Assembly (NCBI GenBank): GCA_903839845.1
Contig: CAIMEA010000014.1
Span: forward strand, 1 to 64,000
Direction of reading: 5' to 3'
DNA: 64,000 bases
Source of the DNA: an uncultured Hyphomicrobiales bacterium
Lineage (GTDB): Bacteria; Pseudomonadota; Alphaproteobacteria; Rhizobiales; Xanthobacteraceae
Below, one piece after another: positions 1 through 64,000 of this stretch (the first letter of the stretch is position 1; every line of letters begins with the position of its first letter). The notes beneath the pieces are model-generated. The model saw only the letters and a list, made by a program, of their open reading frames with translations, did no database searches and had not been told where the DNA came from. A program made the translations under genes and the position numbers.

Positions 1-189
1 CCTCGTCCGTCCAGCGCCGTCGACGCCCAGTATCGACCACTTCAAGCCGACTGATCTGATGACTGTCAGTAATGATATCCATACTGACTATCAACTATCC
101 GCCGGACGATTCACGCAAGGCGGCCTACGCCGGATGGATACTCGGGACTGGTCGCCAACATCATTATTAATCAGGACCCCGAACGAAGC

Positions 190-960
190 GTGGCAGAGGG
201 ATTACTTGTTGATCCACAATCAGCTCAGGACGCCGTGACAGAGACACTTCGCCCGGATTTTAAGACCCTTCGCAAGCGTCTACGGACAGTTACTGGCGGA
301 AATCTGGAACGCGTCATTTTGACTGCGTATGGCAACCCTACGTTTCACAATGGTGGTCAAATATGCCCCGCCACACGAATAGGCTTTGATGCCCATCCAG
401 CTTTTTCGGTAGATGGCGAAGCCCTCGCCAAGACGTCTAAATTCGTCGACGACACATTTCTTGCGGCATTAAAGGCTTACGCGACCTGTGCGGCAGGCAG
501 CCAATGTTCAAACCCCAAAATGAACAGAATGACTTTTGTGGACAGTCATTTTAAAGCCTTTGGCGATCATGGCTTTTGCGCTGCCAGCGAAGCCGATCCG
601 ATCTTCGACCGGACTTGCTTTAAGAATGGCGATAGTTTTGCATCTAGCCTAAGCGCAGCCGATAATAACAATCCACTAACTTGTCGACTCCAAGCAAGCG
701 AGTTCAGGCCCTACGCCAAGCGCGCGCGCTGGATCAGAACGGTAAACGACTCCTATTTTGCCGCCATGACCTATCCGACCAGTAGCTCGGCGCCGACCAA
801 TATTCATGACGGACGCTGGGGCCTTGAGGCCGTCGTCTACGGCGGAGCTCTTCACCCGACCGCCGAAGGCCATGCCGCCATGGCTGACGCCGCGTTGGTG
901 GCTGCACGCACTTTGCTGGGGATGCCAGGTCGTTCCGAGGCGATTGCTAGCAAAAAATAA
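190..960 (+). CDS. SGNH/GDSL-hydrolase-like protein, C-terminal portion; N-terminus missing, probably a remnant
   Basis: The product ends with ALHPTAEGHAAMADAAL, which matches the last conserved block (Asp/His...H) of SGNH hydrolases, a family of secreted esterases and lipases. The N-terminal GDS nucleophile block that should lie about 150-250 residues upstream is absent. The same frame is open back to base 88 and reads YSGLVANIII just before the GTG at 190, as expected for the family's second block region. Before that it carries stops at 52-54, 70-75 and 85-87. The DNA is more AT-rich than the genes that follow, which suggests acquired DNA. Bases 1-189 hold no other convincing gene. Either the 5' part was lost by mutation or a frameshift lies near base 90. 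The hydrolase call is inference from one motif. Confidence 0.45.
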   Translation: MAEGLLVDPQSAQDAVTETLRPDFKTLRKRLRTVTGGNLERVILTAYGNPTFHNGGQICPATRIGFDAHPAFSVDGEALAKTSKFVDDTFLAALKAYATCAAGSQCSNPKMNRMTFVDSHFKAFGDHGFCAASEADPIFDRTCFKNGDSFASSLSAADNNNPLTCRLQASEFRPYAKRARWIRTVNDSYFAAMTYPTSSSAPTNIHDGRWGLEAVVYGGALHPTAEGHAAMADAALVAARTLLGMPGRSEAIASKK

Positions 961-1057
961 ATCGTCAAAGAGGGCTCCTACCCAAAGCTATACTTGCTCA
1001 CCGGCATAGCGCCTGCATTATTGCATTTAATTAAGTCGCCCTGTAGCAATACGTCCC

Positions 1058-1483
1058 ATGGAAACTCGAATTTCGCAGTGGTCGCTGCATCCGAAACTCT
1101 CCGAACTCACAATCCCGGTCGGCGACCTGCCGCTGTCGCGCGTGCTGCTGGAGAACGACTCCAATTACCCCTGGCTGATCCTGGTGCCGCGCAAGGCGGG
1201 CGTCTCGGAAATCATCGATCTTGGCCCGGACGATCAGGCGCAACTGCTGGCCGAGATCAACGCCGCCTCGCACGCGCTCAGGGCCGTCGCCACATTCGAC
1301 AAACTGAACATCGGCGCGCTCGGCAATATGGTGGCGCAATTGCACGTTCATGTGCTCGGACGCAGCAAGACGGACCCCGCCTGGCCGAAGCCGGTGTGGG
1401 GCGCAGGGCCGCAGCTGCACTATGAGCCGGCCGCGCGGGAGGCTTTGGTCGATGCGCTGCGGCGGGAGCTCGCCATAAGTTAA
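1058..1483 (+). CDS. HIT family protein
   Basis: A small (141 aa) histidine-triad protein. HIT proteins are cytosolic nucleotide hydrolases or transferases acting on phosphoramidates, dinucleoside polyphosphates or AMP conjugates. The triad lies at residues 94-100 as QLHVHVL: the catalytic middle and last His are kept and the first is Gln, as in a common proteobacterial subgroup. DKLNIGALGN upstream of the motif is also typical. The ATG at 1058 follows a short AT-rich stretch that could hold its promoter. The stop is followed at once by a palindromic repeat. Its neighbours NudC and a PfkB kinase suggest nucleotide housekeeping, but the substrate cannot be read from the sequence. Confidence 0.85.
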   Translation: METRISQWSLHPKLSELTIPVGDLPLSRVLLENDSNYPWLILVPRKAGVSEIIDLGPDDQAQLLAEINAASHALRAVATFDKLNIGALGNMVAQLHVHVLGRSKTDPAWPKPVWGAGPQLHYEPAAREALVDALRRELAIS

Positions 1484-1485
1484 CC

Positions 1486-1528
1486 CGTCATTCCGGGTCC
1501 GGCGCTGACGCGCCGTCCCGGAATGACG
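1486..1528. repeat. Palindromic intergenic repeat bounded by CGTCATTCCGGG / CCCGGAATGACG
   Basis: Perfect 12-base inverted arms (1486-1497 and 1517-1528) enclose a second hairpin (GGCG...CGCC). The same terminal arms recur at 35348-35456. There is no U-run, so it is not a classical terminator, though it may protect mRNA 3' ends. It fits the dispersed palindromes common in Bradyrhizobium-like genomes. Confidence 0.8.
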
Positions 1529-1575
1529 AAGTTGGTGCATTGCACTCGCCGGTCCCCCGTGCGAGTTTCCGCGCG

Positions 1576-2526
1576 ATGTCACCTCCCCCGAATCTCGGTC
1601 CCCGACCCGTCCTCGGCTATACCGACAGCCGCCTCGAGCGCGCCGCCGAACTGCGCGGCAACGCATCGGCCATCGACGCCATGGCCAAGGGCGCGCGCGC
1701 CGGCGCCTATGTCATTGGCGGCGACCTGATCGTCACGAAAAAAACCGCAAGCCAGAGCGATCCGCTTTTTACACTTGCCGAGGCGCGCAGCTTCGCGCCC
1801 GTGACCGAAACGATTTTCCTCGGCCATCTCGATCATGACGGCCGCTTCGGCCTCGGCATTGCGCAGGACGCCGCCGAGGCGCTGAAGACGCGCGACGATC
1901 TCGTGGTCACCGATCTGCGCTCGATCGCGGTGCAGGGCCTGATCGACGCGCACCATTTGCCGCCGCTCGCCGAAGCCAAAGCTGTGCTGCAATGGCACCT
2001 GCGGCATCGTTTCTGCTCGAATTGCGGTGCGCCGACCGAGGCCGTCGATTCAGGCTGGAAGCGGACTTGTCCGTCCTGCAAGGCCGAGCACTTCCCGCGC
2101 ACCGACCCGGTCGTCATCATGCTAATCGTCGACGGCGAGCGCTGCCTGCTCGGCCGTTCTCCCAGATTCGCGCCGACCATGTGGTCGTGTCTCGCCGGTT
2201 TCATCGAGCCCGGCGAATCCTTCGAGGACGCCGTGCACCGCGAGACCCGCGAGGAAGCCGGCATCGTCTGCGGCCGGGTGAAATATTACCGCTCGCAGCC
2301 CTGGCCGTTCCCGACCTCGCTGATGATCGGTTGCCATGCCGAAGCGCTCAGCCGCGATATTGTCGTCGATCGCACGGAACTCGAAGACGCCCGCTGGTTT
2401 AGCAAGGATGAGATCGTGAGCATGCTGCTGCGCAACCACCCGGACGGCCTGACGACGCCGCCGCCGGTGGCCATCGCGCATCACATCATCCGGGCCTGGG
2501 TCGAAGACGGGATCGAATTTGACTGA
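1576..2526 (+). CDS. nudC: NAD(+) diphosphatase / NADH pyrophosphatase NudC
   Basis: Nudix hydrolase that splits NAD(H) into NMN(H) and AMP; homologues also remove NAD caps from RNA. Counting from the ATG at 1576 (316 aa) there is a four-Cys zinc ribbon (C147, C150, C165, C168), a complete Nudix box at 208-230 with the RE..EE metal ligands, and the NudC-specific SQPWPFPTS at 240-248 that separates it from other Nudix enzymes. An upstream in-frame ATG at 1540 would add 12 unconserved residues; I prefer 1576. Its stop overlaps the start of the PfkB kinase by 8 bases, so the two are probably cotranscribed. Confidence 0.93.
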   Translation: MSPPPNLGPRPVLGYTDSRLERAAELRGNASAIDAMAKGARAGAYVIGGDLIVTKKTASQSDPLFTLAEARSFAPVTETIFLGHLDHDGRFGLGIAQDAAEALKTRDDLVVTDLRSIAVQGLIDAHHLPPLAEAKAVLQWHLRHRFCSNCGAPTEAVDSGWKRTCPSCKAEHFPRTDPVVIMLIVDGERCLLGRSPRFAPTMWSCLAGFIEPGESFEDAVHRETREEAGIVCGRVKYYRSQPWPFPTSLMIGCHAEALSRDIVVDRTELEDARWFSKDEIVSMLLRNHPDGLTTPPPVAIAHHIIRAWVEDGIEFD

Positions 2527-3448
2527 CCGCGCGCCGTTGAACCGATCGCCGAGAATTGTCTGTGCCGGCGGCGCGGTGCAGGACATGGTCATGCGCGTCG
2601 AGCAATTTCCAAAGCCCGGCGAAAAGGTGCAGGCGTCGGATTTCATCATCACCAGCGGCGGCCAGGCCGGCAACGCCGCGGTGGCGATGGCGCGGCTCGG
2701 CGCAGAGGTCACCTATATCGGCGCGCTCGGCGACGAACACGACGACGTCGCCAATACGATCATCAAGACCTTCGCCAAGGAGAACATCGACGTCTCGCGC
2801 GCGCTGCGGGTGCCGGGCGCGAAGTCGTCGGCGTCGCTGATCATGATCGACTCGACCGGCGAGAAAATGATCGCCACCCGCCGCAATCAGGGTTTGAGCG
2901 AGGCGGTTCCGGCCGATCCGCAAGGCGCGGTGGCCAACGCCGACGCGGCCATGCTCGATAACCGCTACAGCAATATCAGCCTGCCCATCTGTCTGGCCGC
3001 CAAGGCGCGCGGCATTCCTCGCGTTCTCGATTTCGACAAGCCGACACCCGCGGACGATCCGCTGCTGCAGAACTGCACGCATGTCATCTGCTCGGCCGAT
3101 GCGATCCGCGAAGCGACCGGCGCGACGGAATTGCCCGCCGCGCTAAGGAAACTCGGGGCAAGTTTTTCCGGATTTCTGGCCGTCACCAGCGGGCCTGAAG
3201 GAATACATTGGCTCGACAATGGTAGCGTCCGCCACATGGACGCGTTCAAGGTCGATGCCGTCGATACGCTCGGGGCCGGCGACACGTTCCACGGCGCCTT
3301 CGCGGTCCGCTTCGTCGAGACGCAGGATGTCGTCGAATCGATGCGCTTTGCCGCCGCCGCCGCCGCGATCAAATGCACGCGCTTTGGCGGACTGATGGGC
3401 GCGGCGACGCGGCCTGAGGTCGAGGCGTTTTTGAAAGAGCGGCCTTAA
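2519..3448 (+). CDS. PfkB-family carbohydrate/nucleoside kinase
   Basis: ATP-dependent kinase of the ribokinase fold, 309 aa. The N-terminal substrate-binding signature is seen as SGGQAGNAAVAMARLGAEV (46-64), and the C-terminal signature DTLGAGDTFHGAF (249-261) contains the anion hole and catalytic base D255. The start is TTG, fixed by the overlap with nudC and the lack of an ATG before the first beta-strand (RIVCAGGAVQDMVM). The substrate is open: ribose, adenosine or another furanose are all possible. Translational coupling to an NAD-degrading Nudix enzyme is compatible with nucleoside or ribose salvage, which is inference. Confidence 0.85.
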   Translation: MTDRAPLNRSPRIVCAGGAVQDMVMRVEQFPKPGEKVQASDFIITSGGQAGNAAVAMARLGAEVTYIGALGDEHDDVANTIIKTFAKENIDVSRALRVPGAKSSASLIMIDSTGEKMIATRRNQGLSEAVPADPQGAVANADAAMLDNRYSNISLPICLAAKARGIPRVLDFDKPTPADDPLLQNCTHVICSADAIREATGATELPAALRKLGASFSGFLAVTSGPEGIHWLDNGSVRHMDAFKVDAVDTLGAGDTFHGAFAVRFVETQDVVESMRFAAAAAAIKCTRFGGLMGAATRPEVEAFLKERP

Positions 3449-3576
3449 GCCTTTCCCGGGCGCGGCGCATCACGTTTCGTGTGCGCCGCAGACCCGGGAT
3501 CATTACACATTTAAACCTGAGACGGCCCCGGTTCTGCGTCGCGGCATTGCATGCCGCGCCGCGCCCGGGGCAAGGT

Positions 3577-3729
3577 TTACTTCTTCGACGGGCATGGCGC
3601 GCCGCAGGGCGCGCAGGCGCCGGCGAAATCCTCCGGCGACACCGCGCGTCCGCTCGATGGGCTGGTCAGGTGATTGCCGACGATGGCGACAAGGGCGAAC
3701 AGCACCACGGCCATATAGGTTTTGCGCAT
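3577..3729 (-). CDS. Small membrane-anchored Cys-rich protein of the sulfur locus
   Basis: A 50-residue protein starting MRKTYMAVVLFALVAIVG, one hydrophobic segment that works as a signal anchor or signal peptide. It ends with CAPCGAPCPSKK, a CxxCxxxC motif near the C-terminus. The start at 3729 has a good purine-rich ribosome site (AAGGAAAT) in the right place; a longer reading from 3777 would run through a palindromic repeat and is unlikely. It lies 64 bases downstream of the thiosulfate channel gene in the same direction, so a role in sulfur handling or metal binding is possible. I know of no named family for it. Confidence 0.55.
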   Translation of the reverse strand: MRKTYMAVVLFALVAIVGNHLTSPSSGRAVSPEDFAGACAPCGAPCPSKK

Positions 3730-3745
3730 GGGCTTATTTCCTTTT

Positions 3746-3794
3746 GCGCATGATCTTGTCCGAAAACCGGTATCCACTTTTCGGGATCATGCGC
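3746..3794. repeat. Palindromic repeat, arms GCGCATGATC / GATCATGCGC
   Basis: A nearly symmetric element with 10-base terminal arms and inner CCGAAAA/TTTTCGG arms. Elements with this sequence are widespread in Bradyrhizobium and Rhodopseudomonas-type genomes. It touches the stop codon of the thiosulfate channel gene and sits just before the ribosome site of the small Cys-rich gene. Confidence 0.85.
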
Positions 3795-4942
3795 TACTCC
3801 CTCGACAGGCCGAAGGCGGGACGCAAGCGAATGCCGATCAGGTTGCCGCATAAAGCCGCGCCGAACCAGACCCAGCCATGCAACGAGCCGGACGCGACGC
3901 CGCCAACGAAGGCGCCGATGTTGCAGCCGAAGCCGATGCGCGCACCCCAGCCGCACAGCAGACCGCCGATCGCGGCGGCGAGCAACGACTTCAACGGGGG
4001 CCAGTTCGCCGAGGCGAACGGCTTGGCCGCGGCGGCCGCCGCCATGGCGCCGAAGATCATGCCGAAGTCGGTCAGGCTCGACGTGTCGGACAGGACCGAC
4101 GAAGTGAGCGCCTGCTTGTTGCCCGGCCATTGCCAGAAGCCGGCATTGGAAAAATCGAAGCCGAGCGCGGCGAAAATTTTCGCGCCCCATATCGTGTAGC
4201 CGTAGGTCACACTCCACGGATGACCGCCGGCAAAGAACACGCCGATGCACAACGCGCCGATGACGATGCCGCCAACGATGTAGGCGCGCGATGGCTGCCA
4301 GTTGGCGCCGCGCTTTCGCGCCACCGCGATCATGACGCCAGCGGCGAGCGCGATGCTGAGAAGCGTCGCCGCGAGTCCGCCCCAGGGCCCGAGATAATCC
4401 GACGCCAGCACCGGATCGACGCCGCCAAGCGCGAAGGTCGATGGCAGCGACAGCGAGCCGAACACGCTGCCGACGATAAAGAAGGCGAGCGTGATCAGCA
4501 TGCGGCCGGAGCCGCCGCCGACGGTGTAAAGCGTGCCGGAGCCGCAGCCATTGGCGAGCTGCATGCCGATGCCGAAGACGAACGCGCCGATGATCAGCGA
4601 CGGACCGAGCGGCGCGATGGCGCCGCCGAAATTCTTGTTGAGCGCCGCGACCGGCACGACGGCCAACGCGCAGATGGCGATGACGATCAGACCGCCGATC
4701 AGGCCGCCGGCTTCGCCGCGCGTGAGGAAGCGCCGCCATGACGCGGTGTAGCTGAATTCCGCTTTGAGGAATGCGACGCCGAGACCGAAGCCGCCGAGGA
4801 TCAGTGCCGCCGAGGCCGGCTGGCCGTCAAGCAATACGAGGGCCACCAGGATCGCGGTGGCGATGAGCGCCGCGCCGAGGAACAGATAATCGATGCTGGG
4901 CGCGGCGCCGCTATCAGACGCCGACAAAGTCGCGGTGGACAT
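3794..4942 (-). CDS. YeeE/YedE (TsuA-type) thiosulfate/sulfur transporter
   Basis: Polytopic inner-membrane protein of 382 aa made of two related halves. Each half has the conserved Cys-Gly signature of the family: NGCGSGTLYTVGGGS with C133, and GARIGFGCNIGAF with the Cys near 340. In TsuA these cysteines pass thiosulfate through the membrane by transient S-H-S contacts. Hydrophobic helices run through the whole chain. It lies 37 bases downstream of a periplasmic rhodanese and upstream of a small Cys-rich protein, all on one strand, which supports a thiosulfate or sulfane-sulfur uptake operon. The exact ion is inferred from the family. Confidence 0.88.
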   Translation of the reverse strand: MSTATLSASDSGAAPSIDYLFLGAALIATAILVALVLLDGQPASAALILGGFGLGVAFLKAEFSYTASWRRFLTRGEAGGLIGGLIVIAICALAVVPVAALNKNFGGAIAPLGPSLIIGAFVFGIGMQLANGCGSGTLYTVGGGSGRMLITLAFFIVGSVFGSLSLPSTFALGGVDPVLASDYLGPWGGLAATLLSIALAAGVMIAVARKRGANWQPSRAYIVGGIVIGALCIGVFFAGGHPWSVTYGYTIWGAKIFAALGFDFSNAGFWQWPGNKQALTSSVLSDTSSLTDFGMIFGAMAAAAAAKPFASANWPPLKSLLAAAIGGLLCGWGARIGFGCNIGAFVGGVASGSLHGWVWFGAALCGNLIGIRLRPAFGLSRE

Positions 4943-4979
4943 AGGAACTCCTCGAAACGCCGCGCGAGCCTTTTAAGTC

Positions 4980-5966
4980 TTACGACCCCAGACCGAGCTT
5001 CTTTTTCAAGTCATCCCACTTCGTGCGCGCCGATTCAACCGGGCGATTGGGGTTGGCGGTCCATTCGACCATCGAGCCGTCGTAAAGGCGGACATCCTCG
5101 CGGCCGAGCAGTTCGTGCAGCACGAACCAGTCGGTCGCCGCCCAGTGGCCGGTGTTGCAATAGCTCACCGCCGGACCGGCCGGCACATGCGCCGACAGCG
5201 CGGCGAGTTCGGCCTTCGGCTTCAGCCGGTTCGTCTTGTCGTCGTAGTAAGAGGCGCTGTCGAGACTGAGCGCGCCGGGAATATGGCCATAGGCGGCGGC
5301 ATTGGGCGCCTTTTCCTTGCCGAGGAAGAACGAGGCCGGCCGCGCGTCGATCAGGGTCGCGCCGCCTTTGCTTTCGATGGTCTCGACATCGGTGCCGCGC
5401 GCGATCAGACTCTTGTCGAGGGTCGCGGCAAAAATCGTCGCCGACGGCCGGGTTTCGCCCTGCTCGACCGGAAGGCCGGCCGCCTGCCAGGCGGCGACGC
5501 CGCCATCGAGGATCGAGACGTTCTTCAGGCCGACGACCTTGAGCGTCCAGTAGGTGCGCGCGGCGGAACCGAAATCGGTGTAGCTGTTGCCGGCCGGAAC
5601 GACGACGACATGCTTGTCTTCGTCGATGCCGATATCGCCGATCAGCTTTTCCAGTTCGGCCACGGTCGGCAGCATGAACGGCACGTCGTTGCGGGTGACG
5701 CGCCAGCCGGCCTTGTCATAGTCGCTGTGCACGCTTCCCGGGATATGCGCGGCGACATAGGCCGCCGCGCCGCCGCCGTCGATGGCGGAGCGGATATCGA
5801 GGACGACCACATTCTTGTCGCTGAGATGAGCCTTGAGCCAGTCGATGCTCACCAGCGGCTGCTCGGCCGGCGCGGCGGAGGCCGTGAAGGTCGCGCCCAG
5901 CGTCATGACGGCGGCGAGCGCCGCGGCGCGGGCCTGTCGGGTGAAAAAAGAGGCGAAAATTCTCAT
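4980..5966 (-). CDS. Periplasmic sulfurtransferase (tandem rhodanese, thiosulfate/3-mercaptopyruvate type)
   Basis: 328 aa with an N-terminal signal peptide (residues 1-32, ending TASAAPA) and two rhodanese domains. The N-terminal one (about 36-165) lacks a catalytic Cys. The C-terminal one carries the active-site loop YCNTGHWA with C270. Such enzymes move sulfane sulfur from thiosulfate or mercaptopyruvate to an acceptor; export places it next to the channel encoded just downstream. It is the first gene of a minus-strand operon whose promoter region is shared with the divergent Lrp/AsnC regulator. The CNTGHW loop is closer to exported tandem rhodaneses than to cytosolic SseA. Confidence 0.88.
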   Translation of the reverse strand: MRIFASFFTRQARAAALAAVMTLGATFTASAAPAEQPLVSIDWLKAHLSDKNVVVLDIRSAIDGGGAAAYVAAHIPGSVHSDYDKAGWRVTRNDVPFMLPTVAELEKLIGDIGIDEDKHVVVVPAGNSYTDFGSAARTYWTLKVVGLKNVSILDGGVAAWQAAGLPVEQGETRPSATIFAATLDKSLIARGTDVETIESKGGATLIDARPASFFLGKEKAPNAAAYGHIPGALSLDSASYYDDKTNRLKPKAELAALSAHVPAGPAVSYCNTGHWAATDWFVLHELLGREDVRLYDGSMVEWTANPNRPVESARTKWDDLKKKLGLGS

Positions 5967-6021
5967 GGTACCGGTCCAGTCAGCACAAGGCGCTCGATAG
6001 CGCGTCAGATTACTCTTGAAA

Positions 6022-6074
6022 TAGAATATTTTTCTCTATAAAGACAGATGTGCGCTCAAATAAGAATGTCCTTC
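6022..6074. promoter_or_regulatory. Two AGAAT-N4-TTCT dyads, candidate operator between regulator and sulfur operon
   Basis: AGAATATTTTTCT (6022-6034) and AGAATGTCCTTCT (6062-6074) are the same imperfect 13-base dyad, identical at 10 of 13 positions, with centres exactly 40 bases apart, close to four helical turns. The surrounding DNA is AT-rich against a GC-rich background. Lrp-family octamers bind phased AT-rich sites in such divergent spacers. The assignment to the adjacent regulator is inference. Confidence 0.45.
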
Positions 6075-6127
6075 TAAATCTGAGCGATTTTATAGATTGC
6101 GATGCTGAATATTGAGGGGATTGGAGA

Positions 6128-6595
6128 ATGGACGCCATCGACCGCAAGATCCTGGCTGTGGTTCAGCAGGACGCTTCGCTATCCGTCGCCGACATCGGTC
6201 AGAAAGTCGGCCTGTCCTCGACGCCGTGCTGGAAGCGGCTGCAGCGTCTGGAGGCCGACGGCGTCATCATGCGGCGCGTCGCGCTGATCGATCCGGAGAA
6301 AGTCGGCCTCGGCATCACCGTCTTCGTCTCGGTCGAGACCGGCGACCATTCGCAGGAATGGCTGGCGAAATTCGCCGAGGTCGTCAACGCGATGCCCGAG
6401 GTGATGGAATTCTACCGCATGGCCGGCGACGTCGATTACGTGCTGCGCGTGGTGGTGCACGACATGCAGAGCTACGACACCTTCTACAAGAAACTGATCG
6501 CCACCGTGCCGTTGAAGAACGTCACGTCGCGCTTTGCCATGGAGCGGATCAAATCGACCACCGCCCTGCCGATCGCCGAGCACAAGAGCGCGTAG
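6128..6595 (+). CDS. Lrp/AsnC family transcriptional regulator
   Basis: 155 aa with an N-terminal helix-turn-helix (MDAIDRKILAVVQQDASLS to about residue 50, recognition helix SSTPCWKRLQRLEADGVI) and a C-terminal RAM/ligand-sensing domain (about 65-150; GDVDYVLRVVVHDM is typical). These proteins form octamers and often control a neighbouring divergent operon, here the rhodanese and thiosulfate channel. The start ATG has a GGAG ribosome site. The ligand might be an amino acid or sulfur compound such as cysteine; this is only suggested by context. Confidence 0.9.
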   Translation: MDAIDRKILAVVQQDASLSVADIGQKVGLSSTPCWKRLQRLEADGVIMRRVALIDPEKVGLGITVFVSVETGDHSQEWLAKFAEVVNAMPEVMEFYRMAGDVDYVLRVVVHDMQSYDTFYKKLIATVPLKNVTSRFAMERIKSTTALPIAEHKSA

Positions 6596-6616
6596 AGATA
6601 TGCCGGATACGGCCGC

Positions 6617-7195
6617 TCAGGTGCAGGTCGTGGTGCCGTAGGTCGGCGCGGTGATGCGCGGGCTCATATACATCTTGTCGGACAGATTGATCGTGCCGGT
6701 GATGTTATAGCCGACGGTCGGCGTATAGGCATAGGACGCCTCCGCCAGGATAATCTGGGTGCTGGCCACCGCCAGCGCCGACGGCAACGTCATGGTCCCG
6801 GTATTGGCCGAGCCGTTGCGGGTCACGCTCCACTTCACCGTCGCCTTCTTGGTCGAATCGATGTTGATGCAGGTGACCGTGATTTTCAGCTTGCTCTTGT
6901 CATAGGGCGCGACGATCGCACTCGATGCGTCGAGGATGTTGGTCATGTCGGAACTGGATATCGTCGAAACCTGCGCCGACAGGTTGGCCAGGGCCGCGGT
7001 GACCAGACTGACCTTGCGGTTAGCGCTGACGCCGTCGGAGGTTTCGACGACGCCGAAATAAAGACCGACCATCAGCGGCGCGACCAGCGCGAACTCGACC
7101 GCCGAGACGCCGCGTCTGTCGCCGGCGAGGCGGCGCAGGATGTTGGACTTCGATGGGGTGCGTTGCATCGTGGGGGCCATGGCGCGCTCGCTCAT
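6617..7195 (-). CDS. TadG-like/TadE-type minor pilin (TadE-like domain protein)
   Basis: 192 aa from the ATG at 7195, which overlaps the stop of the preceding TadE gene as ATGA. A longer in-frame reading to 7297 would lie inside that gene. The TadE-like N-terminal helix follows a basic stretch: DRRGVSAVEFALVAPLMVGLYFG contains the conserved Gly-x-x-AVEFAL prepilin-like segment with Glu at position 5 after processing. The rest is a Thr/Ser-rich extracytoplasmic domain with a late Cys pair. It is probably a minor pseudopilin of the Flp/Tad pilus, acting with TadE. It could be called TadE or TadF depending on nomenclature. Confidence 0.8.
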   Translation of the reverse strand: MSERAMAPTMQRTPSKSNILRRLAGDRRGVSAVEFALVAPLMVGLYFGVVETSDGVSANRKVSLVTAALANLSAQVSTISSSDMTNILDASSAIVAPYDKSKLKITVTCINIDSTKKATVKWSVTRNGSANTGTMTLPSALAVASTQIILAEASYAYTPTVGYNITGTINLSDKMYMSPRITAPTYGTTTCT

Positions 7196-7767
7196 TTGTA
7201 CGGCTCGACGCGGAAAACCGACGTCGCGGCCAGCAGACGCTTGCCGCCGCTGAGATTGTCCAGGCTGTTGCCGAGCATCGAAACGTAAATCGGCCACTGA
7301 TAGTACAGCGACACGACGACGATATCGCCGACCGTGCCGGGACTATAGCTCATGTTACCGGTGTTGAAATTGCTGGCGGTGACAGGCGTCGCGGTAACCG
7401 CGGAAAAACTCGAATAGGTTTTCACGTCGACATAGACGCCGTTGGCGCAATCGAACAGGCCATAGATCCGGTTGCACACCTGGGTCTTGAAATCGGACGC
7501 GCTGAAATTTTTCGTCTGCGCCTGCCCGGTCATGATCAGTCGCGCCGAGTCGGCGGCTGCGGCTTCCAGGGTCTGGCCGGCGAAGAACACCATCGCGGTT
7601 TCGATGATGGCGAACAGCAAGGCCAGGAACGGCGCCGCCACCAGTGCGAACTCGACCGCAGCGCTGCCTTCCTGCTGGCGCACGAAGCGGCGGCACAGGC
7701 GCGATTGCCGCAGCCCGCGCAGGCAATCCGAGGACTTCTTCTTGATCGTCTCGAACATGGCGGCCAC
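7192..7767 (-). CDS. TadE family pseudopilin
   Basis: 191 aa. After a basic cytoplasmic tail, QEGSAAVEFALVAAPFLALL gives the TadE-like processing site and hydrophobic helix with the conserved Glu. The prepilin peptidase CpaA encoded nearby would be its processing enzyme. The extracytoplasmic part has two Cys (CNRIYGLFDC) that could form a disulfide. It is translationally coupled to the following TadG-like gene (4-base overlap) and is 155 bases downstream of the stand-alone secretin-N protein, so the three form a minus-strand operon opposite the main tad genes. Confidence 0.85.
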   Translation of the reverse strand: MAAMFETIKKKSSDCLRGLRQSRLCRRFVRQQEGSAAVEFALVAAPFLALLFAIIETAMVFFAGQTLEAAAADSARLIMTGQAQTKNFSASDFKTQVCNRIYGLFDCANGVYVDVKTYSSFSAVTATPVTASNFNTGNMSYSPGTVGDIVVVSLYYQWPIYVSMLGNSLDNLSGGKRLLAATSVFRVEPYK

Positions 7768-7922
7768 CCGATGCGACGGAAACGTCTGCTAATTCGCGTC
7801 TTTTATATCAAAGGCCCGTTTTAAATTTCTTGCGACGATTGCCAACAAACCGCCATGTCGCGTTAGCCCGCCGCTAACCATGTCAGAGCCGCGCGCTCGC
7901 AAGCCGCCGATATAACCGCGTC

Positions 7923-8411
7923 TCAGCGCGCCGCGGGCGCGCCGCCACCCGGGCCGCCGGTGCGGCTGCCGGCTTGCGACAGGATGGCGCCGAAATAAGC
8001 CGGCGAATCGCCGAGCGTCAGCCGGCGCTCGCACTCGGGCGCGCAGCTGTAGGATTCGCGTTCGATGCCTTTGTAGACCACGACCAGATCGCGGCTGGCC
8101 GGTCCGACGACTTGTATCGTCGTGTCCTTGATCACTTTGCCGCTGCGATCGAGCGCCAGGAGATTGGTCGAGCCGAAGCCCTTGCCGGTCAGCACCAGAA
8201 TGCCGCCGCCCTGCAGCGCGGCGTCGGCAATCAGCGGATTGCCGATGACGATGGTCGCGACGCGATCCGGCAGTTTCATGATGCGCGCTTCGTCGACCGA
8301 GACCGAAACCTCGTCGGCGCGCGCCGGCTGAGCGAAAAATGCGACAGCGGCCAGCAACGTCCACGCCAATGCGGCAGACAAAGGCTTGCGACGCCCGTAA
8401 ACGGTCGACAT
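7923..8411 (-). CDS. Stand-alone pilus-assembly (secretin N-terminal-type) domain protein
   Basis: 162 aa from the ATG at 8411, with a signal peptide ending ARADE. Residues about 35-110 (MKLPDRVATIVIGNPLIAD, then TGKGFGSTNLLALDRSGKVI) match the T2SS/T3SS pilus-formation N-terminal domain, the same domain that opens CpaC in this window. No secretin channel domain follows. Instead it ends with a two-Cys segment (YSCAPECERR) and a Gly/Pro/Ala tail. It is the first gene of the TadE/TadG operon and is likely a periplasmic partner of the CpaC secretin ring. An in-frame start at 8489 would add an unconserved leader. Confidence 0.8.
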   Translation of the reverse strand: MSTVYGRRKPLSAALAWTLLAAVAFFAQPARADEVSVSVDEARIMKLPDRVATIVIGNPLIADAALQGGGILVLTGKGFGSTNLLALDRSGKVIKDTTIQVVGPASRDLVVVYKGIERESYSCAPECERRLTLGDSPAYFGAILSQAGSRTGGPGGGAPAAR

Positions 8412-8488
8412 GGCACTCTCCAACGCTACGCAAACAAGTCGCGACCATACACGCCGCAGACCTACGCTAAGGCCCTCAGTTGACTGCA

Positions 8489-8526
8489 AATTGGTGAACG
8501 AAGTGAAAGTTTAATTGGTGAACGAA
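8489..8526. promoter_or_regulatory. Two 14-base direct repeats upstream of the minus-strand pilus operon
   Basis: AATTGGTGAACGAA occurs at 8489-8502 and again at 8513-8526, a 24-base period. The pair is framed by TGCAAA on one side and TTGCAAAA on the other. It lies 78 bases upstream of the start of the secretin-N-type gene and downstream of the desaturase stop, where a regulator of the TadE operon would bind. The binding protein is unknown. Confidence 0.4.
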
Positions 8527-8555
8527 TTGCAAAATATGGCCGCCTGCCCCGCCGC

Positions 8556-9383
8556 TTATTGGCGGAACGGATACAGCATCTGGCCGCCGAAGCTTTGCGG
8601 GAATTCCTTGTCGTCGACGCCATAGGCATCCGGCGTTTCGTTTTCCGGCATATACCAGGTGCCGAACATCAGATCCCAGACCGGGAACGTGCCGGCGAAA
8701 TTGCTCGAGCCGCCGCGATCGGCGGCGGTGTGGTGCCAGCGGTGAAATACCGGGCCGGCCATTACATATTTGAACGGTCCGAGCGTCCAGTTCAGGTTGG
8801 CATGCACGAAGGCCGACGACGCCGTGGTGAACGGCCCGACCCACAGCATCACGTTCGGCGAAATGCCGGCCAGCAGCAGGCAGACGTCGATCAGAACGGT
8901 GCCAAGCAGGATATTGACCGGGTGGAAGCGCGCCGCCGAAATCCAGTCGACCTCCGAGGAGGAGTGATGGATGGCGTGATACTTCCACATCGCCGCGCCA
9001 TGATAGAGGCGGTGAAACCAGTACAACAGGAAATCGGAAACGATGAGAAAGACGAGGGCCTGCGCCCAGAGCGGCAATTGCGCCAACGGGCCGAAGCCGT
9101 CGTCATAGAACGCGATCAGCGCATCGGAGCCGTGAATGCCATAAATGTAAGCGGCGCCCATCACCATCAGGCCGATGCGCACGAAGCGCGCGCCCATTGG
9201 AATGAGAAACCAGTACAGGATGTCGGTCGCGATCTCACGCTTGCGCCACCAGACATGGCCGGGATTACACGCCGACCAGTGGGTCAACACGGCGAATACC
9301 AGGCCAAGGGCGATTGTGATCGGCACGATCTTGAGGACGGTCTGGCCGGCAACCTGAAAGACAGAGATGAATTCGGTGAGCAT
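8556..9383 (-). CDS. Sterol desaturase / fatty acid hydroxylase superfamily protein
   Basis: 275 aa integral membrane protein with about four hydrophobic helices and the eight-His di-iron site of the superfamily: HRLYH, HAIHHSS and HRWHH. These enzymes use a di-iron centre and O2 to hydroxylate or desaturate membrane lipids, sterols, carotenoids or hopanoids; the substrate cannot be told here. The ATG at 9383 is chosen over a TTG 24 bases upstream. It is a single gene lying between the two arms of the pilus locus, with no sequence link to pilus function. Confidence 0.88.
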   Translation of the reverse strand: MLTEFISVFQVAGQTVLKIVPITIALGLVFAVLTHWSACNPGHVWWRKREIATDILYWFLIPMGARFVRIGLMVMGAAYIYGIHGSDALIAFYDDGFGPLAQLPLWAQALVFLIVSDFLLYWFHRLYHGAAMWKYHAIHHSSSEVDWISAARFHPVNILLGTVLIDVCLLLAGISPNVMLWVGPFTTASSAFVHANLNWTLGPFKYVMAGPVFHRWHHTAADRGGSSNFAGTFPVWDLMFGTWYMPENETPDAYGVDDKEFPQSFGGQMLYPFRQ

Positions 9384-9826
9384 ATTTCCGCACCTGCCAA
9401 ACGACAAAAACCGTCAGGCCGGTATCGCGCCGCCCGGTTAAAATGCCGTGAAGCCACCGCCTCCGGCTTTGCCCAGCGTGGTCGGCGCGTGGCGCGCGAG
9501 TATTGGCGACGGTGACACTTGCCGCGTCACCTGCGAAATATTCTCAATTGCCGATGAAAGGTAGCCACCCTTCCGTTTATTGGTATGTATATTTAAATTA
9601 TATTGAGTTTGTTTTGCCTATAAATGATTTATTAACCGTAATATTCATGCGGTTACATCTTCTTAACTACGTTTTATATACACAGAATCACCGCGAATTT
9701 AGCGATGAGCTTTAATATAGCTGCAAGACCTCCAATGTAGGTTGCCCGGTATGGCGCGGAATAACTGGAGCTAATCCAGCGTTCCGAACCAACTCAGACA
9801 GCCACGAGTGGATCATGGAGCTACCA
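9384..9826 (+). promoter_or_regulatory. Gene-free, AT-rich region upstream of the Flp pilin
   Basis: 443 bases without a convincing gene. From about 9535 to 9720 the DNA is strongly AT-rich in a GC-rich genome. It contains TTAACTACGTTTTAT at 9663-9677 (TTAA-N7-TTAT, one mismatch from the CtrA box TTAA-N7-TTAA) and a GANTC site at 9685, as in cell-cycle promoters of alphaproteobacteria. A 70-codon open frame at 9503-9715 has no ribosome site and an unlikely composition. The most likely role is the promoter and long leader of the highly expressed pilin gene. Confidence 0.5.
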
Positions 9827-9991
9827 ATGAAGAACCTCCTTTCGCGTTTCCTGAAGGACAATTCGGGCGCCACCGCCATCGAATACGGCCTTATCGCCGC
9901 CGGCATCTCGGTCGCGATCATCGCGGTCGTCAACGGCCTCGGCACCTCGCTGAACACCAAGTTCACGAGCATCTCGACCCAGCTCAAGTAG
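9827..9991 (+). CDS. Flp family type IVb pilin
   Basis: A 54-residue Flp pilin precursor, the main fibre subunit of the Tad pilus. The leader MKNLLSRFLKDNSG is cut after Gly14 by the prepilin peptidase, leaving the mature start ATAIEYGLIAAGISVAI with the Flp signature Glu5-Tyr6 and the hydrophobic helix. The C-terminal part NGLGTSLNTKFTSIST is short, as usual. The start is preceded by a GGAG ribosome site. A strong terminator follows 25 bases after the stop, so the pilin is probably made as a separate abundant mRNA. It is too short for many gene finders. Confidence 0.93.
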   Translation: MKNLLSRFLKDNSGATAIEYGLIAAGISVAIIAVVNGLGTSLNTKFTSISTQLK

Positions 9992-10015
9992 TCCGGTCGA
10001 ACACACGAACTTCAA

Positions 10016-10043
10016 AGGCTCCGGCGCAGCGCCGGAGCCTTTT
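10016..10043 (+). terminator. Rho-independent terminator after the Flp pilin
   Basis: Perfect 12-base stem AGGCTCCGGCGC / GCGCCGGAGCCT (10016-10040) followed by TTT and further T-rich sequence. It would end pilin transcription before cpaA or attenuate read-through. Confidence 0.85.
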
Positions 10044-10124
10044 GCTTTTGCGCGCTAACCGATCGGCAATCATCGCACGGTTATATAAAGGGCGCGCCGA
10101 ACATGGCGCCGAAGGAACCTGGCG

Positions 10125-10634
10125 ATGACGCTCACCGACGCAACCCGGCTGCTGCTGTTTCCTGCGCTGATGGCGTTTGCCGCGTCGAGCGACCTTTTCA
10201 CAATGACGATTTCGAATCGGCTGTCGCTGGCCTTAGCCGGCGGCTTCTGCCTGCTGGCGATAGTCACCGGCATGAGCCTGGCGGCGATCGGCCTGCATCT
10301 GGCCGCCGGCGCTTTGGTGCTGCTCGCCGCTTTCGGCTTCTTCTCGCAGGGCTGGATCGGCGGCGGCGATGCCAAACTGGCGGCGGCAACCGCGTTATGG
10401 TTCGGCTTCGACCACCTGCTCGACTATGTCACTTACGCTTCGCTGTTCGGCGGCGTACTGACTTTGGTGCTGATCCAGTTTCGCAAGCTGCCGTTGCCGG
10501 CTGTGCTGGCGCGGCAAAAGTGGATCATGCGTTTGCATGAAACCGGCGGCGGCGTGCCCTATGGCATTGCGCTCGCGGCGGCCGCGTTGATGGTCTATCC
10601 GAAGACCGTGTGGATGCCCGGCTTCGGACTTTGA
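10125..10634 (+). CDS. cpaA: Prepilin peptidase CpaA/TadV
   Basis: 169 aa A24-family aspartic membrane peptidase that cuts Flp and TadE-like prepilins at Gly. It has four to six hydrophobic helices and the two catalytic Asp: D23 in ASSDLFTMTISN and D82 in GWIGGGDAKLAAA (the GxGD motif). It lacks the N-terminal methylase domain of PilD, as expected for the short Tad type. It lies downstream of the pilin and its terminator and upstream of the cpaB operon. Confidence 0.92.
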   Translation: MTLTDATRLLLFPALMAFAASSDLFTMTISNRLSLALAGGFCLLAIVTGMSLAAIGLHLAAGALVLLAAFGFFSQGWIGGGDAKLAAATALWFGFDHLLDYVTYASLFGGVLTLVLIQFRKLPLPAVLARQKWIMRLHETGGGVPYGIALAAAALMVYPKTVWMPGFGL

Positions 10635-10704
10635 TTTTTCGCTTCAAATATTTCGGATTTAATTTTACGCGCCGCGTTCACGCTGTCTTTGAATCAACAA
10701 ATTC

Positions 10705-10744
10705 TTAACTCGATTTAGTCACCGCTCCTTAACCATGCCTTGAC
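10705..10744 (+). promoter_or_regulatory. CtrA-box-like sites before cpaB
   Basis: In the 201-base spacer before cpaB, TTAACCATGCCTTGAC (10729-10744) reads TTAA-N7-TTGAC, one base from the CtrA consensus TTAA-N7-TTAAC. A weaker TTAA-N7-TAGT lies at 10705-10719, and a GANTC methylation site at 10691. CtrA controls pilus genes in Caulobacter. The assignment here is by pattern only. Confidence 0.4.
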
Positions 10745-10835
10745 CTTTAGCTGGTCAAATCCATGCAAGCGGCCGTCTCGGCCGCCATGTGTTTCAAGTG
10801 GCCAGTCCGGCCGCTTTGTTGGTGAGAGTGAGCGT

Positions 10836-11615
10836 ATGAAAGCCGCGCGTCTAGTCGTCCTGACGGTCGCCATCGGTGCCGGTGGCATTGCTGCGCTGTT
10901 GGCAGGCCGTACCGAGAAGCCGCCGGAAACCCCGGTCGCCGCTCAGGTCAAGCCGGACACCATCGATATTCTGGTGGCGCGATCGGATATCGCGATGGGG
11001 CAGACCGTGTCGCCCAGCGAAATCCAATGGCAGCCGTGGCCGGCCAATGCCGCGACCGGCAATTTCATCCGCAAATCGGATCAACCGGGCGCGATCGAAA
11101 ATCTTTCTGGCCAGATCGCCCGCGTTCCCTTCGTCGCCGGCGAACCGATCCGCGAGGCCAAGCTGGTCAATGCCAAGGGCTCCGGCTTCATGGCCGCGAT
11201 CCTGCCGCAGGGAATGCGAGCAATGTCGATTCAGATTTCGCCGGAAACCGGCGCCGGCGGCTTCATCCTGCCGAATGACCGCGTCGATGTCGTTATGTCG
11301 CGCCGCGGCAATGGCGACAAGGCCGGCGAAACGAATGCCAGCGAGACGGTTCTCACCAATATCCGCGTGTTGGCGATCGACCAGAACATCGAAGAAAAAA
11401 ACGGCCAGAAGGTCGTCATCGGCAAAACCGCGACGCTCGAACTGGCGCCGAGCCAGGTCGAAACGCTGACCATGTCGCAGCAGATGGGCACGATGTCGCT
11501 AGCGCTGCGCAGCATCACCGACGCATCCCAGAAGACCGAGGCGGTCGAGGATACGCGCCGTGGCGGCGTCAATATCGTCCGCTTCGGCGTCGGCACAATG
11601 ACGACTCCGCGATGA
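10836..11615 (+). CDS. cpaB: Flp pilus assembly protein CpaB
   Basis: 259 aa periplasmic, membrane-anchored protein with one N-terminal hydrophobic helix (LVVLTVAIGAGGIAALLAG) and a SAF domain (about 45-115: ILVARSDIAMGQTVSPSEIQW) followed by the RcpC/CpaB domain. It is thought to stabilise or gate the secretin in the Tad pilus. The ATG at 10836 with a GAGAGTGAG ribosome site is preferred to an in-frame start at 10740. Its stop overlaps the cpaC start as ATGA, showing coupled translation. Confidence 0.92.
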   Translation: MKAARLVVLTVAIGAGGIAALLAGRTEKPPETPVAAQVKPDTIDILVARSDIAMGQTVSPSEIQWQPWPANAATGNFIRKSDQPGAIENLSGQIARVPFVAGEPIREAKLVNAKGSGFMAAILPQGMRAMSIQISPETGAGGFILPNDRVDVVMSRRGNGDKAGETNASETVLTNIRVLAIDQNIEEKNGQKVVIGKTATLELAPSQVETLTMSQQMGTMSLALRSITDASQKTEAVEDTRRGGVNIVRFGVGTMTTPR

Positions 11616-13108
11616 CCGGTCAAAGGGACATGAGCGACATGGCCAAGGTTTCCACCAGGGCATTTGCCAAAGGCACATTGGTCCGCGCCGTTGTCATGAC
11701 GGCGATGGCCGGCGCAATGCTGACGTCAATGCACATCGCGCGCGCCGCCGATCCGGCGCCGGTGCAGGTGATCCAGGTCGCGGCCAGCGAAGCGACCTCG
11801 CGCTTCGTGCCACTCGGCATCGGCAAGTCGGTCGCCATCGACCTGCCGGTCGATATCAAGGATGTGCTGGTCGCCGATCCGACGGTCGCCAATGCGGTGG
11901 TGCGCTCGGCGCGCCGCGTCTATATGATCGGCGTCAAGGTCGGCCAGACCAACATCTTTTTCTTCGACGCCAACGGCAAGCAGATCGCCGGCTTCGACAT
12001 CGCGGTGACACGCGACCTCAATGGCGTGCGCGCCGCGCTCAAGCAGTCGATGCCGGACGCCGACATCCGTATCGAAGGCGTCGGCGATGGCGTCATGCTG
12101 TCCGGCTCCGCCGCCAGCGCCGGCGAAGCGCAACAGGCCTTCGACCTCGCCTCCCGGCTGGTCGGCGACAACGCCAAGGTGGTCAACGGCATTTCGGTGC
12201 GCGGGCGCGACCAGGTCATGCTCAAGGTGACGGTCGCCGAAGTGCGCCGCGACGTCATCAAGCAGCTCGGCATCGATCTGTCCGGCAGCTTCAACTACGG
12301 CTCCTCGGTGGTGAACCTCAACACCCAGAATCCATTTTCCGCCACCGGCCAGACGCTCACCGAAACCGCCTTCGGCGGCAATGTGAAGGGCGTCAATGCC
12401 ACCTTGCGGGCAATGGATCGGGCCGGCGTGCTGCGCACGCTCGCCGAACCGAACCTGACCGCGATCTCCGGCGAGACCGCGAGCTTCGTCGCTGGCGGCG
12501 AATTCCCTATCCCGAACGGCCTGTCGTGCGACACCACCAAATCGCCGCCGGTCTGTCAGGCGCAGGTCGACTTCAAAAAATTCGGCGTCAGCCTGGTGTT
12601 CACGCCGGTGGTGCTGTCGGAAGGCCGCATCAGCCTCAAGGTGATGACCGAAGTCTCCGACCTGTCCACGGAAAACGGCCTGACCCTGTCGGTGCCCGGC
12701 TCGACGCAGACTTTGACGATCCCGTCGATCTCGACGCGGCGCGCCGAAACCACCGTCGAAATTCCGTCCGGCGGTTCGCTGGCGCTGGCCGGCATGATCC
12801 AGGAACAGACCAAACAGCAGATCAACGGCACGCCTGGCCTGATGCAGCTTCCCATCCTCGGCGCGCTGTTCAAGAGCCGCGATTACATCAACCACCAGAG
12901 CGAACTGGTCGTCATCGTCACGCCCTATGTGGTGCGCGCGGTGTCGCAGAAACAATTGTCGCGGCCGGATGACGGTTTCGCGGACCCGAGCGATCCTTCG
13001 AGCGCGCTGCTCGGGCGGCTCAACCGGATTTACGGCAGCGCCAGCAAACCCGAGCCGCAGCAGGCCGGCAACGGTTACCACGGCAAGTACGGATTCATCC
13101 TCGATTGA
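11612..13108 (+). CDS. cpaC: Secretin CpaC (type II/IV secretion outer-membrane channel)
   Basis: 498 aa. A signal peptide (cleaved near HIARA-AD) is followed by the pilus-formation N-terminal domain (about 60-135), a BON-like domain (about 140-205), and the secretin domain, recognised by VPIPNG-type loop EFPIPNG, TFTPVVLSEGRI-like FTPVVLSEGRISLKV and GLMQLPILGALFKSR near the C-terminus. It forms the outer-membrane ring through which the Flp fibre leaves the cell. Four-base overlap with cpaB upstream; cpaD follows within 20 bases. Confidence 0.94.
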   Translation: MTGQRDMSDMAKVSTRAFAKGTLVRAVVMTAMAGAMLTSMHIARAADPAPVQVIQVAASEATSRFVPLGIGKSVAIDLPVDIKDVLVADPTVANAVVRSARRVYMIGVKVGQTNIFFFDANGKQIAGFDIAVTRDLNGVRAALKQSMPDADIRIEGVGDGVMLSGSAASAGEAQQAFDLASRLVGDNAKVVNGISVRGRDQVMLKVTVAEVRRDVIKQLGIDLSGSFNYGSSVVNLNTQNPFSATGQTLTETAFGGNVKGVNATLRAMDRAGVLRTLAEPNLTAISGETASFVAGGEFPIPNGLSCDTTKSPPVCQAQVDFKKFGVSLVFTPVVLSEGRISLKVMTEVSDLSTENGLTLSVPGSTQTLTIPSISTRRAETTVEIPSGGSLALAGMIQEQTKQQINGTPGLMQLPILGALFKSRDYINHQSELVVIVTPYVVRAVSQKQLSRPDDGFADPSDPSSALLGRLNRIYGSASKPEPQQAGNGYHGKYGFILD

Positions 13109-13125
13109 GCGGCGGAGACGAGACA

Positions 13126-13863
13126 ATGTTGGCAATTGATGCGGCGATGGTACGACGCCATGCACGCGCGGCCTTGCGGCTGCTGGCGGTTGGCGGCTTC
13201 GCGCTGATGGTCGGTGGCTGCTATCAGACCAATCAGGCCGAGTCGGCCTATCCGACCGATTATCGCGAGCGGCATCCGATCGCCCTGAAGGAAGGCAACC
13301 GGCGGGTCGAGGTTTTCCTCGGCCGCAATCGCGGCGGCCTCAATCCGGCGCAGCGCGCGGATGTGCTGTCATTCGCGCAACTGTGGCGGCGTGAATCCAC
13401 CAGCGGCATCGTCATCGACGTGCCGCAGGGCGGACCGACCGGTCCTGCCGCGGCGGACGCGATGCGCGAAGTCTATTCGATCCTCGCCGCGTCCGGCGTG
13501 CCGCGCGACGCGGTGTTTGTCCGCAATTACCGGCCGTCGTCGATCACGCTCGCCAGCATCAAGATCAACTATTCGAAGCTCACCGCCGAAGCGGGGCCGT
13601 GCGGGCAATGGCCGTACAATCTCGGTCCGGGACAGGATGCGAGCTACTCGGAGAACCGGCCGTATTACAATCTCGGCTGTGCGAGCCAGCGCAATTTCGC
13701 CGCCATGCTCGACAATCCCGCCGACCTCGTGCAACCGCGCGGCGAACAGCCGGCCTATAGCGGACGCCGCTCGGTGGCGATCGACAAATTCCGCAAGGGT
13801 GAAAACCCCTCGGGCAGCTATGCCGGTTACGACACCGGCAAAATCAGCAGTATCGGCAAATGA
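13126..13863 (+). CDS. cpaD: CpaD pilus lipoprotein
   Basis: 245 aa from the ATG at 13126 (GGAG ribosome site upstream); a TTG at 13105 overlapping the cpaC stop is less likely. The lipobox is LMVGGC, so the mature protein starts at Cys and would be anchored in the outer membrane. The CpaD domain follows (NRRVEVFLGRNRGGLNPAQR, later CASQRNFAAMLDNPADLVQPR, which is typical). CpaD-type lipoproteins help localise or assemble the secretin. Its stop overlaps the start of cpaE as ATGA. Confidence 0.92.
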   Translation: MLAIDAAMVRRHARAALRLLAVGGFALMVGGCYQTNQAESAYPTDYRERHPIALKEGNRRVEVFLGRNRGGLNPAQRADVLSFAQLWRRESTSGIVIDVPQGGPTGPAAADAMREVYSILAASGVPRDAVFVRNYRPSSITLASIKINYSKLTAEAGPCGQWPYNLGPGQDASYSENRPYYNLGCASQRNFAAMLDNPADLVQPRGEQPAYSGRRSVAIDKFRKGENPSGSYAGYDTGKISSIGK

Positions 13864-15143
13864 TCAAGCACGCCAGTCAGGTTGCCCTCGCACCGGATGA
13901 GCCGCCGCCGCCCATGGCGGCCGCCGTTGCCGAAGAACATATCGCGCCGGCGCCGCGCGTCTCGGTGCAGGCGTTTTGCGAAACGGTCGAGACCGCCGCC
14001 GCCGTGCAGGCCGCCGGCGAGGATCGCCGTCTCGGCAAGGCGCACGTTAAAATCCAGATGGGCGGCGCCACCGCCGCGGTCGAAGCCTATCGCACCGCGC
14101 CGACGCCGAATGTCATCGTCATCGAGGCGGAAGCCCGCGGCGACAGCATTCTCGGCCGTCTGGACCAACTGGCCGAGTGCTGCGACGCCGGCACGCGCGT
14201 CATCGTGATTGGCCGCGTCAACGATGTCACGCTGTATCGCGAACTGACCCGGCGCGGCGTCAGCGACTATCTGATCGCCCCTGTCGGCACCATCGATGTG
14301 GTGCGCGCGGTCTGCGGGCTGTTTTCCTCGCCTGAGGCCAAGCCGGTCGGCCGCATCATCGCCGTGGTCGGCGCCAAAGGCGGCGTCGGCGCGTCCACCG
14401 TCGCGCATAATATCGGCTGGGCAATCGCCCGCGATCTGGCGCTCGATTCGGTCGTCACCGATCTCGATCTGGCCTTCGGCACCGCCGGGCTCGACTACAA
14501 TCAGGATCCGCCGCAGGGCATCGCCGACGCGGTGTTCTCGCCCGATCGTATCGACACCGCCTTCGTCGACCGCCTGCTGTCGAAATGCACCGATCATCTC
14601 AGCCTGCTGGCGGCGCCGGCGACTCTGGAACGGGTCTACGACTTCGGTGCGGAAGCTTTCGATTCCATTCTCGATTCGCTGCGCACGTCGATTCCCTGCG
14701 TCATACTCGACGTGCCGCATATATGGTCCGGCTGGACCAAGCGGCTGCTGGTGAGTGCCGACGAAATTCTGGTCGTCGCCGGCCCCGATCTGGCCAACCT
14801 GCGCAACGCCAAGAACATGGTCGACCTGCTGCGCGCGGCGCGGCCGAACGATCATCGGCCGCATTACTGTCTCAACCAGGTCGGCGTGCCGAAGCGTCCG
14901 GAAATCGCGCCGGGCGACTTTGCCAAGGCGCTGGAAGACGAGCCGCTGGTGGTAATCCCGTTCGAGCCGCAACTGTTCGGCACGGCCGCCAACAACGGCC
15001 AGATGATCGCCGAAGTGTCGTCGAGCCATAAGACGGCGGACATGTTCCGCCAGATGGCGCAGGTCCTGACCGGGCGCGCCGAAGCCAAGCGCGCGCGCAC
15101 CGGCCTGCTGTCGCCGCTGCTGTCGAAACTGATGAGTCGCTAG
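13860..15143 (+). CDS. cpaE: CpaE/TadZ pilus localisation ATPase (MinD/ParA-like)
   Basis: 427 aa. An N-terminal receiver-like domain (about 80-155, with YRELTRRGVSDYLIAP) is followed by a ParA/MinD-type P-loop domain with the deviant Walker A GAKGGVGAST (171-180) and VVTDLDLAFGTAGLDY. TadZ/CpaE proteins mark the pole or assembly site and recruit the Tad machine. Overlap with cpaD and a 49-base gap to cpaF place it in the central operon. Confidence 0.93.
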   Translation: MIKHASQVALAPDEPPPPMAAAVAEEHIAPAPRVSVQAFCETVETAAAVQAAGEDRRLGKAHVKIQMGGATAAVEAYRTAPTPNVIVIEAEARGDSILGRLDQLAECCDAGTRVIVIGRVNDVTLYRELTRRGVSDYLIAPVGTIDVVRAVCGLFSSPEAKPVGRIIAVVGAKGGVGASTVAHNIGWAIARDLALDSVVTDLDLAFGTAGLDYNQDPPQGIADAVFSPDRIDTAFVDRLLSKCTDHLSLLAAPATLERVYDFGAEAFDSILDSLRTSIPCVILDVPHIWSGWTKRLLVSADEILVVAGPDLANLRNAKNMVDLLRAARPNDHRPHYCLNQVGVPKRPEIAPGDFAKALEDEPLVVIPFEPQLFGTAANNGQMIAEVSSSHKTADMFRQMAQVLTGRAEAKRARTGLLSPLLSKLMSR

Positions 15144-15192
15144 AACGCCTTCGTATCGAAGAACGACCTGGAATTGTCTGGAGTAACTGACC

Positions 15193-16746
15193 TTGTTCGG
15201 AAAGCGTAGCGGAACTTCGGAAGCTCGCGCACCGGCGCCTGCCAGCCATGGCCACATGGCCGCGGCGCCCGTTGCCGTGCCCGCAAAACCCGCCGCCGAA
15301 GCGCAAAAGCCCGGCACCGGCGCCGCGATGGAAACCGGCCGCACGCCGTTTCCGTCCGACGGCCTCGGCGCCGCGCTGGTGCCGCCGCCGTCACCGTCCC
15401 GCGCCGTATCGAAGCACGACATGGTGCCGAGCGCGGTCGATTCGCGCCGCTCTGAAGCCTATTACACCACCAAGAGCACGATTTTCGGCGCGCTGATCGA
15501 GGCGATCGATCTCGCCCAGCTGGCGCGGCTCGACGCCGATTCGGCGCGCGAGGAAATCCGCGACATCGTCAACGAGATCATCTCGATCAAAAACATCGTG
15601 ATGTCGATCTCCGAGCAGGAAGAACTTCTCGACGACATCTGCAACGACGTGCTCGGTTTCGGTCCGCTCGAACCGCTGTTGTCGCGCGACGACATCTCCG
15701 ACATCATGGTCAACGGCTCGGGCACGGTCTACATCGAAGTCAAGGGCAAGATCCAGCGCACCGGCATTCGCTTCCGCGATAACCAGCAGCTCCTGAATAT
15801 CTGCCAACGCATCGTCAGCCAGATCGGCCGCCGCGTCGATGAGAGTTCGCCGATATGCGACGCGCGCTTGCCGGATGGCTCGCGCGTCAACGCCATCGTG
15901 CCGCCATTGGCGATCGACGGCCCCGCGCTCACCATTCGTAAGTTCAAGAAGGACAAGCTGACGCTCGACCAGCTGGTCAAGTTCGGCACCATCACCGAGC
16001 AGGGCGCCGAAGTGCTGCGTATTATCGGCCGATGCCGCGTCAACTGCCTGATTTCCGGCGGCACGGGTTCGGGCAAGACCACGCTGCTCAACTGTCTCAC
16101 GCAATTCATCGATGATGACGAGCGCGTCATCACCTGCGAGGACGCGGCGGAATTGCAATTGCAGCAGCCGCATGTGGTGCGCCTGGAAACCCGCCCGCCC
16201 AACCTCGAAGGCGAAGGCCAGGTGACCATGCGCGATCTGGTGCGCAACTGTCTGCGTATGCGGCCGGAACGCATCATCGTCGGCGAAGTCCGTGGACCCG
16301 AGGCTTTCGATTTGCTGCAAGCCATGAACACCGGCCATGACGGCTCGATGGGCACGCTGCACGCCAATACCCCGCGCGAGGCCCTGTCGCGTCTCGAATC
16401 GATGATCACCATGGGCGGCTTCTCGCTGCCCTCGCGCACCATTCGTGAAATGATCACCGGCTCCGTCGATGTCGTCATCCAGGCCACCCGCCTGCGCGAC
16501 GGCTCACGCCGCATCACCCACATCACCGAGGTGATGGGCATGGAAGGCGACGTCATTATCACCCAGGACCTGTTCATCTACGACATGATGGGCGAAGACG
16601 CGGACGGCAACATCATCGGCCGGCATAAATCGAACGGCATCGGCCGGCCGCGTTTCTGGGATCGCGCCCGCTATTACGGCGAGGAAAAGCGGCTGGCCGC
16701 CGCCCTCGACGCCGCCGAATCCATCAATGAAACCCTGACCGGTTAA
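15193..16746 (+). CDS. cpaF: CpaF/TadA secretion motor ATPase
   Basis: 517 aa hexameric ATPase that powers Tad pilus extension and retraction. After a Pro/Ala-rich variable N-terminus (1-85), the CpaF core has FGPLEPLLSRDDISDIMVNG, Walker A GGTGSGKTT (about residue 290-298), the Asp box and the His box MGTLHANTPREALSRLE. Translation starts at a TTG (15193) with GGAG twelve bases upstream; no ATG lies near the start of the conserved part. It is followed by tadB after 13 bases. Confidence 0.94.
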   Translation: MFGKRSGTSEARAPAPASHGHMAAAPVAVPAKPAAEAQKPGTGAAMETGRTPFPSDGLGAALVPPPSPSRAVSKHDMVPSAVDSRRSEAYYTTKSTIFGALIEAIDLAQLARLDADSAREEIRDIVNEIISIKNIVMSISEQEELLDDICNDVLGFGPLEPLLSRDDISDIMVNGSGTVYIEVKGKIQRTGIRFRDNQQLLNICQRIVSQIGRRVDESSPICDARLPDGSRVNAIVPPLAIDGPALTIRKFKKDKLTLDQLVKFGTITEQGAEVLRIIGRCRVNCLISGGTGSGKTTLLNCLTQFIDDDERVITCEDAAELQLQQPHVVRLETRPPNLEGEGQVTMRDLVRNCLRMRPERIIVGEVRGPEAFDLLQAMNTGHDGSMGTLHANTPREALSRLESMITMGGFSLPSRTIREMITGSVDVVIQATRLRDGSRRITHITEVMGMEGDVIITQDLFIYDMMGEDADGNIIGRHKSNGIGRPRFWDRARYYGEEKRLAAALDAAESINETLTG

Positions 16747-16759
16747 GCGGGGGGACGCC

Positions 16760-17728
16760 ATGGACGCACTCGCCGTTTTTTTCCTGACATCCGTCGCAGT
16801 CGGCGGCATCGTTTATGTTTTCGTGTTTCCGATCTTGTCCGGTGAGCGCAAGACGGAGAAGCGCGTCGCCAGTGTCGCCAAATCCGAACCGGTGGCGCGC
16901 GCCGCGCGCGGCCAGCAACGCTCGCGCCGCGATGTCGTCGAAAGCACGCTGAAGGAGTTCGAGGAACGGCACAAGAAGAGCAAGAATCCGTCGCTGTCGG
17001 TCAGGATCGCCCAGGCCGGACTGACCTGGACGAAGCAGAAATTCATGGTCATCTCGGTGATCGTCGGCTGCGTCCTGTTCGTCGGCGCCCTCATCGGCAA
17101 TGCCGGACTGCTGCCGGCGGCCGGCATCGGCTTCGTCGGCGCATTCGGCCTGCCGCGCTGGCTGTTGTCGTTTTTCAAGAAACGGCGCGAGTCGAAATTT
17201 CTCAACGCCTTTCCCGACGCCGTCGATATCGTGGTGCGCGGCGTCAAGGCCGGTCTGCCGCTGCTCGATTGCATGAAAATGATTACCGTCGAGGCGCCGG
17301 AGCCGCTCAAATCCGAATTCCGCGCCATCATCGAGACACAGGCGATCGGCATTCCGCTCGGCGAGGCCTGCGGCAAGCTCTACGAGCGCATGCAGGTGCC
17401 GGAAGCGAATTTCTTCGGCATCGTCATCGCCATTCAGCAGAAGGCCGGCGGCAACCTGGCCGAAGCGCTCGGCAATCTTTCGCGTGTGTTGCGCGATCGC
17501 AAAAAAATGAAAGGCAAGATCCAGGCGATGTCACAGGAGGCGAAGGCCTCCGCCTCGATCATCGGCGCGCTGCCGGTGGCGGTGATGACGCTGGTCTGGG
17601 TCACCAGCCCGCAATACATCAACCTGCTGTTCACCGAACCGCTCGGCAACGTCATGCTCGTCGGCTCGGTGATGTGGATGTCGATGGGCATTCTCGTCAT
17701 GAAGAAGATGATCAATTTCGATTTCTAG
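16760..17728 (+). CDS. tadB: Tad platform protein TadB (type II secretion F family)
   Basis: 322 aa inner-membrane platform protein with an N-terminal helix (VFFLTSVAVGGIVYVFVFP), central hydrophobic segments and the T2SSF domain (about 180-305: FLNAFPDAVDIVVRGVKAG, IPLGEACGKLYERM, GGNLAEALGNLSRVLRDR). The conserved PDA...GL.L start of the T2SSF domain is clear. It pairs with TadC and CpaF. The ribosome site is GGGGGG before the ATG. Confidence 0.93.
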   Translation: MDALAVFFLTSVAVGGIVYVFVFPILSGERKTEKRVASVAKSEPVARAARGQQRSRRDVVESTLKEFEERHKKSKNPSLSVRIAQAGLTWTKQKFMVISVIVGCVLFVGALIGNAGLLPAAGIGFVGAFGLPRWLLSFFKKRRESKFLNAFPDAVDIVVRGVKAGLPLLDCMKMITVEAPEPLKSEFRAIIETQAIGIPLGEACGKLYERMQVPEANFFGIVIAIQQKAGGNLAEALGNLSRVLRDRKKMKGKIQAMSQEAKASASIIGALPVAVMTLVWVTSPQYINLLFTEPLGNVMLVGSVMWMSMGILVMKKMINFDF

Positions 17729-17749
17729 GAAAAGCGAAACACCGGACCG

Positions 17750-18724
17750 ATGATCGATATTATCACCAGTGCCCTCAATACCCAGACGATGCTGGTGCTG
17801 TTCGCCGCCATCGGCGCGGCCGCCACGGTATTGACGCTGGCCATGCCGTTCGTCTTCGCCGATCCGCTCGACAAGCGGATGAAGGCGGTGGCGGTCGAGC
17901 GCGAGAAGATCAGAGCGCGGGAGCGCGAGCGCCTGGCGCAAGGCAAGCAGAAGGTCTCGCTACGGGAATCGCCCAAGCAATATATCCAGACCATCGTCGA
18001 GGGCTTCAACCTGAGCAAGTGGGTCGGCCAGGAAGAAGCCCGGCTCAAGCTGGTGCAGGCCGGCTATCGCGGCCAGGCGCCCTATGTCACCTATCTGTTT
18101 TTCCGTATGGTGACGCCGATTGTCGCCTTCCTCTCCGCCGCGTTTTATATGTTCGTGGTCATCAAGTTCGACCAGCCGGCGACCGTCAAGCTCGGCCTTT
18201 GCATCGGCGCGGCCTACATCGGCATGCACCTGCCGTGGATGCTGTTGAAGAGCAAGATCCAGAAGCGCCAGCAATCGATCAAGCGCGCCTTTCCCGACAC
18301 GCTCGATCTGCTGCTGATCTGCGTCGAATCCGGCATGTCGATCGAAGCGGCGTTGAAGAAGGTCGGTGACGAGGTCGGCTCGCAATCGGTGGCGCTGGCG
18401 GAGGAATTGACGCTGACAACGGCCGAGTTGTCCTATTTGCCGGATCGCCGGCAGGCCTACGACAACCTCGCCAAGCGTACCGACCTCGATGGCGTGAAGT
18501 CGGTCTGTATGGCGCTGACCCAGGCCGAGAAGTACGGCACGCCGCTCGCCAATATGCTGCGGGTGATGGCCCAGGAAAATCGCGACATGCGCATGTCTGA
18601 AGCGGAGAAAAAGGCCGCCGGTCTGCCGCCGAAGCTGACGGTGCCGATGATCCTGTTCTTCCTGCCGGTGCTGTTCGTGGTGATTCTCGGACCGGCCGTG
18701 ATCAAGGTCATGGCGATCAACTAG
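17750..18724 (+). CDS. tadC: Tad platform protein TadC (type II secretion F family)
   Basis: 324 aa partner of TadB. It has an N-terminal helix (LVLFAAIGAAATVLTLAM), two central helices and a T2SSF domain with FPDTLDLLLICVESGMSIE, followed by EKYGTPLANMLRVMAQE and a final membrane helix (PMILFFLPVLFVVILGPAV). It ends the plus-strand tad operon. tadD converges from the other strand with only seven bases between the stops. Confidence 0.93.
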   Translation: MIDIITSALNTQTMLVLFAAIGAAATVLTLAMPFVFADPLDKRMKAVAVEREKIRARERERLAQGKQKVSLRESPKQYIQTIVEGFNLSKWVGQEEARLKLVQAGYRGQAPYVTYLFFRMVTPIVAFLSAAFYMFVVIKFDQPATVKLGLCIGAAYIGMHLPWMLLKSKIQKRQQSIKRAFPDTLDLLLICVESGMSIEAALKKVGDEVGSQSVALAEELTLTTAELSYLPDRRQAYDNLAKRTDLDGVKSVCMALTQAEKYGTPLANMLRVMAQENRDMRMSEAEKKAAGLPPKLTVPMILFFLPVLFVVILGPAVIKVMAIN

Positions 18725-18731
18725 CGCGGTA

Positions 18732-19547
18732 TCACCCGCCAGGGTTCGGCTGCGGCACGAACGGCTTGGCACCGGTCTTCTTCCAGTCTTTCTGCTGCGC
18801 CAGCATCTGGCGCAGGTAGCCGACATTGGCGGAAGCCTCGGCGTCGGAGAGACCTTCGCGCGCGATTTTCTCGGCGTCGTCGAAGCGGCCGCGCAGGCCG
18901 ACGACCAGCGCGAGATTCTGCCGCACCTTCGGGTCGGCATTGGGCTGCGCCAGCGCGCGGCGCAGCGTCACCTCGGCGCGCGGCAAATCCTTCATCAGCA
19001 AATAAGACAGACCGAGATTGGACAGAACCGACGGCTCATCCGGCACGATCTTGAGCGCCGACGAATAATGACGTTGCGCCTCCGGATGGCGGCCGAGTTG
19101 ATCGAGCACCGCGCCCTGGGCGTTGAGCACGCGCCAGTCCGGATTGTCGGGCGTATGCGCCCGGCCGAGAACCTCGAGCGCCTGATTGAGATCGCCAGCT
19201 TCGGCCAGAGCGCGGCCATAGGCGCCGAGCAGCGGCATGTTGGTGGGGTTGCGGATCGAGGCCTGTTCGAGCACGGCGACCGCCTGGGCGCGCTGGTCGG
19301 TGGCGCGCAGGCCGCGCGCATAGACCATGGCGGCGTCGGGATCGTCCGGATTGGCGCGGTAGCGCGCGCCCGAGGCTTCGAGCGACTGCCGCCATTCGGC
19401 GTCGCTGCGCGGCGTCGCGTCGGCGCCGATCGAGCCGGTGGTGTCGTCGCCCGTGGTCTTGCAGCCAGCGACCGGCAGCGCCAATAGCGCCACCAGGGCG
19501 ACCGACGCCAGCAGGCGGAATTCCAGAGGACGGGCTTGCAGCGGCAT
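18732..19547 (-). CDS. tadD: TadD-like tetratricopeptide lipoprotein
   Basis: 271 aa. The signal sequence ends in a lipobox (LPVAGC), so it is a lipoprotein. Several tetratricopeptide repeats follow (about 65-235; for example AAMVYARGLRATDQRAQAV and SVLSNLGLSYLLMKDLPRAE). TadD acts as pilotin or scaffold for secretin assembly in Tad systems. It is encoded on the opposite strand from the rest of the tad operon, so it has its own promoter between 19548 and 19694, shared with the divergent acyl-CoA dehydrogenase. Confidence 0.88.
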   Translation of the reverse strand: MPLQARPLEFRLLASVALVALLALPVAGCKTTGDDTTGSIGADATPRSDAEWRQSLEASGARYRANPDDPDAAMVYARGLRATDQRAQAVAVLEQASIRNPTNMPLLGAYGRALAEAGDLNQALEVLGRAHTPDNPDWRVLNAQGAVLDQLGRHPEAQRHYSSALKIVPDEPSVLSNLGLSYLLMKDLPRAEVTLRRALAQPNADPKVRQNLALVVGLRGRFDDAEKIAREGLSDAEASANVGYLRQMLAQQKDWKKTGAKPFVPQPNPGG

Positions 19548-19694
19548 AGCCGAGCAATAAAACGTTAACCCTAACGAGTGGTTAACTTGTATTCTGCCCC
19601 CGCCTTAAGGCCATTCCCGGGGCAGACAAGGCCCGCAGGACCTGGGGCTTGGGATCGACTCGGAATGGCCAGCGCAAATCCTGTATAAGACCGC

Positions 19695-20927
19695 ATGACC
19701 CTCGATTTGCCCGTTGGCCTTTCCCCTGCCGAGACTGCCCTGCAAGCCCGCGCCCGCGATTTTTCGCTCCGGGTCGTACGCCCGCGCGCGGCGGCTATCG
19801 ACCGCGACGAGCAATATCCCGCCGACATCGTCCAAGCGCTGGCCGAATCCGGCTTTCTCGGCATGACCATGCCGAAGGCGCTCGGCGGCAAGGGTGCGAG
19901 TTTCCTCGACGCCGTGCTGGTCATCGAGGAAATGGCCAAGTCCTGTACCGTCACGTCGCGCATCGTGGTCGAAACCAATATGGGCGCGATCTCGACGGTG
20001 ATGGCCTATGGCAGCCTGGTGCAGAAAGAACTCGCGGCGCGCCTGGTGCTGGAGGGCGACAAGCCCGCGATCTGTATCACCGAGCCGAATGCCGGCAGCG
20101 ACGCCATGGCCATGACAACCCGCGCCGACCGGCGCGGCGATGTGTTCGTCATCAATGGCAAGAAGCACTGGATCACCGGCGCCGGCGTCTCGCGTCTGCA
20201 TTTGATCTTTGCCCGGGTGTTCGACGAGCGCGGCGAGGAAATGGGCGTTGGCGGCTTTCTCGCCGTGCGCGACGACAAGGCCTTGCGTCTGACCAAACGC
20301 GAAAAGACCATGGGCCTGCGCGGCATGCCCGAGGGCGAACTGACCTTCGACAATCTCGAAGTGCCGTCCGACATGGTGGTGATGCCGCCCTCGGGTTTCA
20401 AACGCGGCTTTGCCGATTTGATGAATGCCTATAACAGCCAGCGCGTCGGCGCCGGCACGGTGGCGCTGGGCATCGCCGGCGGTGCGCTCGATCACGCGCT
20501 GGCCTGGGCGAAAGCGCGTGAACAGTTCGGCCGTCCGATCGGCGAATTCCAGGGCCTGCAATGGATGCTGGCCGACATGCAGACGCAGCTCACCGCGTCG
20601 CGGCTGATGCTCTACCAGGCGGCGCGCTCGCGCGGACCGGATGGCAGCGCCTTCCCCGATCCGATGCTGGCGGCGCAGGCGAAGATTTTCGCTTCCGAGG
20701 CGGCGATCAAGATCGTCAACGACGCGCTGCAGTTTTTCGGCGCGCGCGGCTATTCGCGCGACCTGCCGCTGGAGCGCATGGCGCGCGACGTGCGCATGTT
20801 CACCATTGGCGGCGGCACGGCGCAGGTGCTGCGCACATTGGTCGCTTCCAAGATGCTCGGCTGGAAACTGCCGCAGACCCGCGACGGTTATGCCCCCAAA
20901 CCCTCCTTAAGCGACGCCGCGGAGTAA
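19695..20927 (+). CDS. Acyl-CoA dehydrogenase
   Basis: 410 aa FAD flavoprotein that oxidises acyl-CoA thioesters to enoyl-CoA in beta-oxidation or amino-acid breakdown. All three domains are present: N-terminal helical, middle beta domain with ITEPNAGSDAMAM and INGKKHWITG, and C-terminal helical domain with QFGRPIGEFQGLQWMLADM and FGARGYSRDLPLERMARDVR around the usual catalytic Glu region. The substrate is not evident. The next gene, an M17 aminopeptidase, starts two bases after its stop, so the two share a transcript. Confidence 0.9.
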   Translation: MTLDLPVGLSPAETALQARARDFSLRVVRPRAAAIDRDEQYPADIVQALAESGFLGMTMPKALGGKGASFLDAVLVIEEMAKSCTVTSRIVVETNMGAISTVMAYGSLVQKELAARLVLEGDKPAICITEPNAGSDAMAMTTRADRRGDVFVINGKKHWITGAGVSRLHLIFARVFDERGEEMGVGGFLAVRDDKALRLTKREKTMGLRGMPEGELTFDNLEVPSDMVVMPPSGFKRGFADLMNAYNSQRVGAGTVALGIAGGALDHALAWAKAREQFGRPIGEFQGLQWMLADMQTQLTASRLMLYQAARSRGPDGSAFPDPMLAAQAKIFASEAAIKIVNDALQFFGARGYSRDLPLERMARDVRMFTIGGGTAQVLRTLVASKMLGWKLPQTRDGYAPKPSLSDAAE

Positions 20928-20929
20928 TC

Positions 20930-22303
20930 ATGCATCCACAATTCGCCAGCGCATCCGAAGCGCGCGGCATTCCGATCTGGTTCGTCCACGCCGACAATGG
21001 CGAGGCGGTCTTGAAAGCGTTCGGCGAGCGCGAGCGCGCTTTCGCCGCTGCCGTCGGCTTTGAACCCAAGCCCGGCAAACTGCTGCTGCTGCCGAAGCTC
21101 GACGGCAAGCTCGCCGGCGTTCTGTTCGGCATCGAACGCCCCGGCGACACGCTCGACCCGTTCCGGCCCGGCCAGCTGGTCCACTCCTTGCCGGCCGGCA
21201 TCTACCGCTTCGCCAATGCGCCGCACGACACGCGGCTCGCGGCGCTGGCCTTCGCGACCGGCGCCTATCAGTTCACCCGCTATCGCAAGGGCGAGGCGCG
21301 CAATGTGCGGCTGACCGTGCCGGACGGAATCGATGGCGACGACCTCAGCCGCGTTGCCGAAGGCGTCGCCCTGGCGCGCGACCTGATCAATACGCCGTCG
21401 AACGACATGGGGCCGGATGAGCTGGAAGCCGCGGCGCGGGCGCTCGCCAAGCAGCACGGCGCCAGGATCGAGGTTGTCGCCGGCGACAGGCTGACCAAGG
21501 AATTTCCGCTGATTCACGCCGTAGGCCAAGGTTCGCCGCGCAGCCCCCGCCTGATCGACATCGTCTGGGGCAAGGAGACCGATCCGAAGGTGACTCTTGT
21601 CGGCAAGGGCGTCTGCTTCGACACCGGCGGCCTCGACATCAAGAACGACACCGGCATGCTCAACATGAAAAAGGACATGGGCGGCGCCGCGACCTCGCTC
21701 GGCCTCGCCCACATGATCATGGCGCGCAAATTGGCGGTGCGGCTGCGCGTGCTGATTCCGGCGGTGGAGAATTCGATTTCAGGCACGAGCTTTCGTCCGC
21801 GCGACATTTACACCTCACGCAAGGGCATCACCGTCGAGATCGGCAATACCGACGCCGAGGGGCGGCTGGTCCTGGCCGATGCGCTGGCGCTCGCCGACGA
21901 GGAGAAGCCGGCGCTGATGATCGACTTCGCCACGCTGACCGGCGCGGCCCGCGTCGCGCTCGGTCCCGAACTGCCAGCCATGTTCACCGACGACGACGCG
22001 CTCGCCGCCGACATGGCGAAAATCGGCATGGCCGAGAACGACCCGGTCTGGCGCTTGCCGCTGTGGAAGCCTTACGAGGCGTTGCTCGATTCGAAAGTGT
22101 CCGACACCAACAATGTCTCGACCGGCGGCCAGGGCGGTGCGATCACCGCCGCGCTGTTCCTGAGGAAATTCGTCACCGCGCCGAGCTGGCTGCATTTCGA
22201 TATCTTCGCCTGGACCATTTCGGCCAGGCCCGGCCGGCCGGAAGGCGCCGAATGCCAGACCGCGCGCGCGCTCTATGCGCTGCTGTGCGCAAGGTATGCG
22301 TAA
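20930..22303 (+). CDS. Leucyl aminopeptidase family (M17) protein
   Basis: 457 aa cytosolic di-zinc aminopeptidase. The start is the ATG at 20930 (MHPQFASASEARGIPIWFV) two bases after the dehydrogenase stop; a much longer open frame back to 20561 overlaps that gene and is not real. The M17 catalytic C-domain shows VGKGVCFDTGGLDIK (metal-binding Asp and Lys) and NTDAEGRLVLADALALADE (the family signature). The N-terminal domain is short and divergent, as in the PepB-like subgroup of alphaproteobacteria. Confidence 0.92.
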   Translation: MHPQFASASEARGIPIWFVHADNGEAVLKAFGERERAFAAAVGFEPKPGKLLLLPKLDGKLAGVLFGIERPGDTLDPFRPGQLVHSLPAGIYRFANAPHDTRLAALAFATGAYQFTRYRKGEARNVRLTVPDGIDGDDLSRVAEGVALARDLINTPSNDMGPDELEAAARALAKQHGARIEVVAGDRLTKEFPLIHAVGQGSPRSPRLIDIVWGKETDPKVTLVGKGVCFDTGGLDIKNDTGMLNMKKDMGGAATSLGLAHMIMARKLAVRLRVLIPAVENSISGTSFRPRDIYTSRKGITVEIGNTDAEGRLVLADALALADEEKPALMIDFATLTGAARVALGPELPAMFTDDDALAADMAKIGMAENDPVWRLPLWKPYEALLDSKVSDTNNVSTGGQGGAITAALFLRKFVTAPSWLHFDIFAWTISARPGRPEGAECQTARALYALLCARYA

Positions 22304-22331
22304 GGATGAAGACAGAGCGGTACAACATTTT

Positions 22332-22422
22332 CCGTTCGTTCCCGCGGAAGCGGGAACCCAGTTCTTATAACGGTGCTCGGAATATGCAGCCCCTGGGTCC
22401 CCGCTTTCGCGGGGACGAACGG
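22332..22422. repeat. Palindromic repeat, arms CCGTTCG... / ...CGAACGG
   Basis: Left arm 22332-22361 and right arm 22393-22422 are near-perfect inverted copies: CCGTTCGTTCCCGC with its own GCGGGAACC hairpin, then CTGGGTCCCCGC and GCGGGGACGAACGG. It fills the spacer between the aminopeptidase and the NlpC/P60 gene and is a different family from the CGTCATTCCGGG repeats. Confidence 0.8.
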
Positions 22423-22430
22423 TTAAACCA

Positions 22431-23270
22431 ATGACCGAGCTTGATCCCAGATTAAACCCCTACCGCCGCGACATCGCCGCGCGACATCTGCAAGGCCAGG
22501 TCGAGGCGGCGCAGTTTGTCGATGGCACAGTGTACGAAGTAATCGAGCCGATCGCCGACCTGCGGCGCGAACCCGCGCACGAGGCAGCGCTCGACACCCA
22601 GGCGCTCAAGGGCGAGCGCGTCACGGTGTATGAGGTGAGCGACGAAGGCTGGGCCTGGGGGCAACTGGAAACCGATGGCTATGTCGGCTATCTGTCGGCC
22701 AATGCGCTCGGCCCCGTGGGGCCGTTGCCGACGCACCGCGTCTGTGTGCCGCGCACGTTTGGGTTCCCGGGACCCGATATAAAACTGCCGCCGATGATCG
22801 CGCTCCCGATGGGCGCCAGGGTCGACATCGCGCGCGAGACAGAGCGCTTCGCACTCGACGCTTTCAACTGGCATTACCCGCTTTCCCATGTCGCGCCGCT
22901 GGCAAAACGTCAGCCGGATTTCGTCGCCGTCGGCGAAATGTTCATGAACGCGCCCTATCTGTGGGGCGGCAAGAGTTCGCTCGGCATCGACTGCTCGGGG
23001 CTTGTCCAGATCGCGCTGCAACTCGCCGGCGTTTCCTGCCCGCGCGACACCTACATGCAGGAAAGCGCGCTCGGCCGGCCGAAGTCGCTGACCGAATTGC
23101 GCCGCGGCGATCTGATCTTCTGGAAAGGCCATGTGGCGATTGCCTGCGACACGACAACGATCATTCACGCCAATGCCCATCACATGATGGTGGCGAAGGA
23201 ACCGATTACCGAAGCGATAATCCGCATCAAACGCACCGGTAGTGACGTCACCAGCGTCAAACGGCTATAA
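22431..23270 (+). CDS. NlpC/P60 (C40) peptidase with SH3 domains
   Basis: 279 aa. Two bacterial SH3-like domains (about 35-150) precede an NlpC/P60 cysteine peptidase with catalytic C188 in LGIDCSGLVQ, H234 in WKGHVAIAC and a third polar residue near HANAHH. The family cuts gamma-D-Glu-diaminopimelate or related bonds in cell-wall peptides. There is no signal peptide, so it would act on imported muropeptides in the cytoplasm, fitting the neighbouring aminopeptidase and the Yej peptide importer further on. The ATG lies directly behind a palindromic repeat. Confidence 0.9.
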   Translation: MTELDPRLNPYRRDIAARHLQGQVEAAQFVDGTVYEVIEPIADLRREPAHEAALDTQALKGERVTVYEVSDEGWAWGQLETDGYVGYLSANALGPVGPLPTHRVCVPRTFGFPGPDIKLPPMIALPMGARVDIARETERFALDAFNWHYPLSHVAPLAKRQPDFVAVGEMFMNAPYLWGGKSSLGIDCSGLVQIALQLAGVSCPRDTYMQESALGRPKSLTELRRGDLIFWKGHVAIACDTTTIIHANAHHMMVAKEPITEAIIRIKRTGSDVTSVKRL

Positions 23271-23293
23271 AGAGAAAATTCCGGAGAAACGTC

Positions 23294-24136
23294 ATGACCC
23301 CAACGACCACTCCCTGCATCATCACCGTCGCGATCACCGGCTCGGTGCCGACCAAGAAAGACAACCCGGCGGTGCCGATCACAGTGGCCGAGCAGGTCGA
23401 GTCGACGCAGGCGTCGTACGAGGCCGGCGCGTCGCTGGCGCATTGCCACGTCCGCAACGATGACGGCACCACCTCGTCCGACCCGGAGAAATTCGGCCGT
23501 CTGGTCGAGGGCCTGAAGAAGCACTGCCCCGGCATGATCATCCAGCTCTCGACCGGCGGCCGCTCCGGCAACGGCCGCGAGCGCGGAGGCATGCTGCCCC
23601 TTGCGCCCGACATGGCGTCGCTGTCGACCGGCTCGTGCAACTTCCCGACCCGCGTCTACGAGAATTCGCCGGAACTGGTCGACTGGCTGGCGGCCGAGAT
23701 GATCGCCAACAACGTCAAGCCGGAGATCGAGGCCTTCGACCTGTCGATGATCTTCCAGGCGGTGAAAATGGAGCAGGACGGCCGGATCAAGGGCCCGCTG
23801 CATGTGCAGTTCGTGATGGGCGTGAAGAATGCCATGCCGGTCGACAAGGAAACTTTCGACTACTACGTCAAGACGCTGAAGCGCCTGGCACCGAATGCGA
23901 CATGGACCGGCGCCGGCATCGGCAAGGGCCAGTTGATGCTAAACCGCTGGAGTCTGGAAGCCGGCGGCCATTGCCGCACCGGTCTGGAAGACAACATCCG
24001 CTGGGACGAAAGCGGCAAGCTCGCGCCGTCGAACGCGGCTCTGGTCAAGCGCGTCGCCGATCTGTGCGCGGAATACGGACGTCGCCCGGCGACGACCGCG
24101 GAGGCGAGAAAGCTTTTGTCGCTGGCGGCGGCCTGA
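23294..24136 (+). CDS. BKACE family enzyme (3-keto-5-aminohexanoate cleavage-type, DUF849)
   Basis: 280 aa TIM-barrel zinc enzyme that condenses a beta-keto acid with acetyl-CoA to give acetoacetate and a new CoA ester. The zinc ligands HCHVR (about residues 53-57) and the downstream Glu in EIEAFDLSM are visible; GSVPTKKDNPAVPIT at the N-terminus is typical. The true beta-keto acid cannot be deduced; family members act on 3-keto-5-aminohexanoate, dehydrocarnitine and others. A good GGAG ribosome site precedes the ATG. The stop abuts that of the convergent DsbA-like gene. Confidence 0.88.
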   Translation: MTPTTTPCIITVAITGSVPTKKDNPAVPITVAEQVESTQASYEAGASLAHCHVRNDDGTTSSDPEKFGRLVEGLKKHCPGMIIQLSTGGRSGNGRERGGMLPLAPDMASLSTGSCNFPTRVYENSPELVDWLAAEMIANNVKPEIEAFDLSMIFQAVKMEQDGRIKGPLHVQFVMGVKNAMPVDKETFDYYVKTLKRLAPNATWTGAGIGKGQLMLNRWSLEAGGHCRTGLEDNIRWDESGKLAPSNAALVKRVADLCAEYGRRPATTAEARKLLSLAAA

Positions 24137-24817
24137 TTACGGGCAAACCACCTTGCCGCAACGCTCGACGGATGCAATGACCTTGGTGAGCGCGATCTTG
24201 CCCGGATAACCGACGATGACGACGCCGCCAATGACGAGGCCCGGCGTCGCCTGGATGCCGAGCGCGTCGCCGAGGCGCACATGCTCGGTCATGATCTTGG
24301 CGAAGGCCTCGTCGCTGGCCTTGGCCCGTACCTCGACGACATCAAGTCCAATCGCCTGCGCCGCCGCGAAAGCGCGGCTGTCTTCGATGGTGCCGCGGCC
24401 CGCATAGATCGTGCGGTGAAATTTATAGGCGTTCTCTGGCGACGCTATTTTATTGACGCCATACTCAACACGCGCAGCCAATATCGATGGAATGCCAAGC
24501 ACCGGGAATGGCACCAGCACCAGCCGGAGGTTCCGATTGGCGCGTACCAGTTCGTCGATATCGGCCGACGCCTTGCGGCAATATGGGCAGTTGAGATCGT
24601 AGAATTCGTGGAGCGTCACCTTGCCATTCGGATTGGCGGCAACGACGATATTCTTGAGCTGCTCGATCCGGGCGACAAGATCTGCCGAAACACTGTGGTT
24701 GGCGATGACGGTGCCGTCATCGGCCATGATAGGAAATTCGCCGTCGTCGGCATGCGCCACCAGCACACAAGCCCACACGGCGAACACGGCGGTGATCAGA
24801 CGTAAAAAACTTGGCAT
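24137..24817 (-). CDS. DsbA family periplasmic thiol-disulfide protein
   Basis: 226 aa from the ATG at 24817, with a signal peptide ending LVAHA-DD. The thioredoxin fold carries the redox motif CPYC (C77-C80 in YDLNCPYCRKAS) and a cis-Pro loop (IQATPGLVIGG). This is the DsbA/DsbG-like type (Com1/ScsC subgroup) that oxidises, reduces or isomerises disulfides in the periplasm. Two further Cys at the very C-terminus (CGKVVC) are unusual and may form a structural disulfide. No DsbB is nearby. Confidence 0.87.
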   Translation of the reverse strand: MPSFLRLITAVFAVWACVLVAHADDGEFPIMADDGTVIANHSVSADLVARIEQLKNIVVAANPNGKVTLHEFYDLNCPYCRKASADIDELVRANRNLRLVLVPFPVLGIPSILAARVEYGVNKIASPENAYKFHRTIYAGRGTIEDSRAFAAAQAIGLDVVEVRAKASDEAFAKIMTEHVRLGDALGIQATPGLVIGGVVIVGYPGKIALTKVIASVERCGKVVCP

Positions 24818-24940
24818 GGCTGTTGTTCGCTTAAGGTGATGGGTCGGGCGGGGACGCCGGCGCAACATCCCGTGTCATGCTCCATGAGCCCGTCACATAG
24901 CGAATCACGAATGCGTTACGATCGCGTGTGAATAATCTAC

Positions 24941-26569
24941 TTACTGCGCCACCACACCCTCGGGCGCGGCTTCGATATTGAAAGCGGCGGCGAACAACGC
25001 GCGGGTGTAATCGCTCTTCGGATTCTTGAACAAATCGGCGGCGGCGCCCTCCTCCACCATCTTGCCGTTGCGCAGCACCAGAAGCCGCGACGCCAGAGCC
25101 GCGACCACGCGCAGATCGTGCGAGATGAACAGATACGTCAAGTCGCGCTTCTTTTGCAGGTCGCGCAACAGATCGACCATCTGCGCCTGGATCAGCATGT
25201 CGAGCGCCGAGGTCGGCTCGTCGAGCACGATGAAGGTCGGCTCCAGCACCAATGCGCGGGCAAGCGCGATGCGCTGGCGCTGGCCGCCGGAAAATTCGTG
25301 CGGGTAGCGGAAGCGCGTTGTGGTATCGAGACCGACATCCTTGAGCGCGGCCATGACGCGGGCTTCGCGCTCTTCCGGCGTCAGCTTGGGGTGATGCACC
25401 CAGAGGCCTTCCTCGATGATGTCGGACACCGACATGCGCGGCGACAGGGAACCATACGGGTCCTGGAACACGATCTGCATGTCGCGCCGGTACGGCCGCA
25501 TCTCCTTGAACTTGAGGCCCTGGATGGTCTGGCCCATGAACACCACCGGACCTTCCGAGGAGATCAGGCGCAGGATGGCGAGGCCCAGCGTAGTCTTGCC
25601 GGAGCCGGACTCGCCGACGACGCCGAGCGTCTCGCCTTTGCGTACGTCGATGGTGATGCCGTCGACCGCCTTGATGTGGCCGACGGTTTTGCGCAGCACG
25701 CCGCGCTTGATCGGAAACCAGACTTTTAAATTGTCGGTCGAGATCACCACCGGCGCATCCGGGTTCGGCGGCGCCGGGTCGGGCTTCGGCTCGGCGGCGA
25801 GCAGCGCCTTGGTGTAGGCGTGTTCGGGCGCGGTGAAGACGCGTTCGACCGGCCCCTGCTCGACGATTTTGCCGTGCTGCATGACGCAGACCTTGTCGGC
25901 GATCTTGCGCACGATGCCGAGATCATGGGTGATGAACAGCATCGACATGCCGAGGCGCTGCTGGATATCCTTCAGCAGCTTCAATATCTGCGCCTGCACG
26001 GTGACGTCGAGCGCGGTGGTCGGCTCGTCGGCGATCAAAAGGTCCGGTTCGTTAGCGAGCGCCATCGCGATCATGACGCGCTGACGCTGGCCGCCGGACA
26101 GTTGATGCGGGTAGCTCTGCAGACGGCCGGCCGGATCGGGAATGCCGACCTGCTCCAGCAATTCGAGGATACGCGCGCGCGCGGCGCGTCCGGTGATGCC
26201 CTTGTGCAGCAGCAAGATCTCGGCGATCTGCTTTTCGATCGTATGCAGCGGATTGAGCGAGGTCATCGGCTCCTGGAAGATGATGGTGATGTCGTTGCCG
26301 CGCACCTTGCGGATCTCGTTCTCCGACATCGTCAGCATCTCGCGGTCCTTGAACGCGATCGACCCCGACGGATGATGCGCCGCCGGATAGGGCAACAGCT
26401 TCATCACCGACAAAGCGGTCACCGACTTGCCGGAGCCGGACTCGCCGACCAGCGCGACCGTTTCACCCTTGCCGATGTCGAAAGACACCCGGTCGACCGC
26501 GAGAATTTCGCGCGTGCCAATGCCGAAGGCGACGGACAGGTCCTTGACGCTGAGGAGAGGCTCGCTCAT
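24941..26569 (-). CDS. yejF: Peptide ABC transporter, fused double ATP-binding protein (YejF type)
   Basis: 542 aa with two complete ATPase domains. Domain 1 has Walker A GESGSGKSVT and signature LSGGQRQR; domain 2 has GESGSGKTTL and FSGGQRQR. Both have Walker B with DEPT. Fusion of the two ATPases is the YejF architecture, whereas Opp/Dpp keep them separate. The ATG at 26569 overlaps the stop of the yejE gene by four bases; a longer frame to 26953 lies inside that gene. The ATPase powers uptake of peptides. Confidence 0.93.
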   Translation of the reverse strand: MSEPLLSVKDLSVAFGIGTREILAVDRVSFDIGKGETVALVGESGSGKSVTALSVMKLLPYPAAHHPSGSIAFKDREMLTMSENEIRKVRGNDITIIFQEPMTSLNPLHTIEKQIAEILLLHKGITGRAARARILELLEQVGIPDPAGRLQSYPHQLSGGQRQRVMIAMALANEPDLLIADEPTTALDVTVQAQILKLLKDIQQRLGMSMLFITHDLGIVRKIADKVCVMQHGKIVEQGPVERVFTAPEHAYTKALLAAEPKPDPAPPNPDAPVVISTDNLKVWFPIKRGVLRKTVGHIKAVDGITIDVRKGETLGVVGESGSGKTTLGLAILRLISSEGPVVFMGQTIQGLKFKEMRPYRRDMQIVFQDPYGSLSPRMSVSDIIEEGLWVHHPKLTPEEREARVMAALKDVGLDTTTRFRYPHEFSGGQRQRIALARALVLEPTFIVLDEPTSALDMLIQAQMVDLLRDLQKKRDLTYLFISHDLRVVAALASRLLVLRNGKMVEEGAAADLFKNPKSDYTRALFAAAFNIEAAPEGVVAQ

Positions 26570-27759
26570 CGAAACGTCTTCCTTGGATCGAAGGCATCGC
26601 GCACGCCTTCGCCGATGAAAATCAGCAGCGACAGCATGATGGCGATCGAGAAGAAGCCGGTCAGGCCGAGCCACGGCGCTTGCACATTGGCCTTGCCCTG
26701 GCTGAGCAATTCGCCGAGCGACGGCGAACCGGGCGGCAGGCCGAAGCCGAGGAAATCGAGCGCCGTCAGCGTCATCACCGATGACGACAGAATGAATGGC
26801 AGGAAGGTCATGGTCGCGACCATGGCGTTCGGCAGCAAATGGCGGAAAATGATGGTGCCGTTCGAGACGCCGAGCGCGCGCGCCGCCTGGATATATTCGA
26901 AATTGCGGCCGCGCAGGAACTCGGCGCGCACCAGCCCGACGAGAGAAACCCAAGAGAACAGCAGCAGAATGCCGAGCAGCACAAAGAAGCCCGGCACCAG
27001 CACCGACGAAATGATGAGCAATAGATATAGCGACGGAATCGAGGTCCAGATTTCGATGAAGCGCTGGAACAAGAGATCGACCCAGCCGCCGAAATAGCCC
27101 TGCACCGCGCCGGCGGCGATGCCGATCACCGACGATACGATGGTCAGCGCCAGGCCGAACAGCACCGAGATGCGGAAGCCGTAGATCAATCGCGCCACCA
27201 CGTCGCGGCCGCCGTCGTCAGTGCCGAGCCAATTGGTCTCGACCTCGCCGCACTTGGCGAAGCCGTTCTTGGCGGCGAAGGCGCAGTCCTTCTCGTTGAG
27301 CATCCAGGTCGGCTTGGACGGGAATGGCGATGGCGGCTTGCTCACCTGCGTGCCGTAGGAAAAGCGGATCGGCGGCCAGATCACCGTGCCGTTCTCCTGC
27401 TTGATCAGACCCATCAGATAGTCGTCGCGATAATCCGCCGCGGTGCCGAACAGCAGCGGATCCTTCTCCTTGGCGAAGGCCGTATCGGGATAGGTCACCA
27501 CCGCCGGAAAAAACGACTGGCCGTTGACGTGGATATAGATCGGCTTGTCGTTGGCGACGAACTCGGCGAACAGCGACAGGACGAACATCGCCAGGAACAC
27601 CCACAGCGACCAGTAGCCGCGGCGATTGGCCTTGAAGCTTTCCCAGCGGCGCTTGTTGAGCGGCGACACCTTGATCCAGCGCCGCGACGGCGGCACGTCG
27701 AGCCCGCCGACGCCGACGGCCGTATTATCGGGGGATTTGATCGAGGGTTGCGCGTCCAC
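26566..27759 (-). CDS. yejE: Peptide ABC transporter permease (YejE type)
   Basis: 397 aa permease of the OppC/DppC family with the long periplasmic insertion of YejE between helix 1 and the core (about 70-190, containing PPIRFSYGTQ and WLGTDDGGRDVVARLIYG). The EAA loop is EYIQAARALGVSNGTIIFRH. It starts with GTG at 27759, one base after the yejB stop region, and overlaps yejF by four bases. Confidence 0.92.
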   Translation of the reverse strand: MDAQPSIKSPDNTAVGVGGLDVPPSRRWIKVSPLNKRRWESFKANRRGYWSLWVFLAMFVLSLFAEFVANDKPIYIHVNGQSFFPAVVTYPDTAFAKEKDPLLFGTAADYRDDYLMGLIKQENGTVIWPPIRFSYGTQVSKPPSPFPSKPTWMLNEKDCAFAAKNGFAKCGEVETNWLGTDDGGRDVVARLIYGFRISVLFGLALTIVSSVIGIAAGAVQGYFGGWVDLLFQRFIEIWTSIPSLYLLLIISSVLVPGFFVLLGILLLFSWVSLVGLVRAEFLRGRNFEYIQAARALGVSNGTIIFRHLLPNAMVATMTFLPFILSSSVMTLTALDFLGFGLPPGSPSLGELLSQGKANVQAPWLGLTGFFSIAIMLSLLIFIGEGVRDAFDPRKTFR

Positions 27760-27760
27760 C

Positions 27761-28873
27761 TCAGACCTCCCGCGACTCGAAATCGATGCGCGGATCGATC
27801 CAGGTATATGTGAGATCGGAAATCAGGTTCACCACGACGCCAACCAGCGAGAAGATATAGAGCGTGGCGAAGACCACCGGATAATCGCGGTTCAGCACGC
27901 TCTCGAAGCCCAACAAACCGAGCCCGTCGAGCGAGAAGATCGTCTCGATCAGCAGCGAGCCGGTAAAGAAGGCATGCACGAAGGCCGACGGGAAACCGGC
28001 GATGACGATCAACATCGCGTTGCGGAAAACATGGCCATAAAGCACCTGGTTGCGCGAGCAGCCCTTGGCGCGCGCGGTCAGCACATATTGCTTGCGGATT
28101 TCCTCGAGAAACGAATTCTTGGTCAGCAGCGTCATGGTGGCGAAGGCCGACAGCGCCATGGCGATGATCGGTAACGTCAGATGCCAAAAATAGTCGATGA
28201 CCTGCCGGTACCAGGGCAGCGCATGGAAATTCTCCGACACCAGCCCGCGCAAGGGAAACCAGTCGAGGAACGAGCCGCCGGCGAACAGGATGATCAACAG
28301 GATGGCGAACAAAAAGCCGGGGATGGCGTAGCCGACGATGATGACGCTCGAGGTCCACATATCAAAGCGCGAGCCGTCATCGACCGCCTTCTTGATGCCG
28401 AGCGGAATCGAAATGAGGTAAGTCAACAGCATCATCCAGATGCCGAGCGACATCGATACCGGCATCTTCTCCTTGATCAGTTGCAGCACGCTGACGTCGC
28501 GGAAATAGCTGTTGCCGAAATCGAAGCGGGCATAGTTCCACAGCATCAGGCCGAAGCGCTCATAGGCCGGTTTGTCGAAGCCGAACTGCTTTTCCAGCTT
28601 CTTGATGAATTCGGGGTCCAGCCCCTGCGCGCCGCGATACTTGGAACTGACGGCATCGACGGCGCCGCCGCCTTGCATTGCGCGGTTGCCGAAGTCGCCG
28701 CCGGGGGAACCGGAGATGCGCGAGGTGGCGCCGGTGTCGGAACCCGACAGTTTGGCGATCACCTGCTCGACCGGGCCGCCGGGTGCGAACTGCACGACCA
28801 CGAAGGCGACGAACATGATGCCCAGCATGGTGGGGACGATGAACAGCAGGCGGCGGATGATATAGGCGGTCAT
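27761..28873 (-). CDS. yejB: Peptide ABC transporter permease (YejB type)
   Basis: 370 aa permease of the OppB/DppB family. It opens with the standard MTAYIIRRLLFIVPTMLGIM helix; the EAA loop YVLTARAKGCSRNQVLYGH is clear, with about six helices in total. A long periplasmic loop after helix 1 (about 45-130) is typical of YejB. It lies immediately upstream of yejE and downstream of the two binding-protein genes. Confidence 0.92.
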   Translation of the reverse strand: MTAYIIRRLLFIVPTMLGIMFVAFVVVQFAPGGPVEQVIAKLSGSDTGATSRISGSPGGDFGNRAMQGGGAVDAVSSKYRGAQGLDPEFIKKLEKQFGFDKPAYERFGLMLWNYARFDFGNSYFRDVSVLQLIKEKMPVSMSLGIWMMLLTYLISIPLGIKKAVDDGSRFDMWTSSVIIVGYAIPGFLFAILLIILFAGGSFLDWFPLRGLVSENFHALPWYRQVIDYFWHLTLPIIAMALSAFATMTLLTKNSFLEEIRKQYVLTARAKGCSRNQVLYGHVFRNAMLIVIAGFPSAFVHAFFTGSLLIETIFSLDGLGLLGFESVLNRDYPVVFATLYIFSLVGVVVNLISDLTYTWIDPRIDFESREV

Positions 28874-28917
28874 GGGACTCTTTTATGCTGAACGCACGAT
28901 GTCGTCGATGTCTAACT

Positions 28918-29005
28918 CCGTCATGCCCGGCCTTGTGCCAGGCATCCACGTCTTTCTAGCTTTCCAAGAAGGCGTGGATGGCCGGGACAAGCCCGGCCAT
29001 GACGG
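28918..29005. repeat. Palindromic repeat, arms CCGTCATG... / ...CATGACGG
   Basis: Fills the spacer between the second binding protein and yejB. Outer arms CCGTCATGCCCGGC and GCCCGGCCATGACGG enclose inner arms GCATCCACG / CGTGGATG. The unit resembles the insertion inside polA at 51136-51232, including the ATGGCCGGG...AAGCCCGG pattern. Confidence 0.8.
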
Positions 29006-29013
29006 TGAATAAA

Positions 29014-30858
29014 TCACCCCTTCTTTTCATCCGCCCACCAGGTGTCGGGAATGCCGCGCGCGTAGCGTGGCTGGCGGTCGGGATGCGCAAAGACGTCCCA
29101 ATAGGCGATGCGGTGCGAGGCCAGATACCATTGCGGCACCCAATAACGTCCGGCGCGGACGACGCGATCGAGCGCCTTGCAGGCGGTGGTCAGTTCGCCC
29201 CGCGTTTTGGCGGCAATGATGAGATCGACCAGCGCGTCGACCGCCGGATCGGCGATGCCGGCGAGGTTCTGCGACCCCTTGGTCGCCGCCGCCTGCGAAC
29301 TGAAATAGTTGCGCAGCGAATCGCCCGGCGTCGATGAGAAGCTCATGCGCTCGACGGTGATGTCGAAATCGAAATCGTCGACGCGCTTGCGGTATTGCAC
29401 CGGATCGACGAGGCGCAAAGTCGCCTGCAGGCCGAGCGCCTCCAAAGTCTTGATGTAAGCGAGGTGATGCGGATTGAAGCTCGGCTCTTCCGACAGAAAT
29501 TCGATGTCGAAGGGCTGGCCGTTCGCCTGCATGCGTTTGCCGTCTTTTAAGGTGCAGCCGGCATCCGCCAACAATTGCTGCGCCAGCCGCAGCGCGCGGC
29601 GGTCCTGGCCGGAGCCGTCGGTGACCGGCGGCACATAAGGCTCGCCGAAAACCTCGTCGGGCAGTTTGCCGCGGAACGGCTCGAGCAGCGCCAGCTCGGC
29701 GGCGTCCGGTTTTCCCGTCGCCATCATCGGCGAATTCTGAAACACCGAATGGGTGCGCTTGTAGGCACCGTACATGATGTTCTTGTTGATCAATTCGAAG
29801 TCGAAGGCATTGATCAGCGCGTCGCGCACGCGCTTGTCCTTGAATTTCTCGCGCCGCATGTTCATGAACCAGCCTTGCGCGCCGGACGGCGTCTCGTCCG
29901 GAATAACGTCGCGCTTGACGCGGCCGTCCTTGAAGGCCGGGAAGTCGTAGCGCGTCGCCCAGGTGCGCGCGGTGTATTCCTCGCGGAACAGATAATTTTT
30001 CGCGGTGAAGCCGACGAAGGCTACTTCGCGGTCGCGATAATATTCGTAACGGATGGTATCGAAGTTGTTGAGGCCCTTCATCACCGGAAGGTTCGCGCCC
30101 CACCAATCCTCGACGCGATCGAATTCGATGAAGTGCCCGACCTCGACCCGTCCGACCTTGTAAGGCCCGCTGCCGAGCGGCGGCGTCAAAGTCGTCTGGT
30201 CGAATTCGTTTTTGGCATAGAACGCACGGGAGAAAATCGGCAGGGCGGCGACGAACAAAGGCACGTCGCGGCCGCGCTTGGCGCCGAACTTTGCCACCAA
30301 TATGCGGTCGTCGATCGCTTCCGCGCCGGCAAAATCGCGCAACAACTGGGTGATGATCGGGTGGCCTCTTTCCTTCAGCGTCGTCAGCGACCACACAACA
30401 TCCTGCGCGGTGATCGGCGTTCCGTCGTGGAATTTCGCGCCCTCGCGCATCGTAAACCGATAGGTCAGACCGTTATCGGTGATGCGGACGCTTTTTGCCG
30501 CCAGCCCATACATCGCGTCCGGTTCGTCGGCCGAGCGCGCCATCAGGCTGGCGAAAATGTAATCCATGCCGAGCGCGCCATTGCCCTTGAGAATGTAGGC
30601 ATTGAGCGAATCGAAAGTCAGGAACGAGCCGTTATAGCCGCGGCTGCCGACGGCTTCGGAATACACGCCGCCCTTGGGTGCGCTCGGATTGACGTAGGCG
30701 AAATTCGCAAAGTCGGCCGGATATTGCAGATCGCCGAAGGCTGACATGCCGTGGCGGTCGGTGTCGAGGGCGATGTCTTGAGCGAGGGTGGACGAATTGA
30801 ATTTCGCGACGGCCAGCGCGCCGGCCGAGAGTATGAGCGCGTTGCGGCGTGTGATCAC
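29014..30858 (-). CDS. Extracellular peptide-binding protein, second copy (YejA type)
   Basis: 614 aa periplasmic solute-binding protein (SBP family 5). The N-terminus TRRNALILSAGALAVAKF resembles a twin-arginine signal. Core motifs GDLQYPADFANFAYVNPSAP, MREGAKFHDGTPITAQDV and LGSGPYKVG are the YejA subgroup. The start is GTG at 30858, which overlaps the stop of the preceding paralogue (GTGA), proving coupled translation. It presents peptides to YejBEF. Two binding proteins per importer suggests different ligand ranges. Confidence 0.9.
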   Translation of the reverse strand: MITRRNALILSAGALAVAKFNSSTLAQDIALDTDRHGMSAFGDLQYPADFANFAYVNPSAPKGGVYSEAVGSRGYNGSFLTFDSLNAYILKGNGALGMDYIFASLMARSADEPDAMYGLAAKSVRITDNGLTYRFTMREGAKFHDGTPITAQDVVWSLTTLKERGHPIITQLLRDFAGAEAIDDRILVAKFGAKRGRDVPLFVAALPIFSRAFYAKNEFDQTTLTPPLGSGPYKVGRVEVGHFIEFDRVEDWWGANLPVMKGLNNFDTIRYEYYRDREVAFVGFTAKNYLFREEYTARTWATRYDFPAFKDGRVKRDVIPDETPSGAQGWFMNMRREKFKDKRVRDALINAFDFELINKNIMYGAYKRTHSVFQNSPMMATGKPDAAELALLEPFRGKLPDEVFGEPYVPPVTDGSGQDRRALRLAQQLLADAGCTLKDGKRMQANGQPFDIEFLSEEPSFNPHHLAYIKTLEALGLQATLRLVDPVQYRKRVDDFDFDITVERMSFSSTPGDSLRNYFSSQAAATKGSQNLAGIADPAVDALVDLIIAAKTRGELTTACKALDRVVRAGRYWVPQWYLASHRIAYWDVFAHPDRQPRYARGIPDTWWADEKKG

Positions 30859-32756
30859 GAGCGCTGCGGCACCTTGGCCGCCTTGTCCGCGTCGAACCAC
30901 CAGACGGTCGGAAACGCCGCCGCCGCGTATTTCGGCATATTGTCGGGATGGCCGAAACGGTCCCAGCGCGCGCTGCGCTGCTTGCCATAGGTCCACTGCG
31001 GCACGACGTAGAAATTCCACAACAGTACCCGGTCGAGCGCCTTGGTGGCGGCGACCAGGTCGTCGCGATCTTTGGCGAAGATCACGCGGTCGATCAATTT
31101 GTCGATCGCCGGATTCTTGATGCCGATCAGGTTGCGCGAGCCGGGCTGATCGGCCGCCTGCGAACTCCAGAAGCCGCGCTGCTCGTTGCCCGGTGACAGC
31201 GACTGACCCCACGACGCGACGATGATGTCGTAGTCCCACTGCCGCAGCCGGTTTTCATATTGCGCGGCATCGACCGTCCGACTGGTGACAGTAATGCCGA
31301 GCCGTTCGAGCGACGGCTTGTAGAACAGCACGAAGCGTTCGGTCGCCGGGTCGTCGACCAGAAACTCAATGCCGAACTGCTCGCCGGTTTTGACATTGAC
31401 CAGCTTGGTATCCTTGATCTCGTAGCCGGCATCGCGGAACAATTTGAGCGCGTCGCGCAAATTATTGCGCAGCGCCTGCTGGTCGCCGCCTTTCGGATTG
31501 CTGTAGGGCGTGGTGAAAACCTCCGGCGGCACCTGATCCTTCACAGTGTTGAGAATTTCCAGCTCGCGGCCTTCCGGCAGGCCCGACGAGGCGAGTTCGG
31601 TGCCCTCGAAGTAGCTGGCGATGCGCCGGTACTGGCCGAAGAAAATCTGCTTGTTCATTTCCTCGAAGTCGAAGGCGAAGTTGAAAGCGCGCCGCACGCG
31701 CGGGTCCTTGAACTTGTCGCGGCGGATATTGAAGGTGAAGGCCTGCATCACGCCGAGATTGCGGATGGCGAATTCCTCCAGCACGACTTTTTTGTCGCGC
31801 ACCGCCGGAAAATCGTAGGCTGTCGCCCAGTTCTTGGCGCTGTTCTCGGTGCGCCAGTCGACCTGATCGCCTTTGAACGCTTCCAGCGCGACGGTCGAGT
31901 CGCGGAAATATTCGTAGCGGATCTGCTGGAAATTGCGGGTGCCGATGACGACGTTGAGATCCTTGCCCCAGTAATTGTCGACCTTCTCGTAGACCAGCGT
32001 GCGGCCGGGCGCGAAGTCCTTCAGCCGATACGGACCGGAGCCGAGCGGCGGCTCCAATGTTGTCTGCGTCACGTCGCGCTTCTTGCCGGACTTGTCGGCG
32101 CCCTCCCACCAGTGCTTCGCCAGCACCGGCAACTGGCCGACGATCTGCGGCAATTCGCGATTGCCCGGGCCGTCGAAGGTGAAGGTGATCTCGCGTTCGC
32201 CGGTCTTCTCCGCCTTGGTGACGTGGCGGTAATAGGCGCCGAGTTGCGGGCTGTTTTCCTTGAAGGCGTTGAACGAGAAAATCACGTCCTCGGGCGTCAC
32301 CGGTTTGCCGTCGTGCCAGCGCGCAGCGGCGCGCAGCCGGTAGGTCACGGAAGCAAAATCGTCCGGATGGCTGACCGCTTCGGCGAGCAGACCGTATTCG
32401 GTCGAGACCTCGTCGAGCGCCGCCGTCATCAAGGTTTCGTTCGCCAGCTCAGTCCCGATAGCGATCGAGCCCTTTACGCCGGCGACAACGGTGTTGAAAT
32501 TGTCGAAGGTACCGAAGGCGACCTGGCGCACCGTGCCGCCCTGCGGCGCCGTCGGATTGACGTAGTCGAAATTCCTGAAGCCCTCGGGGTATTTCAGGTC
32601 GCCGAACAGCGACAGGCCGTGCTTCCACTTCTTGTCTTGCGGCATGCCTTGCGCGGCGGCGGGTCCGGCAGCGGGCAAGCCGCCAAGCGCGCCAAAGGCA
32701 GACGCGGCGAGTGCCGCGGCGGTGGCGCGCATCAGGGAGCGTCTGGTCAATGTCAT
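30855..32756 (-). CDS. Extracellular peptide-binding protein, first copy (YejA type)
   Basis: 633 aa, first gene of the yej operon. It begins MTLTRRSLMRATAAALAASA, a twin-arginine-type signal; a TTG two codons upstream is possible but less likely. SBP family 5 motifs: FGDLKYPEGFRNFDYVNPTA, RAAARWHDGKPVTPEDV, LGSGPYRLKDF. Clearly paralogous to the next gene along the full length, but with different lengths and diverged pocket regions. YejA homologues bind oligopeptides or the antibiotic microcin C. Confidence 0.9.
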   Translation of the reverse strand: MTLTRRSLMRATAAALAASAFGALGGLPAAGPAAAQGMPQDKKWKHGLSLFGDLKYPEGFRNFDYVNPTAPQGGTVRQVAFGTFDNFNTVVAGVKGSIAIGTELANETLMTAALDEVSTEYGLLAEAVSHPDDFASVTYRLRAAARWHDGKPVTPEDVIFSFNAFKENSPQLGAYYRHVTKAEKTGEREITFTFDGPGNRELPQIVGQLPVLAKHWWEGADKSGKKRDVTQTTLEPPLGSGPYRLKDFAPGRTLVYEKVDNYWGKDLNVVIGTRNFQQIRYEYFRDSTVALEAFKGDQVDWRTENSAKNWATAYDFPAVRDKKVVLEEFAIRNLGVMQAFTFNIRRDKFKDPRVRRAFNFAFDFEEMNKQIFFGQYRRIASYFEGTELASSGLPEGRELEILNTVKDQVPPEVFTTPYSNPKGGDQQALRNNLRDALKLFRDAGYEIKDTKLVNVKTGEQFGIEFLVDDPATERFVLFYKPSLERLGITVTSRTVDAAQYENRLRQWDYDIIVASWGQSLSPGNEQRGFWSSQAADQPGSRNLIGIKNPAIDKLIDRVIFAKDRDDLVAATKALDRVLLWNFYVVPQWTYGKQRSARWDRFGHPDNMPKYAAAAFPTVWWFDADKAAKVPQRS

Positions 32757-32871
32757 GGACAATCCGTTCCTGCGAAAAGCACCCGCCCGCCATCATATCC
32801 CGACGGAATCGCGGGAGATTATGTCGGTTTTTCGGTCCACTACCAGCGGCGCGGCGACGCAGGGTTCCAAA

Positions 32872-32901
32872 ACAAAACGGCCGGGCTTTGGGCCCGGCCG
32901 T
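32872..32901 (-). terminator. Terminator of the CycM-like cytochrome gene
   Basis: On the minus strand the stem ACGGCCGGGC / GCCCGGCCGT (32878-32901) is followed by TTTTGTTTTGG, 25 bases downstream of the cytochrome stop. This is a good intrinsic terminator. Confidence 0.8.
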
Positions 32902-32925
32902 CTGGTTGAACGATCTTGTCGGCGC

Positions 32926-33546
32926 CTAGTGCTTCATGGCGGGCGCCGCAGCCGGGGCCGCGGGAGCGGCAGGCTTGGCTGCATCCGCAGGCTTGGCAGC
33001 GCCGGCGGCGGCGGCTTTCGGCATCGGCTGCGGGCTGTCCGACAGCGTGTTGAGGTAATCGATCACGTCGGCGCGCTGCTGGCCACGCGACAGGCCGGCG
33101 AAGGTCATGTTGGTGCCCGGGATATAGCCGCGCGGATTGGCCAGGAAGGCGTAAAGCTCGCCGAAGGTCCAGGTGCCGCCCTTGGCCTTCATCGCCGCCG
33201 AATAGTTGAACCCGGCTTCCGACGCGCGGGCGCGGCCGACGATCCCATAGAGATTGGGACCGACGCGGTTCGGACCGCCCTTCTCGAAGGTGTGGCAAGC
33301 GCCGCATTGCTTGGCGGTCGCCTGGCCTTTTTCGACCGAGGCGCTGGCGAGCATCGCTTCCATCGGCTCTTCCGCCGCCGCCGGGCCGGCCTTCTCGCCG
33401 GCGCCTTCCTTGACGGCAATCGCATAGCCGGGCTTTTCCGGCTTCTGCGGCGCGAACAGCGCGCCGGCGGCGATATTGAGCGACAGCGTGATCAGGACGC
33501 ACCCGAGCAGGGCGCCGAGAACTTTATTGAGTTCGAAGGAATTCAT
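32926..33546 (-). CDS. Membrane-anchored class I cytochrome c (CycM-like)
   Basis: 206 aa from the ATG at 33546. One uncleaved N-terminal helix (VLGALLGCVLITLSLNIAAG) anchors a cytochrome c domain with heme motif CGACH (81-85) and the Met ligand M147 in PGTNMTFAGL. The chain ends in an Ala/Pro/Lys-rich tail. Similar anchored cytochromes (CycM) pass electrons from the bc1 complex to aa3 oxidase in Bradyrhizobium. Position next to kdsB and pheA matches that group. A frame extending to 33648 is not needed. Confidence 0.9.
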   Translation of the reverse strand: MNSFELNKVLGALLGCVLITLSLNIAAGALFAPQKPEKPGYAIAVKEGAGEKAGPAAAEEPMEAMLASASVEKGQATAKQCGACHTFEKGGPNRVGPNLYGIVGRARASEAGFNYSAAMKAKGGTWTFGELYAFLANPRGYIPGTNMTFAGLSRGQQRADVIDYLNTLSDSPQPMPKAAAAGAAKPADAAKPAAPAAPAAAPAMKH

Positions 33547-33705
33547 CGACTTTGGGCTCCCGGAGCGGGCGCGAGACGGCACAGGGTGGGTCGCCGCCGA
33601 GGATTGCGGCAGCGGCGGACAGATACCGGTTTGCCCGCGCTCTGGCAACCCGTATAAGCGCCACTATAACCACCAATATTCCCGGCTGGCAGTTCGACAT
33701 TCGTC

Positions 33706-34434
33706 ATGTCCCGCACAATTATTCTGATACCGGCCCGCATGGCCTCGACCCGTCTGCCGGGCAAGCCTTTGGCCGATATCCACGGCCTGCCGATGATCGT
33801 CCACGTTCAGCGCCGCGCCCAAGAGGCCGGCATCGGCGAGGCCATCGTGGCGACCGATTCGGAGGCGGTGCAGGCGGCGGTGGAAAAGGCCGGCGGCCGC
33901 GCGGTGATGACCGGCTCCGGCCACCAGTCCGGCTCCGATCGCATTTTCGAGGCGCTCGAGGCGCTTGACCCGGAGCACCGCATCGACACGATCGTCAATG
34001 TGCAGGGCGACCTGCCGACCATCGACCCGGCCGAGATTCGCGCCGCGCTCAAGCCCCTCGCCGACCCTGCCGTCGACATCGCCACGCTCGCCGCCGTCAT
34101 CCATGACCCGACCGACCGCACCAATCCGAACGTGGTCAAGGTGTCGGGGCCGATGCTAGCGGCCGGCCTGATGCGCGGCAAAACCTTTACCCGCGCCGAT
34201 GCGCAAGGCGCCGGGCCGCATTATCATCACATCGGCCTTTACGCCTACCGGCGCGCGGCGCTGGAGCGGTTCGTCAAGCTGCCGCCGTCGGCCAATGAAA
34301 TGCGCGAGCGGCTGGAGCAGCTGCGCGCGCTCGACAATGGCATGCGCATCGATGTCGCTATCGTCGACAGCGTGCCGCTCGGCGTCGATACGCCGGAGGA
34401 TCTGGCCAAGGCGCGCGCCATGCTCGGCGGTTGA
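33706..34434 (+). CDS. kdsB: 3-deoxy-manno-octulosonate cytidylyltransferase KdsB
   Basis: 242 aa. Activates Kdo as CMP-Kdo for the inner core of lipopolysaccharide. The nucleotide-binding N-terminus [19 protein letters not shown] is diagnostic; [15 protein letters not shown] and [20 protein letters not shown] follow at the expected places. Length is standard. It is divergent from the cytochrome gene and 54 bases upstream of pheA. Confidence 0.94.
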
Positions 34435-34488
34435 CTTGAGGTTGCGGGTCTGCGCAAGGATCGCCGAATAGGCGACGAGGATTCAGCG

Positions 34489-35346
34489 ATGGCCAAGAAA
34501 AAAATCGTATTCCAGGGCGAGCGCGGGGCGAATTCCGATCTCGCCTGCCGCGAGGCCTATCCCGATTACGAGCCGATGCCGTGCCCGACCTTCGAGGACT
34601 GCTTCTCGGCGCTGACCGCCGGCGAGGCCGATCTCGGCATGATCCCGATCGAGAACTCGGTCGCCGGCCGCGTCGCAGATATTCATCATTTGATGCCGAC
34701 GGCGAAGCTGCACATCATCGCCGAATGGTTTCTGCCGATCCGCAATCAGCTGATGGCGCCGAAGGGCGCGACCTTGCAGACCATCAAGACGGTGCAGAGT
34801 CATGTCATGGCGCTCGGCCAGTGCCGCAACTCCATGCGTGAGTTGAAGCTCAAGCCGATCGTCGCCGCCGACACCGCGGGCTCGGCGCGCGAAATCGCCG
34901 AGGCCAACGATCCGACCCGCGCGGCGATTGCCTCACGGCTGGCCGCCGAAATCTATGGTCTCAATATTCTCAAAGAGAATGTCGAGGACGAGTCAAATTC
35001 GACGACGCGCTTTGTCGTTCTGTCGCGCGAGAAGAAATGGGCCAAGCCGGGCAACGGCAAGGTCATCACCACTTTTGTTTTCCGCGTGCGCAACATCCCC
35101 GCCGCGCTGTACAAGGCGATGGGCGGCTTCGCCACCAACGGCGTCAACATGACCAAGCTCGAGAGCTACATGGTCGGCGGCAATTTCTTTGCCACCCAAT
35201 TCTACGCCGACGTCGAGGGTCACCCCGACGACACGGCGCTTGTGCATGCGCTGGAAGAACTCGCCTTCTTCTCCAAGGAGCTGACCGTGCTCGGCGTCTA
35301 TCCGGCGCACGCCTATCGCGAGACCTTTAGCGAAGAAACCGACTAG
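34489..35346 (+). CDS. pheA: Prephenate dehydratase PheA
   Basis: 285 aa monofunctional enzyme making phenylpyruvate from prephenate in phenylalanine synthesis. The periplasmic-binding-protein-like catalytic domain has GEADLGMIPIENSVAGRV and the TRF motif (DESNSTTRFVVLSR). The C-terminal ACT domain (about 195-275, YKAMGGFATNGVNMTKLES) gives feedback control by phenylalanine. There is no chorismate mutase domain, as usual in alphaproteobacteria. Confidence 0.94.
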   Translation: MAKKKIVFQGERGANSDLACREAYPDYEPMPCPTFEDCFSALTAGEADLGMIPIENSVAGRVADIHHLMPTAKLHIIAEWFLPIRNQLMAPKGATLQTIKTVQSHVMALGQCRNSMRELKLKPIVAADTAGSAREIAEANDPTRAAIASRLAAEIYGLNILKENVEDESNSTTRFVVLSREKKWAKPGNGKVITTFVFRVRNIPAALYKAMGGFATNGVNMTKLESYMVGGNFFATQFYADVEGHPDDTALVHALEELAFFSKELTVLGVYPAHAYRETFSEETD

Positions 35347-35347
35347 C

Positions 35348-35456
35348 CGTCATTCCGGGACGGTCCGAAGGACCGGACCCGGAATCCAGCCACAAGCAGT
35401 TTCCGGTATATCTGGATTCCGGGTTCGCGGCCCATTGGCCGCGCCCCGGAATGACG
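35348..35456. repeat. Composite palindromic repeat with CGTCATTCCGGG ends
   Basis: Outer arms CGTCATTCCGGG (35348-35359) and CCCGGAATGACG (35445-35456) are identical to those at 1486-1528. Inner arms CCCGGAATCCAG and CTGGATTCCGGG make a second dyad. It fills the space between the convergent pheA and the eRF1-like gene and could form a large cruciform. Confidence 0.85.
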
Positions 35457-35466
35457 CCAGCAGGCA

Positions 35467-35853
35467 CTACTTCGTCATCTTGTCTTCGACCTTGAAGTAC
35501 TTGCGCGCGTGCGCGACCAGCTGACCGTCGCTCGGGTGATCGACGGTCTCGACGGCTGCGATCATCTTTTTCAGTTTCGGATCGTGCTTCTCGATGTGCG
35601 AAGCCAGCTCGTTCTTGGCCGCGCCAGGACCTGCGATCAGAATGGCGCCGGCATCGGCGACCGACTGCGCCACCGCATGCAGGAAATCATGATCGCCGCC
35701 GGCATGCCCGCTGCCGACGGAGCCTGCCTTGTGATGAATATGCTTGGTCGGGTGGTCCGGATGCAGCACCAGCTTCTCGACCTCGGTCGGGCTGAAATGA
35801 AATACCTTTGCCTCGCGGTGATCGATCCAGACGACGGCGTGATAATGGCTCAT
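35467..35853 (-). CDS. eRF1/Pelota-domain-like protein (annotated elsewhere as translational machinery protein)
   Basis: 128 aa. The start MSHYHAVVWIDHREAKVFHF and later AILIAGPGAAKNELASHIEK resemble the RNase-H-like domain shared by archaeal/eukaryotic release factor eRF1 and Pelota and by short bacterial relatives. It is His-rich (HPDHPTKHIHHKAG, GSGHAGGDHDF), which is odd and could bind metal. It is a single gene, so no partner is shown. Function unknown; ribosome rescue or stress has been suggested for the family only by similarity. Confidence 0.65.
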   Translation of the reverse strand: MSHYHAVVWIDHREAKVFHFSPTEVEKLVLHPDHPTKHIHHKAGSVGSGHAGGDHDFLHAVAQSVADAGAILIAGPGAAKNELASHIEKHDPKLKKMIAAVETVDHPSDGQLVAHARKYFKVEDKMTK

Positions 35854-36048
35854 GGAGATTGATCCTTATAGACAAGACAATACGGCCCGGTCGGCCGGTT
35901 CCGCTTGAAAGATACCATGCCCGAACCGGGCCGCCCCGGTTTTGATCTAGCGCATGACCCGGCCGCGTCGCCGGCGGGCTTGATCGGGAGCCTGAAAACC
36001 GGCTTTCTGGTGGCCACAGGCCCAAAGACGCCTGCCGGGGGAAGCAGA

Positions 36049-36834
36049 ATGAGCCAAGCCACAAAAGTCGCCCTGGTCACCGGCGCCGCGCGCGGCATCG
36101 GGCTGGCCGCTGCCAAGCGTTTTCTCGCCGAGGGCTGGCGGGTCGCCCTGCTCGACATCAATGCCGAGACTCTGCACGCCGCGCACGCGGCGATCGCCAA
36201 ATCTCAGGACACCATCGCCATCGAATGCGACGTGTCACAGCCGGACGCGGTGTCGCTGGCGCTGGAGACGGTCGGCCGGCACTTCGGCCGGCTCGACGCG
36301 CTGGTCAACAATGCCGGTATCGCCATTTTCAAGCCGATCCTCGACGTGACCTATGAGGACTGGTCGCGCGTGATGGCCGTCAATCTCACCGGGCCGTTTC
36401 TGTGCACGCAGGCAGCCGTGCCGCTGATGCGCGACTCGGGCGGCGGCGCCATCGTCAACATCACATCCATATCGGGACTGCGCGCCTCGACCCTGCGCAC
36501 CGCCTACGGCACTAGCAAGGCGGGGCTGGCGCACCTGACCAAGCAGCAGGCCGCCGAACTGGCGCAACTCGGCATTCGCGTCAACGCCGTCGCGCCCGGC
36601 CCGGTCGACACCGCGATGGCCAAAGCCGTGCATACGCCGGAGATCCGCGCCGACTATCACGACCATATGCCGCTCAACCGCTATGGCCTTGAGAGCGAAC
36701 TCGCCGAAGTGATTTTCTTTTTGTGCAGCGACAAATCGAGCTACGTCACCGGCCAGGTGCTGTGCGTCGATGGTGGCTTCGATTCGACCGGCATCGGCCT
36801 GCCGACCTTGCGCAAGGAAATGCGAAACAGTTGA
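36049..36834 (+). CDS. SDR family oxidoreductase
   Basis: 261 aa from the ATG at 36049 (GGGGGAAG ribosome site). NAD(P)-binding TGAARGIG motif, NNAG (VNNAGIAIF), catalytic Ser in NITSISG and YGTSK (Tyr and Lys) make a complete classical short-chain dehydrogenase. A Gly motif followed by DINAETLH suggests NAD preference through Asp. The substrate is unknown. A longer frame from 35905 would add 48 unconserved residues. The chemoreceptor on the other strand ends 14 bases after its stop. Confidence 0.9.
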   Translation: MSQATKVALVTGAARGIGLAAAKRFLAEGWRVALLDINAETLHAAHAAIAKSQDTIAIECDVSQPDAVSLALETVGRHFGRLDALVNNAGIAIFKPILDVTYEDWSRVMAVNLTGPFLCTQAAVPLMRDSGGGAIVNITSISGLRASTLRTAYGTSKAGLAHLTKQQAAELAQLGIRVNAVAPGPVDTAMAKAVHTPEIRADYHDHMPLNRYGLESELAEVIFFLCSDKSSYVTGQVLCVDGGFDSTGIGLPTLRKEMRNS

Positions 36835-36847
36835 AAACCTGCTGGTC

Positions 36848-38242
36848 TCAGACCGCGACGCGGGCGAGGAAATGCTCGATGCGGCGCTGCAGGCCGGCGG
36901 CGGCGGCCTCGACCGATTCCGACGCTTCCAGCACCTTAGCGGCGGCGCCGCGCGTATCGCTGACCGCGACCGTCACCTCATCCAGCACTTCGACCATGCG
37001 CAGCGCGCCACGCGCCGCGCCCGACACGTTGCGCGAGATTTCCTCGGTCGCGCTGTCCTGCTCGTCGAGCGCCACCGTCACCGCCGACGTATAGCCGTCG
37101 ATCTCGCCCATGCGATCGGTGTTGCGGCGAATGGCTTCGACCGCGAGCTGCGTCGATTTTTGCACCGCCTCGATCTGCACTGCGATCTTCTCGGTTGCCT
37201 GCGCCGTCTGCACCGCGAGCGATTTGACTTCCGACGCGACGACCGCGAAGCCGCGGCCGGCTTCGCCGGCGCGCGCCGCCTCGATGGTGGCGTTGAGCGC
37301 CAGCAGATTTGTCTGCCCGGCAATGTCGCGAATCAAATTAACGATCTCGCCGATTTCCTGAACGTTCTTGCTCAGCCGCAGCATCTGCTCGTCGGTCTTG
37401 CGCGCTTCCGCGACGGAGTGCGAGACCAGTTCCGCCGCCTGACCGACCTGACGGCCTATTTCCGCGATCGAGGCAATCAGCTGCTCCGCGGCGGAAGCGG
37501 CGGCGGTCATGTTGGCCGATGCCTCGGTCGAGTTGCGGAGGGCGCCGGCGGTCCGATCCGACGTACTGTTCGACGAATCCGACAGCGCCATGGCGATCGA
37601 CTTCAGTGCTTCCGTGCTTTCGCTCACGGTCCGCAGAACGGCGGTGGCATTTTCGCGGAACGCATCGATTTCCGATTCGATTTCGAGCCGGCGGCGCTCC
37701 TGCTCCGACAGCGCCGCGCTTTTCCGCTCGGCTTCGGTGCGCTCGGTAATATCGTCGTGGGTGCCTATCCAGAATCGTCCGCCCTCGATCGACCGGTTGA
37801 CGACAGCCACCACCCGGCCATCTGGCGTTTCAACAATTCGACTCATGCCGTGTTCGTGGCGCACCGCATCCAGAATCTCGGCGCGATATTTTTCAACGTC
37901 GATGTTGAGACTGCCGGTCGCTATTCGGTTCTTGATCAGATCAGTCAGCGTGCAGCCCGCCTTCACGACGTCGCGCGACATCCCGTACATGTCGACATAG
38001 CGGTCGTTGCAAACCAGCACGCGCTCGTTGGCATCGATGAGGACGACCCCTTGCGTCATGTTGTTGATGACCATGCGCAGCAGGGCGCCTTCGCCCTTGC
38101 CGACGCGGCGGCGCAGCCACAGGCCAAGCAAAAGCACGGCCGACAGCAGGCCAATGCCGGTGACGAAAAAACGCCAATCCTGCTGAATCAGAAAATCCAA
38201 AGAGACAATCCCCGGGCGCGACTTTTTGTAGCCGACAACCAT
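36848..38242 (-). CDS. Methyl-accepting chemotaxis protein with PAS domain
   Basis: 464 aa. A single N-terminal membrane helix ([21 protein letters not shown]) is followed by a cytoplasmic PAS domain (about 55-165: [35 protein letters not shown]) and a signalling domain with the hairpin tip [20 protein letters not shown]. There is no periplasmic sensor domain, so it likely senses an internal signal such as redox state or a PAS-bound ligand. No che genes are in the window. Confidence 0.92.
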
Positions 38243-38275
38243 TTATGAATTGTTAACCAAAACGACGGGAACCGC

Positions 38276-39400
38276 CTAGATGCGCGCCTTTTCGTACCAA
38301 TCGACAAATTTCGGCGACAGCCTGCGCAGCCGCTCGATGTCGATGCGGCCGGAGCGCGTGATGTAGCTCATGGCGAAATCGGCCGCCGGCAGCTTCATAT
38401 GCGCGGCAAAGCGCTGGTACCAGTCGGCGCTGCCATTGGCGCCGGCAACCAGTTTTTCCAGGACCGGCCGGCGCGATGATTCGTAAGCCGCAAGCGCCTC
38501 GCTCATGTTCTTTTGCGCGGCCAGTGCCTTGTTCAGCGCCATGGCATCTTCCAGTGCCAGCCTTGTCCCGGAGCCGATGGAAAAATGCGCGGTGTGCAGC
38601 GCGTCGCCGAGCAAAACATATTTGCCGTGTGACCAGCGCTTATTGTGCACGATGGGAAACTGCCGCCAGATCGAATTGTTGGAAATCAGAGCTTCGCCAT
38701 CGAGCGCCTCGGCAAAAATCCGTTCGCAGAGCGCCTTGGCGCCCCGCTCAGTCATCGCTGCAAGGCCGGCGCGCTCAAATGTCGCCGCGTCGGTCTCGAC
38801 GATGAAGGTGCTCTTGTCGTTTTCGTAGCGGTAATGATGCGCGTTAAACGCGCCCCAGTCGCTGTCGACGAAGGTCTGCGTTAAGGTCTCGAAACGCTTC
38901 GCCGTGCCGAACCAGGCGAAGCGGTTGCTCAGGTAACCCAGGCTGGCGCCGAACCTGTCGGCAAAGGTCTTGCGCACCAGCGAATTGACGCCATCGGCGC
39001 CGACCACCAGGTCGAAGTCGGCAAGCTCACCCAGCGATTTGACCGCGCAACCATAGACCACTGTGACCCGCGCCGACGCGGCGCGCGCCTGCAGCAATTG
39101 CAGCAGCCTGAGCCGGCCGATGGCGGCAAAGCCGATGCCGTCGATGACGATGCGCTCGCCGCGCAGCACGAGAGCGATGTCGCGCCAGGTTTCCATATGC
39201 AGCACGATCGCCGCATAGGTTTCTTCGTCGTCCTCGCGCAAGAATTCCAGCGCCCGGTCGGAAAACACCACGCCGAAGCCGAAGGTGGCGTCAGCCGGAT
39301 TTTGCTCGAACACCGTGACATCGGCGTCCGGTTCTCGGCGCTTGATCAGGTAGCTGAGATAAAGGCCGGCCGGACCCGCGCCGAGGATGGCAATGCGCAT
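38276..39400 (-). CDS. FAD-dependent monooxygenase (salicylyl-CoA hydroxylase-like)
   Basis: 374 aa group A flavoprotein hydroxylase. The FAD Rossmann motif GAGPAGLYLSYLIKRREP is at the N-terminus, the DG motif is in DLVVGADGVNSLVRKTF and the GD motif in GDALHTAHFSIGSGTRLALE. The last motif with THAFSIGSG-like order resembles salicylyl-CoA 5-hydroxylase and 2-aminobenzoyl-CoA monooxygenase. It is a stand-alone gene. ATG at 39400 is preferred over GTG at 39418. The substrate is probably an aromatic acid or CoA ester. Confidence 0.82.
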   Translation of the reverse strand: MRIAILGAGPAGLYLSYLIKRREPDADVTVFEQNPADATFGFGVVFSDRALEFLREDDEETYAAIVLHMETWRDIALVLRGERIVIDGIGFAAIGRLRLLQLLQARAASARVTVVYGCAVKSLGELADFDLVVGADGVNSLVRKTFADRFGASLGYLSNRFAWFGTAKRFETLTQTFVDSDWGAFNAHHYRYENDKSTFIVETDAATFERAGLAAMTERGAKALCERIFAEALDGEALISNNSIWRQFPIVHNKRWSHGKYVLLGDALHTAHFSIGSGTRLALEDAMALNKALAAQKNMSEALAAYESSRRPVLEKLVAGANGSADWYQRFAAHMKLPAADFAMSYITRSGRIDIERLRRLSPKFVDWYEKARI

Positions 39401-39474
39401 GCGAGGTTTGTACCGCACTGGCCGGCGTCCGTGCTAGCGTGGTTACAACCAATCCAACGAGCGAGCCCCCGTCC

Positions 39475-39939
39475 ATGAAACTCACCGCACTCCTGCTGAC
39501 GCTACACATCCTTGCCGCCACGATCTGGGCCGGCGGCATGTTCGCGGCCTATGTCTGCCTGCGCCCGGCGGCGGGGCCGCTCGACGGCCCGGCGCGATTC
39601 ACGCTCTGGCGCGCGTTCTTCGCCAAATTCTTCATCTGGGTCTGGGTGTCGGTGCTGCTGCTGCTGATCAGCGGCTACTGGATGCTGGTCACGACCTTCG
39701 GCGGATTCGCCGGCGCGCCGCTTTACATCAACCTGATGCAGACGCTCGGCCTCATCATGGTCGCGCTGTTCGTCTGGCTGTTTCACGGCCCGTGGCTGAA
39801 ATTCAAGCGGGCGGTCGACGCCAAGGATTATTCGACCGCCGGCATTCAGCTCAACCGCATCCGCCGGATCATCATGATCAACATGCCGCTCGGCCTGTTG
39901 GTCGTGGCGATCGGGGGGACGGGACGGTTTTGGGGGTGA
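39475..39939 (+). CDS. CopD-like integral membrane protein
   Basis: 154 aa with four hydrophobic helices. It begins LTALLLTLHILAATIWAGGMF, the His-containing first helix of the CopD/DUF2269-type family, in which His residues may bind heme or copper. No other Cu-related gene is near. ATG at 39475 is chosen over GTG at 39439, which would add a polar leader. It is 35 bases from the divergent FAD enzyme start region. Function is uncertain. Confidence 0.75.
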   Translation: MKLTALLLTLHILAATIWAGGMFAAYVCLRPAAGPLDGPARFTLWRAFFAKFFIWVWVSVLLLLISGYWMLVTTFGGFAGAPLYINLMQTLGLIMVALFVWLFHGPWLKFKRAVDAKDYSTAGIQLNRIRRIIMINMPLGLLVVAIGGTGRFWG

Positions 39940-40066
39940 CGTCGTCCCGGCAAGCGGAAAAGCCAAATAATTCACACGTCCTGGAGAGACAGCGTCAATA
40001 ATTTCCTTGCCCTCAACGCTCGTTTAAGTTGTGATGACCCAGGAGGCGTCCAGTTAGGGGGCTGGT

Positions 40067-41911
40067 ATGGCAACACGGGCCGCGATTCTCATTGGAGTTG
40101 GCAAGACCGGTGGCCTTCCAGTCCTGCTGGGAGCCGCGGATGATGCGGCAAAGATGCGGGACTGGCTTGCAAGCGAAGGATTCCAAACCACGCTGATTAC
40201 CGACACGAAGGATGGCGTCCCTGCCACCGGTGTCGTAAAGGCAGAAGAGATCGCGACCAGTATCCGAGCCTTGACCGATCTCGGAACGCTCGAGCAGTTG
40301 GTCGTCTATTTCTCCGGCCATGGGTATAACAATTTCGACACTGAGATTTGGTTGCTTTCCAACGCACCCGCGCAGGATAACGAAGCTATCAATCTCTTTG
40401 CCTGCGTAGAGCAGGCGAAAGACTGCGGCATTCCCAATGTCGTGTTCATATCTGATGCGTGCCGCTCAAACCCGGTCGATCCGGCCGCTCGCCGTGTCAG
40501 AGGACAAAGCGTTTTTCCCAATGTTGTAACGGGCATGCGCCGACGCGGCAAAGCCGACTCCTTCCTCGCGACCATTCCTAATGCAGCGGCGTACGAAGTC
40601 GCCGAAACAATCGACAACATCACTAAACGCGCCGGCATCTTCACTGCCGAGCTGATTGCAGCTCACGACAAGCCTGTCTCGGACGATGCCGAGGACGCAC
40701 TCGTCGGCAATATCAACATTAATGGCAAGCCAACGCGGGTCGTCCTGTCTGCCAAACTTGGGCCATATCTAGAAGACCGCGTCCCCATCGCGATTCAAGA
40801 AAAGACCAATCAGCGCCAGCAGCCGGAGTGCAACATCACGTCCGGCCTGCAGAGCTTCATCGGCGGAGCACGTTTCAAGCCAGAGCCGAGGTCACTTGGG
40901 GATATATTAGAAAGGCAGCTTAGAAATACTTTCAACTTTAATCGCCTCGACGCAGATGCACCCCCTATTGACTTTGATAGTGACGCGTTTCGCAAACAGG
41001 CACGAACGAAACGCCCCGATTTCAAGCCGACTTTGCGTGACGTTGCCGCCGCCAGTCTTCGCCAGGAACCACTGAGTCCGTCGGCTATTAGTGTCGCGCA
41101 AACGTCCGGCTATACCGCCGCACGCAATCTCATCGTGGATAGCGGCACCATCGATTGGCGCTTCGAATCGATGACGGGAATTCTCTTATCAGGCGCAACC
41201 GTCGCTTCTGTTTACTCCCACAATTTCCGACATGAGCTTAAGCATCAAGAAGGCGAGATGTTTGATGAAGTCGTGCTATGGTCGCAGAGCGACCGTCCCG
41301 GCTCGGTGCTGCTTGAATTCGACAGCGGCAAAGCGACAGTCGTCGTCGGCATTCCGGAATTCATCGCCAACGTGACGGTCGTCGACGGCCGCACTGCCAA
41401 TGTCAGCTATACGCCTTCGTCGAACTCGCGGCGTTGGGATGGTATCGGCCGCAATACCTTGGTGCGACTCCAGGGCGTGCGCTCCGAGGTTGCCGCCGCC
41501 GTAAAATTCGGCGCGCTCAAATTGCACGGTGACGAAGCCTTGGATTTCGCTGACCGAATTCGCGAGTTCAAGGCATCCGATCCTGCGCTGGGCCTATATG
41601 CGGCCTATGCCTATAGCGATGCCGACCGGCCGGATCAGATCAATTCGATTCGAAACATCATGCGGTATGAACTCAACTTCGATCTCTTCGACATCGCCTT
41701 GCTTGCCGGAGAACCGACCGCGGGCGTCCCGATCTTCCCGTTTTGCCCAATGCTGATGCGCGGCTGGTCGCTGCTGCTGACGAAAAATGTGTCGTTGCCA
41801 AGAGCTGTCGAGCAGGCCTCGCGGCACATTTATCCCGCACTTTGGACCACCTTCGATCCTGAAGGTGTGGCCATCTTGAAGACCGCCTTTGAAGCCGGAG
41901 AGCTCCAATGA
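40067..41911 (+). CDS. Caspase family (C14-like) protease with large C-terminal extension
   Basis: 614 aa. The N-terminal third is a caspase-like p20 fold: AAILIGVGKTGGLPVLLGA start, catalytic His85 in VVYFSGHGYNN and catalytic Cys132 in VVFISDACRSNP, 47 residues apart as usual. The chain continues about 380 residues with no membrane segment or signal: a polar linker (about 240-370), a beta-rich part (about 415-475, VLLEFDSGKATVVVGIPEF) and a helical C-terminal part (about 505-600). The gene overlaps the next by four bases. DNA is less GC-rich than the flanking genes. The caspase call rests on two motifs; activity and targets are unknown. Confidence 0.85.
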   Translation: MATRAAILIGVGKTGGLPVLLGAADDAAKMRDWLASEGFQTTLITDTKDGVPATGVVKAEEIATSIRALTDLGTLEQLVVYFSGHGYNNFDTEIWLLSNAPAQDNEAINLFACVEQAKDCGIPNVVFISDACRSNPVDPAARRVRGQSVFPNVVTGMRRRGKADSFLATIPNAAAYEVAETIDNITKRAGIFTAELIAAHDKPVSDDAEDALVGNININGKPTRVVLSAKLGPYLEDRVPIAIQEKTNQRQQPECNITSGLQSFIGGARFKPEPRSLGDILERQLRNTFNFNRLDADAPPIDFDSDAFRKQARTKRPDFKPTLRDVAAASLRQEPLSPSAISVAQTSGYTAARNLIVDSGTIDWRFESMTGILLSGATVASVYSHNFRHELKHQEGEMFDEVVLWSQSDRPGSVLLEFDSGKATVVVGIPEFIANVTVVDGRTANVSYTPSSNSRRWDGIGRNTLVRLQGVRSEVAAAVKFGALKLHGDEALDFADRIREFKASDPALGLYAAYAYSDADRPDQINSIRNIMRYELNFDLFDIALLAGEPTAGVPIFPFCPMLMRGWSLLLTKNVSLPRAVEQASRHIYPALWTTFDPEGVAILKTAFEAGELQ

Positions 41912-42786
41912 CCAAACTTGCGCTCGTCATGGTACATGGCCGGGCCCAGGGCCAGAAAGACCCGGCCGCGCTGGAGAAGGAATGGATCGTCGCCTTGAAA
42001 AAGGGTCTCGGCGAGGCACACGCTTCGGTACTCGACGGGGTCGAAATTCGCTTTCCCTTCTACGGCAAGAAACTCGACGACCTGGCAGCAGGGCTTGAAG
42101 AAGAAGCGCCCAGCGACCTTCAAGCCAAGGGCGACGCCAGCGGCGCCGACCAGGATTTCCTCCGCTTTGAGCAAGCGATCCTCGAGCGCGCGCTTGAGCA
42201 GCAAGGCATAGCTCGTGAACGGCAGGCAGAGTTGATTTCGAAAGGCGTCCAGCCGAAAGGACCAGGAAGCTGGGAGTGGGTTCAGGAACTACTCCGCCTT
42301 CTCGACAATATTCCGGGCCTGAGCAGCGCCGCCCTCGCTATCGTGCTGCGCGACGTATTTGTGTATTTGAATTACTCGAAAATCACAAAAGCCATCGACG
42401 ATATTGTCGCACCCAGCCTGACCGAAAATTGCGTCATCATCGCGCATTCGTTAGGCACCGTTATCACCTACAAACTGCTGAAAGCCGCCAAGGTCGCGCC
42501 GACAGTCCCGCAATTATTGACACTCGGTTCGCCGCTAGGCGTCAGCCCGATTCGGCAGGCGGTGATGCCGCTTAAATTTCCGAAAGGCGTCGGGGCCTGG
42601 AACAATATGTTCGACGAACGCGATGTGGTCGCGCTTTATCCCCTCGACAAAGCGCGTTTCGGTGTCGTTCCGCCAATCGTTAATGACGATACCATCAAAA
42701 ACGAGACGGAGAACCACCATGGCATTGTCGAATATTTGAACAAAGCAGTGGTTGCAGCGCTCGTACACAAAGCGTTGACAGCCTAG
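41908..42786 (+). CDS. Alpha/beta hydrolase, effector candidate linked to the caspase
   Basis: 292 aa. MTKLALVMVHGRAQGQ opens the fold with the oxyanion loop; the nucleophile elbow is IIAHSLGTV with S181, the acid is probably D239 in FDERDVVALYP and the base H270 or H271 in ENHHGIVEYLN. So the serine hydrolase triad is complete. It has no signal peptide and would act in the cytosol on a lipid or ester. The insert 66-84 is rich in Asp and Glu. It is coupled to the caspase gene by an ATGA overlap, implying a two-protein unit. No name is known to me. Confidence 0.75.
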   Translation: MTKLALVMVHGRAQGQKDPAALEKEWIVALKKGLGEAHASVLDGVEIRFPFYGKKLDDLAAGLEEEAPSDLQAKGDASGADQDFLRFEQAILERALEQQGIARERQAELISKGVQPKGPGSWEWVQELLRLLDNIPGLSSAALAIVLRDVFVYLNYSKITKAIDDIVAPSLTENCVIIAHSLGTVITYKLLKAAKVAPTVPQLLTLGSPLGVSPIRQAVMPLKFPKGVGAWNNMFDERDVVALYPLDKARFGVVPPIVNDDTIKNETENHHGIVEYLNKAVVAALVHKALTA

Positions 42787-42803
42787 CGTAAGACCACCTT
42801 AAG

Positions 42804-44300
42804 CTAAATCGTCTGATTATACTCGCCGACGTCCGGATAGGTCCGCAGCACGGCGTCGACCGATTTGAACATCTCGCGCATGCGCGCGTCCGACACCGGA
42901 CTTTCGACAACGACCACCAGTTCCGGCTTGTTCGACGAGGCGCGCACCAGGCCCCAGGTGCCATCCTCGACGGTGACGCGCACGCCGTTGACCGTGACCA
43001 GATCGCGGATCGGCTGGCCGCAAAAATGCTGGCCATCCTTCTTCATTTTCTCGAAGTGCTTCACCACTGAATCGACGATGCCGTATTTCTTTTCGTCGGC
43101 GCAGTGCGGCGCCATGGTCGGCGAGCCCCAGGTCTTCGGCAGCGCCTTACGCAGGTCGGCCATCGACTTGCCGGGATTGCGATCGAGCATGTCGCAGACC
43201 GCGAGCGCGAAGATCATGCCGTCGTCATAGCCGCGGCCGAACGGCTTGTTGAAGAAGAAGTGTCCCGATTTCTCGAAGCCGGCGACGGCGCCGAGTTCAT
43301 TGACGCGGCGCTTGATGTAGGAATGCCCGGTCTTCCAGTAATCGACCTTGACGCCGTTGGCCTTGAGCACCGGATCGGTGAGAAACAGCCCGGTCGATTT
43401 CACGTCGACGACGAAAGTGGAATTCTTGTGCAGGCTCGACATGTCGCGCGCCAGCATGACGCCGACCTTGTCGGCGAAGATTTCCTCGCCCTCGTTGTCG
43501 ACGACGCCGCAGCGGTCGCCGTCGCCATCGAAGCCGAGCGCGACGTCGGCATTGTTGACCAGCACGGCGTCGCGCATCGCGTGCAGCATCTTCATGTCTT
43601 CGGTGTTCGGATTGTAGCGCGGGAAGGTGTGATCGAGATCGCAATCGAGCGGTACGACCTCGCAGCCAATGGCTTCCAGCACGCGCGGGGCAAAGGCGCC
43701 GGCGGTGCCGTTGCCGCAGGCGGCGACGACCTTCAGTTTGCGCTTGAGCTTCGGCCGGTTGGTGACGTCGGCGATATAGCGGTCCGGAAAATTCTCGACG
43801 AAGACATAGGAGCCGGGGCTCAGCTTGAACTGGGCGCCGAGCACGATGTCCTTGAGCCTCGTCATCTCGGTCGGCCCGAAGGTCAGCGGCCGGTTGGCGC
43901 CCATCTTCACGCCGGTCCAGCCATTGTCGTTGTGCGAGGCGGTGACCATGGCGACGCAGGGCACGTCGAGATCGAACTGGGCGAAATAGGCCATCGGCGT
44001 GATGCACAGGCCGATGTCATGCACCTTGCAGCCGGCCGCCATCAGGCCGGACACCAGCGCCATTTTCACCGACGCCGAATAGCTGCGGAAATCGTGTCCG
44101 GTGACGATCTCCGGCTTGACGCCCATTTCCTTAATCAAGGTGCCGAGCCCCATGCCCAGCGCCTGGATGCCCATCAGGTTGATTTCTTTTTCCAGGAGCC
44201 AGCGCGCGTCGTATTCGCGAAAGCCGGTCGGCTTCACCAGCGGCGAGGACTCATAGGCATAGGTGTTCGGGGTCAGTACGGATTTCGGGATGGGAAACAT
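42804..44300 (-). CDS. Phosphomannomutase/phosphoglucomutase
   Basis: 498 aa alpha-D-phosphohexomutase. It moves phosphate between C6 and C1 of glucose or mannose, supplying precursors of surface sugars. The phosphoserine loop is VTASHNDNGWTGVK, the metal loop GFDGDGDRCGVVD and the sugar loop FEKSGHFFF. C-terminal domain 4 is complete. Supports the role of the nearby UDP-glucose dehydrogenase. The stop is 18 bases from that of the convergent hydrolase gene. Confidence 0.92.
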   Translation of the reverse strand: MFPIPKSVLTPNTYAYESSPLVKPTGFREYDARWLLEKEINLMGIQALGMGLGTLIKEMGVKPEIVTGHDFRSYSASVKMALVSGLMAAGCKVHDIGLCITPMAYFAQFDLDVPCVAMVTASHNDNGWTGVKMGANRPLTFGPTEMTRLKDIVLGAQFKLSPGSYVFVENFPDRYIADVTNRPKLKRKLKVVAACGNGTAGAFAPRVLEAIGCEVVPLDCDLDHTFPRYNPNTEDMKMLHAMRDAVLVNNADVALGFDGDGDRCGVVDNEGEEIFADKVGVMLARDMSSLHKNSTFVVDVKSTGLFLTDPVLKANGVKVDYWKTGHSYIKRRVNELGAVAGFEKSGHFFFNKPFGRGYDDGMIFALAVCDMLDRNPGKSMADLRKALPKTWGSPTMAPHCADEKKYGIVDSVVKHFEKMKKDGQHFCGQPIRDLVTVNGVRVTVEDGTWGLVRASSNKPELVVVVESPVSDARMREMFKSVDAVLRTYPDVGEYNQTI

Positions 44301-44392
44301 CAGGTCCTCGGAAAAAGGATCGGGCGGGGCATTCTCAATAACCTAGCGCATAAGCGGGGCAAAGCGGTCCAAAATAGGGCGAGGTTCGCCGG

Positions 44393-44908
44393 CTATTGCT
44401 CCAGCATCATCCGGCCATTGGCGACTTCGTAGCGCTTGAGCTTCGACAGAAACGACATGCCGAGCAGATTGCGCCACAACGCCTCATCCGGCAGCACCAG
44501 AGCCCGCACGTCATAGACCGTGATGCCGCCGACCTCGATGCGGTCGAGCGTCGCCGGGGCGGCCTTGGTCTTGCCATTGGCGGTCGAGACCGTGGCGGTG
44601 TAGTCGGCGCGCGATGGCCGGATACCGACGCGGGCGGCGTCGGATTCGCGCAGGATGACAAGTGTCGCGCCGGTATCGACGATGAAGTCGATGGACCGGC
44701 CCTCGATGCGGGCGGTCGCCTCGAAATGCGCGTCGCGGCCGCTGTCGAGCGTCATGGTGCGGCCGGAGGCGGCCTGATCGCGCGGCGCATCGGCGCGCAC
44801 GACGGCGGCTTTGGTCCTGGTCGGCGTCACCGCGCTGTCGAGAAAGCGCGTCAAAGCGCCGCTACCGATCAGAAGGATGCCTGCGAAGATCATCAGAATG
44901 CGGATCAT
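44393..44908 (-). CDS. Retropepsin-like aspartic protease (TIGR02281-type)
   Basis: 171 aa from the ATG at 44908. One N-terminal membrane helix (MIFAGILLIGSGALTRFL) anchors a periplasmic single-lobe aspartic protease with the catalytic DTGAT (78-82, in DFIVDTGATLVILRES) and NLLGMSFLSKL near the end. Single lobes must dimerise to be active. A GTG at 44926 is an alternative start. Substrates of this clan AA family are mostly unknown. Confidence 0.87.
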   Translation of the reverse strand: MIRILMIFAGILLIGSGALTRFLDSAVTPTRTKAAVVRADAPRDQAASGRTMTLDSGRDAHFEATARIEGRSIDFIVDTGATLVILRESDAARVGIRPSRADYTATVSTANGKTKAAPATLDRIEVGGITVYDVRALVLPDEALWRNLLGMSFLSKLKRYEVANGRMMLEQ

Positions 44909-45002
44909 GCCGTCCCGACTTGTCACGGCGACGGCAAAAATGGCCTTAACGCGCCAGCGGCAGCCCGCCGCATGGTGACCGGGAGGTTAAGTCCCGGGAA
45001 AC

Positions 45003-47471
45003 TTAAGTCCCCTTGGGCTTGGCCCGCCGGGTCGGCGGCGCCGAGGTCGGGTCCTCCGGCCAGGGATGGCGGGGATAGCGGCCGCGCAGGTCGGAGCGCA
45101 CATCGGCGTAGCTGCCGCGCCAGAAACCCGGCAGATCGCGGGTGATCTGCACCGCCTTGTGACCGGGCGACAACAATTCGATGACCAAAGGCACCCGGCC
45201 GCCGGCGATGGAAGGGTGCGTCGTCAGCCCGAACAATTCCTGCACGCGGATCGACACCGTCGGGCCCTGCTCGGCCTCGTAGTCGATCGGCACCGACGTA
45301 CCGGTCGGCGCGGTAAAATGCGTCGGCGCCTCGGCATCGAGACGGCGGCGCAAATTCCACGGCACCAGATTGCTGACCGCGTCGAACAGTTCGCCGGCGC
45401 TGATCTGACTGCGCGAAGTTTTGTCGGCAAGCAAAGGCTCCAGCCAGCGGGCGGTGGTGCGCGCCAAGCCTTCGTCGGAGACATCCGGCCATTCGTCGCC
45501 TTCCGCCTTGCGGAGCGACTGAACGCGGGTGCGGAATTGCAGCGCCGCCTTGCTCCAGTCGAGCCGATCGAGACCGAGGCCAACGATTCCGTCGCTGAGA
45601 ATGCGCGCCGTCTCTTCGTTCGGCGTCACTTGCTTGACCTGCTCGGCCAGCACCACCGACCCTAGCCGCCGCGAGCGGCGCGCGCGCAACGAGGCCGAGC
45701 CGGTATCGAAGGTCACCGCATCGCGGTCTTCGATTTTATCGGCGAAGCGCGCTTCGATTTCCTCCGGCGTGATCGCCGCCGCCAGCACGATGCGCGATGA
45801 GGCCGCGGCACCCGTGAGTTCGGCGACAACGAGGAACGGCTCACGCGCGAGATTGGACGCCGCATCGACCTGGCCGCCGCGGCCGTTGGCCAGCACAAAG
45901 CCGCCGGCGCCGCCGCCGCGATTTTTCGCCACGCGGTCGGGATAGGCGAGCGAGAGGATGGAGCCGGTCGATAATTCGCCGCCCCTGCCGCGCGTGTCGA
46001 GCGTATCGACCCACCGCTTCACCATCGCCCGCGCATCCTCGGCGCGGCGCGAGCGGTCGCGGCGGAATTGATCGACACGATGCCGCAGATCGACATCGTC
46101 GCCGCCCAGTCCGCGCTCGGTGAGAATGGCGGCCATCGCCACAGCGTCCGCGCCTGCGCCCTGCTCGCCGGCATCGACCACCATGCGCGCCAGCCGTGGT
46201 GGCAAGGGCAACTGGCGCAGTCTGCGGCCTTCGTCGGTAATGCGGCCCTGCGCGTCGATCGCGCCGAGTTCAAGGAGCAGCGCCTTCGCCTCGTTCATCG
46301 CCGCTTGCGGCGGGGCATCGATGAAAGCAAGCTTTCCGGCGTCGGAAGCACCCCATTGCGCCAGATCGAGCACGAAGCTGGACAGATCGGCCGATAAAAT
46401 TTCGGGTCTCGTGTAAGCGTCGAACGAGCCAGTCTGCGGCTCGTCCCACAGCCGATAACAGACGCCCGGTTCGGTGCGGCCGGCGCGGCCCCGCCTTTGA
46501 TCGGCGGCGGCGCGCGATACCCGCACCGTTTCCAATCGCGTCAGGCCGACGTCCGGCTCGTAGCGCGGCACGCGCGAAAGACCGGAGTCTATAACCACGC
46601 GCACCCCTTCGATGGTCAACGAGGTTTCGGCGATCGACGTCGCCAGCACAACCTTGCGCCGTCCCGGCGGCGCCGGCAAAATGGCGCGGTCTTGATCGCG
46701 GGCGTCGAGCGCGCCGAACAGAGTGACGATATCGACATTCGGATCGCGCACTTGTTCCTTGAGCAATGTTTCGGTGCGACGGATTTCCGCCGCGCCCGGC
46801 AGGAACACCAGAAGCGATCCCGGATCGGAGCGCAGCGCGCGCTGCACGGCGTCGGCGACCGGCCGCTCGATGCGGTCGCGCGGATCGCGGCTGAGATAGC
46901 GCGTCTCGACCGGAAAAGCGCGGCCTTCGCTGGTGACCACCGGCGCGTCGCCGAGCAGCGCCGCAACGCGGGCGCCGTCGAGCGTCGCCGACATCACCAG
47001 CACTTTCAGATCGTCGCGCAGGCCTTCCTGCACTTCGCGCGCCAGAGCGAGGCCGAGATCGGCATCAAGCGAACGCTCGTGGAATTCGTCGAACAGAACA
47101 GCGGCAACACCGTCAAGCGACGGATCGTCCAGCACCAGCCGCGTGAACACGCCTTCGGTGATGACCTCGATGCGCGTGCGTTTGGAAATCTTCGAACCGA
47201 AGCGCACCCGCAAACCGACCGTGTCGCCGACCTGTTCGCCAAGCGTCGCCGCCATGCGTGACGCCGCCGCGCGCGCCGCCAGCCGGCGCGGTTCCAGCAG
47301 CAATATCTTTTTGTCTTTTGCCCACGCCCCGTCGAGCAACACCAAAGGCACGCGCGTGGTCTTGCCGGCGCCGGGCGGCGCTACCAGCACCACGGCATTG
47401 CTGCGCGTAAACGCCTCCACCAGCCGCGGCAGCGCGTCGTCGATGGGAAGCGGGGAGTCGAATTGGCGCAT
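45003..47471 (-). CDS. hrpB: ATP-dependent helicase HrpB
   Basis: 822 aa DEAH-box helicase. Walker A is APPGAGKTTRVP (31-42) and Walker B is DEFHERSLDADLGL. The helicase C domain has SIAETSLTIEGVRVVIDSG and QRRGRAGRTEPGVCYRLW. The HrpB-specific C-terminal region (LPGFWRGSYADVRSDLRGRY) is clear. It unwinds RNA; its bacterial role is not settled. Its first base overlaps the last base of ugd's stop, so translation of the two is linked. Confidence 0.93.
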   Translation of the reverse strand: MRQFDSPLPIDDALPRLVEAFTRSNAVVLVAPPGAGKTTRVPLVLLDGAWAKDKKILLLEPRRLAARAAASRMAATLGEQVGDTVGLRVRFGSKISKRTRIEVITEGVFTRLVLDDPSLDGVAAVLFDEFHERSLDADLGLALAREVQEGLRDDLKVLVMSATLDGARVAALLGDAPVVTSEGRAFPVETRYLSRDPRDRIERPVADAVQRALRSDPGSLLVFLPGAAEIRRTETLLKEQVRDPNVDIVTLFGALDARDQDRAILPAPPGRRKVVLATSIAETSLTIEGVRVVIDSGLSRVPRYEPDVGLTRLETVRVSRAAADQRRGRAGRTEPGVCYRLWDEPQTGSFDAYTRPEILSADLSSFVLDLAQWGASDAGKLAFIDAPPQAAMNEAKALLLELGAIDAQGRITDEGRRLRQLPLPPRLARMVVDAGEQGAGADAVAMAAILTERGLGGDDVDLRHRVDQFRRDRSRRAEDARAMVKRWVDTLDTRGRGGELSTGSILSLAYPDRVAKNRGGGAGGFVLANGRGGQVDAASNLAREPFLVVAELTGAAASSRIVLAAAITPEEIEARFADKIEDRDAVTFDTGSASLRARRSRRLGSVVLAEQVKQVTPNEETARILSDGIVGLGLDRLDWSKAALQFRTRVQSLRKAEGDEWPDVSDEGLARTTARWLEPLLADKTSRSQISAGELFDAVSNLVPWNLRRRLDAEAPTHFTAPTGTSVPIDYEAEQGPTVSIRVQELFGLTTHPSIAGGRVPLVIELLSPGHKAVQITRDLPGFWRGSYADVRSDLRGRYPRHPWPEDPTSAPPTRRAKPKGT

Positions 47472-48790
47472 CAGCTCTTGGCGGAATGTCCGCGCCCGAC
47501 GCTCTCATAGGCAAAACCGTGCCGGGCGACTTCGTCGGCGCGGTAGATGTTGCGCAGGTCGACCAGCAGCGGGTTGACCATCGCCGCCTTGAGCCGAGCA
47601 AAATCGAGCGCGCGGAACTGCTCCCATTCGGTGACGATCACCAGAGCCGACGCGCCCTTGGCGCAGGCATAGGCGTCGTCGCAGAAGGTCACATTGCTGA
47701 TATAGCCCTTGGCCTGCTCCATGCCGACCGGATCGTAGGCGCGCACGCTGGCGCCCATGTCCTGCAAGGCGGTGATCAGTGGAATCGACGGCGCATCGCG
47801 CATGTCGTCGGTGTTCGGCTTGAAAGTCAGGCCGAGAACGGCGATAGTCTTGCCACGCATGTCGCCGCCGAGCGCGGTCGATACCTTGCGCGCCATGGCC
47901 CGCTTGCGGGTGTCGTTAACCGCGGCCACCGCCTCGACGATGCGCAACGGCGCGGCGTAGTCCTGCCCGGTCTTGATCAGCGCCAAGGTATCCTTGGGAA
48001 AGCACGAGCCGCCATAGCCCGGACCGGCGTGCAAAAACTTCGAACCGATGCGATTGTCGAGGCCGATACCGCGCGCGATCTCCTGCACGTCGGCGCCAAC
48101 TTTTTCGGCAAGATCGGCGATCTCGTTGATGAAGGTGATCTTGGTGGCGAGAAAGGCGTTGGCGGCGTATTTGATCAGCTCGGCGGTGCGCCGGTCGGTG
48201 AACATGATCGGCGAGCGGTTGAGATAAAGCGGCCGATACAGTTCGCTCATCACCTCGCGCCCGCGCGCATGATCGCCGCCGACGACGATGCGGTCGGGCC
48301 GCTTGAAATCCTGGATGGCGGCGCCTTCGCGCAGGAATTCCGGGTTCGACATTACCGCGTAATCGGCGCCAGCGCGCGTCTCATGAATAATGCGCTCGAC
48401 CTCGTCGCCGGTGCCGACCGGCACGGTCGATTTGGTGACGACGACGGTAAAGCCATCGATTGCCGCCGCGATCTCGCGCGCCGCGTCGAACACGTAAGTC
48501 AGATCGGCATGACCGTCGCCGCGCCGCGACGGCGTGCCGACGGCGATGAACACCGCGTCGGCGTCCTTCACCGCGCTCTTGAGATCGGTAGTGAATGTCA
48601 GCCGGCCGGCCTTGGCATTGGCGGCGACCAGATCGGTCAGCCCGGGCTCATAGATCGGCACCTCGCCGGCATTGAGCGCGTCGATCTTGGCCTTGTCCTT
48701 GTCGACGCAAATAACCTGATGGCCGAAGTCGGCGAAACAGGCCCCGGAAACCAGGCCGACATAACCCGAGCCGATCATCGCAACGTGCAT
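47471..48790 (-). CDS. ugd: UDP-glucose 6-dehydrogenase
   Basis: 439 aa NAD enzyme oxidising UDP-glucose to UDP-glucuronate for exopolysaccharide and lipid A decoration. The Rossmann start MIGSGYVGLVSGACFADFGH, the linker NPEFLREG and the catalytic Cys in GYGGSCFPKDT (near residue 260) are all present. Start is ATG at 48790; a GTG six bases upstream is possible. One base of overlap with hrpB. Works with the phosphohexomutase encoded nearby. Confidence 0.93.
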   Translation of the reverse strand: MHVAMIGSGYVGLVSGACFADFGHQVICVDKDKAKIDALNAGEVPIYEPGLTDLVAANAKAGRLTFTTDLKSAVKDADAVFIAVGTPSRRGDGHADLTYVFDAAREIAAAIDGFTVVVTKSTVPVGTGDEVERIIHETRAGADYAVMSNPEFLREGAAIQDFKRPDRIVVGGDHARGREVMSELYRPLYLNRSPIMFTDRRTAELIKYAANAFLATKITFINEIADLAEKVGADVQEIARGIGLDNRIGSKFLHAGPGYGGSCFPKDTLALIKTGQDYAAPLRIVEAVAAVNDTRKRAMARKVSTALGGDMRGKTIAVLGLTFKPNTDDMRDAPSIPLITALQDMGASVRAYDPVGMEQAKGYISNVTFCDDAYACAKGASALVIVTEWEQFRALDFARLKAAMVNPLLVDLRNIYRADEVARHGFAYESVGRGHSAKS

Positions 48791-48962
48791 GTTCACAAAT
48801 CCGTCAGATCAAGAAACGGCCGCCGTCATGGTTAACAGCCGGTCGCCAAACCGCCGCTGTTTCCATAGCAGAGCCGGTTGCACGTTGCGAGCGGTCCGAA
48901 CCGGACCTTGTTTATGCGATCGCGTAAAGAGTAACGAAACCGGCTTCTGGCATGACTAGCGC

Positions 48963-50027
48963 ATGAACGGCATCGATAAAATGCAACACAACGGCCCTGC
49001 CGGGCGGATCGACTGGGTCGATTACGCCAAGGGCTTTTGCATCGTCTTCGTGGTGATGATGCACTCGACGCTCGGCGTCGAAACGGCCGTCGGCCAGGAC
49101 GGCTGGCTTCACGCGGTGGTCGATTTCGCGCGGCCGTTCCGCATGCCGGACTTTTTCATGATCTCCGGCCTGTTTCTGGCGCATGTGATCGGCCGCGACT
49201 GGCGCACTTATCTCGACCGCAAGGTCGCGCACTTCGCTTATTTCTATCTTTTGTGGATGACCATCCAGTTCGCCTTCAAGGCGCCCGGGATCGCTGCCGA
49301 ATCCGGCGCCGTTGAAGTCGCGCGGCTCTATCTCCTGTCGTTGATCGATCCGTTCGGCACTTTGTGGTTCATCTATCTGCTGCCGATCTTCTTTGTCACC
49401 GTGAAGCTGCTGCGCCGCGTGCCGGTCGCCATCGTCTGGCTTGTCGCCGCTGCGCTCGAAATCGCGCATATCGACACCGGCTGGATGGTGCCGGATGAAT
49501 TCGCCGCCCGCTTCGTTTATTTCTACACGGGCTATGTGCTGGCCGGGCACATCTTCAAAGTGGCGCGCGGCGTGCAGGACAATCCGCTCAAGGGCGTCGC
49601 CATCCTGGCGCTATGGGCAATCGCCAATGGCGCCATGATCTGGAACGGCTATTCGCAATTGCCTTTCGTCTCGCTGGCGCTGGGCCTGATCGGCGCCGCC
49701 GCCGTCATTCGCCTGGCCGCGCTGATGTCGCTGTTCGACGCCTTCAAGCCGCTGCGTTATTGCGGTCGCAACTCGATCGTCATTTATCTCGCTTTCTTCC
49801 TGCCGATGGCGATGACGCGCACGGCCTTGCTCAAGAGCGGGCTGATCGCCGATGTCGGCACGATCTCGGCAATCGTCACTGTGGTCGGCGTCATCGGATC
49901 GCTCGCCATCTTCTGGGCCGCGCGCGCCGCCGGCGCGACCTTCCTGTTCGAGCGGCCGGACATGTTCCGCCTGGTGCCGGACAAGAAAAGGCCGCTGCCG
50001 CGGCCGGCCATGCAACCGGCGGAATAG
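48963..50027 (+). CDS. Acyltransferase family (AT3) membrane protein
   Basis: 354 aa with about ten membrane helices. The AT3 start RIDWVDYAKGFCIVFVVMMH and the next motif RMPDFFMISGLFLAHVIG fit membrane acyltransferases that O-acetylate or succinylate polysaccharides, periplasmic glucans or lipids. Divergent from ugd with a 172-base spacer, so a role in polysaccharide modification is plausible but inferred. Confidence 0.88.
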   Translation: MNGIDKMQHNGPAGRIDWVDYAKGFCIVFVVMMHSTLGVETAVGQDGWLHAVVDFARPFRMPDFFMISGLFLAHVIGRDWRTYLDRKVAHFAYFYLLWMTIQFAFKAPGIAAESGAVEVARLYLLSLIDPFGTLWFIYLLPIFFVTVKLLRRVPVAIVWLVAAALEIAHIDTGWMVPDEFAARFVYFYTGYVLAGHIFKVARGVQDNPLKGVAILALWAIANGAMIWNGYSQLPFVSLALGLIGAAAVIRLAALMSLFDAFKPLRYCGRNSIVIYLAFFLPMAMTRTALLKSGLIADVGTISAIVTVVGVIGSLAIFWAARAAGATFLFERPDMFRLVPDKKRPLPRPAMQPAE

Positions 50028-50087
50028 CTCTCCACAGGCGCATTTCGGCGGATTGATTAAGCCGTCCTGACGGCCCACATTCGGGCC

Positions 50088-53000
50088 ATGCCGACATCAG
50101 CAAAATCCAAAGCCGCCCCGAAATCCGCTGCCAAACCGCAGGCAGACAAGGCCGCGCCGGCCAATCCCGCCGCCCGGGCCCTGAAAAAAGGCGACCACGT
50201 CTTTCTGGTCGATGGTTCCGGCTACATTTTCCGCGCCTATCACGCGCTGCCGCCGCTGACCCGCAAATCGGACGGGTTGCAGGTCAATGCCGTGCTCGGT
50301 TTCTGCAACATGTTGTGGAAGTTGCTCGCGGACATGCCGAAGGACGACAAGCCGACGCATCTGGCCGTCGTCTTCGACAAATCGGAAAAGACGTTCCGCA
50401 CCGAGATGTACCCGGAATACAAGGCGCACCGCCCGGACCTGCCGGAAGACCTGCGGCCGCAATTCCCGCTGATCCGCGACGCGGTGCGCGCTTTTGAAAT
50501 TCCCTGCCTCGAACAGGCCGGCTTCGAGGCCGACGACCTGATCGCGACCTATGCGCGGCTGGCGGTCGAGGCCGGCGCCACTGCGACCATCGTCTCGTCC
50601 GACAAGGACCTGATGCAGCTCGTCGGCAACGGCGTCACCATGTACGACACGATGAAGGACAAGCGCATCGGCCCGGCCGAGGTGATGGAGAAGTTCGGCG
50701 TCGGTCCGGACAAGGTGATCGAGGTGCAGGCGCTGATCGGCGATTCGTCCGACAACGTGCCCGGCGTGCCCGGCATCGGCGTGAAAACCGCGGCGCAGTT
50801 GATCGGAGAATATGGCGATCTCGAAACGCTGCTCGCCCGCGCTTCCGAAATCAAGCAGGACAAGCGCCGCCAGACTCTGATCGACAATGCCGAGATCGCG
50901 CGCATCTCGAAGCGTCTCGTCACGCTCGATCAGAACGTGCCGCTCGACGTCGCGGTCGACGAGCTCGCGGTGCATGAGCCGGACTACAAGAACCTGATCG
51001 CGTTTTTGAAGGCGATGGAATTTTCCACCATCACCCGCCGCGTCGCCGACAAGAGCGGCATCGATGCCAGCAAGATCGAACCGGATGGCAAGGCGACGAC
51101 GGGATCGGCTGCTTCTATCCCTCCCCAATCCCAACTTGTCATGGCCGGGCTTGACCCGGCCATCCATGATACAGCGCCGCGTTCGCCGGGCGACCGAATG
51201 GCCCCCCGGGTCAAGCCCGGGGGTGACGGTCAGAGTACGGGGCAAAGCGCTGCAAACGTGCTCACACCCATCTCCCTCGCCGCCGCGCGCGCCGAACGCG
51301 CGCGCACCGCCAAGATCGACCGCTCCACATACGAAACCGTGCGCACGCTAAAGCGGCTGAAGGAATGGATCGCGCGTGCTTACGACCTCGGAGTCGTCGC
51401 GGTTGATACCGAGACGACCAGCCTCGATCCGATGACCGCGCATTTGTGCGGCTTTTCTCTCGCCGTCGCGCCGAACGAGGCGTGCTATGTGCCGCTCGGC
51501 CACCGTGATGGCGGACCCGCCGGCGGCAGCGACCTGTTCGCGCCGGAATCGAAACTCTGCCCCGACCAGATTCCGGAGACGGAAGCGCTCGCCGCGCTGA
51601 AGAAGATGCTCGAGGACAGGAGCATTCTCAAAGTCGCGCAGAACATGAAGTACGACTGGCTTATCTTCGCCCAGCGCAACATCTTCATCGACGGCTATGA
51701 CGACACCATGCTCATCTCTTATGTGCTCGACGCCGGCAAAGGCGGCCACGGCATGGACGATCTCGCCAAACGCTGGCTCAACCACGACACCATCGAATTC
51801 GGTCACGTCGCCGGCACCGGCAAGGCGCAGGTGACGTTCGACTGCGTCGCCATCGACAAGGCCTCGGAATACGCCGCCGAGGATGCCGACGTCACGCTGC
51901 GGCTGTGGTCGGCGCTGAAGGCGCGGCTCGCCGCCGAGAACGTGACCACCGTCTATGAGACGCTGGAACGCCAGATGCCGGAAGTGCTGGCTCGCATGGA
52001 GCGGCGCGGCATTTCGATCGATCGTCAGGTGCTGTCGCGGCTGTCCGGCGAATTCGCGCAGAAACAGGCCGGGCTCGAGGAAGAGATCAAGGAACTGGCC
52101 GGCGAGCCACTCAATCCAGGCTCGCCCAAGCAGCTCGGCGACATTCTCTTTGGAAAGATGGCGCTGCCCGGCGGCACCAAGACTAAGACCGGGCAATGGT
52201 CGACCGGCGCGCGCGAACTGGAAGAACTGGCGGAGCAGGGCCACCAGTTGCCGCGCAAGATTCTCGACTGGCGCCAGGTGTCGAAGCTGCGCTCGACCTA
52301 TACTGAAGCATTGCCGAACCACGTCAATCCGACGACACACCGCGTGCATACGTCTTACGCGCTCGCCGCGACATCGACCGGCCGCCTGTCGTCGTCCGAG
52401 CCTAATCTCCAGAACATCCCGATCCGCACCGAGGAAGGCCGCAAGATCCGCAAGGCCTTCGTCGCCGCGCCCGGCATGAAGCTGGTATCGGCTGACTATT
52501 CGCAAATCGAGTTGCGCCTGCTCGCAGAAGTCGCCGACGTGCCAACCTTGCGCCAGGCCTTCAAGGACGGCATCGACATTCACGCCATGACCGCGTCGGA
52601 AATGTTCGGCGTGCCGGTCAAGGACATGCCGAGCGATATTCGCCGCCGCGCCAAGGCGATCAATTTCGGCATTATCTACGGCATCTCGGCCTTCGGGCTA
52701 GCCAATCAATTGTCGATCGAGCGCGAGGAAGCCGGCGCCTATATCAAGAAATATTTCGAGCGCTTCCCCGGCATCCGCGACTACATGGACGAGACCAAGG
52801 AATTCTGCCGCGCGCACGGCTATGTGCTCACTTTATTCGGCCGCAAGTGCCACTACCCCGACATCAAGGCGTCGAACGGCTCGATCCGCGCCTTCAACGA
52901 ACGCGCCGCGATCAATGCGCGCCTGCAGGGCTCGGCTGCCGATATCATTCGCCGGGCCATGATCCGCATGGAGCCGGAACTGAAAGCGGCGAAACTCTCG

Positions 53001-53180
53001 GCGCAGATGCTGTTGCAGGTGCACGACGAACTAATTTTTGAAGTCCCCGAGAAGGAAGTCAAAGACACCATCGTCATCGTCAAGGACGTGATGGAATCGG
53101 CGCCGCACCCGGCGGTGTCGCTGCATGTGCCGTTGCAGGTCGATGCTCGTGCCGCGGACAACTGGGACGAGGCGCATTAA
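50088..53180 (+). CDS. polA: DNA polymerase I, with in-frame palindromic repeat insertion
   Basis: 1030 aa. The 5'-nuclease domain (about 30-320, FLVDGSGYIFRAYHAL; Asp-rich active site), proofreading 3'-5' exonuclease domain (about 405-600; VAVDTETTS, NMKYDW and AAEDADVTLRL keep the metal-binding Asp/Glu), and polymerase domain (motif A DYSQIELRLL near 803, motif B RRRAKAINFGIIYGIS, motif C QVHDELIFEV near 980) are all intact. Between the first two, residues about 350-382 (VMAGLDPAIHDTAP ... RVKPGGDG) are encoded by a palindromic repeat. The family usually has about 930-1000 aa; the insert explains extra length. Its last four bases overlap the convergent methyltransferase gene. Confidence 0.95.
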   Translation: MPTSAKSKAAPKSAAKPQADKAAPANPAARALKKGDHVFLVDGSGYIFRAYHALPPLTRKSDGLQVNAVLGFCNMLWKLLADMPKDDKPTHLAVVFDKSEKTFRTEMYPEYKAHRPDLPEDLRPQFPLIRDAVRAFEIPCLEQAGFEADDLIATYARLAVEAGATATIVSSDKDLMQLVGNGVTMYDTMKDKRIGPAEVMEKFGVGPDKVIEVQALIGDSSDNVPGVPGIGVKTAAQLIGEYGDLETLLARASEIKQDKRRQTLIDNAEIARISKRLVTLDQNVPLDVAVDELAVHEPDYKNLIAFLKAMEFSTITRRVADKSGIDASKIEPDGKATTGSAASIPPQSQLVMAGLDPAIHDTAPRSPGDRMAPRVKPGGDGQSTGQSAANVLTPISLAAARAERARTAKIDRSTYETVRTLKRLKEWIARAYDLGVVAVDTETTSLDPMTAHLCGFSLAVAPNEACYVPLGHRDGGPAGGSDLFAPESKLCPDQIPETEALAALKKMLEDRSILKVAQNMKYDWLIFAQRNIFIDGYDDTMLISYVLDAGKGGHGMDDLAKRWLNHDTIEFGHVAGTGKAQVTFDCVAIDKASEYAAEDADVTLRLWSALKARLAAENVTTVYETLERQMPEVLARMERRGISIDRQVLSRLSGEFAQKQAGLEEEIKELAGEPLNPGSPKQLGDILFGKMALPGGTKTKTGQWSTGARELEELAEQGHQLPRKILDWRQVSKLRSTYTEALPNHVNPTTHRVHTSYALAATSTGRLSSSEPNLQNIPIRTEEGRKIRKAFVAAPGMKLVSADYSQIELRLLAEVADVPTLRQAFKDGIDIHAMTASEMFGVPVKDMPSDIRRRAKAINFGIIYGISAFGLANQLSIEREEAGAYIKKYFERFPGIRDYMDETKEFCRAHGYVLTLFGRKCHYPDIKASNGSIRAFNERAAINARLQGSAADIIRRAMIRMEPELKAAKLSAQMLLQVHDELIFEVPEKEVKDTIVIVKDVMESAPHPAVSLHVPLQVDARAADNWDEAH
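51136..51232. repeat. Palindromic repeat inside the polA reading frame
   Basis: Arms TTGTCATGGCCGGGCTTGA and GGGTCAAGCCCGGGGGTGAC with an inner GGTCA/TGACC pattern resemble the intergenic repeat at 28918-29005. Here it is read without stop and yields MAGLDPAIH and RVKPGGDG, peptides often seen where this element lies in coding DNA of Bradyrhizobium-like genomes. It sits in an interdomain linker. Confidence 0.8.
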
Positions 53181-53917
53181 CGCAGTTTGCGGAAGACCGC
53201 GTCGACCTTGCCGCCGCCGTCCGGCAAACGCCGGTTGTCCGGGCCGAACAGCGGCGTTGGCGACGTCATTCTCAGCACGCTTTCAAAGTCGGCGCTGGTG
53301 CGCGTGTCGCTGAAGCGGAAGTTGCTGTGCGCGATGGCCAGCAAGCCGCCGCGCCGCAGGCAGCGGGCAAAATCCGCGACGGCGTTTTCAAAATCGGCGA
53401 AGCGCAACAGATGATCGCTGCGCGTCACGCCCGGCTCGCCGAGACCGCCGTGGCGCAGCACCGCCATGCAGAAGATGGCGTCGTAGGCGCCGGTCGCCTC
53501 GCCGGCGGTCGACTCCGCGCATTCGAACCTGATCCCCGGATCGCTCTGTTCGGCCAGCCGCCGCTTGCCGATGGCGATGTTGGCCGGATTGATATCGACG
53601 CCCTTGATGCGCGCGGCCGGAAAATAGCGCCGCAGCGTGAACACTTCCTCGCCGGTCGAACAGCCGAAGGACAAAAGCACGAGCGGATGGCCGGCCAGCG
53701 GATCGTCTGCGAGGGCCGTCTGGACAAAGCGAAAAATGCCGGGATACCGGTCGGGTCGCGTATCGTTGACCGGCTGGAACGCCCCGCGCGGCCGCACCCA
53801 GTAAAGCCACATGACATTGCGATAGGACCGGTCGGCCGCCAGCCGCCACAGCAGCCGCGCCGCGCGGTTGATCAACCACGGGCGCCTGGGTCGCGGATGC
53901 GGCTCGCTGCCTGTCAT
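53177..53917 (-). CDS. Class I SAM-dependent methyltransferase
   Basis: 246 aa from the ATG at 53917. The SAM-binding motif is LVLLSFGCSTGEEVFTLRRY, then IKGVDINPANIAIGKRRLAE and the motif II region YDAIFCMAVLRHGG. It resembles small-molecule or CheR-related methyltransferases but has no extra domain. Stop codon overlaps that of polA by four bases. The substrate cannot be told. Confidence 0.82.
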   Translation of the reverse strand: MTGSEPHPRPRRPWLINRAARLLWRLAADRSYRNVMWLYWVRPRGAFQPVNDTRPDRYPGIFRFVQTALADDPLAGHPLVLLSFGCSTGEEVFTLRRYFPAARIKGVDINPANIAIGKRRLAEQSDPGIRFECAESTAGEATGAYDAIFCMAVLRHGGLGEPGVTRSDHLLRFADFENAVADFARCLRRGGLLAIAHSNFRFSDTRTSADFESVLRMTSPTPLFGPDNRRLPDGGGKVDAVFRKLR

Positions 53918-53985
53918 GACAGCGCAATCATGACAATGCCGCCGGGCCAACGCAATCGAACCGAGGCGGCCCGATTTGGCTCGTC

Positions 53986-55152
53986 TCAGGCCACGATCTG
54001 CTTCATCACAGCGTACAGATTGTTCTTCGCTTCAAAACCGATGCCCGGAATATCCGGCATGGCAATGCGGCTGTCGGTGACTTTGGTATCGTCGGCAAAG
54101 CCGCCGAACGGCGCGAACACCTGCGGATACGATTCGTTGCCGCCAAGACCTAAGCCCACCGCGATGTTCAGCGCGAACTGGTGGCCGCCATGCGGCACGC
54201 AGCGCCGCCGCGACCAGCCGTGCTGGGCCAACATGTCGAGCGTGCGCAGATATTCGACCAGGCCATAGGACAAAGCCGGATCGAATTGCAGCCAGTCCCT
54301 GTCCGCGCGAAGTCCGCCGTGGCGGATGAGATTGCGCGCATCCTGCATCGAGAACAGGTTCTCGCCTGTCGCCAGCGGCGGCGCGTAGCGCGTCGCCAAG
54401 GCCGCGTGCAGCAGGTAATCGAGCGGGTCGAGCGGCTCCTCGTACCATTTGAGTTTATAGGGCGCGATGGCGTCGCCGCAGGCCAAGGCCTCGTCGAGAT
54501 CGTAGCGGCCATTGACGTCGACGCACAGGTTCTCGCCCTTGCCGCCGACCACCTTCAACGCCGCCTCGATGCGCTTGATGTCGTCCTTCAGCGGCACGCC
54601 GCCGATTTTCATCTTCACGGTCGAATAGCCGAGATCGAGATAATGCTTCATCTCGGTCTCGAGGCCGTCAATGTCCTTGTCCGGATAATAATAGCCGCCG
54701 GCGGCGTAGACCCACGCCGTCTTATCGGCGATGCCATTATTGTAGCGGTCGGCCAGCATGCGCCACAGCGGCACGCCTTCGGCCTTTGACACGGCATCCC
54801 ACAAAGCCATGTCGAGCACGCCGACGGCAACCGAACGCTCGCCGTGGCCGCCGGGCTTCTCGTTCTTCATCATCGCCGCCCAGGCCTTGCCCGGATCGAT
54901 CAGCCCGCGCGCGTCCTGAATGCTCTCCGGCTTGGCGTCGCGCAGGCGCGGGATGAAGCGTTCGTGCAGCAGGCCCTGCGGCGCGTAGCGGCCGTTCGAG
55001 TTGAAGCCGAAGCCGACGACCGGCTTGCCGTCCTTCACCACGTCGGTGAAGATCGCCACCACGCTCGCCGTCATGGTCGAGAAGTCGATATAAGCATTGG
55101 CGATTTTCGACGAGATCGGCACGACGATGTCGCGGATGGCGGTGATGCGCAT
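53986..55152 (-). CDS. Enolase-superfamily dehydratase (D-tartrate dehydratase-like, mandelate racemase subgroup)
   Basis: 388 aa. KxK base at K180-K182 (STVKMKIGG), metal ligands D212 (VDVNGRYD), E238/E239 (WYEEPLDP) and E264 (ATGENLFSM), and H321 in VPHGGHQFAL. This order and RHGG...DWLQFD..LSYGLVEYL match the D-tartrate dehydratase of Bradyrhizobium closely. Likely reaction: D-tartrate to oxaloacetate. The start is ATG at 55152. It is a single gene, so pathway context is lacking. Confidence 0.82.
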   Translation of the reverse strand: MRITAIRDIVVPISSKIANAYIDFSTMTASVVAIFTDVVKDGKPVVGFGFNSNGRYAPQGLLHERFIPRLRDAKPESIQDARGLIDPGKAWAAMMKNEKPGGHGERSVAVGVLDMALWDAVSKAEGVPLWRMLADRYNNGIADKTAWVYAAGGYYYPDKDIDGLETEMKHYLDLGYSTVKMKIGGVPLKDDIKRIEAALKVVGGKGENLCVDVNGRYDLDEALACGDAIAPYKLKWYEEPLDPLDYLLHAALATRYAPPLATGENLFSMQDARNLIRHGGLRADRDWLQFDPALSYGLVEYLRTLDMLAQHGWSRRRCVPHGGHQFALNIAVGLGLGGNESYPQVFAPFGGFADDTKVTDSRIAMPDIPGIGFEAKNNLYAVMKQIVA

Positions 55153-55259
55153 GGCACTCTCTTGTGGAATTGGCCCGTACCCTTAAACCCGGAACGCCAT
55201 CGCTGCCAGCGCCTTTTGTCGCAGTTGTCGCCTCAACGCATGCCTGCTAGCCACATGCG

Positions 55260-56678
55260 ATGATCATCCTCTGGCCGGTTATTGCAAGTATCGCGCTGCT
55301 CATCCCTTCCGCCGCGCAGGCGGCGACGCTGGAAGGCGCAGGAATGGGCTGGTATTGGGGGCTTCCCTTCGCTGGGATGCTCCTGTCGATCGCGCTATGC
55401 CCGTTGCTGGTTCCGAAAATCTGGCACGGCCATTACGGCAAGATCGCGCTCGGCTGGGCGGTCGTGACGCTTGTCGCCATCGCCGCCTTCTTCGGGGCGC
55501 CGGCCGCGCTCGCCGCCTTCGTGCATGCCGCGCTCGCCGAATATATGAGCTTCATTATTCTTTTGTTCGCGCTCTACGTCGTCGCCGGCGGCATTCTCGT
55601 GACCGGCACCCTGCGCGGCACGCCGGCGACCAATCTCGCCATCCTCGCTTTCGGCACGGTTATCGCCAGCGTCGTCGGCACCACCGGCGCCTCGATGATC
55701 CTGATCCGGCCGCTAGTCCGCGCCAATGCCGAGCGAACCGGCAACGCCCATGTCGTGGTGTTCTTTATTTTTCTCGTTGCCAATATCGGCGGCGCGCTGT
55801 CGCCGCTCGGCGACCCGCCTTTGTTCGTCGGCTTCCTGCGCGGCGTCGACTTTTTCTGGACCGCGCAGCATCTCTGGCTGCAAACGGCCATTGTCGCCGG
55901 TCTTGTGCTGGCGATTTTCTTTGCGCTCGATACTTACAAGTTTCGCGCTGAAGCACCGGCGTTGACGAAGGAGCCGGCGGTCGCGCTTACGGTTCGCGGC
56001 CGCCGCAACATCGTGCTGATCGGCATGATCGTCGCCGCCATTCTTTTATCGGCGGCCTGGCAACCGGGCACCGCCTTCGACGTCTACGGCACGCACGTCG
56101 AATTGCAGAACCTCGCGCGCGACGCCGCGCTGGTCGCGATCGCACTCGCTTCCCTGTGGCTGACGCCCGACGAACACCGCGCCGCCAACGGCTTCACCTT
56201 CGAGCCGATCCGCGAAGTCGCCATCCTGTTCGCCGGCATCTTCGTCGCCATCATCCCGGTGCTGGCGATGCTGCAGGCCGGCCCTGACGGCACCTTCGCC
56301 TTCCTGCTCAAGGCTGTGACGGCCAAAGACGGCACGCCGCACGAGGCCGCCTATTTCTGGCTGACCGGCGCTTTGTCCGGTTTTCTCGACAACGCGCCGA
56401 CTTATCTCGTGTTCTTTGAACTCGCCTCCGGCGACGCCAAAGAATTGATGGGGCCGTTGTCCGGTACCCTGGCGGCGATCTCGATGGGCGCGGTCTATAT
56501 GGGCGCGCTCAGCTATATCGGCAACGCGCCGAACCTGATGATCTACGCCATTGCCACCGAACAGGGCGTGCGCATGCCGGGCTTTTTCGCCTATGTGATG
56601 TGGGCAGCTTGCGTGCTGGTGCCGCTGTTCCTGCTGCTGACGTTGCTGCCGATTTCGCCGATCCTCAAACCGTTTTGA
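55260..56678 (+). CDS. Sodium:proton antiporter / ion transporter superfamily permease
   Basis: 472 aa, about 11-12 membrane helices, with a signal-like first segment ending AAQA. Motifs: VVGTTGASMILIRPL, FIFLVANIGGALSPLGDPPL (the conserved GDPP loop of the NhaD/CitM/ArsB ion-transporter superfamily) and SGFLDNAPTYLVFFE (repeated half). Probable Na+/H+ antiporter or dicarboxylate/ion permease. Starts 107 bases from the divergent dehydratase gene and ends 10 bases before the convergent RidA gene. Confidence 0.85.
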   Translation: MIILWPVIASIALLIPSAAQAATLEGAGMGWYWGLPFAGMLLSIALCPLLVPKIWHGHYGKIALGWAVVTLVAIAAFFGAPAALAAFVHAALAEYMSFIILLFALYVVAGGILVTGTLRGTPATNLAILAFGTVIASVVGTTGASMILIRPLVRANAERTGNAHVVVFFIFLVANIGGALSPLGDPPLFVGFLRGVDFFWTAQHLWLQTAIVAGLVLAIFFALDTYKFRAEAPALTKEPAVALTVRGRRNIVLIGMIVAAILLSAAWQPGTAFDVYGTHVELQNLARDAALVAIALASLWLTPDEHRAANGFTFEPIREVAILFAGIFVAIIPVLAMLQAGPDGTFAFLLKAVTAKDGTPHEAAYFWLTGALSGFLDNAPTYLVFFELASGDAKELMGPLSGTLAAISMGAVYMGALSYIGNAPNLMIYAIATEQGVRMPGFFAYVMWAACVLVPLFLLLTLLPISPILKPF

Positions 56679-56687
56679 TATTCGGCC

Positions 56688-57092
56688 CTACGCCGCCAAC
56701 ACCGCGACCGCCTCGATCTCGAATAGCGCGCCGGGCCGCGCCAGCGCCGGAATGGCGATGGTGGTCGAAGCCGGCGGTGCCTTGGTATTGAGGAAGGAGT
56801 CCCGCACTTCGCGGAAGACGCCGATATGGGCGATGTCGGTGAGGTAGTTGTTGATCTTGACCACGTCGTTGAACGTGGCGCCGACCGACGCGAGAGCAAG
56901 TCCGAGGTTCTCAAAGGCTTTTGTGCATTGCGCGCGGAAGTCGCCCGGCTGGCCGACGAGCTTGTTGTCGAGGTCGAGGCCGAGTTGTCCCGCGATATAG
57001 ACGGTGCGGCCCGGGCCGGTGACTTCGACGACGTGCGTATAGCCCGGCGGTTTCGCCACCGTCGCCGGATTAAGATGCCGGATTTGCGTCAT
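56688..57092 (-). CDS. RidA family protein (reactive intermediate deaminase)
   Basis: 134 aa, the usual length. Trimeric RidA proteins hydrolyse reactive enamine/imine intermediates formed by pyridoxal enzymes. VYIAGQLGLD near residue 35 and PPASTTIAIPALARPGALFE near 105-125 are conserved; the Arg usually found in the PAR.. position is not obvious here (PASTTI), so it may belong to a divergent Rid subgroup with other chemistry. It lies between two transporter genes. Confidence 0.85.
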   Translation of the reverse strand: MTQIRHLNPATVAKPPGYTHVVEVTGPGRTVYIAGQLGLDLDNKLVGQPGDFRAQCTKAFENLGLALASVGATFNDVVKINNYLTDIAHIGVFREVRDSFLNTKAPPASTTIAIPALARPGALFEIEAVAVLAA

Positions 57093-57302
57093 CGCTTGTT
57101 CCCCCCGTTTTGCGCGCCTTCAGGCGCATCGGCAGGAATGCTAGCGCGCGACTCGCCGCCTGGACAGACCCGGACCGACGAGTCGCAAAACATCCGCCGC
57201 GAACTTGACTCCCCCGGCCCATTGCCGGAGTTTCGCAGCCGGGCTTTCAGGGCGCCATCGGCGGCACAGCCGGGGCCCCGCGATATTGGGGGGACTTCGC
57301 TT

Positions 57303-58640
57303 ATGACCGCACACGCGGTATCTCAGGTCTATTTCGGGCTCAATCCGATGTGGGTGTCGACCTGCATCCTGGCCATCACTTATGCCGTCATCATGTCGGA
57401 AAAGGTCAACCGCGCGATCGTCGCGCTGGTCGGCTCCGGGCTAATGATCGTGGTCGGCGTGCTCGATCAGGACGAGGCGATCAAGGGCATCGACTGGAAC
57501 ACCATCGGCCTGTTGACCGGCATGATGATTCTCGTCTCGATCTCGCGCCGCTCCGGCATGTTCCAGTATCTCGCCATCTGGTCGGCGCAGGCCGCCAAGG
57601 CGCATCCGGCCGGAATCCTGTTCATCCTCCAGATCACCACCGCGGTCTTGTCGGCGTTCCTCGACAACGTCACCACCGTGCTGCTGGTCGTGCCCGTCAC
57701 CCTGGCGATCTGCGGCACGCTGAAAGTGCCGGTCTATCCCTATTTGTTCGCGGAAATTTTCGCTTCCAATATCGGCGGCACCGCCACCTTGATCGGCGAT
57801 CCGCCCAATATCCTGATCGGCTCGCAGGCGGGACTCGCCTTCAACGATTTCGTCTATCACCTGACGCCGGTGATCATCATCGTCATGGTGGTGCAGGCGA
57901 TCATGATTCACATCGTCTGGGGCAAGGATCTGAAGGCGACGGCCGAGTCGGAAGCCGCCGTCATGGCGATGAATGCCAAGGAAGCCATTCAGGATTGGGT
58001 CCTGCTCCGGCAATCCTTGATCGTCATCGGTCTGGTGATGATCGGCTTCATCCTGGCGCGGCCGCTGCATCTGGAGCCGGCCACCATCGCCATGCTTGGC
58101 GCGGCGATCCTGATGCTGCTCGACAACTGGGAGCATCATAACGAAAAGGCGGCGCAGAACATCCATTCGACGTTCGGCGACGTCGAATGGATCACGATCT
58201 TCTTCTTCATCGGCCTGTTCATTGTCGTGCACGGCGTCGATGTCGGCGGATTGCTCAATATGCTGGCCAACAAGCTGGTGGCGGCAACCGGCGGCAGCCT
58301 GGGTCACACCGGCTACGCCATCCTGTGGGCGTCGGCGATCCTCTCGGCGATCGTCGACAACATCCCGTTTGTCGCCACCATGATTCCGCTGATCAAGAAC
58401 ATGGCGCCGTCTTTCGGCGGCGCCGACCACATCCAGCCGCTGTGGTGGTGCCTGTCGCTCGGCGCCTGTCTCGGCGGCAATGGAACCCTGATCGGCGCGT
58501 CGGCCAACCTGACGGTCGCCGGCATCGCCGAGCGCAACGGCGTACCGTTCCGTTTCATGACCTACACGCTGTATGCGTTCCCGATGATGCTGGTGTCCGT
58601 GGCGATCTGCCACGTCTACCTGTGGTGGCGCTATTTCTGA
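57303..58640 (+). CDS. ArsB/NhaD (SLC13) family permease
   Basis: 445 aa from the ATG at 57303; a longer open frame from 56826 overlaps RidA on the other strand. About 11-12 helices in two inverted halves, each with a substrate loop: FASNIGGTATLIGDPPNILI and SLGACLGGNGTLIGASANL. Reentrant SAxLDNVTT (LSAFLDNVTTVLLV) and VDNIPFVATM. Typical of arsenite/anion or Na+/H+ transport. The true ion is unknown. A strong terminator lies 25 bases downstream. Confidence 0.87.
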   Translation: MTAHAVSQVYFGLNPMWVSTCILAITYAVIMSEKVNRAIVALVGSGLMIVVGVLDQDEAIKGIDWNTIGLLTGMMILVSISRRSGMFQYLAIWSAQAAKAHPAGILFILQITTAVLSAFLDNVTTVLLVVPVTLAICGTLKVPVYPYLFAEIFASNIGGTATLIGDPPNILIGSQAGLAFNDFVYHLTPVIIIVMVVQAIMIHIVWGKDLKATAESEAAVMAMNAKEAIQDWVLLRQSLIVIGLVMIGFILARPLHLEPATIAMLGAAILMLLDNWEHHNEKAAQNIHSTFGDVEWITIFFFIGLFIVVHGVDVGGLLNMLANKLVAATGGSLGHTGYAILWASAILSAIVDNIPFVATMIPLIKNMAPSFGGADHIQPLWWCLSLGACLGGNGTLIGASANLTVAGIAERNGVPFRFMTYTLYAFPMMLVSVAICHVYLWWRYF

Positions 58641-58664
58641 GCTGGCCTGACGTCGCAACGAGTC

Positions 58665-58699
58665 AACGGCGCGCAATCCACCCGGTTGCGCGCCGTTTT
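58665..58699 (+). terminator. Rho-independent terminator after the SLC13-family gene
   Basis: Stem AACGGCGCGCAA (58665-58676) pairs with TTGCGCGCCGTT (58686-58697) over a 9-base loop and is followed by TTC.. T-rich sequence. Confidence 0.85.
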
Positions 58700-58862
58700 C
58701 TTGTCCGCCGCTTGCCCGCCGCATTTGCTAACCGATCGTTTACTTCGCTGCGATTAGCTCGCCGGACGAATCGCCTGACGGCGGCGGCAACCTTCCGCCT
58801 GTCCCGGCGTTGATAAAAAGGCCGCCCCATTCAGGTCGGCCGAAAGCTCAGGCGGGCGTGCG

Positions 58863-59657
58863 ATGGTCTATCGAAGCCGATATCGGGAGATCAGACTTGG
58901 CGTCGCCGCGCTGGCCGTTGGTATCGCGTTGTCCGCCACTCTGCTGCCGCAAGCAGCCTCGGCCGGCTTTCTCGACCGGCTGTTCGGCGACGTGCGCCGC
59001 GCCATCGAAGCGCCGCGCCAGTCGGCGCCGCTGCCGTTCCTCGATCCGTTGAGCAGCATCGCCAATCATCTCAGTGCGCCGGCCCCCGAGCGCGAGCAAT
59101 TGCGTGCCGACAATAGCGGCCCGGCGAAAGCCTTTTGCGTGCGCACCTGCGATGGACATTTCTTTCCGGTGCAGGCCCATGCGGGCGCGACCGCGGCCGA
59201 GAGCTGCCGCTCGTTCTGCCCGGCAACCGAGACCAGACTTTACGGCGGCAGCAATATCGACACCGCCACCGCCAGCGACGGCGGCCGTTATGCCGATTTG
59301 CCGAACGCCTTCGTCTATCGCAAGGCAATGGTCGCCGGCTGCACCTGCAACGGCAAGAACGCTTTCGGCCTCGCCCGGCTCGACGCGACAACCGACCCGA
59401 CCTTGCGCCAGGGCGATGTCGTCGCCACCAAGACAGGGCTGGTCGCCTTCACGGGTGCGACCAACAACGTCGCCAATTTCACGCCGATCGAAAATTATTC
59501 GCGCCTGCCCAAGACCACGCGCGACAAACTCGCCGACACCAAGATCATGCCGCCGACGCCGGGCGCGGCGGCCGCCGCCGACGTCACCTCATCGATCACG
59601 CCGGTCGCCGACAATCCGCGCGATCCCAATCGCGGCCGCGTTCAGCTCGCGCGCTGA
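58863..59657 (+). CDS. DUF2865 domain secreted protein
   Basis: 264 aa with a signal peptide ending QAASA-GF. The DUF2865 core is recognised by AFCVRTCDGHFFPV (two Cys), SCRSFCP, TRLYGGSNID and CTCNGKNAFGL. At least six Cys suggest disulfides in the periplasm. The family is restricted to alphaproteobacteria and has no known function. It starts ATG at 58863 and ends just before the convergent FAD oxidase gene. The Pro/Ala-rich C-terminus looks disordered. Confidence 0.85.
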   Translation: MVYRSRYREIRLGVAALAVGIALSATLLPQAASAGFLDRLFGDVRRAIEAPRQSAPLPFLDPLSSIANHLSAPAPEREQLRADNSGPAKAFCVRTCDGHFFPVQAHAGATAAESCRSFCPATETRLYGGSNIDTATASDGGRYADLPNAFVYRKAMVAGCTCNGKNAFGLARLDATTDPTLRQGDVVATKTGLVAFTGATNNVANFTPIENYSRLPKTTRDKLADTKIMPPTPGAAAAADVTSSITPVADNPRDPNRGRVQLAR

Positions 59658-59659
59658 TC

Positions 59660-60754
59660 TCAAGCCGAGACGAGGTCGGCCACTTCCTCGGCCAGCGACA
59701 GCGAACTGGTCAGGCCTGGCGATTCGATGCCGAACATCTGCACCAGCCCCGGCACATTGTGGTGCGCCGGACCATCGATCAGGAAATCCGCCGCCGGCTC
59801 GCCGGGGCCGGTGAGCTTTGGCCGGATGCCGGAATAATCCGGCGCCAGCGAGCCGTCCGGCATCGCCGGGAAATAGGTGCGGATGCGCTCGTAGAACACG
59901 TCGGCACGCTTGGGATCGACCGGGTAATATTCGCGGTCGATCCATTCGACGTCCGGCCCGAAGCGCATGCGGCCAGCCAGATCGAGCGTCACATGCACGC
60001 CAAGCCCGCCATGCACCGGCGCCGGATAGATCAGCCGGCTGAAAGCCGGTCGGCCGGTGAAGGTGAAGTAATTGCCTTTGGCCAGCACCTGCTTGGGCAC
60101 GCGCGCCTGCGGATAATCCTGCAGCGTCTTCGCCACGCTCTGCGCCCGCAAGCCGGCGCAATTCACCACCGCGTCGAATTCGAAGTCGCCGCCATCGCTG
60201 CCGCCGAAGGTGACGACCCACTGGCCGTCTTTGCGCTTCGCCCCGGTGACCGGCGTGTTGAAGGCAATGGCGCCGCCTGTGTCCTCGATGTCGCCGCGCA
60301 AAGCCAGCATATAAGAGTGCGCATCGACAATGCCGGTCTCCGGCGAATGCAGCGCCGCGGTGCAGGACAGTTGCGGCTCGAGCGCCATCGCCGCCTGCGC
60401 GCTCAGCATCACCAGCCCTTCGACATCGTTGATCTTGCCCTGCGCGGCGATTGCCTCGATCTTGGCGGTCTCCTCCGCATCGGTAGCGACGATGAACTTG
60501 CCGCACTTCTTGTGCGGCACGCCGTGCGTGGCGCAGAAGGCGTAGAGCAGCCGGCGGCCATTGACACAGTGTCGCGCGCGCAGCGACCCGGTCGGGTAAT
60601 ACATGCCGCCATGAATGACCTCGCTGTTGCGCGAGGAGATGCCGGTGCCGATGGCGTTTTCGGCTTCCGCCACGATGACGTCGTGGCCTCGCACGGCGAT
60701 GGCGCGCGCCACGGCCAGACCGACGACGCCGGCGCCGATAACCAATACTTGCAT
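59660..60754 (-). CDS. NAD(P)/FAD-dependent oxidoreductase, L-2-hydroxyglutarate oxidase-like
   Basis: 364 aa DAO-type flavoprotein. FAD-binding start VLVIGAGVVGLAVARAIAVR, then SSRNSEVIHGGMYYPTGSL, which is characteristic for LhgO and related 2-hydroxyacid oxidases (His in the active site), and DAHSYMLALRGD. The C-terminal GIESPGLTSSLSLAEEV completes the fold. The likely substrate L-2-hydroxyglutarate is inferred from family. The gene is alone and convergent with the DUF2865 gene. Confidence 0.83.
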   Translation of the reverse strand: MQVLVIGAGVVGLAVARAIAVRGHDVIVAEAENAIGTGISSRNSEVIHGGMYYPTGSLRARHCVNGRRLLYAFCATHGVPHKKCGKFIVATDAEETAKIEAIAAQGKINDVEGLVMLSAQAAMALEPQLSCTAALHSPETGIVDAHSYMLALRGDIEDTGGAIAFNTPVTGAKRKDGQWVVTFGGSDGGDFEFDAVVNCAGLRAQSVAKTLQDYPQARVPKQVLAKGNYFTFTGRPAFSRLIYPAPVHGGLGVHVTLDLAGRMRFGPDVEWIDREYYPVDPKRADVFYERIRTYFPAMPDGSLAPDYSGIRPKLTGPGEPAADFLIDGPAHHNVPGLVQMFGIESPGLTSSLSLAEEVADLVSA

Positions 60755-60936
60755 GCGGATTCAGTCTCGATCGTCTGTCGCGGAAGTGGAACCAAGGCGC
60801 ACGGCCTTAAAGGTAAACCGCCGTTTGCACAAGAAACCGCCGGACCTTTGATCTTAACGCAGATCGGCGATCGGCCTTGACCTTTGCCCGCTAATGGCAA
60901 GATTCAGCCCGGGAATTTTCCCAACGGGCGGCGAAA

Positions 60937-62154
60937 ATGATGGGCAAATTAGCACTTCGCGTGGCGGCCGGGCTGCTCGGGGCCGGTTTGATGACCGGCT
61001 CGGCTTTGGCCGCGCCGCGCTGCCAGAACACCGGCAATTTCGACGCCTGGGTCGCCCAATTCAAGAAAGACGCGCTGGCCCAGGGCATTTCGCCGAAAGT
61101 CCTGGCGGCGGCGTCTCCCGAATTAACCTTTGACGAGTCGGTGATCAAACGCGATTCCGGCCAGGGCGTGTTCCAGCGCACCTTCCTCGACTTCGCCAGG
61201 CGGCTGCTCGCAGGCGCCCGCATCCCCAACGGCGTCGCCAAGATGAAAGAGCATCAGGCGCTGTTTGCCCGTATCGAGAAAACCTATGGCGTGCCGGCCG
61301 AGGTCATCACCGCGGTCTGGGGCCTGGAAAGCGATTACGGCGCGCTGTTCGGCAAATTCAAGATTCTGCCGTCGCTGGCGACGCTCGCTTATGACTGTCG
61401 GCGCGGCGACCATTTCCGTCCCGAGCTGATGGACGCGCTGCGCATCATCGAGCGCGGCGACCAGCGGATCGACGAAATGACCGGCAACTGGGCCGGCGAA
61501 TTCGGCGGCATGCAGTTCACGCCAAGCAACTACATCAAATACGGCGTCGACTTCGACGGCGACGGCCGCCGCGACCTGATCAAGAGCACGCCGGACACGC
61601 TCGCCTCAGCCGCCAATTATCTCAAGAGCATCGGCTGGCGGCGTGGCGAGCCGTGGCTGCAGGAAGTCAATGTGCCGGCCAATATGCCGTGGCAGGAAGC
61701 CGATCTCGATATCCAGCATTCGCTTGCCGAGTGGCAGGCCTGGGGCGTCAAGCCGGCGCATGGCGCGCTGCCGTCGGACAGCACCATGCCGGCGGCGCTG
61801 ATCCTGCCGATGGGACGTCTCGGTCCGGCCTTCCTCGCTTATGCCAACTTCAAGGTCTTCATCGGCTGGAATTCGGCTTATGTCTATTCGACCACGGTCG
61901 CCTATTTCGCCACCCGGCTCGGCGGCGCGCCGCCGGTCAGCGAAGAGGGCGCGACAAAGGTCCAGTTGCTGACCACCGAACAGATGATGGAATTGCAGCG
62001 CCTGTTGCAGAAGCAGGGCCACGATGTCGGCCAGATCGACGGCCGCCTCGGCTCCGGCACCCGCAAGGCAGTGCGCAAGGCGCAGCTCAAATACAAACTG
62101 CCGGCCGATTCCTGGCCGACCGCTGAGTTGATTGCGAAATTGCAGGGCGGTTGA
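60937..62154 (+). CDS. Lytic murein transglycosylase (MltB type), first copy
   Basis: 405 aa. Signal peptide (1-25), SLT domain 2 with catalytic Glu in TAVWGLESDYGALFG, and a C-terminal peptidoglycan-binding domain (about 335-405: QRLLQKQGHDVGQIDGRLG). Cuts the glycan strand to 1,6-anhydromuropeptides in the periplasm. Motif GEFGGMQFTPSNYIKYGVDF is standard. ATG at 60937. Followed by a close paralogue. Confidence 0.92.
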   Translation: MMGKLALRVAAGLLGAGLMTGSALAAPRCQNTGNFDAWVAQFKKDALAQGISPKVLAAASPELTFDESVIKRDSGQGVFQRTFLDFARRLLAGARIPNGVAKMKEHQALFARIEKTYGVPAEVITAVWGLESDYGALFGKFKILPSLATLAYDCRRGDHFRPELMDALRIIERGDQRIDEMTGNWAGEFGGMQFTPSNYIKYGVDFDGDGRRDLIKSTPDTLASAANYLKSIGWRRGEPWLQEVNVPANMPWQEADLDIQHSLAEWQAWGVKPAHGALPSDSTMPAALILPMGRLGPAFLAYANFKVFIGWNSAYVYSTTVAYFATRLGGAPPVSEEGATKVQLLTTEQMMELQRLLQKQGHDVGQIDGRLGSGTRKAVRKAQLKYKLPADSWPTAELIAKLQGG

Positions 62155-62186
62155 ACATAAACTCATCAGCCTCGCTTCTAGCGTTC

Positions 62187-62300
62187 CCTCACCCCTTGTG
62201 GGGGAGGGACAGGGAGGGGGGGGGTAACGACGATAAGCCAATGCCAAACACCCCCACCCCCAACCCCAACCCCGACCCCGACCCACAAGGGGGAGGGGAG
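62187..62300. repeat. Inverted-repeat element with C-rich core
   Basis: CCCCTTGTGGG near 62192 and CCCACAAGGGG near 62282 are inverted arms around a core whose 62250-62284 part is a run of CCCC-AA and CCCC-GA units. The minus strand thus has six G-runs and could form a G-quadruplex. The reading frame of the next gene is open through it, but the real start lies after it. Confidence 0.7.
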
Positions 62301-62321
62301 CAGAAGCAACAAGGCTCGTTC

Positions 62322-63524
62322 ATGCGCAATATATTCGCGATTGCCTTTGTCGCCGGCGCACTCGCTAGCGCCTCCCCCGCTCTCGCCGCCACCTGCCAGA
62401 ACACCGGCAGCTACGACAAATGGCTGGAAGCGTTCAAGAAGGACGCGCTGGCGCAGGGCATCTCGCCGCGCGTGCTCAATGACGCCGCGCCGTCGATGGT
62501 CTTCGACCCGAGCATCATCAAGCGCGACCACGGCCAGTCGGTGTTCTCGCAGACCTTCCTGCAATTCTCCGACCGCATGACCGGCGGCGGCCGCATTCCG
62601 AACGGCCAGGCCAAGATAAAACAGCACGCCGACATCTTCGCGCGCATCGACAAGCAATATGGCGTGCCGGCGGCGGTGCTGGTGGCGTTCTGGGGACTGG
62701 AGAGCGATTTCGGCGCCGACTTCGGCAAATACAAAATCCTCAGCGCCAATGCGACGCTCGCTTATGACTGCCGGCGTTCGGACTTCTTCCGCACGCAACT
62801 GCTCGATACCTTGCGCATCATCCAGCGCGGCGATCAGCGGGTCGAGGATCTGATCGGCGACTGGGCCGGCGAATTCGGCGGCATGCAGTTCACCGCTTCG
62901 GATTATCTCAAGAATGCCGTCGACTTCGACGGCGACGGCCGCCGCGATCTCATTCACAGCATTCCCGATACGCTCGCCTCCGCCGCCAACTTTCTCGTCA
63001 GCCTCGGCTGGCAGCGCGGCCAGCCCTGGCTGCAGGAAGTCACCGTCCCGGCCGACATGCCGTGGCAGGAAGCCGATAACGCTATCCAGCACCCGGTGTC
63101 GCAATGGGCGAAGTGGGGCGTGAAGGGCGCGCACGGCAATCTGGCCGCCGCCGATCTGCAAGCCTCGCTGATCCTGCCGATGGGACGGCTCGGTCCGGCG
63201 TTCCTCGCCTATCCGAACTTCAAGGCCTTCCTCGGCTGGAATTCGGCTTACGTCTATTCGACCACGGTCGCCTATTACGCCACCCGCATCGCCGGCGCGC
63301 CGGTGGTCAACCATGCCGGCGCCACCGCCGTCGTGCCGCTGACCGGGCCGCAGGTCATGGAGTTGCAGAAGCTTTTGACCAAAGCCGGTTACGACGGCGT
63401 CGGCGAGATCGACGGCAAGATCGGCTCCGGCACGCGCACCGCGGTGCGAAAGGCGCAGTTGAAACTGGGTTTGCCGGCGGATGGCTATCCGACGCTCGAA
63501 TTGATTGCGCGTTTGCAGCGCTGA
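62322..63524 (+). CDS. Lytic murein transglycosylase (MltB type), second copy
   Basis: 400 aa paralogue of the previous gene, colinear in all domains. Signal peptide MRNIFAIAFVAGALASASPA, catalytic Glu in VAFWGLESDFGADFG, EFGGMQFTASDYLKNAV, and the C-terminal peptidoglycan-binding domain (KLLTKAGYDGVGEIDGKIG). The ATG at 62322 begins a good signal peptide; the open frame back to 62151 would pass through the C-rich repeat. Divergent in surface segments, conserved in the active site. Confidence 0.92.
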   Translation: MRNIFAIAFVAGALASASPALAATCQNTGSYDKWLEAFKKDALAQGISPRVLNDAAPSMVFDPSIIKRDHGQSVFSQTFLQFSDRMTGGGRIPNGQAKIKQHADIFARIDKQYGVPAAVLVAFWGLESDFGADFGKYKILSANATLAYDCRRSDFFRTQLLDTLRIIQRGDQRVEDLIGDWAGEFGGMQFTASDYLKNAVDFDGDGRRDLIHSIPDTLASAANFLVSLGWQRGQPWLQEVTVPADMPWQEADNAIQHPVSQWAKWGVKGAHGNLAAADLQASLILPMGRLGPAFLAYPNFKAFLGWNSAYVYSTTVAYYATRIAGAPVVNHAGATAVVPLTGPQVMELQKLLTKAGYDGVGEIDGKIGSGTRTAVRKAQLKLGLPADGYPTLELIARLQR

Positions 63525-63612
63525 TTGGTCCACTTGGTCTTGTTGCACCGCACGATGCGGCAAGAAGCGGACGAATATGACTAAATATTCATCCGCGATC
63601 ACAAACGCATGA

Positions 63613-63626
63613 TTGACGCCGGTCAA
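63613..63626 (+). promoter_or_regulatory. FNR/FixK-type box
   Basis: TTGACGCCGGTCAA fits TTGA-N6-TCAA, the target of Crp/Fnr regulators such as FixK. It lies 75 bases before the next ATG; if centred at -41.5, transcription would start near 63661. It suggests low-oxygen control. One site, no direct evidence. Confidence 0.4.
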
Positions 63627-63700
63627 TGAGACGGGTCGCGGCAACCGATACGTTGAATGAATAATGGAACTTTATTCAGTCGGCGGAGTCGATATCCATC

Positions 63701-64000
63701 ATGAAAAAACAATTTGCCTGTTTGAGTCTGGTCGCGCTTTTGTTCACCGTGGCCGCGCCACATTACGCCGGCGCGCAGACGCCGGCTGAAATCGAGGCTG
63801 CCAAGAAGAAGGCAGCCCCGGCGGCACGGCCCGCGCCGCCGCCACCGGCCGCGCGCCCCGCCGCGCCGCCGCCAGCCGCAGCACGCCCCGCGCCACCACC
63901 GGCTGTTGCCCGCCCGGCGCCGGCAGCCCGCCCGGCCGGACCGCCACCGGCCGCTCGTATCGCTCCGCCTCGGCGCGAGGCGCCGGCAGCGCGCATTGCC
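63701..64000 (+). CDS. Secreted Pro/Ala-rich protein, 5' part only (runs off the window)
   Basis: The first 100 codons. Signal peptide MKKQFACLSLVALLFTVAA ending near YAGAQ, then TPAEIEAAKKKAAPAARP and a long low-complexity Pro-Ala-Arg stretch (to the edge). Such N-termini occur in rhizobial envelope proteins including some OmpA-family ones, but the identifying domain lies beyond the right edge. ATG at 63701 has a purine-rich upstream region. An FNR/FixK-like box is upstream. Confidence 0.7.
   Translation, partial: MKKQFACLSLVALLFTVAAPHYAGAQTPAEIEAAKKKAAPAARPAPPPPAARPAAPPPAAARPAPPPAVARPAPAARPAGPPPAARIAPPRREAPAARIA

Follow-up and report, generated by a model that had tools for sequence, protein, structure and literature searches.

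The CysB regulon of enteric bacteria includes cysJI, cysD(N), cysG and cysH, and CysB itself is a LysR-type protein. Escherichia coli Lrp uses operators that consist of multiple helically phased sites. Another E. coli regulator, CyuR (also DecR or YbaO), has been reported as cysteine-responsive and autorepressing; its reported targets are cyuPA, for cysteine uptake and breakdown, and cyuR-mdlAB, the motif published for it is an imperfect palindrome of 23 bp, and it activates the breakdown of cysteine, not assimilation (PMC11408624). For Agrobacterium, a study of LsrB mentions nothing nearer to CysB than a distant LysR protein (24.7% homology) and proposes LsrB and OxyR in its place (PMC11975290).

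We examined a 64,000-nt stretch from an uncultured Hyphomicrobiales bacterium (assembly GCA_903839845.1, contig CAIMEA010000014.1, positions 1–64,000 of the forward strand), referred to below as the window; its own genome is designated G000. The window harbours an Lrp/AsnC-family regulator gene (P0001, 155 aa; 6128–6595, plus strand), separated by a divergent spacer of 161 bp (5967–6127) from a gene encoding a two-domain rhodanese-like protein (P0002, 328 aa; 4980–5966, minus strand; PF00581, 101.6 bits in two stretches). The N-terminus of P0002 resembles a signal peptide by eye. Further leftward follows the gene for a YeeE/YedE-family membrane protein (P0003, 382 aa; 3794–4942, minus strand; PF04143, 153 bits), on whose far side are genes resembling PfkB/NUDIX by eye. 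P0001 possesses an AsnC-type HTH and a ligand-binding domain, both above the gathering thresholds (PF13404, 63.4 bits against 27; PF01037, 74.6 bits against 25), and its closest solved chain is 3i4p (208 bits). Likeness to DecR/CyuR is considerable, with 86 of 150 residues identical (57%) over nearly the whole protein. On the other hand, P0001 did not reach the cut-off of the NCBIfam Lrp equivalog NF008370 (101.4 bits against 233).

The rhodanese-YeeE pair had been labelled a thiosulfate-uptake operon in the first-pass annotation. P0003 shares the Sulf_transp family (PF04143) with the YeeE/TsuA transporters, but differs from them in scoring far below the NCBIfam TsuA cut-offs (45.4 against 400 and 21.9 against 645 bits) and in having a rhodanese as its neighbour. 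Against the TsuA structures 6leo and 8k1r it scored 31 bits. Thiosulfate uptake is thus a family-level guess for P0003. Elsewhere in the 19 genomes searched, the rhodanese gave two matches of 35–36%.

The spacer contains two 13-base dyads, site 1 (AGAATATTTTTCT, 6023–6035, plus strand) and site 2 (AGAATGTCCTTCT, 6063–6075, plus strand). Their sequences, their identity at 10 of 13 positions and the 40 bp between their centres proved exact as first reported when recomputed; the range given at that time, 6022–6074, was off. Five of the six dyad positions are paired within each 13-mer. Together with one flanking base on each side, site 1 agrees at 14 of 15 positions with the 15-bp consensus of E. 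coli Lrp. A single RGAA-N5-TTCY match is ordinary, as the 64-kb window contains four where a mean of 2.3 is expected, and 21 of 100 shuffles reach four. Two such dyads with at least 10/13 identity at any spacing occurred in 0.145% of 20,000 Markov-1 sequences modelled on the spacer, and in 0.015% of 20,000 at near-helical spacings from a list of our own choosing. Conservation is stronger evidence for the dyad pair than these Markov statistics.

We compared the spacer among relatives, as had been proposed along with the initial claim. The same-genus set is called Pseudolabrys here because many of the relatives' records are so named, besides MAGs filed under other names. Proteins matching P0001 at E≤1e-30 were present in 57 of 60 genomes. 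The window's genome and 34 of 35 genus relatives provided 35 loci (L002–L036), with G030 left out because a contig end truncates its regulator gene. A pair score was defined as the number of arm positions matched out of 16, with a threshold of at least 14. The dyads were kept in all 35 upstreams at this threshold (shuffles, 13/2,100), 31 of them with a spacing of 41 bp and four with 40 bp. Among the 31 of 35 upstreams kept at <85% identity, the mean top-base frequency was 0.955 for site 1 and 0.784 for site 2; the stretch separating them had 0.73, and the outer flanks had 0.59 and 0.52. As the named loci L052–L091 partly duplicate L002–L036 (the same contigs under names), further counts were made on unique upstreams. 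The 41-bp spacing was found in 78 of 104 of these and every other spacing in at most six; the 40 bp of the window is a minority variant. In one genome (L086), site 1 is preceded by another dyad, AGAACGCTATTCT, at a distance of 41 bp, and a longer phased array is possible there.

The pair is also present outside the genus. Among 40 more distant loci (L092–L131), many of them from Bradyrhizobium, 35 scored at least 14/16, 33 of these at 41 bp, and 6 of 14 orthologue loci from other families did so at 41–42 bp. The paralogue that the window's genome itself carries (L051) has an upstream scoring 10/16. In E. coli, the decR upstream (L162) carries AGAAAAAAATTCT (8/8 arms) 43 bp from AGAATAAATTGTC (6/8), possibly a version of the same architecture. 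A divergent rhodanese and a YeeE match were each found in 32 of the 35 genus loci. A P0002 match lay beside the regulator in only one of the 40 distant loci (L101), and in many of these the regulator follows a gene resembling PfkB or NUDIX by eye. It appears that the tandem site accompanies the regulator gene, and in most Pseudolabrys the rhodanese-YeeE pair occupies the place between pfkB and the regulator. Loci in which the tandem dyads remain without rhodanese-YeeE comprise the Bradyrhizobium type and L009, L066, L068, L081 and L087. Since dyads are present where no such pair adjoins, they would foremost be an operator of the regulator gene itself, situated in the promoter region of that gene. 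An operator exclusive to the rhodanese-YeeE pair was ruled out on the same loci. We also noticed, by eye, an additional inverted repeat, TGAGG...CC(T)CA, in Bradyrhizobium-type spacers of L092–L131, often about midway between the dyads; situated two turns from each, it may perhaps represent a third contact site.

The sequence around site 1 was then inspected for promoter elements. The alphaproteobacterial promoter consensus is CTTGAC-N17-CTATAT. A scan detected no standard sigma-70 promoter, and the following elements are therefore offered as conserved hexamers only. CTTGAA (6015–6020, plus strand) and CTATAA (6036–6041, plus strand) are a putative −35 and −10 of the regulator gene. The distance from TTGAAA to TATAAA is only 15 bp, an unusual spacer. 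Leaving out loci with a pair score below 14 and repeated upstreams, CTTG precedes site 1 in 40 of 41 rhodanese-linked upstreams, in 7/7 unlinked Pseudolabrys-like ones, in 22/26 unlinked ones from L092–L131 and in 0/6 from other families; TAT/TGTA follows site 1 in 38/41, 7/7, 23/26 and 0/6, respectively. We infer from this conservation that the two elements may make up the promoter of the regulator gene, and that this promoter would enclose site 1. In the same selection, AAAGACAG (at least 6/8) stands directly to the right of site 1 in 36 of 41 upstreams with a divergent rhodanese versus 3 of 39 without, a difference partly confounded with phylogeny. The element, with CTGTCT (6042–6047, minus strand), might, with low certainty, be a leftward −35 for rhodanese-YeeE. 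An accompanying −10, TATTTC (6018–6023, minus strand; 18 bp from the −35-like element), is a weak candidate read by eye in analogy with cysJ upstreams. The three carriers of AAAGACAG without rhodanese were L036, L084 (a named copy of the contig of L035) and L066. In L036 and L084 (G016 and the contig of G001), the place of rhodanese-YeeE beside the same operator is taken by a small leftward ORF; that of L036 encodes 95 aa and resembles a signal peptide by eye. At L066, no leftward ORF was recognisable beside the operator.

We searched for further copies of the tandem element. Searching 36 genomes with a pattern for the pair returned 30 matches, which fall at 19 places; the reversed control returned one match. 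Fourteen places belonged to the regulator, three lay before cysJ-like genes, one before YeiH-cysJ, and one elsewhere (G042), where no P0001 match is nearby. A profile (R1) was then built from 34 regulator spacers, with cysJ regions, the window, spacing-40 loci and L086, whose best-scoring pair lies farther upstream, kept out of the training set. R1 was run on 60 genomes with stricter filters, and matches of near-palindromic profiles on both strands were counted once per place. It recovered the regulator spacer of the window's genome and of all but one (G030) of the 35 genus genomes, that of G006 in part (E 0.002). At E≤0.02, the window's genome and the genus gave 14 non-regulator matches, and all 14 were at cysJ-like genes. 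The match in the window's genome (C79:4485–4540, E 2.2e-5) precedes cysJ and cysI, which are adjacent on one strand. CysI passed its equivalog cut-offs (826.3 against 756.55 and 837 against 457 bits), and CysJ scored 563 against a cut-off of 668.15. In the same region of contig C79 (L249:5853–8986), boxB and boxC of the benzoyl-CoA box pathway are found near the operator-cysJI locus.

In all 17 cysJ places matched at E≤0.3, cysJ is located on the side that rhodanese occupies in the window. A cysJ-like gene (E≤1e-100) is present in 16 genomes of the window and genus, 11 of which have an R1 match at cysJ, and none of the six genomes lacking such a gene has a non-regulator R1 match at E≤1. R1 gave no match at cysJ in the cysJ-bearing genomes G001, G004, G007, G009 and G016, nor at the cysJ-like gene beside cysD in G034, and some of the genomes missed show degenerate sites. 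Weaker matches in the genus (E 0.1–0.8) were at cysJ in G027, G011 and G029 and, on the second strand, in G010; others fell at different places, in G009 (C62, E 0.15, not at cysJ) and G029. In 24 genomes outside the genus, R1 found no match with E below 0.03. A gene stands between operator and cysJ in some genomes, YeiH-like in G021 and G035 and a transporter-like ORF in G003. A YeiH-like exporter gene was seen in this position in L253, L258 and, by eye, L256, as if sulfite or sulfate export belonged to the same unit as cysJ. A YeiH-like search in 36 genomes gave little beyond the order operator-YeiH-cysJ in G021 and G035.

Bradyrhizobium-type genomes carry the copy at another sulfur locus. 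A second profile (R2) was made from 21 of 26 eligible upstreams (alignment A2; L093, L094, L098, L111 and L118 are not of Bradyrhizobium type and were left out). Its top match was beside the regulator in all 16 genomes of this type, and secondary matches were at cysD in nine, with E≤0.021 in G063, G065, G067, G069 and G074 and E 0.7–0.8 in G061, G068, G070 and G072. Other matches at E≤1 were not at cysD, for example G068:C26 (0.07). Targeted inspection of the cysD upstreams revealed a pair of 14–16/16 in every one of the 16 genomes, always with a spacing of exactly 41 bp (shuffles, 9/1,800). The gene divergent from cysD across the pair is cysG in 15 genomes and cysH in one, and representative CysD, CysG, CysH and CysN each pass at least one NCBIfam cut-off. 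In the window's genome, no Bradyrhizobium-type CysD was found at E≤1e-60. Among 18 genus genomes searched, two (G004 and G034) have such a cysD, and the cysD upstreams of both are without the pair (13/16 and 11/16). In these two genomes (L319 and L318, respectively), cysD is divergent from a cysJ-like gene.

As a whole, the explanation we find best, and quite probable, is that the two dyads constitute a tandem operator of the adjacent DecR/CyuR-related regulator, and that this regulator controls sulfur assimilation. The proposal of a phased two-site operator tied to the Lrp/AsnC gene gains support at the sequence level from a pair conserved at fixed spacing. Sulfur control is strongly supported by the tandem element before cysJ-like genes of the genus and at cysD-cysG/cysH in 16/16 Bradyrhizobium-type genomes. 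Points that weigh against the explanation are the six genus genomes in which R1 missed the cysJ-like gene, the two genus cysD upstreams lacking the pair, the G009 match away from cysJ, the four R2 matches at cysD with E of 0.7–0.8, the lack of the promoter flanks in six other-family upstreams, and the differing consensus and function of CyuR. The first-pass annotation had placed an operator between the Lrp gene and a sulfur operon; the operator stands, but it would be at least equally that of the regulator's own promoter, and its typical spacing is 41 bp. A narrower reading confines the dyads to autoregulation of the Lrp gene, with rhodanese-YeeE an uncontrolled passenger between pfkB and the regulator. 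The pair could be a neighbour of the operator and yet escape its control, and the persistence of the tandem dyads in the Bradyrhizobium type and in the five other loci without the sulfur pair agrees with this. We regard the reading as unlikely, since it leaves the copies at cysJ and cysD unexplained, and the location of cysJ on the rhodanese side (17/17) and the distribution of AAAGACAG (36/41 versus 3/39) also speak against it.

It is decidedly improbable, in our judgement, that another sulfur regulator, for example LysR-type LsrB or CysB, binds the dyads and has the Lrp gene as merely one target. With the E. coli CysB as a query (E≤1e-20, eight genomes), relatives of 40–41% identity were found in G027 and G034, which would suit such a regulator, but no match was obtained in five genomes (G000, the window's own, G004, G060, G064 and G070), and G074 gave matches of 28% only. 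Moreover, only the Lrp-type gene is found next to the pair with any regularity. In favour of this reading, an effect of LsrB and OxyR on cys genes is reported from Agrobacterium (PMC11975290). That the conservation reflects core promoter elements and no operator is scarcely tenable. The CTTG and TAT flanks are indeed conserved in the genus and in most of L092–L131, but site 2 is outside the promoter-like hexamers, the pair recurs at 41 bp in 78/104 unique upstreams and at cysJ and cysD, and it persists without the flanks in six other-family upstreams. Chance resemblance has a negligible probability; single dyads are common, but the genus-wide conservation, the R1 matches at cysJ and the cysD pairs compared with shuffles are against it, and it was rejected on the Markov simulation (0.145%) and on conservation relative to shuffles.

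For the tandem operator of the DecR/CyuR-related protein, we propose the following mechanism. The regulator would most likely bind both sites from one helix face, four turns apart, with cooperativity of an octamer or of paired dimers; octamer formation and DNA wrapping would be compatible with the 41-bp phasing. It would act as a repressor at its own promoter, where site 1 lies between the −35-like and −10-like elements. The element in Pseudolabrys would govern leftward transcription of rhodanese-YeeE as well, and another copy in that genus would control cysJ(I); in the Bradyrhizobium type a copy would act between cysD and cysG or cysH. The ligand would probably be cysteine or a near metabolite. 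We infer repression answering to cysteine from the position of the sites and from end-product logic. With respect to E. coli Lrp, the system differs in that a pair with a fixed spacing of 41 bp occurs at few places in each genome, and in a protein far below the Lrp cut-off. It resembles the CysB regulon in its target set, but P0001 is of AsnC type and CysB was undetected in the window's genome at the threshold given above. Compared with DecR/CyuR, whose reported targets are cyuPA and cyuR-mdlAB, the operator here is at cysJ(I), at cysD with cysG or cysH, and at rhodanese-YeeE; the 23-bp CyuR consensus differs, in a comparison by eye, from two 13-bp dyads at 41 bp (PMC11408624).

Control of cysteine biosynthesis in alphaproteobacteria without an evident CysB looks unsettled. 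A search at the level of titles and abstracts, to which subscription literature was mostly external, found no published description of the present regulon, which may already be in print. The results offer another candidate regulator together with its operator and targets, a proposal that a single protein and three DNA fragments would suffice to test. We see an even chance that an AsnC/DecR-type protein, and not CysB, is the main regulator of sulfate/sulfite assimilation in Bradyrhizobium and many Pseudolabrys, and that it acts through a strict 41-bp two-dyad operator which would also switch the regulator itself and the rhodanese/YeeE importer pair bidirectionally. The candidate regulon would span genera that include the cultivated Bradyrhizobium.
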